Shown in pieces: positions 1-33,606 of a DNA stretch of 33,606 nt. The number at the start of each line of letters is the position of its first letter. Position 1 is the first letter of the stretch. The DNA lies in the IMG/VR virus record IMGVR_UViG_3300037502_001028, positions 1 to 33,606 of that record. The stretch is one strand, 5' to 3'. This DNA is from a virus. The notes beneath the pieces are model-generated. The model did no database searches. It was not told the origin of the DNA and saw only the letters and a list, made by a program, of their open reading frames with translations. A program made the translations under genes and the position numbers.

Positions 1-90
1 GCCAGGATTACCCTGCGGTCCTTGGTCGCTTGAAAATTCTACAGCAACTTGTGGCTGTTCTGAGGTAATTACGATAATTGTTTCACTCAT
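1..90 (-). CDS. Start of a collagen-like tail fibre protein (3' part outside window)
   Basis: Only the first 30 codons are inside the window; the gene reads leftward off the left edge. The visible end of the peptide is GPQGNPG, the beginning of a Gly-X-Y collagen-like stretch, which in tailed phages is typical of tail fibre or receptor-binding proteins. The ATG at 90-88 overlaps the TGA of the upstream gene (ATGA), so translation is probably coupled. The first 23 residues are polar and beta-prone with no signal peptide. The structural setting supports a virion fibre, but the receptor-binding part is not visible, so the function is inferred from the repeat start and position only. Confidence 0.6.
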   Translation of the reverse strand, partial: MSETIIVITSEQPQVAVEFSSDQGPQGNPG

Positions 91-425
91 ACCGTTACAG
101 CCCCTGTCACTACAAACTTACCTTCTAGCGCACGTGTGACCACGCCGCCTGATGTTAAAACTAAATCATAAACATAACGACCAGCGGATATAGCGCCGGT
201 AGTTGTTGCATCAACGGTTACTGTTACATAACCGGTGGAGTTCAAAGACATACGGCCATTAGATGTGGATGCCACCAAGGTTGTGCTTGAAGAACCTAGG
301 AATGGACGCACAGTCATAACACCTGTGTAGTTGCTTAAATCCCAAGGGGTGTTATCTGTCTTGATTTGAAACTGAAAATTAAATGTGGTTGCCTGTTCGC
401 AGGTGATATTATATTTCGCACTCAT
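87..425 (-). CDS. Small beta-rich structural protein, probably fibre/baseplate associated
   Basis: 112 residues, rich in Thr, Val and Gly with alternating hydrophobic residues, as in an Ig-like or baseplate-type beta sandwich. The pattern of an N-terminal segment on unit/context text (TDNTPWDLSNYTG) followed by a late GRYVYDLVL segment resembles small accessory proteins placed just before fibre genes in many phages; that resemblance is from memory and is not a family assignment. There are no Cys residues, signal peptide or membrane segment. It sits between a small helical gene (one-base overlap, TGATG) and the collagen-like fibre gene (ATGA overlap), so it is probably made together with the fibre. 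Confidence 0.55.
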   Translation of the reverse strand: MSAKYNITCEQATTFNFQFQIKTDNTPWDLSNYTGVMTVRPFLGSSSTTLVASTSNGRMSLNSTGYVTVTVDATTTGAISAGRYVYDLVLTSGGVVTRALEGKFVVTGAVTV

Positions 426-712
426 CAGGAAGCAATCTCTCTGAGAGCTGCCGCTGCAGGTAGACCAGAAGTGCCAGCGAGGAGATTACATATACCGCTG
501 TAATCAAGGTGATTGAGCGCAGGACCCGTAATGCCCGCAATATCATTTAGAACTCCTACAGTATCTGTGTGGTACGGAGTAACACCTCTAGCGATAGCCC
601 ACTGCTTTGCAGCTAGCGCACTATCGACCATCTGATTAGCGGGACGATAGGTGCCACCATTGGCGAGACGGTTCAATTCCTGATTGAGCGTTGATTGACT
701 ATTGATGGCCAC
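425..712 (-). CDS. Hypothetical phage protein, 95 aa
   Basis: I do not recognise a named family. The protein is helical in appearance, Ala/Leu/Asn-rich, and ends in a run of small residues (LPAAAALREIAS). No Cys, signal peptide or transmembrane segment is visible. It lies in the tail-proximal end of the late operon between a small lysine-rich protein and a beta-rich protein that precedes the fibre gene; its stop overlaps the next start by one base. A virion or fibre-assembly role is possible from position only. Confidence 0.6.
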   Translation of the reverse strand: MAINSQSTLNQELNRLANGGTYRPANQMVDSALAAKQWAIARGVTPYHTDTVGVLNDIAGITGPALNHLDYSGICNLLAGTSGLPAAAALREIAS

Positions 713-721
713 CTATGTCTC

Positions 722-880
722 CTACTTCTTTTTCTTGGCTACTGCTGCGTTATCCACTAAGTTTGGATATGGACGACCTGCTGCTTTTGCCCGCTTCTTA
801 GCGGCAGTCTTTTGAGCAGGTGTTAATTTCTTGCTACGCTTCTTCGGGTTCTCTGTTTCCCAGAATGCTTTCTTCTTCAC
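722..880 (-). CDS. Small Lys-rich basic protein, 52 aa
   Basis: Read by hand: a GTG start at 880-878 overlaps the TGA of the 88-aa gene (GTGA), with AAGGTG seven bases before it. The protein has two Lys/Arg blocks around a central LTPAQKTAAKKRAKAAGRP segment, then PYPNLVDNAAVA and a terminal KKKK. Short proteins with the same TPAQK...AGRPYPNL arrangement occur in other actinobacterial phages as far as I recall, which supports the call. The net charge is strongly positive, so nucleic acid binding (for example packaged with or neutralising DNA) is a reasonable inference. A GTG one codon upstream (883) is the alternative start. Confidence 0.6.
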   Translation of the reverse strand: MKKKAFWETENPKKRSKKLTPAQKTAAKKRAKAAGRPYPNLVDNAAVAKKKK

Positions 881-1143
881 CACTTCACCTTGTCTGCCCA
901 GTACGCTGCAGACATCTTGCCTTTGGCAATGTTTGCTGAGTGACGGGCCTTGAATGATTTCTGACGAGCAGTTGGCTTCTTGTCTCCAGTAACGCCTTGC
1001 TGTCCGAAACGAATGGTCTTTACTTGGTCTCCGACTTTAGCCACAACTACGTGTGACTTCTTCGGATGGCTTGGAGTTCTCTTCGGTTTGTTAAAACCAG
1101 ATACTCCAGCTCTAGCTAGCCTTGGGTCCTTTTTGTTTGCCAT
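877..1143 (-). CDS. Conserved small basic phage protein (DUF6321-like), 88 aa
   Basis: The sequence opens MANKKDPRLARAGVSGFNKP, continues through KTPSHPKKSH-like text to a VKTIRFGQQGV strand, then a QKSFKARHSANIAKGKMSAA stretch and YWADKVKW at the end. This combination is a widespread small phage protein of unknown function; I associate it with DUF6321, but the domain number is from memory. It is strongly basic. A GGAG precedes the ATG by four bases. It lies in the run of small basic genes downstream of the capsid gene, so a virion or DNA-associated role is likely but unproven. Confidence 0.7.
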   Translation of the reverse strand: MANKKDPRLARAGVSGFNKPKRTPSHPKKSHVVVAKVGDQVKTIRFGQQGVTGDKKPTARQKSFKARHSANIAKGKMSAAYWADKVKW

Positions 1144-1264
1144 ATTCTCCGTACTTTCCTAATACGGCTCGGACTGTGCCGTTCTTGTTTAGACGAACTA
1201 CATAACCATCTTTTATTTGGACTGAGTTAAAACCTCTGTGGGTTTTGTACTTGCCCGATGACAT
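1112..1264 (-). CDS. Small hypothetical basic protein, 50 aa, overlapping its neighbour
   Basis: Found by reading upstream of the 88-aa gene. The ATG at 1264-1262 overlaps the TAA of the DUF6496-like gene (TAATG), which argues that the frame is used. The protein starts MSSGKYKTHRGFNSVQIKDG, continues with a YVVRLNKNGTVRAVLGKYGE segment that looks like a beta hairpin, and ends in GKQKGPKAS. Its last 32 bases overlap the start of the next gene in another frame, which is longer than usual here. The ribosome binding site is weak (AAAGAAG). No family is recognised. Confidence 0.5.
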   Translation of the reverse strand: MSSGKYKTHRGFNSVQIKDGYVVRLNKNGTVRAVLGKYGEYGKQKGPKAS

Positions 1265-1428
1265 TACTTCTTTTTCTTTTTAGCCATTCCAGCTTCGCTC
1301 ATAGCGATAGCAACGGCTTGCTTGCGGGACTTAACCATCGGTCCCTTCTTGGAACCTGAATGTAGTTTGCCCTTCTTGAACTCACGCATTACTTTTTCTA
1401 CTTTTTTAGCAGAGGCTTTCTTCTTCAT
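1264..1428 (-). CDS. DUF6496-like small phage protein, 54 aa
   Basis: Read by hand from the ATG at 1428-1426. After a Lys-rich N-terminus it carries the hallmark order VMREFKKGKLHSGSKKGP, then VKSRKQAVAIAMSEAGM and a terminal KKKKK. The core KLHSGSKKGPxVKSRKQAxAIA is the DUF6496 signature, a very common small protein of phages and some bacteria with no established function. Both ends are coupled by TAATG overlaps. The strongly positive charge suggests nucleic acid contact; that is inference. Confidence 0.8.
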   Translation of the reverse strand: MKKKASAKKVEKVMREFKKGKLHSGSKKGPMVKSRKQAVAIAMSEAGMAKKKKK

Positions 1429-1592
1429 TACTTGCCCTGCTTTGGTGCTGGCTTGCCAGGTGCGCCCTGTGAGATAGCCTCATAGGTCATAAATGGCTTG
1501 TCGTTTGAATCTGATGGGTATGGCTGATAGAACTCTGGACGCTCTGAAGCCTTGTACTTATTCTTGTATTGTGCTGGGTCTTGGATTGGCAT
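1428..1592 (-). CDS. Hypothetical Pro/Lys/Tyr-rich protein, 54 aa
   Basis: Read by hand from the ATG at 1592-1590, which is preceded by a strong AAGGAG. The protein is polar, opening MPIQDPAQYKNKYKASERPE, with a central FYQPYPSDSNDKPFMTY stretch and a Gly/Pro/Lys-rich tail. It looks largely disordered. The TAA overlaps the start of the DUF6496-like gene (TAATG). I do not recognise a family; position suggests a structural or head-completion accessory, nothing firmer. Confidence 0.6.
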   Translation of the reverse strand: MPIQDPAQYKNKYKASERPEFYQPYPSDSNDKPFMTYEAISQGAPGKPAPKQGK

Positions 1593-1594
1593 TA

Positions 1595-1885
1595 TTACTC
1601 CTTGAAGGATAGTGTGTTTCCATCGAATGCTTTACTTGCTTCGTTGGAAAGTCTTACTGCTGCATCGATATCTTTTTGTTTTGTACTTATTGGCTCAATG
1701 CCCTGCTTTACAGCGGAGTAATATGAGTCCAATTCTTTATTGTCTTTCTTTTCTTTGTCTTTATCCCAGCCTTGCCGAGTAGGGAAGCACCCTGCAAATG
1801 CGAAGTTAGCTGCTTGTAGACAATCTGAATATGATTCGTGGTCCTGTGTCTTACATCCAGAACGGCAGTTCGGATTCTTTTCCAT
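1595..1885 (-). CDS. Cys-containing hypothetical phage protein, 96 aa
   Basis: The N-terminal third carries Cys at positions 7, 11, 22 and 33 within CRSGCKTQDHESYSDCLQAA and AFAGCFPTRQGW, a spacing that could bind a metal. The rest is helical and charged (KDKEKKDNKELDSYYSAV). A similar CxSGCxTxDHxSYxEC beginning occurs in other phage proteins placed near the capsid gene, as far as I recall, but no function is known to me. A GGGGAG motif precedes the ATG, and the start overlaps the upstream stop (TAATG). Confidence 0.6.
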   Translation of the reverse strand: MEKNPNCRSGCKTQDHESYSDCLQAANFAFAGCFPTRQGWDKDKEKKDNKELDSYYSAVKQGIEPISTKQKDIDAAVRLSNEASKAFDGNTLSFKE

Positions 1886-2196
1886 TAGCTCCCCGCAATC
1901 GGTGTTACATATTCGCCGTAACCGGCATCTATTAAAATCTGTGCAGCGGAAGCATCAACAACATACTCGTGACCGCCGAGATAATACGCATCTGCATTGG
2001 CTAGGTCATCCTGGTATGGAGTACGGTTTTCTGTAACTGTAGTTCCATTAACAATCAGAGTTACACCTCTGCTGATATCTGTTAAAAAACTTCCGTTAGG
2101 AATTGGACGACCAGCAAGACGAGCGTATGGGTCATACTGAGAACCTGTAATCCAGGTTTCATTCTGCCAAGGTGTCTTGACTTGATACTGTGTCAT
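1885..2196 (-). CDS. Hypothetical protein directly downstream of the capsid gene, 103 aa
   Basis: The protein is compact and probably beta-rich, with Tyr/Trp/Asn-rich text (MTQYQVKTPWQNETWITG), a VTLIVNGTTVTENRTPY hairpin-like segment and a helical end. It has no Cys or signal peptide. The ATG follows GAGAGGAAAAG, a good ribosome binding site. It is the first gene after the major capsid protein and is separated from it by a hairpin at 2226-2247. A capsid decoration or head-completion role would fit its place but is not shown by the sequence. Confidence 0.6.
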   Translation of the reverse strand: MTQYQVKTPWQNETWITGSQYDPYARLAGRPIPNGSFLTDISRGVTLIVNGTTVTENRTPYQDDLANADAYYLGGHEYVVDASAAQILIDAGYGEYVTPIAGS

Positions 2197-2225
2197 CTTT
2201 TCCTCTCTTAGTTAATTCACCACCA

Positions 2226-2247
2226 GGCAGGGTTTCAAGGCCCTGCC
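2226..2247 (-). terminator. Hairpin after the capsid gene (attenuator or mRNA-stabilising stem)
   Basis: A perfect 7-bp inverted repeat (2226-2232 with 2241-2247, arms GGCAGGG and CCCTGCC, 8-base loop) lies 15 bases past the capsid stop codon. No T-run follows on the leftward strand, so it is unlikely to be a full intrinsic terminator. It may set the step down in expression after the capsid gene or protect its mRNA end. Confidence 0.45.
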
Positions 2248-2261
2248 CGATAGACAATCAA

Positions 2262-3194
2262 CTAGTTGATTGATGCAGCAGACTCGATGCGATATAGAGC
2301 TGCTTCGCGGAGGCGGTTGAAGCCACCGAAGTAGTACCAACCGATGGTGCGGAAACGACGTAGTGCGTCGATTTCTGGACCGATAACGGTTGTGATGTCT
2401 TGTGCCATTGCTTCAGCAAGAGCCTCACGGCCTGCGATAACAGCCTTGTAAACATTTACAGAGCCTGTGTTAGCAGCGAATGGAACACGTGGTGTTTCAA
2501 CGATGAATGCACCTTCAAGAACACCAACTGCACCAGCAACGAACGGTGTACGCTCAACGTACTTGGTTAGCTCCTGGAATCCGCCGGTGCCTGATTCGGC
2601 ACGGAGGTCTGCAGATTGACGTGGGTGTAGGTATGCAGCATATAGCTCGCCAATGCGAGGTACAGCCTTGTTGGTACGTAGCTGAACAACAGCCTCACGG
2701 ATATCAGCAACTGAGATTGTGTCTGCAGCGGTGATGGAGTTTGTTGATGTTGCGGAGGTACCTGCGTAGATTACGTTGGTTCCTGCAGTTAGAACACCAG
2801 CTACAACCTGGTCGATAGAATCGGCAGCATTGTAAGCGATGATGTCTGCAAGAGCAGCATCTACGTCGTTGAATGAAGTTAGGTTTAACTTCTTGGTTGT
2901 TGTCACAGCAGAGCCGTACTCTTGTAGAGTTACGGTTACTTGTGATGGGTTGCCTAGGGCAATAGAGGAAACGTCAGCAGTCTCTGTCAGAGTGCTTGTT
3001 GCAGCGCTCAAATCTGAATAGATGGAGAATACAACTGACGAACCTGGCATAGCCTGTTGAACAGGCTTAACATCTGCAATCGCTCTCATTACTGGAATGG
3101 AACGAAGCGCCATACGAACGTACTGGTCGTACGCTGTCTGGACTAGGTTGGCGACGGAGGTTACTGTCGTGGGTGAGCCACCAGGAACTGCCAT
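2262..3194 (-). CDS. Major capsid protein, N4-gp56 type
   Basis: 310 residues, the usual size for this HK97-fold family. The N-terminal part runs ANLVQTAYDQYVRMALRSI, then a VVFSIYSDL strand and a TSTLTETADVSSIALGNPSQ loop followed by VTVTLQEYGSAVTTTKKLN. That order (P/E-loop, LTE, 'valTLxqYG') is typical of N4-gp56-like major capsid proteins. The C-terminus (RFRTIGWYYFGGFNRLREAA) matches the family's usual 'GW-aromatic...lR' end. It directly follows the scaffold gene, as expected. No protease is seen, so head maturation by scaffold release without cleavage is possible (inference). Confidence 0.85.
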   Translation of the reverse strand: MAVPGGSPTTVTSVANLVQTAYDQYVRMALRSIPVMRAIADVKPVQQAMPGSSVVFSIYSDLSAATSTLTETADVSSIALGNPSQVTVTLQEYGSAVTTTKKLNLTSFNDVDAALADIIAYNAADSIDQVVAGVLTAGTNVIYAGTSATSTNSITAADTISVADIREAVVQLRTNKAVPRIGELYAAYLHPRQSADLRAESGTGGFQELTKYVERTPFVAGAVGVLEGAFIVETPRVPFAANTGSVNVYKAVIAGREALAEAMAQDITTVIGPEIDALRRFRTIGWYYFGGFNRLREAALYRIESAASIN

Positions 3195-3226
3195 TATGCC
3201 ACCTGCCTTTCTTTGTTAGGTTCGGA

Positions 3227-3694
3227 TTAGAGTCCAGACTGCCTAATGACTTCATCCAACTCTTCGCGGCTATTAGCATTCATTAGTCGACGCATAATGT
3301 CGTCTGCTCCATCAGGTGATGAACCAGAATCGACAGTCTGTGTCATTCTTTGATATTGCTTAGCCTGAGCTGGGTCTACATTAGGTGTAGCCTGGTTCGA
3401 CCCAGTATCTACACCGAATACATCGGCATAATCACTGAGCCATTTTGATACAGACTCCTCAGTTGGGTCTATATCCTGTGGGATAAATGAAGCAATCTTC
3501 GGATTTATCCCGCGACTAGCGAGGGCATCTTTAATCGCTCGTTCTCTTTGTGCTTTTGAAAGATTCTCAAACTGGCTCTTTAGTTCAGCTAGTTCTTTTT
3601 CTTTCTGCTTATTTGCTTTACGCAACTGTTTAACGAGGTCATTTGCAGTATCTTCGATACTGAAGTCGTCATCGTCGTAGTCGTAGTTGGACAT
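3227..3694 (-). CDS. Scaffolding protein
   Basis: 155 residues, highly charged. It opens with an acidic stretch (YDYDDDDFSIEDTAND), passes through a predicted coiled coil (LVKQLRKANKQKEKELAELK, roughly residues 20-55), then KDALASRGINPKIASFIP and a polar C-terminus ending in EELDEVIRQSGL. The composition, size and place immediately upstream of the capsid gene are those of actinophage and other Caudoviricetes scaffolds, whose C-terminus binds capsid subunits during procapsid assembly. A GGGAGAAGG motif precedes the ATG. The two hairpins upstream may tune its expression. Confidence 0.8.
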   Translation of the reverse strand: MSNYDYDDDDFSIEDTANDLVKQLRKANKQKEKELAELKSQFENLSKAQRERAIKDALASRGINPKIASFIPQDIDPTEESVSKWLSDYADVFGVDTGSNQATPNVDPAQAKQYQRMTQTVDSGSSPDGADDIMRRLMNANSREELDEVIRQSGL

Positions 3695-3730
3695 AGGTCC
3701 TTCTCCCTTGATTAGTTGTTACGTAGACCT

Positions 3731-3755
3731 CATACAGTTTGGGGAACGCTGTATG
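3731..3755 (-). other. Hairpin 2 in the leader of the scaffold/capsid genes
   Basis: A perfect 7-bp stem, CATACAG at 3731-3737 with CTGTATG at 3749-3755, and an 11-base loop. It sits between the 449-aa virion protein and the scaffold gene, 37 bases before the scaffold start. No T-run follows on the leftward strand. RNA processing, stabilisation or attenuation are all possible. Confidence 0.45.
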
Positions 3756-3782
3756 GCTTCTACTACCGGTCTTGGTGTCTCT

Positions 3783-3806
3783 CTAACAGGCCGGTCGTTC
3801 TGTTAG
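3783..3806 (-). other. Hairpin 1 in the leader of the scaffold/capsid genes
   Basis: A perfect 7-bp stem, CTAACAG at 3783-3789 with CTGTTAG at 3800-3806, and a 10-base loop, starting 5 bases after the stop of the 449-aa gene. Together with the second 7-bp hairpin 27 bases further on it forms a tandem pair in the 117-base gap. Confidence 0.45.
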
Positions 3807-3811
3807 CAGGT

Positions 3812-5161
3812 CTAGAATTGGCCAGCTCTTTCGCGGCCTAGTGCGCCACCGGTAAGGCCTGATGAGCCTGAGAAAGCGGCTTGCTCAAGTTGAGTGATTC
3901 TCTGGCGCTTGCGCTCTTCTTCAGCAGCACCTGGTGTACCGAAGACTTCACGTTCTGCTGAAGCCTGTGTATATGGACCACCTTCAACTTGCTTTCCATA
4001 AATGCTTGATAGTTGCTGTGCTCTTGGTAGGTATCCAGAAATAGTTCTGTAACCCTGTTGTGCTTGCTCTTTGGTAATACCATAGCGAGCCAAGTATTGA
4101 GCATCGGATTCATTGGTTGTAAGTCCTGCTTGGACTGCAGCTCCACCAATTTCAGCAGCGGTAATCTTGCGATTGATTTCATCCATTGCCTTATTTGGGT
4201 CAAGAGCATAGGCAAGAATGTCACCGTTTGTAATGTCTGGATAGAAGTTACGTAGAGCAATACCAACCTCTGGGTTAGCATTTACTACTCTGCGTTGTGC
4301 TGTCTGGATTCTATCTTCCAACTCAACAGGTGATACATCTCCTGCAATAAACTTCTCAAAACCTTCTTGACGGCCTAAATCACCGCGAGTGTAGTATGAA
4401 GCAGGTAGGCCATACTGACGCATAACGTTTTGATACTGGTCTTCAAGACCGATATACTCTGCCTCAGATAGTGCACGTAATCCTTTTTGAATACGGGCCT
4501 GGTTAGCAGCAAAGCGTTGTTTGTAAGCAGCGGTATCGCGTAGACGGATAGTGAACTCTGATGGAGATATACCTTCAAGAACTAGATTTTTTAATGGCTC
4601 TACAAGAGTCTGCAGGCCATAAGCTGCCATTTGCTGATATAGCAAATCATAAGCAGATTGACGAGCTTGGAATGCTGTGAACTCAGGCGTGCCTGGAAGT
4701 GGCATTCCTGGAGTAGTGCTGGTGGAACCTGCTCCTGTAACCATTGCAGCGGATGCACCTGTTGGGGTGACAGTTCGTCCGCTAACTACTTTTTTTGTTG
4801 TATCAGCACCTGAACTTGCTACGTTTCCAGATTTGGAATACTGTAGTGGCACACCAAATTCATCGTAGGCTACATCTTCTCCGTAATTAGCGCCAGCATC
4901 ATTCATACGCTCAATGTCTGGAACAATCTTCCCAGCATTTGATTGCTTGAAAGAAGCACCAAGAGTTGAAGACATACCTGCTTTATTCTTGACAGTTAGT
5001 TCTCCACGTAGTGGGTCAAAAGAATAGTCAACAATGTCCACATAGTTAGATGGTAAATAGCCACCATTGAGGGCACGTGATTCAGCTTCGGTAAATGCTT
5101 TGCCAGTCTTTGGGTTATACCCAAATACGGCAAGTCGTACGTCTTCTGGTAATTCAGCCAT
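3812..5161 (-). CDS. Probable virion-associated protein, 449 aa
   Basis: I do not recognise a named domain. Residues 1-100 look globular (LPEDVRLAVFGYNPKTGKAF), 100-160 are Thr/Gly/Ala-rich and probably flexible, and 165-420 are mostly helical with NANPEVGIALRNFYPDITNG and DILAYALDPNKAMDEINRK stretches that recall helical proteins next to portal genes in other uncultured phages. The C-terminus is charged and then Gly/Ser-rich (GSSGLTGGALGRERAGQF). There is no signal peptide or membrane segment. It forms a closely spaced set with the 552-, 246- and 1586-aa genes between portal and scaffold. An internal head or ejection protein is the most likely role; this is inference from size and place. Confidence 0.6.
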   Translation of the reverse strand: MAELPEDVRLAVFGYNPKTGKAFTEAESRALNGGYLPSNYVDIVDYSFDPLRGELTVKNKAGMSSTLGASFKQSNAGKIVPDIERMNDAGANYGEDVAYDEFGVPLQYSKSGNVASSGADTTKKVVSGRTVTPTGASAAMVTGAGSTSTTPGMPLPGTPEFTAFQARQSAYDLLYQQMAAYGLQTLVEPLKNLVLEGISPSEFTIRLRDTAAYKQRFAANQARIQKGLRALSEAEYIGLEDQYQNVMRQYGLPASYYTRGDLGRQEGFEKFIAGDVSPVELEDRIQTAQRRVVNANPEVGIALRNFYPDITNGDILAYALDPNKAMDEINRKITAAEIGGAAVQAGLTTNESDAQYLARYGITKEQAQQGYRTISGYLPRAQQLSSIYGKQVEGGPYTQASAEREVFGTPGAAEEERKRQRITQLEQAAFSGSSGLTGGALGRERAGQF

Positions 5162-5163
5162 TG

Positions 5164-6822
5164 TTACCCCTGGAATCCGAAGTCACGTAGTACGCCAAGG
5201 ACAGAATCGGATACTTCCTGTCGAGCGTTTTGAGTGTATTGCCAGCGAGCATCTTTGCGTAGTTGCTTCTGGAAGTCATATAAATTCATTTCTTGCTTTG
5301 CTCCAAAGACACCCTTTTCAGATAAGTCTTTTAGAGTTACAGTAGATGGATTGATTTCCAATACTGAAGACATAACATTCTTGTAAGGGCTGTAGATAGT
5401 ATCCAAGTCAACGCCTTGGTCCATCAGTGCAGCTACTCTGTCTGATACTCCGTATGCAGCCTTAGCAGCATCACGGATAATCTTCTTGTAAACCTCAGGT
5501 GATTCACCCTTAGCAATACGGTCTAGCCAAGTAGGTAGTTCAGTCTTGAACTGAGCCTCTAGGTCAAAGCCGTTAGCACCAGCGATAGACTTTAGGCTTG
5601 CTAAAGTTTCAGCAGCTTGTCCACCCATAGGTGTTGCTCCGCCGTATTTAGCAGCGCCAAGAACAGCATTACGAATCTTTACTGCATCATCTTCATTGGC
5701 ATAACGGTAAATGTCTTCAGCGATGGTTTGAACAGTTGCATCATCTACAGCACCAATACCAAGTAGCTGAGTTACATACTCATTTACAGTCTCGATAGTG
5801 TCCTGTAAACCGCGACCCCACTCTGAAGTGCGGCGGAGTTCTGCCAACTTCTCTTTGTACTTTGGGTCATCCTTTTTTAACTTGTCTTCTAAAGCCTTGT
5901 ATTGACGCTCATAGAATCCGCGCTGACGAATAGGGCCAGCATTAGATTTGAACCAGTTAGTATTCTCAAGCTCGCTAACAAAGCGCTCTGTGGTGTACTC
6001 ATCGCCAACCTTATTTGGGTCTCCGACGGCTTTGATAAGTAACTTACGTAGTTCATCATTGGTACTGAATAGTTCATCAATACCGCCGAAGGTTGATTGA
6101 GCCTGTGCTAATACCTTAGCAAAGTCTGTCTCTACTGCAGTAGGACCGGTGGCTGTGGTGGCTGTAGCTCTATCTTTTTCTTCAGCCATACGGAAACTTC
6201 CTGGGTCAAAATTACCGTCTGTTTTGGTAATGCCAGGTTGATTAACTTCAGAATCTGCAGCTACTTTACTTCCATCTGTCTTTGAGCCTTGTGAACCAGT
6301 AGTGATGGACTTACCATTTTTGTCCCACTTCTTATTACCAAGGGTCCATTGGCCAGTTACTGAACTGAACTTAGCACTGGCAGGTACGCCATCAGGACGA
6401 CCTGGAGCCTTCTTTTCTTCTTCAGTCTTTTTGACTTTTAACTTATTCAAATCATCTTGTGCTTTTTGAATAGCAGCATCAATAACGCTAGTAGAGTCTC
6501 CTCTATCTTCAGCACGTTGACGGTCATTCTTGAGAGTCTCTAGTTTAGCCTTTAGAGCGTCAGACTTCTTACGATTTTGCTTTTTCTTTTGTTCATCATC
6601 GTATTCTTTTTTGCGCTTAGCTACTAAACCTTCATACTTCTTGAGCGCTGCTTCAGATTTTGTTTTAGCCTCATTGCGGCGGGCAACTAAATCCTTGTAG
6701 CGTGGAGAGGTGGTAGCTGTATCAGATAACTGTTGGTTTAACTTTTGAAACTCTGCTCTGGCTACATCATAGGCTTCAGATGCGTTGCGAATCTCTGGAT
6801 AATCAGATGCTTTGAATGCCAT
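5164..6822 (-). CDS. Probable virion-associated protein with long N-terminal coiled coil, 552 aa
   Basis: Residues 1 to about 135 are dominated by charged heptad-like text (KYEGLVAKRKKEYDDEQKKK, ALKAKLETLKNDRQRAEDRG), a strong coiled-coil candidate. A flexible Lys/Ser/Gly-rich linker covers about 140-215, and the C-terminal half (about 230-552) is helical and globular, ending DSVLGVLRDFGFQG. No catalytic motif was found. Its ATG overlaps the stop of the 246-aa gene (TAATG) and its own stop lies two bases from the next ATG. The cluster position suggests an internal virion/ejection component. A tape-measure role is less likely because the gene precedes the capsid gene and is short. Confidence 0.6.
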   Translation of the reverse strand: MAFKASDYPEIRNASEAYDVARAEFQKLNQQLSDTATTSPRYKDLVARRNEAKTKSEAALKKYEGLVAKRKKEYDDEQKKKQNRKKSDALKAKLETLKNDRQRAEDRGDSTSVIDAAIQKAQDDLNKLKVKKTEEEKKAPGRPDGVPASAKFSSVTGQWTLGNKKWDKNGKSITTGSQGSKTDGSKVAADSEVNQPGITKTDGNFDPGSFRMAEEKDRATATTATGPTAVETDFAKVLAQAQSTFGGIDELFSTNDELRKLLIKAVGDPNKVGDEYTTERFVSELENTNWFKSNAGPIRQRGFYERQYKALEDKLKKDDPKYKEKLAELRRTSEWGRGLQDTIETVNEYVTQLLGIGAVDDATVQTIAEDIYRYANEDDAVKIRNAVLGAAKYGGATPMGGQAAETLASLKSIAGANGFDLEAQFKTELPTWLDRIAKGESPEVYKKIIRDAAKAAYGVSDRVAALMDQGVDLDTIYSPYKNVMSSVLEINPSTVTLKDLSEKGVFGAKQEMNLYDFQKQLRKDARWQYTQNARQEVSDSVLGVLRDFGFQG

Positions 6823-7562
6823 TAGACACCTAACGCTCTCTTGAACGCATCATAGAATCCGAAGATAGAGCGTTGCTTAGCCTCATTGTTATTTGATAGT
6901 TGCTCATAAAGATAAGTCTTTGGCTGAAATCCTGCAACATCTGTACGTTGCTGAACTCCATTAACCACATCACCATAAGTAGTTGAAGCCATATTCTTTG
7001 GATTGGCTAACTTCTTTTGAATCCGCTGGGTATATTTAGCTACTTCATCTTCAGTAGCGCCACGTCCAAGCACATCTGTGAATACCTCATTGATGGTTTC
7101 TTTAATAGCTTCAGGACGCAGTTCCTGTTTATAGCGTACAGTGGTAGGACCCTTATCTCCACCTGTACCAGCATTAGACTGTTCTTTTAAGAATGTAGTT
7201 AGGTCATACTTGTTGTTATCAAAGAAGCCTGGGTCCTGCTGGAAGCGGGTAACAATCTCATCATTTAAGTCGCGGCTTGCATTTAAGAAAGCCTCACGGA
7301 CTCTGATGTTAAACTTGCTTGTTACAGGGTTTCCATAGCCTGCATCCTTTAGCTGCTGTGCTAAAGCCTGACGCATAGCAGGTGACATATTGCGGTAGGT
7401 TTGAACCAAACCTGATTCAGTCTGCTGCTTTGTTTGTGGGAGTCTAGCCAAGCCAGCTTGGAATGGTACGCGAGCGCCAGTGCTAGGTGTGGCTGAAGTG
7501 ATTAAACCGCCCTGATTAGTTTGGTTGTAATTAGCTCCGCCGGTAGGCGTTGTCATACTCAT
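6822..7562 (-). CDS. Probable virion-associated protein, 246 aa
   Basis: Residues 1-50 are Gly/Thr/Asn/Gln-rich and probably unstructured (TTPTGGANYNQTNQGG). The rest is helical, including RNMSPAMRQALAQQLKDAGY and, near residue 160, NEVFTDVLGRGATEDEVAKY. That last stretch resembles the 'vLGR.p...ev.yw' helix-turn of DUF4214-type repeats, but the match is short and may be chance. It lies one base after the 1586-aa gene and overlaps the 552-aa gene, so the three are almost certainly co-translated. Function unknown; a virion protein by context. Confidence 0.55.
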   Translation of the reverse strand: MSMTTPTGGANYNQTNQGGLITSATPSTGARVPFQAGLARLPQTKQQTESGLVQTYRNMSPAMRQALAQQLKDAGYGNPVTSKFNIRVREAFLNASRDLNDEIVTRFQQDPGFFDNNKYDLTTFLKEQSNAGTGGDKGPTTVRYKQELRPEAIKETINEVFTDVLGRGATEDEVAKYTQRIQKKLANPKNMASTTYGDVVNGVQQRTDVAGFQPKTYLYEQLSNNNEAKQRSIFGFYDAFKRALGV

Positions 7563-7563
7563 C

Positions 7564-10500
7564 TTATCTCTCCCTCAGGAAGTTATAGAACAGAACATCA
7601 TAAACGCCCTTGGCGTTAGCATTTGTCAGAGCAATATCTCTTATCTGGTTGATAGTTGTCTCACGCAATACATCACGAGCGCGGATATCTACCTCAGACA
7701 TTGAGTTATAGACTGTATCTTTTTGAATCAAGTAGTCTTCATATAGCTTAATCATTTGGCTGATAGCGCTAGTTGCTTGATTCTGAACCTTGCCAGACAT
7801 AACAAGTTTCTTTAAGTCTTGATAAGCGTTCTCACGCTTTGGCTGATTAACTGCAGCCTCTGCAAAGTCTTGTATTAGCAACGGGCGAGTCTGTCTGAAC
7901 TCAGTAGACCAAGCGCTCCATACTTCATTGATACGCTTGCGCTCGCGGTCAGTTCTAGCCTTGGCCAACTCTGCCTCGTAACGGTCCTGCTCTTGATAGT
8001 AGAACTGTTTGTCACGTGCTACGAATACTTCCTTCAGATAATCTCCAACGAGTTTATTTTCGCGGTATCCGTTTTCTTTTAGGAACTCGTAAGCATCCCA
8101 GGTAAAGGTTCCAGCCTGTGGCATCAAGAATGCTGCACCTTCAGGGAACTCTTTGACCAAAGCCTCATTGTCTTGTACCCAGTTAGCTGCCGCATTGGAT
8201 GTCTTAACGCGGGCCTGGAATACTGGGTCAGACTCATTAAGGGTATACGGAACTTCATTCGGAAAGTACTTAACCCAGTCTGCCATAGCATTACCAACAG
8301 GGTCTGTGGTGTTGCTGTATTCATCAATTAACTTAGAGAATACCTGCTTGAAGTTAACGCGACCATTGTCACGTACCCACTCTGCCATATCGCTTTTCAG
8401 CGTTGTGGTTGGTGATGCAGGTGAAACGAATCCAAGTACGAATCTTGTAGTAAGAATACCTGAGATTGTGGCACGTAGTTTCTTCTGATACTCAGCCAAC
8501 TCACCAGGAGTTGCGGTAGCAGATGGAGTCTGTCCTGCAGCCTCTAAATAAGTTACTGCTTTACGGAAAGCTGATGCGTATTGGCTGTCGCGCTCATCTC
8601 TATCGACGGACGCTAGGAATCTATTGACGTGTCCTGGCAATACTGCCTGCCAGAAGTTCTGAGATTCACCGATTTCACCAAGAGCTAAACGCTCAGTTGC
8701 CTTGATTTCCTTAGCAATTCCGCTGACTAGAGGGATATTAGACTCTGTAAATAAACCAGCGGTATTGTAAATCAACTTCATACTGAGACCAGATAATGGA
8801 CCAGAGAATGTTGGTAACCATCCTTCAGGGTTAGCCGAAGGTGTAAGCATTCTGATGGATGAACCAAACTGCAATGGCATTGGTGCTACGAACTTGTCAC
8901 CAAGTCCGAATGCTCCAAGCATCTTGTTAACTGCTCCATATACCGGAGCCAAACCTGGGTAGATAAAGTAGGCATCACCTTGGTCATCTTTTTGTACATA
9001 ACCTGAGTGAGTTACGCCTTCATAAGTCAAGGCTAGTTTCTGTAATTGCTCTGGATTGTACTTAACTGTGCGATAAGCACGGCGGTAAGCATCCTCAGTA
9101 GCACGATAGAAACGTGCAAAGTTACGCATAGACCAAGCCATCTGGGTACGAACCGCAGGGTTATCTACGAATGCTAGCACTCGCTCTACCGCTAAATCAT
9201 TTGAAAGTTCAACTACCCGACGGGTTGCTTCTTCTTTACCTAGTACTCTAGTTAGGTCATCTAGGTAGCCTTGCATATCTTTGCGGATGCTAAAGGCTGC
9301 ATCTAGTACCAACTGGTCACGTGATAGACGTGCGTTGGCATCTCCCAACCAGTCCCATAGACGGTTATTTAGGTCAGAGATAATGTTATCTGACTGCTGT
9401 GCTGGGATAAAGCGTGGACCCTGGATAGAACGTGGTACATCTGCAGCAGTTCTAGGTAGCCAATCGCTCTTAAAATCTTTTAGATTGATAACTGCTTTAC
9501 CTGTATCATCTACAGTAACTAACTTGTTTAGCAAGTCATCATTGATAGAACCATCTGCTCTACCCATCAAAGCCTTCAAGTCGTCATACACAACACCAGC
9601 GTGGGCTGTAGATTTGTAGTTCTCATCCACATAACGGTCAAATCTATTCTTGTATTTAGGCAAGATATTGTTATCTAGATAGTTACTAAGCTCGTTAATA
9701 AAGCCCGTACGGTCATCGCGGTACTTATGTAGTAGCTTTAACCCTTCAGAACCAACCTCATCGTTTGACTTGGCTGCAATCTGGAATGCCCAGGCTAAGC
9801 GGCCCTCTTGGTCTAGCGGGTCAAGGCTAGCAAAGGAACCATACTGGCGGGTATACTCAACATCATCGAATGTAAAGTCAATAACTTTGCCATTCTTTCT
9901 GACGCTCTTGTTAATTCTAGAGAAGAAATCGTTACCTGCGTTGAAGTTATAGGCACCTTCAGATGCTGCTTTTAGTAGGTTTTCATAGTTGCCATACATA
10001 GCAAACTCGTAGGCATACTGGTCAAAATCGCTACCAAACTTGCCAATCTGTGCATCATTAAACTTATCGCGTAGCAATGCTTCAGCGAATACTTTACGCT
10101 TGGCTATGTCTTTTTCTGCAGCGGTAGTAAATACCTCATCGATGCTATCCCAGGTCTTTGTTGCTGCATTATAGCGCAGTTCTGAACCCTTATCAATCGC
10201 ATTAAAGCGAGCAACCAGGTTATCTACATCCTTGGATTTAGCATAGCGGTTAAACAAAGCAAAGTTAAGTTCTTCTGAACCCTGGATAGTCTTCTTTGCA
10301 ATCTTGCGGGCGCGTACTACATCTTTAGCTGAGCGAATAACACCCTTACCGTTGACTACATAGAACAGATAATCTTCAATAGCGTTACGAACTGGGAATC
10401 TTGGACCAGCAAGGGTACCTGTTACGAATACACCAACTGCATCATCTGCAGCTTTGCTGTATTGCAAACCCCAAGCCTTAGCAAGAAAGCCATCTCGTGC

Positions 10501-12324
10501 ACCAAACTTATCTAGTTGGTCTGGAGTAATGAAAGCAAGTCTGTCTTTTAGCTGATAGACATAAGCCGCTGAATCAACACCGTTGATACGTGATGGAATA
10601 ATGCCATCTGGGTGGTCAGCATCAAATATGCGGTTGGTATAAACAGCATCACGGCCTACAGAACCTAGAGTTTCTAGCAGTTTACGTCCACCAGGTGTAC
10701 CGCGTAGTCCGCGAAGTTCACCTACTGCTGACTGCAGGCCAATAAACATCTCGCGACGCTGGGCAACGTTACCAGTTTTGTAAGCGTCACCTAAAATCTT
10801 TGAAGCATAACGTCCATAAACTAGGCGAGCGTACTGTTCAAACGCTCTAGCCGACTTCTCGTTGGCGAAATCGCCAAGAAGACCCATATCTGGAATCAAA
10901 GCAAACTTACGAGTGAAGTTATCTAGGCGGTTATTAGCCCAAGCAATAGAAAACTTCTTGAATTTCTCTGCGCCTTGGATACGTTCTGCAGTTTTAGCAC
11001 CGGCGGTAATAGCATCTACACCTTCGCCGCCCATAATTGAGCGACGTGCTGCCTCTAATGAGGTAATACCCTTGTAATCAGCTTCATCAAATACGATGTT
11101 ACGCAAGAATGTAGCGGAATCTTCATTAAGGTTGAATGTTCTACCTGCTGCAGTAAGAGAATCGATACGCTTTTTACGTAGCGGGCTTAGAATTGGCATA
11201 ACCTTGGTGGTCCAACCAGGCTGTCCGTAGAAAAGCGGAGTAACTCTTTCTGGAACCTGCAAGAAAGCCTTAGCTGTATCTATATCAATCTTGCCACCGA
11301 AGTCAGAATCAGCAAACTTGATAAGCTCTGTATCTACTCCATTGTCAACAAATGATGGATTTAGTCTACGTAGTTTAGTTGTAGCTACAGCCACACCTTC
11401 TGCGCTGCCTGAGGTGCGAGCCTTACGTAGTTCATCGGTAGTCTTAGCAAACTCATCCCAAAATCTAACAATGCCTGCATTTTGAAATGCAAAATCTACT
11501 TTTTCTGCAGAGCCTATGGTCTTATCTAAAGCGTACTTGCCAGCAAGATAACCTTTACGTGCTTTACCAAGTAATAGTGTTGGGTCTAGGAATACACGAA
11601 AAGCTGCATCTACAGTACCTGAAATCCAAGTATAGAGTTTACCTTTTTCTAAATCTTCAGGAAGTAGCAAGTTAGCAACATCGCGGCCTGCAGAGTACTT
11701 AGCAGCATTTACTTTGGCTACTGCTTCTTGAGTAAGTGCATCTCCGCCATCTTGTGCCGCTGCTGCTGCAAGTGCTTTTTGATTCTCATTTTGAGCAGTT
11801 GCAATAATCTTATCTGGTGCAAGCCCTGCAGCAATTTGCTGCGCTACCCAGGTACGGTCTGCACCATACTGCTGTGTAACCTTTTCAATACGGCCTGGGT
11901 TAAATACCATCTCGCCGTTAGCACCGCTACGTCGCCAAGCATCTGCAATGTTAAGTTGCTCTTGAGTTGCAATAGTACCTGCACGATAAACGCGGGTCAC
12001 TTGGTCAGATGCCCAACCAGCGGCCTTGAATACAGCCTTGATAGGTTCTACAACTGGACGAGAAATAATATAAGCGGCTTGTCCGATAACTCCACGATTT
12101 GGATTTGAGTCATCTGCTTGACCGAAGTATGCGGCCATAGCCTTTTGTTGTTCAGGTGTTAACTGATTAAACTCAGATTGGGCAACGTTGACAGGCATAT
12201 TGCTTAGACGGGTATGGGTTGAGTACATACCGGTAAGCGCTTTGACAGTCTCCATCTGAGATGGATTCAGGTTAGCTTTTTTGGCAGCCTGATAAACGTT
12301 TCCTTTATCTAGGTCTTGAGCCAT
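7564..12324 (-). CDS. Giant virion protein (candidate internal/ejection protein), 1586 aa
   Basis: By far the largest gene here, about 14% of the window. The protein is soluble and mainly helical, with Ala/Lys/Asp/Tyr-rich text throughout and several amphipathic or weakly hydrophobic stretches (residues about 75-110, VIGQAAYIISRPVVEPIKAV, and around 235-255). I see no lysozyme, protease, polymerase or Walker motif. Near residue 1120 is a MAWSMRNFARFYRATEDAYR stretch with many aromatics that may be a conserved core. Its size and place, downstream of portal and small head genes, recall T7 gp16 or N4-type ejected proteins, but the position between portal and scaffold differs from T7. Its start overlaps the TAA of the 133-aa gene by one base (TAATG). 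A tape measure is the alternative. Confidence 0.65.
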   Translation of the reverse strand: MAQDLDKGNVYQAAKKANLNPSQMETVKALTGMYSTHTRLSNMPVNVAQSEFNQLTPEQQKAMAAYFGQADDSNPNRGVIGQAAYIISRPVVEPIKAVFKAAGWASDQVTRVYRAGTIATQEQLNIADAWRRSGANGEMVFNPGRIEKVTQQYGADRTWVAQQIAAGLAPDKIIATAQNENQKALAAAAAQDGGDALTQEAVAKVNAAKYSAGRDVANLLLPEDLEKGKLYTWISGTVDAAFRVFLDPTLLLGKARKGYLAGKYALDKTIGSAEKVDFAFQNAGIVRFWDEFAKTTDELRKARTSGSAEGVAVATTKLRRLNPSFVDNGVDTELIKFADSDFGGKIDIDTAKAFLQVPERVTPLFYGQPGWTTKVMPILSPLRKKRIDSLTAAGRTFNLNEDSATFLRNIVFDEADYKGITSLEAARRSIMGGEGVDAITAGAKTAERIQGAEKFKKFSIAWANNRLDNFTRKFALIPDMGLLGDFANEKSARAFEQYARLVYGRYASKILGDAYKTGNVAQRREMFIGLQSAVGELRGLRGTPGGRKLLETLGSVGRDAVYTNRIFDADHPDGIIPSRINGVDSAAYVYQLKDRLAFITPDQLDKFGARDGFLAKAWGLQYSKAADDAVGVFVTGTLAGPRFPVRNAIEDYLFYVVNGKGVIRSAKDVVRARKIAKKTIQGSEELNFALFNRYAKSKDVDNLVARFNAIDKGSELRYNAATKTWDSIDEVFTTAAEKDIAKRKVFAEALLRDKFNDAQIGKFGSDFDQYAYEFAMYGNYENLLKAASEGAYNFNAGNDFFSRINKSVRKNGKVIDFTFDDVEYTRQYGSFASLDPLDQEGRLAWAFQIAAKSNDEVGSEGLKLLHKYRDDRTGFINELSNYLDNNILPKYKNRFDRYVDENYKSTAHAGVVYDDLKALMGRADGSINDDLLNKLVTVDDTGKAVINLKDFKSDWLPRTAADVPRSIQGPRFIPAQQSDNIISDLNNRLWDWLGDANARLSRDQLVLDAAFSIRKDMQGYLDDLTRVLGKEEATRRVVELSNDLAVERVLAFVDNPAVRTQMAWSMRNFARFYRATEDAYRRAYRTVKYNPEQLQKLALTYEGVTHSGYVQKDDQGDAYFIYPGLAPVYGAVNKMLGAFGLGDKFVAPMPLQFGSSIRMLTPSANPEGWLPTFSGPLSGLSMKLIYNTAGLFTESNIPLVSGIAKEIKATERLALGEIGESQNFWQAVLPGHVNRFLASVDRDERDSQYASAFRKAVTYLEAAGQTPSATATPGELAEYQKKLRATISGILTTRFVLGFVSPASPTTTLKSDMAEWVRDNGRVNFKQVFSKLIDEYSNTTDPVGNAMADWVKYFPNEVPYTLNESDPVFQARVKTSNAAANWVQDNEALVKEFPEGAAFLMPQAGTFTWDAYEFLKENGYRENKLVGDYLKEVFVARDKQFYYQEQDRYEAELAKARTDRERKRINEVWSAWSTEFRQTRPLLIQDFAEAAVNQPKRENAYQDLKKLVMSGKVQNQATSAISQMIKLYEDYLIQKDTVYNSMSEVDIRARDVLRETTINQIRDIALTNANAKGVYDVLFYNFLRER

Positions 12325-12725
12325 TACAATCCTCTAGCTACTGCTTGTTCGTATAGCGCTGCGATTTCTCCGTTAGTGTCATAAGGAAGCATCTGTCCAA
12401 GAACTGCAGATAGTGATTCTGGACGTTGCATAGCACCTAATACTTCTGGTCCTGGACCATCACCTAGTGGGATACCTGATGTGATTGGTTCATCTGGACG
12501 TTGTGATGGTGCAAACAATGGCGTGATAGGAGCGCGTGATGCAGCGTCGCGTACTTCTGCTGCTGGCATACCACGTACATCTGCAGTCTTAGCCAATGGT
12601 GCACCTGATTTAATAGCCTGTGTTTCCTGTCCTTCGCCATAGGCGATAGAACCAAGTTGCAATCCGTCAGTTCTAGCGGAGAACTTTCCAGGACCTGATG
12701 CTCCAGCGAGTGGACCTCTAGCCAT
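12324..12725 (-). CDS. Small Gly/Ala/Pro-rich head-region protein, 133 aa
   Basis: The first 100 residues are low-complexity and probably disordered (MARGPLAGASGPGKFSARTD, then Pro-rich text), with a short helical end (GEIAALYEQAVARGL). Proteins starting MARGPLAG...GPGKFS near the portal gene occur in other phages as I recall, with no assigned role. The start overlaps the preceding gene by 8 bases and the stop overlaps the giant gene. Head-portal accessory or adaptor to the giant virion protein is possible, unproven. Confidence 0.6.
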   Translation of the reverse strand: MARGPLAGASGPGKFSARTDGLQLGSIAYGEGQETQAIKSGAPLAKTADVRGMPAAEVRDAASRAPITPLFAPSQRPDEPITSGIPLGDGPGPEVLGAMQRPESLSAVLGQMLPYDTNGEIAALYEQAVARGL

Positions 12726-12936
12726 TGTTGTCCTCCATCTTCTCTAAATCTTGTGAAAACTCTTCCCAAGCCTTGCTGACTTGAGTTTTTCTAATTGCGT
12801 TATATGTTGCTAAATCTAAAAGTTCTTCAGCGAGTATATGAAATGCGCTTACTAAGTTATGAAAAAATCCTGCTAATACTACTAATGCGTCAGCGAGACG
12901 GATAGAGCGTGGAACGTATTCTGGGTCTTGTTTCAC
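12718..12936 (-). CDS. Small hydrophobic-centre protein near portal, 72 aa
   Basis: The GTG start at 12936 is preceded by GAGAGGA six bases away. Residues 12-45 are hydrophobic and helical (LADALVVLAGFFHNLVSAFH), then LATYNAIRKTQVSKAWEEFS and an acidic end. The hydrophobic part could be one membrane helix or a buried helix pair; His and Glu residues inside it favour a soluble helix. Similar 'FhnlvsaF...elldla' small proteins occur beside portal genes of other actinophages as I recall. Function unknown. Confidence 0.55.
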   Translation of the reverse strand: MKQDPEYVPRSIRLADALVVLAGFFHNLVSAFHILAEELLDLATYNAIRKTQVSKAWEEFSQDLEKMEDNNG

Positions 12937-12961
12937 ACTCTATCCTCTCGGTTAAGATTAA

Positions 12962-13096
12962 CTAAGCCTTCTTGCCCTTACGTCCGGCAGGGGCATATCC
13001 GAACTTCACTTCGCCGCCTTTTGGCTTTGATGTGTCCTTCTTACCTTCTGTTGGCTTCTGCATTGGAGCAGCAGCACGTCCACCTTTTTTATTCAT
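12962..13096 (-). CDS. Small basic protein between portal and head accessory genes, 44 aa
   Basis: Read by hand. The ATG at 13096-13094 has a near-perfect ribosome binding site, GGAGGTG, six bases upstream, which makes it one of the best initiation sites in the window. The product is MNKKGGRAAAPMQKPTEGKK followed by a Lys/Gly-rich stretch, FGYAPAGRKGKKA at the end. It is disordered and strongly positive, so DNA or capsid-interior binding is possible. It lies 22 bases after the portal stop. Confidence 0.6.
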   Translation of the reverse strand: MNKKGGRAAAPMQKPTEGKKDTSKPKGGEVKFGYAPAGRKGKKA

Positions 13097-13118
13097 TTAG
13101 CACCTCCTTCGGGTATGC

Positions 13119-14858
13119 TCAACCTGCGATTTGTGCGAGCAATGTTGCAATATCGGGACGAGCGCCAGCAGCAGGGGCCGCACCAGCCATCATTTCTGGA
13201 CTAGGCTGCGAGGCAGGGACTGGGGCCATACCTGCTGCTGGAACTTGACCGCCCATCATTTCTGCTGGGACATTTTCTGGTTCTTCTGGTTTGAAAACTT
13301 CTTCAACAATAGTTTCAATCTGCTTACCCTTTTGACGGCCCTTAATGACCTCCGCGATTCGGGAAACAATCTGAGAAGGGTCTTGGCCTTGTGCTGCCAA
13401 TGCTGGTATGGCTTGAGCGTACTGAGCAACAGCAACGCGCAAAGAATCACGCATCTCTTCAATATCAACACGTTGTTCTTCTTGTGTAACATTTAGCTCC
13501 ATCGGAATTTCACGACGTACATAATCACGTGATACAAGTTTGTCGCTACGCATCTGTAGTAATGCAATGATGGCACGGTTAGGGTCCATACCGGACATAA
13601 TTCCGTAGCGTACATCTACGCCATACTCTCCACCAATAGCTTTAGATGGAACGTACTTCATTGAAAACGGTGTGCCATCTTCAGAGCCGCGAATCTCTTT
13701 GGTCATAGAACCAAAAATTTTCTCGTCTACTTCAAATGATAGTGCAACCAAATCTGTAAATAGTCTTGCAAACTGTGCTTGTGCTGCACGAATCTGTGTA
13801 TCAAATCCAGCCTGTAGAGCTTGTACGCCACGTCCTGTAACAACGGAAGCATCTAGGTTACCGCTGCGTACTTCTGGATAGCGAGCGCCGAGACGTAGTT
13901 CTCGCTCTAGAACTGAAGATTCTGTAAATACTCCAGGAGGTAGTTCTAGCGGTACACGACGAATTGCTTGGGGATTAGCGCTTCGCATAATCGAATCAGG
14001 GCCAAGTGCGAGTTCTTGGACATCCTGCGGAATAGCAATCGGTGCTTGAATTGACTTTTCGGCTGCTTGAATTTGCAACACAGCGAAACGTGCACGTGCT
14101 AGTTGTACCGCTAGAATATCATCAAACTGTCCACGTGCTTCACCATCTAGGGATGCACGTACTGCAACAGATGCTAAACACTTTCCAATAGGATTTGGAA
14201 TGTTTGCTAGTACTAGGTTCTGTCGCTCAGGTAGGAAAATTAAATCTTGGTCTTTGTCGTGGTAGCGAACTAGAGAAACAAAAGGAGAGTTGTTGATGTA
14301 AGCGTTGCCACCTAGAATCTGCTTTGCGAACTCTGGGTATTGGGCCGCGATACTTTCCGCATCAGATTGAACAACCTGAGTGATTGAGATGGTACGGCCG
14401 AATCTGTCAATCTCCGGATAAACACCAAACGGATTAAGTAGACGAATACGCGGATTGTTAGTTTCATAATCCATCTCCACAATGGCTGGCAACATACCGT
14501 AGGTGTTAAACCAGTCAGCACCGGAGTACATCTGAATCTGTAGTTCTGAGGATGCTACGTAGTAGTTAGCAATACGTGTTCTTGTATCTGCTTGCTTTCT
14601 AGCAGTATCAGAAACCATATTAGTTGCTGAGCACTCAAAGGCCGGAAGGGGTGCCATAGCCTCAGCCAAGTCACGTGCTGCTACATCAATGAAGTTAGCA
14701 ACGAGTGGCTTTGGATAATCCTCTGAGAACATAGCAGGATAGACCTTGGAGATATCTCCTTGGCGTACAGATAGCACGTCACGCATACGCTGGTCGCGCT
14801 TAGCGTAACGAGTCTGAAGGCGAGTAACCTTCGCTATGACCTCTTTGGATGTTAACAC
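13119..14858 (-). CDS. Portal protein
   Basis: 579 residues, a usual portal length. The N-terminal part (RLQTRYAKRDQRMRDVLSVR, then KPLVANFIDVAARDLAEAMA) and the central LLNPFGVYPEIDRFG region have the look of SPP1/P22-like portal proteins, and the long helical stretch at about 330-380 (ARYPEVRSGNLDASVVTGRG, ALQAGFDTQIRAAQAQFARL) matches the stem/wing region. The C-terminal 60 residues are Pro/Ala/Gly/Gln-rich and flexible. It starts with GTG at 14858 behind a weak ribosome site. Its place two genes after the terminase supports the call. Confidence 0.85.
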   Translation of the reverse strand: MLTSKEVIAKVTRLQTRYAKRDQRMRDVLSVRQGDISKVYPAMFSEDYPKPLVANFIDVAARDLAEAMAPLPAFECSATNMVSDTARKQADTRTRIANYYVASSELQIQMYSGADWFNTYGMLPAIVEMDYETNNPRIRLLNPFGVYPEIDRFGRTISITQVVQSDAESIAAQYPEFAKQILGGNAYINNSPFVSLVRYHDKDQDLIFLPERQNLVLANIPNPIGKCLASVAVRASLDGEARGQFDDILAVQLARARFAVLQIQAAEKSIQAPIAIPQDVQELALGPDSIMRSANPQAIRRVPLELPPGVFTESSVLERELRLGARYPEVRSGNLDASVVTGRGVQALQAGFDTQIRAAQAQFARLFTDLVALSFEVDEKIFGSMTKEIRGSEDGTPFSMKYVPSKAIGGEYGVDVRYGIMSGMDPNRAIIALLQMRSDKLVSRDYVRREIPMELNVTQEEQRVDIEEMRDSLRVAVAQYAQAIPALAAQGQDPSQIVSRIAEVIKGRQKGKQIETIVEEVFKPEEPENVPAEMMGGQVPAAGMAPVPASQPSPEMMAGAAPAAGARPDIATLLAQIAG

Positions 14859-14864
14859 TTTTAC

Positions 14865-15020
14865 CTACTTCTTTTTGTTGTTGACCTTAATGACTGGCTT
14901 GCCCTTTGACTTGCCTGTCTTAATGTCTGTGTCGCCAGGATATTTAATGTTCTTTGAAGGCAGCTTCTTGCCTTTTGAAATTGCTGCGTCTAGTGCATTC
15001 ATTTTCTTTTTTGCTGGCAT
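14865..15020 (-). CDS. Small Lys-rich basic protein between terminase and portal, 51 aa
   Basis: Read by hand from the ATG at 15020-15018, which overlaps the TAA of the terminase (TAATG). The product begins MPAKKKMNALDAAISKGKKL, has a central LPSKNIKYPGDTDIKTGK part and ends in NNKKK. It is strongly basic and probably disordered. No family recognised. Its fixed place between terminase and portal and its coupling to the terminase suggest a packaging or head-assembly helper; inference only. Confidence 0.6.
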   Translation of the reverse strand: MPAKKKMNALDAAISKGKKLPSKNIKYPGDTDIKTGKSKGKPVIKVNNKKK

Positions 15021-16879
15021 TAGATGAACTGCCTCTCTTGTTCGGCTAGTAAGCTGTCTAGGTTGACAACTATGCGTTTGTTCTTTTCTGATTTAGAAAG
15101 GAATGGATTATTCATATGGTGTTTCTGATGTATTCCTGTATTGAGCCACTCACGTGCTCTAATCTCACAGAACCACAGGGCCATCACCATATCGGTCTTA
15201 CCCTTAGTGGTTGGTGACCAGGTAATAAGTTGTTCTATTAAAGACTTAATGTTTTCGGTTTGGTCCGAGGGCAGGTGAATCAAATTATCACGGTGGTGTT
15301 TGCCATCGGCCTGCTTAGTACCAAAGAGGGTGGACATAGATGCCACACCAAAGCCTGAGTCCCACTTATTGTTACCGGTGTGGTGCTCTCTTAGAATAAC
15401 TCCCTTAGTTGCAAGGAACTGTCTAATTCCTTCATCTTGGGTAAGGAAGGACTGAAAAGCATTACGCTCGACAATCCATTCTCCTGGAGTGTAAAGATTA
15501 GTCCAATCGGTAATGAGTTGACGAATTTGCGCAGGCGTAGGACGCGATATTTTAATAGCATCCAGAATAAACCTTTTATGAGAAACCCTATCAACTGCGT
15601 AACATACCGCTGCTGTGTCTCCGACCATCGCTGGGTCGAGACCACAGACGATACTGAAACCGTTGAGGTCCTTGGGGTGACCAGGATTGCCAGGTACCAG
15701 ACGTCCTGCTTTTCGCATTCCATCAATAGAACCTCTCACACATACTGGGTCGAATATGGCATCATCAGAAACATCTTGCTGTTGATAAACCAAGGCCCAG
15801 GTTTGAGCATCCATAGCTTGGCGCTCATTAAACAAGTGGGGTCCGTGCCAGCGGGGGTATAATCCATCTTCAGTTAAATCTGATTCGGACTGTCCATCAA
15901 ATGGGGCATCGGAGTAAGGCCAGAGCGTAACCCACTTACTTGGGTCATCATTTGTCTCTAGCAGGGCTGGCATAGCCATATATGTCCAAGGGACTTGCCC
16001 ACCAGGGTATCTATCTGGGTTACGCAGTTCTTTGTATAAATCAACAGAGGCTACACGGGTACCGATGACTACTAGCTTGCCGGTAGGGTTAAGACGGCTT
16101 CGCACATCTTGGGTAAGCCATCTGATTTGCTTTTCAAACTCGTTGGCATTCTTTAAGGTAACAGCGTCATCGACGATAATCATATCAGCGCGTTTACCGT
16201 ATATCTGACCGCCGATACCAACGGCCTCAATGTTTGGGTCTTTCTCAGATGTCTCACGGAGTTCATCTCCGAAGACTACGCGGGTGGCCTGCCAGGAGGC
16301 AGACTTGGAGTTAAAGCCAACACCGGCAGCATAGGCTTGATGTAGGTTCTCATACATCGGGTGGGTAAGGCGCTGCTTGATAGCGTATAGAAAGTCTGCG
16401 GCTAGCTGCTGAGTCTGAGAGACTATCAGGACTCTAAAGTTAGGGTTGGTGGCTACCTTCCAGGTTACATAGTCAACGGTGATGGTAATTGACTTGGCGT
16501 GGTTAGGAGGGATGTTGATAAGTATGCGGTTGTTGTTTAGACCCTTTTCATACTTCATAGCCGGATGTAGCCAGGAGGGGTCACGCCCCTCGATAACATC
16601 CACCAGGTTCTGCTGATGGGCAAAGGTGCGGGAGTGTAGGAAGCGCTGTCGGAAGGCCGCGAAGTCTAAGTCGTGGACATCGGCTTCTGCATAGTTCTTA
16701 GTTTTTAACCCTAGACGGGTTCTGTCCATCTTGTCAGCAAAAGCTCTATCAGTCCTACGGTAATGTTCATATGATTTATAACTACGCCCCGCAGAAGCGA
16801 CAGCCTGTTCTACAGTCATTCCTTCAGCTACTGCTGCAAGGATGACTCGTTTAGCTATATCGCTACTTTTTTCAGACAC
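15020..16879 (-). CDS. terL: Large terminase subunit (ATPase and nuclease) with N-terminal HTH-like extension
   Basis: 619 residues. The ATPase domain has a Walker A-like PPNHAKS at 124-130 (typical PPxHgKS of this family), followed by LIVSQ, and Walker B ADMIIVDDAV at 231-240. The C-terminal RNase H-like nuclease shows GLDPAMVGDTA around 413-423 (catalytic Asp 415) and WIVERNAFQ near 468-476. Residues 1-60 (AVAEGMTVEQAVASAGRSYK, then YEHYRRTDRAFADKM) read like the helix-turn-helix of small terminase subunits, and no separate small subunit gene is seen nearby. It starts at GTG 16879 with GAGG seven bases upstream. The upstream HNH gene overlaps it by 25 bases. Confidence 0.93.
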   Translation of the reverse strand: MSEKSSDIAKRVILAAVAEGMTVEQAVASAGRSYKSYEHYRRTDRAFADKMDRTRLGLKTKNYAEADVHDLDFAAFRQRFLHSRTFAHQQNLVDVIEGRDPSWLHPAMKYEKGLNNNRILINIPPNHAKSITITVDYVTWKVATNPNFRVLIVSQTQQLAADFLYAIKQRLTHPMYENLHQAYAAGVGFNSKSASWQATRVVFGDELRETSEKDPNIEAVGIGGQIYGKRADMIIVDDAVTLKNANEFEKQIRWLTQDVRSRLNPTGKLVVIGTRVASVDLYKELRNPDRYPGGQVPWTYMAMPALLETNDDPSKWVTLWPYSDAPFDGQSESDLTEDGLYPRWHGPHLFNERQAMDAQTWALVYQQQDVSDDAIFDPVCVRGSIDGMRKAGRLVPGNPGHPKDLNGFSIVCGLDPAMVGDTAAVCYAVDRVSHKRFILDAIKISRPTPAQIRQLITDWTNLYTPGEWIVERNAFQSFLTQDEGIRQFLATKGVILREHHTGNNKWDSGFGVASMSTLFGTKQADGKHHRDNLIHLPSDQTENIKSLIEQLITWSPTTKGKTDMVMALWFCEIRAREWLNTGIHQKHHMNNPFLSKSEKNKRIVVNLDSLLAEQERQFI

Positions 16880-17412
16880 TCATTACCTCGCTTCTCCAAA
16901 TTACAGATGGCGTGGGCAGGTGCCACATTTTCTAAAGTATCGGGTCCACCTTTGACCAGTGGGATAATGTGGTCTAGGTGTAGACCGTACTCCCACCCTT
17001 CAACTCCAATTTTCCTTGGGAGTGTCAAATCTATTGAGGTTTCACATAGGTGGCATATAGCCCCATATTTTTCTAAAACTTGCTCTAGGGTATATGGTTT
17101 ATAGCCATTACCTCTAATTCTAGCTTTTCTGCGATGAACCCGACGAAGTGCCGAATCTGGGTTTTTAGCATAAGCCTTACGATTATAACTACGGACCTTC
17201 TCAAGGTTAGCTTGTTGCCAAGCTTTACCTGTTTCTCTACGGCGGTCTTTGTTCTGTTGGTAGTTTTCTTTAGCTTTAGCTTTCATTTTTTCAGCATTGG
17301 CTAGATAGTACCTGCGGGAAAAATTTTTTTGAAATTCACAGCATTCTTGGCACAGCGGTTCACCTGCTTTTCGGTGACGGGCTACTTGCCCGTGACTGCC
17401 GTGCTTTAACAT
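16855..17412 (-). CDS. HNH endonuclease beside the terminase
   Basis: 185 residues. The HNH module is at about 117-180: a zinc CHLC pair (120, 123), GLHLDHIIPLVKGG with the key Asp-His at 147-148, then ENVAPAHAICNLEKRG with Asn 162, His 167 and Cys 170. An upstream CQEC pair at 21-24 may bind a second metal. Residues 30-100 are basic and helical, as in DNA-binding arms. HNH proteins adjacent to terminases are needed for specific genome cleavage and packaging in some phages (HK97, for example), so a packaging role is likely. It is the first gene of the leftward late operon, starting with AGGAG before the ATG, and is a paralogue of the HNH gene at 23152-23622. Confidence 0.9.
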   Translation of the reverse strand: MLKHGSHGQVARHRKAGEPLCQECCEFQKNFSRRYYLANAEKMKAKAKENYQQNKDRRRETGKAWQQANLEKVRSYNRKAYAKNPDSALRRVHRRKARIRGNGYKPYTLEQVLEKYGAICHLCETSIDLTLPRKIGVEGWEYGLHLDHIIPLVKGGPDTLENVAPAHAICNLEKRGNECLKKVAI

Positions 17413-17448
17413 CGGTCTCCTGACCTAATTATCCCAACTAAAAGAGGC

Positions 17449-17475
17449 GACACTCGCGCCTCGCGGCGCGGTGTC
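17449..17475 (-). promoter_or_regulatory. Strong stem-loop upstream of the late operon
   Basis: GACAC (17449-17453) and CGCGCC (17455-17460) pair with GGCGCG (17465-17470) and GTGTC (17471-17475), giving 11 bp with one bulged T and a 4-base loop. It ends 37 bases before the first late gene, so it would fall in the 5' leader of the late transcript if the promoter is upstream. A 10-base word shared with the leader of the early operon (17446-17455) overlaps its edge. Confidence 0.5.
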
Positions 17476-17537
17476 TTAACTCCCTTCGTCAGCCTACAGG
17501 CCACGAAGGGGTAGGACTGCTCACGGCTACTCCCTAA

Positions 17538-17559
17538 GAGCGTAGCGTGAGCGTAGCGT
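17538..17559. repeat. Tandem 11-bp direct repeat
   Basis: Two perfect head-to-tail copies of GAGCGTAGCGT (17538-17548 and 17549-17559). They lie between hairpins in the divergent control region and could be protein binding sites. Confidence 0.65.
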
Positions 17560-17938
17560 ACGGTCGCAAATGGAACTTGCCCCGCATTTGCTCCCTACTG
17601 TATAGTAGGCGGGAAAAAAAACTCATTTCCCGCATTCTGCTGAAAAACTTTATAAATGTGACTAACGTCACAGATATATGTGGTTAAAACGGACATAGTA
17701 GCCGAAACGAAGAATCTCACTTTAGTGCAGATTTTTGGAGAGGGTACACAGTATACGCCGCCCCGTTTGTTAAATGGGGCGGGTCTGCCCGCCTTTGCTG
17801 GCGGTCTGCCCCCCACCCCCGAGCCTTGTGCCTGTAAGGGATAAGGGGAGGGCTTGTTCCAACTCCGGCACGGCTCTCGCCTCGCCTCGCCTGTATTGTT
17901 AAGCCTTGTCCTGTCCGATTTAATAATCATCTCACGGC

Positions 17939-17968
17939 TAAGTTACTCATCAGTAAGTTACTCACCAG
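17939..17968. repeat. Tandem 15-bp direct repeat (iteron-like)
   Basis: Two adjacent copies, TAAGTTACTCATCAG and TAAGTTACTCACCAG, differ at one base. A degenerate third copy (TAACTCTCACC) follows at 17969. The array is about 125 bases upstream of the rightward promoter. Iteron for a replication protein or activator sites are both possible. Confidence 0.65.
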
Positions 17969-18092
17969 TAACTCTCACCCTTTACTTGAGGTTTATCCTC
18001 ACCGGAATTACGCAACAGTTTTGTTGCTTAATCGAACAACTGTACGATAAGACACGGCTAAAAGGTTTGACCGGTTATGACCAAAATATGGC

Positions 18093-18121
18093 TTGACAGC
18101 TAGGGGATACGCCTGTAGTAT
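18093..18121 (+). promoter_or_regulatory. Sigma70-type promoter of the rightward small-gene operon
   Basis: A perfect -35 box TTGACA (18093-18098), a 17-base spacer and a -10 box TAGTAT (18116-18121; 4 of 6 to TATAAT with the key TA...T kept). Transcription would start near 18128, about 43 bases before the first gene. It should be read by the host housekeeping sigma factor, so this operon is probably immediate-early. Confidence 0.75.
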
Positions 18122-18131
18122 TCTCTTTATA

Positions 18132-18148
18132 GATAGTAAATAACTATC
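18132..18148 (+). promoter_or_regulatory. Inverted repeat at the start of the rightward transcript (candidate operator)
   Basis: GATAGT (18132-18137) and ACTATC (18143-18148) are perfect arms around a 5-base AT spacer, lying at about +5 to +21 from the predicted start. The position suits a repressor operator; a small RNA stem is the alternative. Confidence 0.45.
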
Positions 18149-18170
18149 AAGATTAGAAAGGGTTAATCAA

Positions 18171-18344
18171 ATGAACGCAACCGCACTTACAGCTCACAAA
18201 GGCTACGATATTTTCCAAGATGAGCAGGGTTTCTATATTGTAGGCCTCAATGGTCTAAATCAACCTAAGAAAATCTACCGCGATAATCTAGCAGAGCTAA
18301 CCCAATGGATAGATGAGCAGATGAATTACTGGCTCGGCCGATAG
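18171..18344 (+). CDS. First gene of the rightward operon, 57-aa hypothetical protein
   Basis: Read by hand. The ATG at 18171 follows GAAAGGG and is the first after the promoter at 18093-18121. The product begins MNATALTAHKGYDIFQDEQG, continues FYIVGLNGLNQPKKIYR and ends in an amphipathic helix with WIDEQMNYWLGR. The strand-strand-helix appearance (FYIVGL..KKIYRD..LAELTQWID) suggests a compact alpha/beta fold. No family recognised. As the first transcript after infection it could be a host-interaction protein; this is inference from position. Confidence 0.65.
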   Translation: MNATALTAHKGYDIFQDEQGFYIVGLNGLNQPKKIYRDNLAELTQWIDEQMNYWLGR

Positions 18345-18360
18345 TCTAGAGCTTGCCTTT

Positions 18361-18386
18361 CCTCTAGGGGCGCGATACCCTAGAGG
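18361..18386 (+). other. 9-bp perfect hairpin between the first two rightward genes
   Basis: CCTCTAGGG (18361-18369) pairs with CCCTAGAGG (18378-18386) around an 8-base loop, 16 bases past a stop codon. It is followed by a G-rich stretch and not a T-run, so it is not a standard intrinsic terminator. A second small stem (18391-18395 with 18402-18406) follows. mRNA processing or stability is likely. Confidence 0.55.
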
Positions 18387-18424
18387 GAGGGGAGGTACTA
18401 GCCTCCACAACGAAAGGGAAAACA

Positions 18425-18598
18425 ATGGACAAAAAACAACTAGTCAAAGAGCTTGAGATTATGATTATCCGAGCCACCGAGGAAAAGAAAGATTATTACG
18501 CCGAGGGCAACGGCACGGACACCTACGTAATGAGCTTAGTGGGCAGAATTGACGGATACAAAGAGGCTATTGAGCTAATCAAAAAAGTGGGCGCATAA
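18425..18598 (+). CDS. Hypothetical charged helical protein, 57 aa
   Basis: Read by hand from the ATG at 18425, preceded by the AACGAAAGGG leader word. The product (MDKKQLVKELEIMIIRATEE, then KKDYYAEGNGTDTYVMSLV and GRIDGYKEAIELIKKVGA) looks like two or three helices, with a C-terminal helix typical of small phage helical bundles. The TAA overlaps the next ATG (TAATG). No family recognised. Confidence 0.65.
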   Translation: MDKKQLVKELEIMIIRATEEKKDYYAEGNGTDTYVMSLVGRIDGYKEAIELIKKVGA

Positions 18599-18753
18599 TG
18601 ATTAACTGTGCTAGGTGTTCCGCCGATATCCACCCGCTAGAGGTGTTCCCCGATAACTACTGCCTAGCCTGTCACGCGGAAAGGTGGGAGAGAGAGCCAA
18701 AGCCTACGGCTCAACAGGTTATCAAGATGTTCAAGGAGTCAGTTAATATCTAG
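18598..18753 (+). CDS. Small zinc-finger-like protein, 51 aa
   Basis: Read by hand. Two Cys pairs, CARC at 4-7 and CLAC at 22-25, are spaced 14 residues apart (C-x2-C-x14-C-x2-C), a plausible single zinc site. The C-terminal half is helical and charged (EREPKPTAQQVIKMFKESVN). Its start is coupled to the gene before it (TAATG). It could bind nucleic acid or a host protein; the metal site is inferred from spacing only. Confidence 0.65.
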   Translation: MINCARCSADIHPLEVFPDNYCLACHAERWEREPKPTAQQVIKMFKESVNI

Positions 18754-18759
18754 TGTTTT

Positions 18760-18796
18760 ACTATGGGGGAGAGTGTGCTATGCTCTCCCCCGTGGT
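18760..18796 (+). other. 14-bp hairpin in the rightward operon
   Basis: ACTATGGGGGAGAG (18760-18773) pairs with CTCTCCCCCGTGGT (18783-18796), including two G-T wobble pairs, around a 9-base loop. The nine core pairs are perfect. No T-run follows. A 6-bp stem (18796-18801 with 18807-18812) follows directly. As with 18361-18386, it sits right after a stop codon and before an AACGAAAGGG leader. Confidence 0.6.
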
Positions 18797-18833
18797 AGCT
18801 CACTAGGAGCTAACTAAACGAAAGGGTAAGACA

Positions 18834-19232
18834 ATGGAAGCGCAAGACTATAACGGGTGGTCTAACCGCGAGACGTGGGCGACAATGCTTCACATCGACA
18901 ATGATATGTTTCTGCTAGATACCGCCCTAGATTACGCAAAGCAACAACTAGAGGAGGCAGAGAGCGAGGACAAGGCGATTAGCTACCTTGCTGAGTCTGT
19001 CCAAAGCTGGCTAGAAAATGACCTGCTGACCCTTGAGAATATCGCAGGAAACCAGGGGCTTTGGCTAATGCTTACAGATATTGGCTCGCTGTATCGTGTG
19101 AACTGGCGGGAGATAGCTGAGAGCCTTATCGGATACGCCAAAGAGCAAGGCGCGGCCTGTGATGAGTGCGGAGAAGCGCACGATTTAGACAATGAGGTAA
19201 TGAGTATCAAGGAGGAGGGCGCAAGTGTTTGA
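18834..19232 (+). CDS. DUF7249-like phage protein ('NGWSNRETW'), 132 aa
   Basis: The N-terminus carries NGWSNRETWATMLHIDND, the mark of a very common phage protein (NGWtNxETWxvnLWidN) that I associate with DUF7249; the number is from memory and the function is unknown. After a helical middle (WLENDLLTLENIAGNQG), a segment near residue 90 (YRVNWREIAESLIGYAKE) matches the family's second conserved half. The C-terminus adds a CDECGEAHD motif that could hold a metal. The AACGAAAGGG leader precedes the ATG. Confidence 0.75.
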   Translation: MEAQDYNGWSNRETWATMLHIDNDMFLLDTALDYAKQQLEEAESEDKAISYLAESVQSWLENDLLTLENIAGNQGLWLMLTDIGSLYRVNWREIAESLIGYAKEQGAACDECGEAHDLDNEVMSIKEEGASV

Positions 19233-19350
19233 GGTTTCAACGAGCTGGCAAGACGGGGCGTTGTCTGCCCTTGCCTACCTCGCTGTTGTGGTGGGCGTGT
19301 TGTGGATACTATCTAAAATTGAAATCAAAGAGAGAGAGGGCAAGAAATGA
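19225..19350 (+). CDS. Small single-pass membrane protein, 41 aa
   Basis: Read by hand from the GTG at 19225, with GGAGG nine bases upstream inside the previous gene. Residues about 13-29 form one transmembrane helix (LSALAYLAVVVGVLWIL), followed by a charged tail (KIEIKEREGKK), so the C-terminus is probably cytoplasmic. It overlaps the preceding gene by 8 bases and the next by 4. A membrane-targeted early phage peptide; the target is unknown. Confidence 0.6.
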   Translation: MFEVSTSWQDGALSALAYLAVVVGVLWILSKIEIKEREGKK

Positions 19351-19442
19351 ACTACACCAAGAACGAGAAGGGGCGTTTGGTTTGTTGCTCCTGTGAACGC
19401 GACATAATGGAGAACCACAAGAGGCGGTGTCCATATGCCTAG
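19347..19442 (+). CDS. Tiny Cys-rich protein, 31 aa
   Basis: Read by hand from the ATG at 19347 (ATGA overlap with the membrane peptide). The product has CCSC at 13-16 and a later HKRRC end, so His and Cys could form one zinc site (C-x2-C ... H-x3-C). The length and coupling support a real peptide, but no family is recognised and coding of so short a frame is uncertain. Confidence 0.5.
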   Translation: MNYTKNEKGRLVCCSCERDIMENHKRRCPYA

Positions 19443-19602
19443 ATATACCTTCAGAGTGGAGCAGATTATTGAAGTGGAAGCTGTCTCGCCACAAATGGCA
19501 GAGGATAGGTTGCCCTTATATCCGGAAGGGTTTGAGGGTAAGAGCTGGGTAATAACTGAGGAGAAGGTAGAACTACTAGAGGAGGCGGGCATAAATGGCT
19601 AA
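19435..19602 (+). CDS. Hypothetical beta-type small protein, 55 aa
   Basis: Read by hand from the ATG at 19435, overlapping the preceding stop by 8 bases. It begins MPRYTFRVEQIIEVEAVSPQ, a strand-turn-helix pattern (substrate-free 'TFRVEQ..VEA.S...A') seen in many small proteins of mesophilic phages, and ends in an acidic helix (EEKVELLEEAGING). No family recognised. It overlaps the next gene by 8 bases. Confidence 0.55.
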   Translation: MPRYTFRVEQIIEVEAVSPQMAEDRLPLYPEGFEGKSWVITEEKVELLEEAGING

Positions 19603-19843
19603 GTGTGGAGTATGTGGCGGAGGCATAGCCAATACCCTTGTGCCTCACGGCGCGATATGCGAGGACGACAGAGTGGGGGAGAGGATGACCTACTCACCGG
19701 AGATAGATGACCTACAAAAAATGGAGGATGAAAGTAGTATGACAGGGTTTGAGATGTGGCTAAAAAATCAACAACAAAAGGGTGCTTACTTGGAAGACGC
19801 ACCTTCAGACGGATACTCTAACGAAAGGGAAGACAATGACTAG
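19595..19843 (+). CDS. Hypothetical protein with N-terminal CxxC motif, 82 aa
   Basis: The N-terminus (MAKCGVCGGGIANTLVPHGA) has one CGVC pair, with a His and a Cys (AICED) following at 18 and 22, enough for a single zinc site. The rest is acidic and polar (PEIDDLQKMEDESSMTGFEM) and probably partly disordered. Start and stop are nested in the neighbours (8-base overlaps). No family recognised. Confidence 0.6.
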   Translation: MAKCGVCGGGIANTLVPHGAICEDDRVGERMTYSPEIDDLQKMEDESSMTGFEMWLKNQQQKGAYLEDAPSDGYSNEREDND

Positions 19844-19937
19844 ACCTACACTCAAAGAGTGGTTATTAGATAGACAAGAAAACGGAGATGACGGCACAGG
19901 GTACAACGACTACAACGAGGGGGAAGGTAATGAGTAA
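19836..19937 (+). CDS. Tiny acidic hypothetical protein, 33 aa
   Basis: Read by hand from the ATG at 19836, which carries the third copy of the AACGAAAGGG leader just upstream. The product starts MTRPTLKEWLLDRQENGDDG and ends NDYNEGEGNE. The N-terminal helix (LKEWLLDRQ) is the only likely structure. The conserved leader is the main reason to accept it. Confidence 0.5.
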   Translation: MTRPTLKEWLLDRQENGDDGTGYNDYNEGEGNE

Positions 19938-20106
19938 GCCGACTAAAGAATACTACGAGGCAAAGGCTAATCTCTGCCGTGACCTTGCTATCAAGCAAAT
20001 GGTGGAAGGTGACAGCAAGCAAGCCGGCGATAACCTAATGCGTATGGTGCGGGCATTAACAGAGCTAAACCTAATCAACTACAAGGAGGAGAAGGACAAT
20101 GCCTAG
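19930..20106 (+). CDS. Hypothetical helical protein, 58 aa
   Basis: The frame is open further upstream to 19888, but the ATG at 19930 is chosen because GGGGGAAGG precedes it and it overlaps the previous stop. The product (MSKPTKEYYEAKANLCRDLA, then IKQMVEGDSKQAGDNLMRM) looks like two or three helices of TPR-like or four-helix type. No family recognised. Confidence 0.65.
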   Translation: MSKPTKEYYEAKANLCRDLAIKQMVEGDSKQAGDNLMRMVRALTELNLINYKEEKDNA

Positions 20107-20203
20107 TATCAAAATAAAGATAAACTCTTATCAAGAGTTAGAGGACTTGAAAGCAGATTTAGAAAATCGCCTAAGCGATTTAGAGTGGGAGGTAGTAGCG
20201 TGA
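20099..20203 (+). CDS. Tiny coiled-coil protein, 34 aa
   Basis: Read by hand from the ATG at 20099, behind AAGGAGGAGAAGG. The product has a short strand (MPSIKIKINS) then a helix with leucine heptads (YQELEDLKADLENRLSDLEW). It overlaps both neighbours. A dimeric coiled coil is likely; the partner is unknown. Confidence 0.55.
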   Translation: MPSIKIKINSYQELEDLKADLENRLSDLEWEVVA

Positions 20204-20427
20204 AGCTGGTCAATTTCTATGAGGTAATGGACAGGAAGGGAGATGTTGCTTGGGGTGGGGCTAGTGTCACCGAAGCGGTGGAGTGGTTTAGACGTGGGCT
20301 AGACAACTCTGTCTTTGTGTCGGTATGGAACGAGGAAGATATTGAAGAGCCTATTTTGATAACAGAAAAGATAGATGTGACAGCTCTAGTGCTGGCTACT
20401 ATCACAAGTGAGAGGGCAAGAGCGTGA
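20200..20427 (+). CDS. Hypothetical alpha/beta small protein, 75 aa
   Basis: The GTG at 20200 is preferred over an upstream GTG at 20185 because GGGAGG lies at the right distance and the start overlaps the preceding TGA (GTGA). The product (MKLVNFYEVMDRKGDVAWGG, then ASVTEAVEWFRRGLDNSVFV and SVWNEEDIEEPILITEKIDV) shows a strand-helix-strand pattern that recalls small phage proteins of unknown role. No Cys, signal or membrane segment. Confidence 0.6.
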   Translation: MKLVNFYEVMDRKGDVAWGGASVTEAVEWFRRGLDNSVFVSVWNEEDIEEPILITEKIDVTALVLATITSERARA

Positions 20428-20510
20428 TATTCTTAGGTGTGATAGCCGTCACCATTATTGCTTACCTGCTGATAGTGTGGGAGGATAAGCTCAATGAACG
20501 ACACAAGTAG
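20424..20510 (+). CDS. Tiny membrane peptide, 28 aa
   Basis: Read by hand from the GTG at 20424 (GTGA overlap). Almost all of residues 2-19 form one transmembrane helix (IFLGVIAVTIIAYLLIVW), followed by a charged tail. It is the second single-pass peptide in this operon. It lies just upstream of the lysin, so a holin-like or lysis-timing role is conceivable, but a 28-residue frame is weak evidence. Confidence 0.5.
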   Translation: MIFLGVIAVTIIAYLLIVWEDKLNERHK

Positions 20511-20787
20511 AAGGGTGGAAACCGCGTTGAAGCAAGCGGTTAGACAACGTAACTACCGGCGGGTGAGAGATAGGGCTTTGGCTAGACTATCTAATCTCTA
20601 CCCTGACCAATACCGAGAACTACTCGAGGAGGAGAGGGAAAGAGATGAGAAAGAGAACAAGGCTTGGCTTGATATTAGTGGGCGCACTAACGCTAGCTTG
20701 GGCACACCAGCCTCACACCCACCAAGTAAAGCTACCCAAAGACCTGGTGGTAGTGGGCAAGAAGGCAACGTGGGAGGAGAAGGGTGA
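20494..20787 (+). CDS. Conserved-looking basic helical protein, 97 aa, overprinted by the lysin
   Basis: The first 65 residues are a basic then acidic helix pair (ALKQAVRQRNYRRVRDRALA, then RLSNLYPDQYRELLEEERER and KENKAWLDISG). Small phage proteins with the same 'RNYRRaRdRAlaRL..YPdxYrelleeE' pattern occur in actinophages as I recall. The last 45 residues are Pro/Gly/Ser-rich and overlap the first 143 bases of the lysin in another frame. The stop overlaps the GTG of the frame at 20784 (GTGA). Confidence 0.65.
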   Translation: MNDTSRRVETALKQAVRQRNYRRVRDRALARLSNLYPDQYRELLEEERERDEKENKAWLDISGRTNASLGTPASHPPSKATQRPGGSGQEGNVGGEG

Positions 20788-21061
20788 GAACAAAGACACC
20801 GCGAAGCAGTACGCCTGGGTTGCGTTTGGTTGGAGGGGAAAGCAGTGGCTCTGCCTCCACGATTTATGGACAAGAGAGTCTAGGTTCGACCACCTTGCGA
20901 CTAACCAACAGGGAAGTTCAGCTTTTGGAATTGCTCAAATGCTTGGAGAGCAGAGTCGAGACCCTCGAGTCCAAATACTTAGAGGTCTTAGATATATTGA
21001 ACAGCGTTACACAACGCCTTGCCGTGCTCTCGCTTTCCACAATAAACGAAATCATTATTGA
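20645..21061 (+). CDS. Secreted transglycosylase-like lysin, 138 aa
   Basis: Residues 1-20 are a clear signal peptide: basic RKRTR, then LGLILVGALTLAWA. After a Lys/Gln-rich linker the catalytic region is CLHDLWTRESRFDHLATNQQ, with the presumed catalytic Glu at 78, followed by GSSAFGIAQML, then DPRVQILRGLRYIEQRY and TPCRALAFHNKRNHY. This order (C..lWtrES.w.hla....saAfGI.Q..., W.GL.YI..RYgtPC.a..f) is the lysozyme-like transglycosylase module of actinobacterial and actinophage cell wall enzymes. Cys 70 and Cys 126 may form a disulfide. It would cleave peptidoglycan glycan strands outside the membrane. Two other frames overlap its whole length. Confidence 0.8.
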   Translation: MRKRTRLGLILVGALTLAWAHQPHTHQVKLPKDLVVVGKKATWEEKGENKDTAKQYAWVAFGWRGKQWLCLHDLWTRESRFDHLATNQQGSSAFGIAQMLGEQSRDPRVQILRGLRYIEQRYTTPCRALAFHNKRNHY

Positions 21062-21083
21062 CAACGGGGAAGATAGCAAGTAG
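20784..21083 (+). CDS. Possible coiled-coil protein overlapping the lysin, 99 aa
   Basis: This frame starts with GTG at 20784, overlapping the TGA of the 97-aa gene (GTGA), the coupling used throughout the operon, and ends at 21083, 12 bases before the terminator. Residues about 42-85 (LTNREVQLLELLKCLESRVE, then TLESKYLEVLDILNSVTQRL) have a regular leucine spacing as in a coiled coil. Nearly all of it lies over the lysin in another frame, and the N-terminal half is low-complexity. It may be a chance frame; the coupling and heptads are why it is listed. Confidence 0.35.
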   Translation: MRTKTPRSSTPGLRLVGGESSGSASTIYGQESLGSTTLRLTNREVQLLELLKCLESRVETLESKYLEVLDILNSVTQRLAVLSLSTINEIIIDNGEDSK

Positions 21084-21095
21084 AATATAAACTTA

Positions 21096-21137
21096 AAGTC
21101 CCGCAGTTATACCCTTTCCTGCGGGGCTTTTTTATTT
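21096..21137 (+). terminator. Intrinsic terminator between converging operons
   Basis: An 11-bp stem (21096-21106 with 21119-21129, one T-G wobble) around a 12-base loop, followed by TTTTTTATTT on the plus strand. It ends the rightward operon. On the minus strand the stem is followed by a weaker T-rich stretch, so it may also stop the leftward early operon, whose last gene ends at 21132 inside the T-run. Confidence 0.88.
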
Positions 21138-21305
21138 GTCGTTCGAGTAGAAGCCTGAGCCTCGGAAGGCGATAGGGGGTGAAGCCCAGACTCTACCCAT
21201 TAACTCACCGCAGTCAGCACAGGAGGGAGTGCTAGCTTCGGCGTGGATTGAACGCTCAACAGAAAGGGTTGTTGAACAGTTCGGACATTTGTATTCGTAT
21301 ATCAC
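21132..21305 (-). CDS. FmdB-type zinc ribbon protein, 57 aa
   Basis: Read by hand from the GTG at 21305-21303, which overlaps the TGA of the nuclease gene (GTGA). The product starts MIYEYKCPNCSTTLSVERSI, has CADCGELMGRVW in the middle and ends in FRGSGFYSNDK. The two CxxC pairs and the FRGsGFYstD end are the FmdB/CxxC_CxxC_SSSS zinc ribbon family, found in bacteria and many phages as a putative regulator. It is the last gene of the early operon; its stop codon lies within the T-run of the convergent terminator. Confidence 0.82.
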   Translation of the reverse strand: MIYEYKCPNCSTTLSVERSIHAEASTPSCADCGELMGRVWASPPIAFRGSGFYSNDK

Positions 21306-21694
21306 GCTTCCTCCATAGGAAGCTGCTTGGTTGCCTCAATTAAATCTACAACCTTAACTAGATAACCGCGAGAAAGATTAGGCGGTATCTCACAGGTAAT
21401 ATCTCTGCCGAAAGTATTAACGGCATACCAGAGAACTGTGGTAGGTAGCATAATCACAGTCTTTTTCAATACGAAAGCCCAATACTCTGCCTCAGTTACA
21501 GCTAGCCCTGAAGGTGCCCACTTATTATCTTTGGTAAAGAAACACTCGACTTCAATATAAACGTTGCCAGTTAAGTGCCACTTCCTATCGCGCTTTACCT
21601 CTATGCGCTTACCCTCAGTAAGTAACTCTTCAACTAACTGCTCACCCTTCCTTCCGTAGGAGAAGTCAAGGTCAAAGGATGATTTATTTGTCAT
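21302..21694 (-). CDS. PD-(D/E)XK-type nuclease, 130 aa
   Basis: The motif order is an N-terminal DLDFSYGRKGEQLVEELL helix with a Glu, then KRIEVKRDRKW (the E-x-K core at about 32-34), then NVYIEVECFFTKDNKWAPSG and a helix TEAEYWAFVLKK. This matches small PD-(D/E)XK proteins of phages (IEVKrD ... TGNiyIEvE ... psGl..T.AdyW). A role in host DNA breakdown, recombination or junction cleavage is likely. The ATG at 21694 is preferred over an upstream TTG (21703) because it overlaps the sigma gene stop (TAATG). Confidence 0.75.
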   Translation of the reverse strand: MTNKSSFDLDFSYGRKGEQLVEELLTEGKRIEVKRDRKWHLTGNVYIEVECFFTKDNKWAPSGLAVTEAEYWAFVLKKTVIMLPTTVLWYAVNTFGRDITCEIPPNLSRGYLVKVVDLIEATKQLPMEEA

Positions 21695-22332
21695 TAGTTC
21701 CAAGGACTTTCCCCGCCGAGAATAATCTGTAATTTTCTCAGGGAAGAATTGACCTTCCTATCAGCAGTAGATACCGCACAGCCTAGGTACTGTGCCAACT
21801 CCTGAAGGGTAAGGTTGTTATGGTAACGCTGGATTAGTATGTCTTTGTCAGCCACCTCTAGCTTGAGGTAAGCCTTCTTAATATCTATAAGGATTGCTAG
21901 CAGGTTGCCACCTTCAGCGGGAGCTGACTGCTTGCGTGGTTGCCCGTCGTTAATCATCTCTTGTGCTTGCTCTAATACTGTGCCATCTAACACCGAGGCT
22001 ATGACGTGTGGTAGTAGCTGAGCAATAACTACTGTGTCATAGAAAGACTCATCGCCTATCTGATAGCCAGACTTCTTAGCCTTCTCCTTGCGAGCATAGC
22101 GCTCGCAATGACGGCGCATCTGCCAACTGATACGCTTCTCATTTATAGTTCTTTGTAGTGCGTTCTCTTCATTAAGTAATTCAGCGTAGTGCTCAGCTCT
22201 TGACATAGCCCAGGCGTAGCACTCTTGAGTTACATCATCTCGCTCTACCCACTGGCGATAGCGACGATAGATACTGCCCGCCACCGGCGGGACTAAATCA
22301 TAGAACGCGGGGTGCAGTTGGTTGTTGCTCAT
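21694..22332 (-). CDS. Phage RNA polymerase sigma factor (sigma70/ECF-like)
   Basis: 212 residues. The N-terminal part (VAGSIYRRYRQWVERDDVTQ, then ECYAWAMSR at about 16-45) fits sigma region 2, where the -10 element is bound. The C-terminal 55 residues (KDILIQRYHNNLTLQELAQY, then LGCAVSTADRKVNSSLRKL) form a region 4 helix-turn-helix that would bind the -35 box. The middle is a charged linker. It should redirect host RNA polymerase to phage genes, probably late ones. It is far down the early operon, consistent with a delayed switch. Confidence 0.82.
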   Translation of the reverse strand: MSNNQLHPAFYDLVPPVAGSIYRRYRQWVERDDVTQECYAWAMSRAEHYAELLNEENALQRTINEKRISWQMRRHCERYARKEKAKKSGYQIGDESFYDTVVIAQLLPHVIASVLDGTVLEQAQEMINDGQPRKQSAPAEGGNLLAILIDIKKAYLKLEVADKDILIQRYHNNLTLQELAQYLGCAVSTADRKVNSSLRKLQIILGGESPWN

Positions 22333-22441
22333 TGGCTCTCTTATTCATCTCATCTACGTAACGGGCAGCCTTCAATCTTTTCTCTTCTTGTATTTTCTTA
22401 CGGCGTAGTGCCGCCTTATACCAGCTATGCTTCTCAGTCAT
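22298..22441 (-). CDS. Small basic helical protein, 47 aa
   Basis: Read by hand from the ATG at 22441-22439. The product (MTEKHSWYKAALRRKKIQEE, then KRLKAARYVDEMNKRANEQQ) is one long basic helix with a disordered end. Its 3' end overlaps the sigma gene by 35 bases in another frame, longer than most overlaps here, so the call is only moderate. The ATG overlaps the upstream TGA (ATGA). Confidence 0.5.
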   Translation of the reverse strand: MTEKHSWYKAALRRKKIQEEKRLKAARYVDEMNKRANEQQPTAPRVL

Positions 22442-22569
22442 TGTTCAGGCCATCCTTTGAGATGGTCATAGATAGCACCACAAATACTGCACTTGCCATC
22501 ACAATCTCCGCAGGTATCACAGGTTTCTCCCCAAGAATAGTCAGCATCTTCGTGAGCACACTCAGTCAT
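22438..22569 (-). CDS. Small Cys-rich zinc-ribbon-like protein, 43 aa
   Basis: Read by hand from the ATG at 22569-22567. It carries CDTCGDC at 17-23 and CSICG at 28-32, a rubredoxin- or zinc-ribbon-like pair spacing, plus a Cys at 4 and a His at 6. The product begins MTECAHEDADYSWGETCDTC. Its start and the next gene's start share the same 13-base context (CTCAGTCATTGTT on the plus strand), suggesting a local duplication of the initiation region. Function unknown. Confidence 0.65.
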   Translation of the reverse strand: MTECAHEDADYSWGETCDTCGDCDGKCSICGAIYDHLKGWPEQ

Positions 22570-22753
22570 TGTTACCTCTAGCAATAGCAACTGCGCTATC
22601 CACAATCATACAAGGAATGCAGTTATCTTTGCGACAAGTGTTTTCCCTGTCATCGTGGTACAAACCTTCAATCTCTTTGGCTATCTTCTCGCGTATCTTC
22701 TGCTCAGTATCGTTATACATATAACTGATAATGTCAGCATCTCGTCTAGTCAT
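22562..22753 (-). CDS. Hypothetical helical protein with Cys triplet, 63 aa
   Basis: The frame is open to 22786, but the ATG at 22753 is chosen because it lies inside the end of the preceding gene, as for its neighbours. The product (MTRRDADIISYMYNDTEQKI, then REKIAKEIEGLYHDDRENTC) is helical, then has CRKDNCIPC near 42-50, then a hydrophobic DSAVAIARG helix. The three or four Cys could hold a metal. No family recognised. Confidence 0.6.
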   Translation of the reverse strand: MTRRDADIISYMYNDTEQKIREKIAKEIEGLYHDDRENTCRKDNCIPCMIVDSAVAIARGNND

Positions 22754-23159
22754 TGGGTAACTCAGGCCACTTCTTGTCGAGCACAAGGATAGCGATAGCA
22801 GAATAGTTAAGTAAATCTATAAACGAGTCACGTAAGGATTCGTTGGAGGGAGAGACGTTACTATCAAGGAGGTTATTGATGCGAGCCACTTTGTCCCACA
22901 TCCGCACTCTAAGTCCGTTGAGTGCTCCACCTGGACTGTGAGCGATGTTCTTCGGGCCGTAATCGTGATGCTTGCGGATGAGCAGATTGCCAGCTCCGTC
23001 GAGGACTCGCCAGACATCGGAGACAAACTCATCATCTACCTTCTTGCGGGCATCGGCTGGCAAGTTATCGTACCAGCTTTGTAATCTATCGAGACTATCG
23101 TCATCCCCATATCCATCAATAATCTGGCTGCCTCTTGCAGGTCTTTCTTGTTCATTCAT
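22746..23159 (-). CDS. DUF1599/MazG-like protein (nucleotide metabolism or modification)
   Basis: 137 residues from the ATG at 23159 (an ATG five codons upstream is possible). The C-terminal region, LIRKHHDYGPKNIAHSPGGA, then GLRVRMWDKVARINNLL and SLRDSFIDLLNYSAIAILVL, is the pattern of the DUF1599 family (KxxDYgpxNI, R...K..RI..Ll, D.a.Yailal), also called nucleotide modification associated domain 1 and related to all-alpha MazG-like NTP pyrophosphatases. It would act on a (modified) nucleotide. Its presence beside helicase, primase and a sugar cassette is worth noting. Confidence 0.72.
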   Translation of the reverse strand: MNEQERPARGSQIIDGYGDDDSLDRLQSWYDNLPADARKKVDDEFVSDVWRVLDGAGNLLIRKHHDYGPKNIAHSPGGALNGLRVRMWDKVARINNLLDSNVSPSNESLRDSFIDLLNYSAIAILVLDKKWPELPND

Positions 23160-23622
23160 TTCCCCACCTTCCATTTCCTTTGCTCAAATTACAGAACCCG
23201 TGTACAGGCCTCACGTTGTCTATAGTATCAGAACCGCCCTTAGAAATCGGGACAATATGGTCAATTTGTAAACCGTGTCGCCAGCCTGGGCGACCTTGAA
23301 ATCTAGGAGCCTTTAGGTCTATGGGTTTCCCGCATAGGTGACAGTCGGTTCCATACATTTCCAAGACTTTTTCTATCGAATATTTTTCTACTTTATTACC
23401 ACGCATTAAAGCCCTACGTAACCTAGCGTACGCTGGGTTCTTGTCAGGGTGGCGTTGACGAAATCCTCTTTGTAATCTAGCGTTTCTATCGCGGTTATTC
23501 CGCTGATATTCTTGTTGTTGCTTTCTGATGCGCTCTTTATTTTTAAGATAATAAAGTCGCTTACGTTCTTTGGTCTTAGCCTTCTTATCTTCAGCGGTTT
23601 CCAAGTAACTTACCCAATTCAT
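23152..23622 (-). CDS. Second HNH endonuclease (paralogue of the terminase-side HNH)
   Basis: 156 residues from the ATG at 23622, which has GAGGG six bases upstream; a start at 23649 is possible but less well placed. The C-terminal HNH module is CHLCGKPIDL, then GLQIDHIVPISKGGSDTIDN and VRPVHGFCNLSKGN, giving the Asp-His, Asn and His/Cys ligands. The basic helical N-terminus (RKQQQEYQRNNRDRNARLQR) matches the layout of the protein at 16855-17412, including YSIEKVLEMYGTDCHLC. It lacks that protein's N-terminal CxxC. Possibly a homing-type or recombination nuclease in the early operon. Confidence 0.85.
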   Translation of the reverse strand: MNWVSYLETAEDKKAKTKERKRLYYLKNKERIRKQQQEYQRNNRDRNARLQRGFRQRHPDKNPAYARLRRALMRGNKVEKYSIEKVLEMYGTDCHLCGKPIDLKAPRFQGRPGWRHGLQIDHIVPISKGGSDTIDNVRPVHGFCNLSKGNGRWGNE

Positions 23623-24232
23623 CTGGTCCCTCTTGTAAATAGTATTCATTTATATCCATACCAGGAGGGAGTTGTACTATTTGCCCGTTTGTTAATTCAC
23701 TGGAGACACGCCGAGAAAACTCGGCTCCAGGATTACTGCCATCTTCTTTAACATCATTATCACCAACAATAAATACTGTATCAAAACCAGTAAATAACCT
23801 AGCAAAGTGTGGCTTCCAAGCAGTAACACCAGGCACTCCGACTGCTGGTATATTGCACATACCTGATAGCACTACCGCATCTAACTCACCTTCGCACACA
23901 ACAATGCTTGGTACATCAAGGGTTACATCAGCTACGTTATACAGGTGTGACTTCTGTCCAAGTGGTGAACCGTACTTAGGTTTGCCATCATCTAATCTGC
24001 GGAACTTAAATCCAACACAATGACCAAGCACTGTGATGTATGGTATTGATAGCCAACCTTGGTGCATCTCGTGTCCATTGGCAGGTTCAGTAATTGAACC
24101 CAGCATAAACTGCCGAGCTACATCCTCAGATATCCCACGTCCTTCGAGGTAAGCTACGGCCTCTTCGCTTAGACTCTGAGCGTATCTCTGTGCCGCCTCC
24201 AGCAAGGATTTCATCTGCTCGCTCGACTGCAT
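23591..24232 (-). CDS. TOPRIM-domain primase subunit (split DnaG-like primase, C-terminal part)
   Basis: 213 residues. After an N-terminal helical region (EEAVAYLEGRGISEDVARQF) that resembles the start of DnaG's catalytic core, the TOPRIM domain has VVCEGELDAVVL (Glu 114), then GVPGVTAWK and IVGDND at about 155-160 (the DxD pair). This is the metal-binding RNA polymerase core of DnaG-type primases. It overlaps the zinc-binding half (24126-24503) by 107 bases in another frame. It would make primers with the helicase at 27920-28753. Confidence 0.85.
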   Translation of the reverse strand: MQSSEQMKSLLEAAQRYAQSLSEEAVAYLEGRGISEDVARQFMLGSITEPANGHEMHQGWLSIPYITVLGHCVGFKFRRLDDGKPKYGSPLGQKSHLYNVADVTLDVPSIVVCEGELDAVVLSGMCNIPAVGVPGVTAWKPHFARLFTGFDTVFIVGDNDVKEDGSNPGAEFSRRVSSELTNGQIVQLPPGMDINEYYLQEGPDELGKLLGNR

Positions 24233-24503
24233 CTTTGAATCCTATCCCTTCCTTCTCCATAATAATATCAAACCCTGACCCACCCTTGCCACAAGTGTGA
24301 CAAAAGTATAGGTTGCCATAAGTATCTATCACTGCACTTCTCCTGGTGTCGTTATGAATACAACACTTGACAGATACGTTACGCCCCTCTCTGACTTCCC
24401 CTCCGTAGAACCTAACGATGTCTGCTATGGGGATTGTACTTGCATCGGCGGAACCTTTTCGTTTCGTTTTACGAACCACCCTGGACCAGTCTTGTGCTGG
24501 CAT
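24126..24503 (-). CDS. CHC2 zinc-finger primase subunit (split DnaG-like primase, N-terminal part)
   Basis: 125 residues. Residues 20-100 match the CHC2 zinc-binding domain: IPIADIVRFYGGEVREGRN, then CCIHND (Cys 47 and His 50), then YGNLYFCHTCGKGG (Cys 68 and 71) and FDIIMEKEGIGFKDAVERAD. The C-terminal 25 residues are Arg-rich (SKRRGRSLPRRTW) and lie over the start of the TOPRIM gene. In most primases this module is fused to TOPRIM; here the two are separate overlapping frames. Confidence 0.85.
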   Translation of the reverse strand: MPAQDWSRVVRKTKRKGSADASTIPIADIVRFYGGEVREGRNVSVKCCIHNDTRRSAVIDTYGNLYFCHTCGKGGSGFDIIMEKEGIGFKDAVERADEILAGGGTEIRSESKRRGRSLPRRTWDI

Positions 24504-24601
24504 CCACAGTCCCCCTCACACTTACCGTGAAATGATTGAGATAACTTGTACTTACTATTTTTATTGTACGTTGCTGCTATCTGACAGTCGTGGCAAATCA
24601 T
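24425..24601 (-). CDS. Small Cys/His-rich protein, 58 aa
   Basis: Read by hand from the ATG at 24601-24599, which overlaps the upstream TAA (TAATG). It begins MICHDCQIAATYNKNSKYKL and contains CEGDCGCQHKTGPGW near 34-48, so CxxxC/CxC and a His pair could bind zinc. Its last 79 bases overlap the zinc-finger primase gene in another frame. Overlap length lowers confidence; the coupling and Cys content support it. Confidence 0.55.
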   Translation of the reverse strand: MICHDCQIAATYNKNSKYKLSQSFHGKCEGDCGCQHKTGPGWFVKRNEKVPPMQVQSP

Positions 24602-24810
24602 TATCTGTCTCTCAATACCGAGTATGGTTCGCCATCAAACATAACTATACCTTCAGCTATCTGACCATCACGTTTAATAGTGATTCCAGCAGTAATAAAT
24701 ACTTGCTGTAGTGTTTTAATCTGGTATTTCAATCTATCTACCTGTCGCCACAGCTCTGCGTTCTCGTCTTCTATCTCTGTTAGTTTATCTTTTAAGGATT
24801 TATTCAGCAT
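24601..24810 (-). CDS. Coiled-coil hypothetical protein, 69 aa
   Basis: Start at the ATG 24810, overlapping the end of the nuclease gene; a start at 24879 is possible in the same frame but lies deep in that gene. Residues 1-40 are a coiled coil (LNKSLKDKLTEIEDENAELW, then RQVDRLKYQIKTLQQVF), followed by a small beta segment (TIKRDGQIAEGIVMFDGEPY). No family recognised; an accessory to nearby replication or recombination proteins is possible. Confidence 0.6.
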   Translation of the reverse strand: MLNKSLKDKLTEIEDENAELWRQVDRLKYQIKTLQQVFITAGITIKRDGQIAEGIVMFDGEPYSVLRDR

Positions 24811-25237
24811 TCTTTTCCTCTTCCTTTTTCTCCTCAACCACAGGTTTAGGCTGAAGGATTTCTGTTGATGTGATATCACCTTGTGGTGTTGGCATTTGTT
24901 CTATCCATTTCTCTAGTGTTTGTACTACCCAAGCATCTTCAATACTAGCATTGCGTCTCTTAACAATCACGTAGGCTGGCGGAGGGACTGCAATACCTCT
25001 AGCCTTTGCATAGTTATGAGCTTCCTTCATAGCCTCTGCCCAGAACTGCGGCAGGTTTATAGACTTACGGTTCTTGCACTCCAGAATATAGGTCTGACCT
25101 GCGATTATAGTGACGATGTCACCTTCGTCCGAGGCTCCGGCCTTGGCTAATCGCTCTGCGAAATGTCCTAGTTTGCGTAGATATTTCATAACATCTGTCT
25201 CAAACTTTGAACCCTTAGCCTTGTTGTAGCTACTCAT
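24800..25237 (-). CDS. Holliday-junction-resolvase-like nuclease, PD-(D/E)XK
   Basis: 145 residues. The N-terminal KGSKFETDVMKYLRKLGHFA helix carries the conserved Glu (13), followed by AERLAKAGASDEGDIVTIIA (Asp 37 to 40) and TYILECKNRKSINL with E-x-K at 53-55. That is the archaeal Hjc/phage resolvase arrangement of the PD-(D/E)XK fold. The C-terminal 40 residues are Pro/Glu/Lys-rich and flexible. It likely cleaves branched DNA before packaging. It overlaps the methyltransferase gene by 8 bases. Confidence 0.8.
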   Translation of the reverse strand: MSSYNKAKGSKFETDVMKYLRKLGHFAERLAKAGASDEGDIVTIIAGQTYILECKNRKSINLPQFWAEAMKEAHNYAKARGIAVPPPAYVIVKRRNASIEDAWVVQTLEKWIEQMPTPQGDITSTEILQPKPVVEEKKEEEKNAE

Positions 25238-25811
25238 CTCGCACTCCTAGAACTACCTGTGACCAACCATCAACATACAGTTTGTTTACTATAGAGTAAC
25301 CGCCCTGTGTAATCAGATTGTCATAACCTTCTTTGTCCCAAGCCCATAGATGAAACTCGTAATGGTTGTCAGCCGTCTCATTGTATGGACTGCTGGCAAT
25401 AATAAACTTAGATGGCAATTCTCTAACCACTTTATGTGGGTCAATCATATGCTCCAGAGTTTCAGTTAGAATAGCGACATCACCGTATTCTATATCATCA
25501 GAGTTGAAGTCTGTGTATCTTGCATCAACACCACGTACATTTACTGCGTGGTCTACATTAGTTTGCATTAAGTCATAGCCCCAGGATTTGATGCCGTACT
25601 CTTTTAGAAGTTGTAGCAAACCACCATCTCCGCAGCCTAAGTCAACGGCAGTCTTGGCATCTAACTTGATACAGTCTTTAACAAACTCAGCGGCAACAAG
25701 CAGTCTTTGTCTATGCCCAACTTGCTCTAGATGATGAGCAGCTTCTCTGCCCTTGTACCATTCAGAGCTAGCAAACTCCGATGCTTCACCATCAAACAGT
25801 TTCCACTCCAT
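25230..25811 (-). CDS. SAM-dependent methyltransferase, class I
   Basis: 193 residues. Motif I is AVDLGCGDGGLLQLL (about 55-69), followed by GIKSWGYDLMQ, then YGDVAILTETLEHMIDPHKV (motif IV region with T-E-T-L-E-H-M) and SKFIIASSPYNETADNHYEF. This resembles UbiE/Methyltransf_11-type enzymes acting on small molecules or sugars more than DNA methyltransferases; no NPPY-type DNA motif is seen, although SSPYNE is loosely similar. It ends a tightly coupled set with the epimerase and two glycosyltransferases (TAATG with the epimerase), so O- or N-methylation of a sugar is a natural guess. Confidence 0.8.
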   Translation of the reverse strand: MEWKLFDGEASEFASSEWYKGREAAHHLEQVGHRQRLLVAAEFVKDCIKLDAKTAVDLGCGDGGLLQLLKEYGIKSWGYDLMQTNVDHAVNVRGVDARYTDFNSDDIEYGDVAILTETLEHMIDPHKVVRELPSKFIIASSPYNETADNHYEFHLWAWDKEGYDNLITQGGYSIVNKLYVDGWSQVVLGVRDE

Positions 25812-26674
25812 TAGATAATACCCTTGACTGCCATCTCTATGCCTCGCTCCAAAGAAATCTTTGGCTGATAGAATGACAGCATTAATGAGTTATCAGATAC
25901 TCGGTGCATACAACCGACAGGTTTATCTGGCCTAGTCTTTATCTCGCCCTTATATCCAACTGCATCCATACACATCTGTGCTAACTCTAAGAATGAGGTT
26001 GACCTGCCCCAACCTAGATTAACTGGGCCAAGTGATGGTGCTTCAAGTGATGTCATTACTGCATTAACAATATCTTCAATATGGATAAAGTCTCTTGTCT
26101 GTGTGCCTGGACCCCACACTTCAAATGGGTCAGCCTTATCTAAAGCTCTCTTAACATACATCGGGAATGGGTAGTTTAAGTCTTGGTCAGTACCATATCC
26201 GCTGAATGGTCTGAAGATATAAACGTTATCAACAAAGGATGCAAGGTATTCTCCGATGAGTTTAGATGCACCATATGTCATATCAGGCATAGAGGTATGT
26301 TCCCAGCAGGACATAGATTCTTTCAGTCTGACGTTGCGCTCTGGTGTCTGCAGGTTTACAGGATAAGCAGCACTGCTTGAGAAGTACACTACCTTCTTTG
26401 GCTTAGTCTTCAAGCACCATTGAAAGAACTCGGAGTCAATACTGAAGTTATCTGCAACCGCAAGTGGGCGACCCTCGATGGATTCACGCCCACCTACGAT
26501 GGCTGCAAGGTGTATTACTAAGTCAAACTGTGTGTCATTCTTTTTGAAGAAATCCCTACAATCTACCCCGTCTTTAATGTCGACCATAGTTACATTCCAA
26601 TTATCTTTTAACAGATGGTCCATAAAGTATCTGCCGACAAAGCCTAATCCGCCGGTAACTAAAGCCTTCTTCAT
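25811..26674 (-). CDS. NAD(P)-dependent sugar epimerase/dehydratase (extended SDR)
   Basis: 287 residues. The Rossmann motif is ALVTGGLGFVGRY (GxxGxxG, about 4-16), VDIKDGVDCRDFF follows beta-2, DLVIHLAAIVGG is the NNAG-equivalent, YFSSSAAYP holds the catalytic Ser/Thr region, and YGASKLIGEYLASF gives the catalytic Tyr 134 and Lys 138. The C-terminal RDFIHIEDIVNAVM motif is typical of nucleotide-sugar 4-epimerases and GDP-fucose synthases. It would make a nucleotide sugar for the linked transferases. Overlap ATGA with the upstream glycosyltransferase. Confidence 0.88.
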   Translation of the reverse strand: MKKALVTGGLGFVGRYFMDHLLKDNWNVTMVDIKDGVDCRDFFKKNDTQFDLVIHLAAIVGGRESIEGRPLAVADNFSIDSEFFQWCLKTKPKKVVYFSSSAAYPVNLQTPERNVRLKESMSCWEHTSMPDMTYGASKLIGEYLASFVDNVYIFRPFSGYGTDQDLNYPFPMYVKRALDKADPFEVWGPGTQTRDFIHIEDIVNAVMTSLEAPSLGPVNLGWGRSTSFLELAQMCMDAVGYKGEIKTRPDKPVGCMHRVSDNSLMLSFYQPKISLERGIEMAVKGII

Positions 26675-27339
26675 TCGCTCACCGCCGTCAATACTTTGAT
26701 GGCATCATCTTTAAGTTGCGTCTCGCAATACTCTTTGAAGGCGAGCGCATCGTGATTAGATACATCTGATGAGTTAACCTCTTGATACTGTGCATCTACC
26801 TGTGACTTACCTGCCATATAGTGCATATGTTCTATGATTACATCGCCGTGATAATCAAGGCATCCAAGTATCTGACCGAATAATTTCCAGAAGTTATCCA
26901 TAAACAAATGGATTAGTTTTGGTGGTGAGAAAAAGCCTAGCTCCTTGCTGATATTGGTTGACATCATAACCATAGTCGGCAGGTTCACACCCTGGAACAA
27001 GTCATTACCGTATGAGATACCAAAGCCTCGCTGTTTGATTGTTGAGTACAGCTTCTCATCCCAGCCATCGGTTCTAACCATATGGTCATCACCCATAAAG
27101 GTGATAGTTTCATACTTATCCTGATACTTATTGACCAGCAGGTTCAGTGTGCCATTCATCTTAAGCCTTGGGTTTACCTCACGGATAACACCCTCTAACT
27201 CTGGATAGTTCTCAGCGTCATCATCATCTAGGCCGATGAGGAAATCAGATATCTTGCTGTGTTGTTTCAGTGCATCAAATGCTAGCTTTGCCTTGTCAGG
27301 TCTGCCTCTTGCTGGAATGATTACTAGGTTAGTGTTCAT
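26671..27339 (-). CDS. Glycosyltransferase-like protein (GT-A, family 2-like)
   Basis: 222 residues. LVIIPARGRPDKAKLAFDAL opens like a GT-A Rossmann start, IGLDDDDAENYPEL (38-41 DDDD) and FMGDDHMVRTDGWDE (83-86 GDDH) provide the acidic clusters that bind the metal and nucleotide sugar. The rest includes a HGDVIIEHMHYMAGKSQ segment, a late histidine motif common in phage glycosyltransferases. It is coupled to both neighbours by ATGA overlaps. The acceptor (DNA base, virion protein or host glycan) is not determined. Confidence 0.75.
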   Translation of the reverse strand: MNTNLVIIPARGRPDKAKLAFDALKQHSKISDFLIGLDDDDAENYPELEGVIREVNPRLKMNGTLNLLVNKYQDKYETITFMGDDHMVRTDGWDEKLYSTIKQRGFGISYGNDLFQGVNLPTMVMMSTNISKELGFFSPPKLIHLFMDNFWKLFGQILGCLDYHGDVIIEHMHYMAGKSQVDAQYQEVNSSDVSNHDALAFKEYCETQLKDDAIKVLTAVSE

Positions 27340-27920
27340 AGGTATTTATCCGTTACGTCTCGGAACTCCTTTTCGATATCTGAATAACCTGGTGCTTGAC
27401 CAACTAACGCTGGCTTAGCACAGTACGCCTTGATGTGTGGATGTCTTAATGATAGCGCAATGTCAATAGGTTTTGGGTTATAGACTTGCGAGAATGCTTC
27501 TTGCATATACTGCTGGTTAATACCGTAGGCGTGAGCCGAGTAGTTCTCAATCATCTTTACTACACCATCTGCATATGGCTCACTTGCTATATGCCAAGCA
27601 CCGAGATATAACATATCCCAGTCCTGCGGTATCTTAGAATAGAACTGCGGGAACTTGATATCAAAGTCATCTACAAACAAAGCATCATCTTCAAAGACAA
27701 GTAAACGCTTTACGCCATCCTTAATGGCTTGCTTCATAACACAGATGTGGCTTTCTTTACAAGCCCAGGTAGGCGGTAGCTTTGGTGGGTCAGCCACTAC
27801 CGCCGAGAACCTGTCATACTTAATACCAAACCTCTTGGCTTGAGCATCAAAGGCTTCCAACCTGTCGGTTCTACTGTCTAGGTTTATAACAACTATCCTG
27901 TCAAAAATGTCGTTTAACAC
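27336..27920 (-). CDS. Glycosyltransferase, family 25-like
   Basis: 194 residues. IVVINLDSRTDRLEAFDAQA at about 9-28 is the family 25 N-terminal mark (vvNLdxrxDRl), LLVFEDDALFVDDF at about 73-86 is the EDD metal-binding motif, and DMLYLGAWH matches the 'D.iyLG' segment. Family 25 enzymes transfer galactose or related sugars to lipooligosaccharide or protein. Phage versions are found near replication genes. It starts with GTG overlapping the helicase stop (TAGTG). Confidence 0.8.
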   Translation of the reverse strand: MLNDIFDRIVVINLDSRTDRLEAFDAQAKRFGIKYDRFSAVVADPPKLPPTWACKESHICVMKQAIKDGVKRLLVFEDDALFVDDFDIKFPQFYSKIPQDWDMLYLGAWHIASEPYADGVVKMIENYSAHAYGINQQYMQEAFSQVYNPKPIDIALSLRHPHIKAYCAKPALVGQAPGYSDIEKEFRDVTDKYL

Positions 27921-28753
27921 TAGTAACGTACCTCAGCATTATTGCGACGAACCATCCTGCCTATCTCATCACAATTTTCTATCCGGCAGGTAGCGTAGTC
28001 AACAAACAACGGCACGTGCTGGTCAGCATTGGCATACATAGGACCGAAGCGATTCTTTACCGGAGCCACACGCAGTGTGCCTTCCAGCGGAGAATAACCT
28101 AGTGTAAGTATCAGCGACGGAAGCTGAGATACCTTACCGTGAATGGCTCGTCTAGCAGGTGGTGTGGTGGTATCACCATACTCACCTTGTTCTGATACGT
28201 GGTGCAATACCATAACGCAGGCTTCGGTTTTCCTAGCCATATCGTGTAGCTCCATCATTATCTGACGTAAGCCAGCCCATTCGTTTTCACTCTCGGCTAC
28301 CACGTTCATCAAGTTATCTATAACTATCAGTTCTGGTGCTATGCCATAGACTTCAACGTAGGCTTTTACTTCTAATTCAATGTCATCTAGTGACGGGGAT
28401 GAATCAAATACCCACTGGATATGAGTCATATCCTGCAGGTACTTGTCATAGTACTTAGGATTGTTTTGTAAGTTAGTCTCGACACTGACCTGTCCGTGAC
28501 CTGACAGTGCCGAGGCTACTCTAATCATTACCGTTGCAGTATCTGTATCTGCCGAGAAGAACAAAGTTGGAACCTTTGCTCTGATGGCATAGACCAAAGC
28601 AAACATAGACTTTCCAGCGTTAGGTGCAGCGGCAACCATACACACTTGACCGCGCCGAAACTTTATCTGTTTACTACTTAAGTCTTTCCATACATCGGGC
28701 AAAGGCATTGCTTTAGTTGTTACGCTGCTCCACGCACGTGACAGCTTAAGCAC
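27920..28753 (-). CDS. DnaB-like replicative helicase / RecA-fold ATPase
   Basis: 277 residues. The core has Walker A AAAPNAGKSMF (about 42-51), a TLFFSADTDTATVMIRVA segment, Walker B PELIVIDNLMNV at 140-151 (Asp as the metal ligand), then VMVLHHVSEQGEYGD and later SLILTLGYSP. This is the RecA-like motor core of DnaB-type helicases; the N-terminal primase-interaction domain of DnaB is missing. A replicative helicase working with the split primase is likely; a RadA/Sms-like recombination ATPase is the alternative. Starts with GTG overlapping the WhiB gene by 8 bases. Confidence 0.8.
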   Translation of the reverse strand: MLKLSRAWSSVTTKAMPLPDVWKDLSSKQIKFRRGQVCMVAAAPNAGKSMFALVYAIRAKVPTLFFSADTDTATVMIRVASALSGHGQVSVETNLQNNPKYYDKYLQDMTHIQWVFDSSPSLDDIELEVKAYVEVYGIAPELIVIDNLMNVVAESENEWAGLRQIMMELHDMARKTEACVMVLHHVSEQGEYGDTTTPPARRAIHGKVSQLPSLILTLGYSPLEGTLRVAPVKNRFGPMYANADQHVPLFVDYATCRIENCDEIGRMVRRNNAEVRY

Positions 28754-29012
28754 TGCGTTCCTCCCTCGGTAAAACTGTCCCTCGTCTTCTTCTTATTGCG
28801 GTTCTTTCGTGGGCTGTAAGGCCTCCCCATACACCAAATCTTTCAAATTTGATGCCCCATTCTGCACACTCAGCTTTATGGATACAGTTGTTACATATAT
28901 TTCTAGCGTAGACAATATCTCCATTGGTGCCGTATCCCTGTTCAGGGAACCAGGCATCACCGTTTCCTGTTTGTGCACATAGCGGAGCCTCGTAGTGACG
29001 TGGCTCTCGCAT
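28746..29012 (-). CDS. WhiB-family Fe-S transcription regulator
   Basis: 88 residues. The four cluster Cys are 12, 40, 43 and 49, with the last three as CNNCIHKAEC (C-x2-C-x5-C), followed by EWGIKFERFGVWGGLTAHER including the GVWGG turn at 60-64, then basic AIRRRRG. This is a complete WhiB protein. WhiB regulators are essentially confined to actinobacteria and their phages, so this is the best host indicator here. Phage WhiB proteins bind host sigma factor and can repress host genes. It lies beside the helicase within the early operon. Confidence 0.95.
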   Translation of the reverse strand: MREPRHYEAPLCAQTGNGDAWFPEQGYGTNGDIVYARNICNNCIHKAECAEWGIKFERFGVWGGLTAHERTAIRRRRGTVLPREERSA

Positions 29013-29016
29013 TTAG

Positions 29017-29373
29017 TTACCTTACCCAGATTGTTGGGCACTTGTCTGTAGCTCCTTTAGGAGCAGCGCACATATAACCTTTCCAAGGTCCTTTAGCGCC
29101 AGTACCTGTACGGAACTGCATCTCTCCGTGCTTACAGGTATGACCGCCGTCTATGGCAACTGTTGGTGCTGCCTGTGGTGCACCAGTACGTACGGGCGCA
29201 GACGAAGCAACGCCTCCGAAAGATTGGCTAACGCTTCCAATAAGGGTGGAAAAGTCCTGCGCTGCAGTTAGCAACGCTTCTAGTTCCTCCTTGCTTGCAG
29301 CGTAAAGATTGATAAGAGTTCCATCAGGTGACTTAAAGTTAACCTGGAACTTAGTTGATTCTGGTGCAGCCAT
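29017..29373 (-). CDS. Putative ssDNA-associated protein with C-terminal zinc motif, 118 aa
   Basis: The N-terminal half is a compact alpha/beta module (TKFQVNFKSPDGTLINLYAA, then SKEELEALLTAAQDFSTLIG). A flexible Ala/Pro/Thr-rich linker follows, and the C-terminus (CKHGEMQFRTGTGAKGPWKG, then YMCAAPKGATDKCPTIW) has C-x-H plus two Cys in a zinc-like 'CxHg.m..r.g...kGpWkGyfCp.p....C.p.w' pattern. I recall such tails in phage proteins placed next to Cas4/RecB-type nucleases, as here. A single-strand binding or nuclease-accessory role is likely but unproven. Confidence 0.6.
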   Translation of the reverse strand: MAAPESTKFQVNFKSPDGTLINLYAASKEELEALLTAAQDFSTLIGSVSQSFGGVASSAPVRTGAPQAAPTVAIDGGHTCKHGEMQFRTGTGAKGPWKGYMCAAPKGATDKCPTIWVR

Positions 29374-30312
29374 TTACTTTCCTCCGTTGTGTTTAATCGA
29401 AAGCCTTGCGCTTTCTTTGCCCTGCTTAGTTGGCACGAAGCCCAGTGCTTTCTCCACCGCTTCTTTGTCAACTGTATTTGTTTGGACTGTTGTCCATTTA
29501 ATCTCGAAACCAGATTGAGTTACGCCGAGTAATCCAGCAAGTCCTTCTCTTAAGGCTTCCTTTCGTTCGGTCAGTTCCTTAATCTGGTTGTCGAGTTGTA
29601 CATATTCCATAGCAGAGGAGTCTGCATCTGGATTATCTATCACTGGTAATTCAGTTTTTGTAACTTCTTTTTTTAGACCAACGCATCCCATCTCGCCTGA
29701 TGCGTCATAGAACTTGCAATAGAATTTGCAGTACGACTCATCGCGTTCCGGTGCTGGTGCTTCAGCAGATTCCTTAATAGCAGCAAGCCAGTCGAGGGCT
29801 TCTAAAGCTATCTTCTCATCATAAGGTTCTGAGTGGACTTTGATATCTCGCTCATCACCATCTCTTGGTATGGCTACCAAATTGACAGTCTTGACCTTCC
29901 CCTTGCCAGACTTCTCAATCAGGTAGCCATAAGTTTGTACCTGCCAGCGCTGTTGTTGGCTCGGGAAGTAGCTTAGATTCTTAGCCTTAACTGTCTTCCA
30001 GTCAATGACATCTCCTGAGTCCGGTAGGAAAGCATCAACGTGAGCCTTCATTCCGTTGTATTCAACGGTAGTCTCTAGCATTATTGAGTTGTTACCAGCG
30101 AAAGCAGTTTCGATTGCTGAATGTATTGCCGTGCCCATTATGGCAGCTAGCTTTAACTCATTCTCGTTTGTCTCTGGCTGGTTGTTGAGTCGGTACCAAA
30201 CCTTACGGCGGCACCCACCCAATTCTGATGGACCAATCTGCACCTGTGTGCTACGTGGTCTGTTGTTTTCCTTGTCGTGCAATGCTTTAACAAGTAGTTC
30301 TTTTATATCCAT
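29374..30312 (-). CDS. Cas4/RecB-like exonuclease with Fe-S cluster
   Basis: 312 residues. Four Cys at 34, 195, 199 and 210 (GPSELGGCRRKVWY at the N-terminus and YCKFYCKFYDASGEMGC) form an AddB/Cas4-type Fe-S site. The PD-(D/E)XK core has GTAIHSAIE (His 64), MKAHVDAFL (Asp 93), VIDWKTVKA (D-x-K at 104-106) and QVQTYGYLIE. The C-terminal 80 residues add a helical arm (YVQLDNQIKELTERKEALRE). The ATG at 30312 is chosen over a GTG at 30321 because AAGGTGG lies five bases before it. It should resect DNA ends for recombination or replication. Confidence 0.85.
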   Translation of the reverse strand: MDIKELLVKALHDKENNRPRSTQVQIGPSELGGCRRKVWYRLNNQPETNENELKLAAIMGTAIHSAIETAFAGNNSIMLETTVEYNGMKAHVDAFLPDSGDVIDWKTVKAKNLSYFPSQQQRWQVQTYGYLIEKSGKGKVKTVNLVAIPRDGDERDIKVHSEPYDEKIALEALDWLAAIKESAEAPAPERDESYCKFYCKFYDASGEMGCVGLKKEVTKTELPVIDNPDADSSAMEYVQLDNQIKELTERKEALREGLAGLLGVTQSGFEIKWTTVQTNTVDKEAVEKALGFVPTKQGKESARLSIKHNGGK

Positions 30313-30485
30313 TTCTGCCACCTTGTAAATGTAACATTAAAAAATAGAAAGTTCAACTGAAATATAGATGCTTCGTGAAAGCCTTCGGGATGGGCGTATA
30401 ACTTATAATAATCAAAACCCAAAGCAAAGTTATTTATGTAATGACGATTGATATGAACGGTATATCTACCAGTATCTTTCTTCAT
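30303..30485 (-). CDS. Small conserved phage protein, aromatic-rich, 60 aa
   Basis: The ATG overlaps the TAA of the peptidase gene (TAATG). Content: NFALGFDYYKLYAHPEGFHE, then a hydrophobic FQLNFLFFNVTFTRW, typical of a small phage protein with 'GfdyyK.YaHPEGfh...i.lLFFN..f.rW' that I recall from many genomes without a known role. The many aromatics suggest a small beta-type fold, and it may attach to membrane or other proteins. Confidence 0.65.
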   Translation of the reverse strand: MKKDTGRYTVHINRHYINNFALGFDYYKLYAHPEGFHEASIFQLNFLFFNVTFTRWQKWI

Positions 30486-31048
30486 TAGTACTCCTTATCT
30501 TGAGTAACCAACTGTATGGGTGGGCAAGTATTAACGTCAAGCACCGATGCAATTTCCACAGCTCTTCGGGCGTGTCGCTCTACTGTGGCAGGTTTGAGAT
30601 TACTGCCCAAGCCGTAAAGATAACCAACAGCGAAAGAACCACCCGACCCCAGACCGTAGATTCCAACGTCATTCTTGATGAACGATAAGTCGACAGCAAT
30701 GTGGAATAGAGTTCCGTTGAACGCAACGAGGTAATCAAAGCCTGAATCTTTATCTTTGCCTGTTTCATATGGTTCATATCCATTCTCTTTGAACGCCGTG
30801 ATTATGGACGGCAGAACTTTCTTACCCATCCATTGGATAGGGTCTGCACCTTTATACACAGGTGGTTTCCAGTTGTAAGCCAAGATGTCACCAGGGCGCG
30901 AATCGCCTGTAATACCCAGCAGGTACTTACCAACGGAGATTATCTTTGGCGTGGATGTACTTACGGTACGTAAGTTATCCTCAGTGATTTGGGAATCTGC
31001 CGCAAGAACACAGCGGTCAGGTAGTTGGACTCCTACTAACGTTGTCAT
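30485..31048 (-). CDS. Proteasome beta/HslV-like Ntn-hydrolase peptidase
   Basis: 187 residues, close to HslV (about 175). The protein opens MTTLVGVQLPDRCVLAADSQ; after Met removal the Thr is residue 1 and the Asp of LAADSQ falls at 17, exactly as in proteasome and HslV. A Lys follows at 34 (TPKIISVGK; 33 in relatives) and GLGSGGSFAVGYLYG (132-146) supplies the 'GSGG' turn with the later Ser. There is no propeptide, unlike most actinobacterial PrcB. No HslU-like ATPase gene is in the window. It is the first gene of the early operon. Likely a self-compartmentalised peptidase; the partner ATPase is unknown. Confidence 0.85.
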   Translation of the reverse strand: MTTLVGVQLPDRCVLAADSQITEDNLRTVSTSTPKIISVGKYLLGITGDSRPGDILAYNWKPPVYKGADPIQWMGKKVLPSIITAFKENGYEPYETGKDKDSGFDYLVAFNGTLFHIAVDLSFIKNDVGIYGLGSGGSFAVGYLYGLGSNLKPATVERHARRAVEIASVLDVNTCPPIQLVTQDKEY

Positions 31049-31076
31049 AGTCCGTAAATTTTACCCTCTCTACGGC

Positions 31077-31094
31077 GTGTCGCAACGGCGACAC
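31077..31094 (-). other. Perfect 7-bp hairpin in the early operon leader
   Basis: GTGTCGC (31077-31083) pairs with GCGACAC (31088-31094) around a 4-base loop (AACG). It ends 29 bases before the peptidase gene start. Like the stem at 17449-17475 it contains GTGTC/GACAC arms, so the two operon leaders may share a regulator or RNA-stability element. Confidence 0.55.
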
Positions 31095-31140
31095 TCCCAA
31101 CGGATTTCTATAATATGAGCCGTAGGCGAATTAAACAGAC

Positions 31141-31156
31141 GGCCCCTTACGGGGCC
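31141..31156. other. GC-rich hairpin in the early control region
   Basis: GGCCCC (31141-31146) pairs with GGGGCC (31151-31156) around TTAC. On the leftward strand it is followed by TCTGTTTAATT, a weak T-rich stretch, so it may act as a backup terminator for leftward transcription entering from the lysis genes. Confidence 0.45.
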
Positions 31157-31215
31157 GAGGCGTAAGCCGTGAAGCCGAGAGGCGACTGACCTACAGGAAG
31201 GAGCCGTGCCGAGCA

Positions 31216-31452
31216 ATGCTGTGGCTCCGTCTACTCCGCCTGCGGAAAAATAGTTTACCACCAATACAGGCCTCTGACTTAAGAGGTGTCGGTCCGACGC
31301 ATCAATGCGTCTGCGGATGTACAGTCTTTAGTACATATGTCCAGTTTGATAACTATGAAATCTGTTGGTATGCCCTGGATGTACAGTGTGCTAACTGTGG
31401 CAACCTTCTTAAAGCTCCTTGCCCTATAGACAATCCCGATATTCAGGCATAA
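31216..31452 (+). CDS. Lone rightward Cys-rich protein, 78 aa
   Basis: The only rightward gene on the right side. AGGAAGGAG lies 12 bases upstream of the ATG. Residues 1-22 are basic and hydrophobic; the core GVGPTHQCVCGCTVFSTYV, then FDNYEICWYALDVQCANCG and LLKAPCPID, has Cys at 31, 33, 35, 50, 58, 61 and 69, a likely zinc-binding beta module (CxC ... CxxC) of a type I recall from actinophages. The TAA overlaps the A-tract of the opposing terminator. The function is unknown. Confidence 0.7.
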   Translation: MLWLRLLRLRKNSLPPIQASDLRGVGPTHQCVCGCTVFSTYVQFDNYEICWYALDVQCANCGNLLKAPCPIDNPDIQA

Positions 31453-31488
31453 AAAAAAAGAAGGCCCCAGGATTTCTCCCAGGGCCTT
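31451..31488 (-). terminator. Strong intrinsic terminator of the lysis operon
   Basis: On the leftward strand AAGGCCC...GGGCCTT pairs, extended by two wobble pairs and three inner pairs to a 12-bp stem closed by a GAAA tetraloop, followed by C and nine T (from the A-tract at 31451-31459). It lies 18 bases past the holin stop and ends the late transcript. Stem 31461-31488. Confidence 0.92.
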
Positions 31489-31505
31489 TGCCTCGCGCTA
31501 CTAAA

Positions 31506-31691
31506 CTACTTTGCTCCTCGTCCGAAGTCTCCTGCAGACGGGTCTAGCCACTTAAGAACTGGACCAAGGAAGCCTGCTAGAGCTGCTGCTCCGAGGGTCT
31601 TGACGTCAGTTTCTCCTGCTAGGTACAATGCAATAGCAGCGGATGCTGCAGCACGGAACCAAGTAAGTGATACTTGTTTTAGAGTTTCCAT
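31506..31691 (-). CDS. r1t-like holin
   Basis: 61 residues. One or two short hydrophobic helices (WFRAAASAAIALYLAG, about 11-26, and LGAAALAGFLGPVLKWL, about 33-49) with a VKTLGAAA connector and a C-terminal LDPSAGDFGRG tail are those of r1t-type phage holins (W.Raa..aaiA.ylaG......l..A...G...p.lrwLDP). It lies beside the endolysin and holds the last position before the terminator. It would permeabilise the membrane to release the endolysin. Confidence 0.8.
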   Translation of the reverse strand: METLKQVSLTWFRAAASAAIALYLAGETDVKTLGAAALAGFLGPVLKWLDPSAGDFGRGAK

Positions 31692-32204
31692 TTATACTGC
31701 CTTTCTTTTTGGATTGTGAACCTTGCAGCAGGTACAAACTTCTACCTCTGCAACCTTCTTTTTAGGCTGAGGTTGTAACTTAGCCTTTACCTGGTTCACA
31801 ACTTTAGGTTGGTTCATCCACCAGAACCAAGGACTAATGTCCTTTGCCTTCTCAGGCAGGATGGATATATGTAAATGTTTTGTGTGCGGATTGCTACCGG
31901 TGTATGCCCTATTTCCTTGCTTCGCATATTTACGGTTCCAAATCTTTTTGTTGAAGATTAGATATGAGACTCGCTCATCTTCTTTTAGTTTCTCAAATAT
32001 GACAGCACAGTCAACCCCATTGTCTGGGTCGTGAGTCAAGTCAACAGCAAGACCGGTGTTGTGGTCGCTGTTTGGACTCTGCTTGATGTGTGCCGATGAG
32101 GGCAATAATCCGTCGGACAGTTTCTTGCGCTTCGGCCACAACGCTGTCGCCTGACGAAGCACAGCAATAGCAGCAGGTGTTGCACGTTTTGCAACAGGTT
32201 TCAT
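31692..32204 (-). CDS. Endolysin, M15-type zinc peptidase
   Basis: 170 residues. PNSDHNTGLAVDLTHDP (44-60) has the metal ligands His 48 and Asp 55, and NPHTKHLHISIL (105-116) has the final HxH with His 110 and 112. This is a D,D-carboxypeptidase/L,D-type M15 (VanY-like) domain that cuts peptidoglycan cross-bridges. The C-terminal 35 residues (VNQVKAKLQPQPKKKVAEVE, then VCTCCKVHNPKRKAV) are basic and contain a CTCC cluster, possibly a cell-wall binding tail or metal site. No signal peptide, so it needs the adjacent holin. Confidence 0.88.
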   Translation of the reverse strand: MKPVAKRATPAAIAVLRQATALWPKRKKLSDGLLPSSAHIKQSPNSDHNTGLAVDLTHDPDNGVDCAVIFEKLKEDERVSYLIFNKKIWNRKYAKQGNRAYTGSNPHTKHLHISILPEKAKDISPWFWWMNQPKVVNQVKAKLQPQPKKKVAEVEVCTCCKVHNPKRKAV

Positions 32205-32207
32205 CTG

Positions 32208-32411
32208 TCATCTCCTAATAGCTTCCTTGACTAAATCAGTTAGCAGGTCAACCTTTTCTTCAAGTCGGTCAACCTTGTCTTTCATACTGCCACCACCGTT
32301 GGGCTTTAATTCAGATAGGTAATGTTTTGTCAAGAACTTAACCAATGCAGCGTGTGCTGCGAATATGGTTGTAAGTGCTGCGGCAAGGCCTGCCCATTCA
32401 GTGGGTGTCAT
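32208..32411 (-). CDS. Holin-like membrane protein with cytoplasmic coiled coil, 67 aa
   Basis: One hydrophobic helix at about 4-27 (EWAGLAAALTTIFAAHAALV), a short linker with GGGS, then a coiled coil MKDKVDRLEEKVDLLTDLVK ending EAIRR. This is a common lysis-cassette accessory layout in actinophages (second holin or LysB-type regulator). It abuts the tail protein gene and precedes the endolysin. Confidence 0.65.
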   Translation of the reverse strand: MTPTEWAGLAAALTTIFAAHAALVKFLTKHYLSELKPNGGGSMKDKVDRLEEKVDLLTDLVKEAIRR

Positions 32412-33606
32412 TTATACGCTCCGGATTGTAACTATCAAGATACCTCCGAAACCGGAGAATCTTTTATCGGTAGGGGTGCGGTTGATAAAGTCCATCTCTT
32501 CAATCAACCCAATGTAAGACTCTCCTGTACGGAAGTCTTCGATACGGATGGAATCTCCTGCATTTTCTACAGTTTCTAATTGCTGCATTCTGTCCCAAGC
32601 ACGGCCGTCATAGCCAATCATTACGCCGAACTTATCTGACTCTCTGTCAAAACAGAGCAACGGGTATTGAATCAAACGTTGACGTGGGACTGCTGGCAAA
32701 GCCTTTAATTGGTAGCCAGTAAATAGTGGACCCTTAGTGTTATCAGTAGAACTGCGGGTCATAGTAAACTTAAAGCCAAGATACTCTTGTGGTCCTACTG
32801 GGTAGTTGACATTGACTTCCTGAATCAAACCAGTCTGAGCAAAGTTACCAATAACAAACTCTGCATCCGTTGAGGTAACTGAACGTACTACTAGGCCACC
32901 ATTGGTTGAGTCAAAGCGAGGGAAGATAACCTTATACAGCTTGTTCTCTGTGGTGTTGTAGCGGATATAACCAGTTTGCAGATAACCAGATGCAACTAAT
33001 CTTGTATCAGATTCAATATAGACAGAGCCATTAGTAGTAGATGTAGCGTTAGTTGTAAACGCTAGACGCTCTGTACCGTTAATAAAAGCACAAGCTGTAG
33101 TTTCGTGGTTGGTATTACCGCTGGCATTGTAGGTGTCATAAGCATACGGAAATACCAATGGTGCAACCTGTATCGACAGGTCAAGGCGGATAGTTCCTGG
33201 CTCATCATCTACGCTAGTAGCAGCCCAAGCAAATCTGTCACGGAAAGCAAAGTCATAGACAGGCTGAGTGTTCTCCCAGATTAGCGGTCCATAGGCTAGT
33301 GAGCCATCATCGGACACAACTGCAGCTCTAATACCCTTGGTTGTACCAATCATCATATAGCCAAGGTAATAAGCAATTTTATAAACGCGCTCGCCTGCAG
33401 GCATTTCAGCAGCAGTAATAGCACTGGTCAAGGTAGGCATAGTTCCATTGGATGCCAGAGTAAACTTCTGGATATTGGACTGTGTTCCTGAGAAGCCTGT
33501 GCAGTAGATAGCAGCACCAGATGAAGTGATGCTGGTATACACAAAGTTATCTACTGGGTGGGTATAGACAGCGGTAGGTAAGGATGTGGCTGCAGTAGAA
33601 ATCTCA
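32412..33606 (-). CDS. Tail/virion structural protein, beta-propeller-like (5' end outside window)
   Basis: The frame stays open to the right edge (398 residues visible), so the gene begins beyond 33606; a GTG at 33542 is an internal codon at best. The sequence is a series of beta-hairpin units with W/Y/F and Asp/Gly turns (YYLGYMMIGTTKGIRAAVVS, PVYDFAFRDRFAWAATSV, ERLAFTTNATSTTNGSVY), which suggests a beta-propeller or beta-helix structural protein. Its place before the lysis cassette fits a tail or tail-spike protein. No enzymatic motif is visible. Confidence 0.6.
   Translation of the reverse strand, partial: EISTAATSLPTAVYTHPVDNFVYTSITSSGAAIYCTGFSGTQSNIQKFTLASNGTMPTLTSAITAAEMPAGERVYKIAYYLGYMMIGTTKGIRAAVVSDDGSLAYGPLIWENTQPVYDFAFRDRFAWAATSVDDEPGTIRLDLSIQVAPLVFPYAYDTYNASGNTNHETTACAFINGTERLAFTTNATSTTNGSVYIESDTRLVASGYLQTGYIRYNTTENKLYKVIFPRFDSTNGGLVVRSVTSTDAEFVIGNFAQTGLIQEVNVNYPVGPQEYLGFKFTMTRSSTDNTKGPLFTGYQLKALPAVPRQRLIQYPLLCFDRESDKFGVMIGYDGRAWDRMQQLETVENAGDSIRIEDFRTGESYIGLIEEMDFINRTPTDKRFSGFGGILIVTIRSV

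Follow-up and report, generated by a model that had tools for sequence, protein, structure and literature searches.

Mycobacterial PrcB carries a propeptide and has a PrcA partner. The Betaproteobacteria proteasome homolog BPH (5ovs, 5ovt, and 5ovu) forms a double ring, has no propeptide, and no unfoldase partner has been found for it; epoxomicin binds and modifies its Thr1, and no activity on standard substrates was seen (PMC5777263). Phage-borne proteasome homologs have been described as well, namely PPH and AAH (Fuchs 2021; PMC8665760) and CDS-113 of Alteromonas phage V22 (PMC7289586), and BFVD gives further matches of this type. PPH is defined as about 140 aa long and lacking helix H2; no actinobacteria-specific phage encoding AAH was found, and neither a co-occurring AAA+ partner nor a context hint was seen for such homologs (Fuchs 2021; PMC8665760). 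Although phage proteasome homologs are widely annotated, we found none whose function has been tested by experiment. The kind of protein considered below is already known; new here is its setting, and an unusually informative one, i.e., an apparent core gene with two slots in phages of hosts without a proteasome. No description of PPH, AAH, or PHROG_1040 presents them as core genes that occupy one of two slots.

The analyzed DNA (the window, a virus record of 33,606 nucleotides) is largely colinear with Planktophila phage LanE43-AprE7 (OX376640; E7), with identities of 46% for terL, 51% for the portal-type protein, 52% for MCP, 72% for lysin, and 43% for DnaB; portal, MCP, and scaffold are common to E7 and the phages of the window type. 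E7 lyses Ca. Planktophila strain LanE-43 (PMC10202952). From the colinearity with E7, the presence of WhiB, and a GC content of 44–48%, we infer that the host of the window phage belongs to Nanopelagicales. A sequence-only reading of the window had proposed a proteasome/HslV-like peptidase, and an open reading frame is found exactly there; its coordinates and those of the surrounding features are given in Table 1. The protein starts with MTTLVGVQLPDRCVLAADSQITEDNLRTVSTSTPKI (translation of ORF 31048..30485).

Table 1. Features of the peptidase locus, in window coordinates
Feature	Position	Strand	Remarks
Downstream run: Cas4/RecE-like exonuclease, L5 gp49-like protein, WhiB, DnaB-like helicase	27920..30321	minus	
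orf60, predicted all-beta	30303..30485	minus	60 aa; start overlaps peptidase stop (ATGA type)
Proteasome/HslV-like Thr peptidase	30485..31048	minus	187 aa; ATG start, Met-Thr start, without propeptide
Thr1 codon (predicted nucleophile)	31043..31045	minus	directly after start codon; read from sequence
Promoter-like site TTGCGA-16-TAAAAT	31058..31085	minus	-10 ends 9 nt before ATG
Palindromic operator-like element GTGTCGC-N4-GCGACAC	31077..31094	.	overlaps -35 region
Intrinsic terminator between lysis cassette and peptidase operon	31461..31488	minus	12-bp stem, T9 tail
Upstream neighbours: tail-type protein (376 aa), membrane-type protein (67 aa), lysin-like protein (170 aa), holin-like protein (61 aa)	31506..33542	minus	

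Comparison with family models shows a whole-length match to PHROG_1040, "peptidase HslV family" (E 9.8e-22), a Pfam Proteasome match just under the gathering score (21.6 vs. 22.4 bits), and a weak match to the NCBIfam archaeal beta model. The profile built from 37 viral family members matches, far beyond chance, PDB chains of HslV (5e-14), BPH (1e-12, residues 2–184), and PSMB5 (1e-7). The AlphaFold2 model, for which the family alignment contained the window and IMG/VR sequences only, has pLDDT 89.3 and pTM 0.86; it is an alpha-beta-beta-alpha Ntn sandwich with four helices (residues 50–58, 70–88, 137–150, and 156–170), and the C-terminal H5 is absent. In the structure search (VIA), 1000 of 1000 chains have Z of at least 8. 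The best match is the BPH–epoxomicin structure 5ovt (Z 19.7, 3.0 Å, 175 residues, 26% identity), and further matches are yeast beta5 (Z 19.6), E. coli HslV (18.9), and M. tuberculosis PrcB (3mi0; 18.6); Z against BPH, HslV, and proteasome beta ranges from 18.5 to 19.7, and the modeled fold is equally close to HslV and to the proteasome. Residue 2 of the model superposes on Thr1 of the structural matches. By sequence and fold, membership in the proteasome/HslV superfamily of N-terminal Thr hydrolases is confirmed. Loss of the T1, K33, and D17 equivalents and a match to a non-peptidase Ntn family were looked for in the alignment and the structure, and neither occurs; the best sequence and structure matches contain no non-peptidase Ntn family. 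PADLOC gave no match that would assign the peptidase to a defence system.

The residues expected of an active Thr peptidase, as listed in the sequence-only reading, are all present and conserved across the viral relatives, of which IMG/VR contains more than 590. In an alignment of 37 diverse viral members, D17, K34, G47, and both glycines of GSG are invariant, and the nucleophile at position 1 is Thr in all but one relative, which has Ser; the window protein has the GSGG turn and the oxyanion glycine (G47). The lysine one residue past the canonical K33 is, judged by alignment, no anomaly or defect: B. anthracis HslV (3ty6) aligns gap-free from T1 to the same Lys at position 34. The predicted lack of a propeptide also holds, since 140 of 170 homologs start with MTT and 24 with VTT (GTG start), and most of the 170 have an in-frame stop 2–5 codons upstream of the start. 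The median dN/dS of the family is 0.155, i.e., the gene is under purifying selection. By analogy with BPH, which is inert on standard substrates (PMC5777263), intact residues alone would give no proof of broad proteolysis.

Among the described systems, BPH shares with the window peptidase the Met-Thr start, the lack of a propeptide and of an unfoldase in view, the compact subunit without the C-terminal H5, and, less clearly, a loop before S7 carrying 3–6 acidic residues. This loop in the window peptidase, YEPYETGKDKDSG, has four acidic and two basic residues, and E7-type and Arthrobacter-type relatives have 4–6 acidic ones; the pore loop of BPH is more acidic than that of the window protein. 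BPH differs further in being a chromosomal bacterial gene with other operon contexts, and its ring is known, that of the phage protein predicted. HslV (ClpQ) shares T1, D17, the Lys at the spacing of Bacillus HslV, the GSGG turn, and the fold (Z about 18.5–18.9); however, the NCBIfam HslV equivalog scores fall far short (24.3 bits vs. 137 for PRK05456 and 22.4 vs. 157.75 for TIGR03692), and HslU is absent from phage and host, so neither equivalog score nor HslU partner makes the peptidase HslV proper. Mycobacterial PrcB has the same fold and nucleophile, but its propeptide and PrcA partner have no counterpart here: the protein has the Met-Thr start, each phage record has one gene of the family, and host-type genomes have no PF00227. 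PPH is set apart by its own description (PMC8665760), the window protein being 187 aa long with both helices, while the compact group I build of the model is compatible with AAH. Homologs of the same family, 25–35% identical and all in phages of actinobacterial hosts, are found in Planktophila phages LanE43-AprE7 and F5 (OX376640/1), where the gene, 33% identical in E7, lies behind portal, unlike in the window; in Actinomycetia phage DSL-LC01, where it adjoins whiB; and in Arthrobacter phages Hum25 and Pitbull, where it lies among small genes near the genome end. A chromosomal source in Actinomycetota was considered and rejected: the scan of genome contigs revealed no relative, and 396 genomes gave one weak partial match.

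The strong terminator behind the lysis genes and the promoter-like site support, at the sequence level, the peptidase gene as the head of its transcription unit. The claim that it is the first gene of a leftward early operon stands in this part; "early" is inferred, since the structural genes run in the same direction. TANNNT is found within 30 nt upstream of the start in 78 of 79 window-type loci. With the -10 element this close to ATG and no Shine-Dalgarno at the window peptidase, its mRNA is probably leaderless. The palindrome GTGTCG...CGACAC is present in 76 of 79 window-type upstream regions, 23–30 nt before the start, and nowhere else in 776 kb of window-type loci; its inner bases vary, and the dyad is often retained. 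GTGTCG-N-CGACAC was not found upstream of the E7-type exonuclease operon, hence the putative operator belongs to the window-type peptidase promoter. This highly specific palindrome might be bound by the WhiB protein of the phage, by a sigma-like factor that the phage encodes, or by some protein of the host. A sigma-factor-like protein (phrog_354) is encoded at 21694–22332 (minus), near the end of the replication run, and is also present in E7 (30%).

Directly downstream of the peptidase, orf60 is found in 80 of 80 window-type loci, with conserved sequence and, in most of them, with the start/stop overlap. It was not detected in E7-type loci and has no Pfam, PHROG, or INPHARED match; its all-beta model has pLDDT 78. 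In one relative (L041), a 151-aa HNH-endonuclease-like ORF just before the end of the peptidase gene (about 7500–7960) overlaps that end, possibly a homing insertion next to orf60. Each of the four upstream neighbours has a correspondingly placed homolog in E7. A 78-aa Cys-rich, possibly zinc-binding ORF (31216–31452, plus) lies on the opposite strand in the gap that precedes the peptidase; its E7 homolog (44%) lies elsewhere.

Comparison of loci reveals two slots. In the first, that of the window type, the gene lies behind the lysis cassette, where the contig allows this to be seen, and heads the replication operon. In the second, that of the E7 type, it lies directly behind the portal gene (79 of 80 E7-type loci), in the structural operon and with a AGGAGGGGAC-like ribosome site (Shine-Dalgarno). 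The two types form separate clades, with FastTree support of 0.97–0.98 each; more distant homologs sit among PhoH, ribonucleotide reductase, thymidylate synthase, or small genes. Exactly one copy is present in 24 of 24 related records, which had been chosen for carrying the gene, and in each of the 10 records that were sampled through lysin or portal genes, not through the peptidase, and that measure at least 37 kb. The peptidase is absent from seven lysin- or portal-sampled records, which, at 20–34 kb, may be fragments. Where a long record extends to the replication genes but has no peptidase behind lysin, an E7-type copy is present elsewhere. Among 80 close portal loci, none has the peptidase at portal; the window gene itself lies 16 kb from the portal gene, away from the location of a prohead protease, and the portal-side location is seen in E7-type relatives only. 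The copy counts, the portal and lysin sampling, and the separate clades point to a core function whose gene has been relocated, and not to sporadic cargo. As the operon context differs between the two slots, any claim of early action is weakened.

The gene content of the hosts bears on how the peptidase could work. No PF00227 protein is found in the LanE-43 genome or in five other complete genomes of Nanopelagicales relatives, and PF00227 is absent from 118 of 121 genomes of the order; the remaining three (G037, G062, and G113; L195–L200) keep an apparent prcA/prcB pair, so that proteasome loss in the order is apparently near-complete. Neither Mpa nor HslU is found at curated cut-offs in the six host-type genomes, while ClpX is present in 6/6 tested. 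In line with the sequence-only reading, the window and nine related phage records contain no gene of the AAA_2/Clp/HslU type. Its suggestion that the peptidase is recruited by a host unfoldase is not supported for Mpa/ARC, Mpa being absent as HslU is, and is left with ClpX; its other suggestion, mixing with host proteasome subunits, is not supported either, as the six host-type genomes and 118 of the 121 genomes of the order have no PF00227 partner to offer.

The likeliest reading, in our view (probability roughly 0.55), is that the phage provides a Thr peptidase which assembles by itself, works without an AAA+ partner, and has a role in takeover and replication. The protein would be a Thr peptidase of the proteasome superfamily with the compact build of bacterial group I, like that of HslV and BPH. 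Removal of the initiator Met by the methionine aminopeptidase of the host would expose Thr1; the subunits, by analogy with BPH, would form a closed ring or double ring; and unfolded or flexible proteins and peptides would be cut without a dedicated AAA+ unfoldase. As the likely host has neither proteasome nor HslV, the phage would add a proteolytic compartment rather than modify one. In the window type the peptidase would be the first product of the replication-gene operon, made from its own palindrome-controlled, probably leaderless promoter, with translation coupled to orf60; in the E7 type, where its gene follows that of the portal, it would be expressed as part of the structural operon. 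Most likely it would serve to clear particular host or phage proteins while the phage takes over the cell and replicates.

The E7-type slot fits a role in morphogenesis equally well. The slot behind portal is the classical one of a prohead protease, the gene there has structural-operon signals, the peptidase is single-copy and core, and no other protease family was recognized among the head genes, all of which would suit an enzyme that processes the scaffold, the portal, or internal proteins of the virion during assembly, in place of the usual prohead protease. Yet in window-type phages, which have portal, MCP, and scaffold in common with E7, the gene belongs to the replication operon and has a promoter to itself; the close portal loci have no peptidase at portal; the copies in distant phages lie among PhoH and nucleotide-metabolism genes (ribonucleotide reductase, thymidylate synthase) and not head genes; and the presence of a distinct scaffold gene points to a kind of capsid for which cleavage is often unnecessary. 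We regard head morphogenesis as unlikely on balance, and put on the same level a phage ring on which host ClpX, or another Clp or FtsH ATPase, docks and is diverted to new substrates. ClpX is a relative of HslU and is available in the hosts, the phage encodes no unfoldase itself, and the fold resembles HslV no less than it does the proteasome; against this, the dedicated partners HslU and Mpa are missing from the hosts, BPH, which matches best in structure, is without an unfoldase (PMC5777263), and no AAA+ partner was seen to co-occur with such homologs (Fuchs 2021; PMC8665760).

Still less probable is a monomeric or specific Ntn enzyme, for example a protein ligase similar to connectase or a protease that processes a single substrate, with orf60 as a possible partner or target. 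The connectase demonstrates that the fold can serve as a specific ligase (PMC8665760), and orf60 is an invariably present, translationally coupled neighbour in the window type; however, the model has the compact HslV/BPH build without the helical insertion of connectase, and the E7-type phages retain the peptidase with no orf60 detected. A role as proteasome antagonist, in which the protein enters or poisons the PrcA/PrcB rings of the host or is brought in by Mpa/ARC, is very improbable. The similarity to PrcB of M. tuberculosis and the three genomes with an apparent prcA/prcB pair speak for it, but PF00227 is missing from nearly all genomes of the order and from the six complete host-type genomes, Mpa is not above cut-off, and a conserved Thr1 with the full catalytic set would be needless for an inert decoy; for the likely hosts, antagonism and Mpa recruitment are largely ruled out by gene content. 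A wider proposal, which we hold only tentatively, is that this phage lineage depends on a self-sufficient proteasome-type compartment in hosts without proteasome or HslV, either as an essential takeover protease or, as the E7 slot hints, as a morphogenesis protease with the proteasome fold. To our knowledge, the latter mechanism is known in no tailed phage.

Nanopelagicales is one of the most abundant freshwater bacterial orders, and its members mostly have no proteasome/HslV background; in its phages the peptidase appears as a core, single-copy gene under a dedicated candidate operator. The lineage is a common virus family on freshwater bacteria without a proteasome of their own, and the peptidase is apparently a fixed part of it. 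Since Planktophila strain LanE-43 is in culture together with its phages E7 and F5, the role of the peptidase is directly testable.

Two other proteins shared by the window and E7 stand out. The 93% identity between an 88-aa ORF (877–1143, minus) and its counterpart in E7, against 25–72% for most of the other shared proteins, may reflect recent exchange or extreme constraint. A 1586-aa protein of the structural module (7564–12324, minus) has no Pfam or PHROG match and is 27% identical to a 1764-aa E7 protein; it is perhaps an internal or ejection protein.
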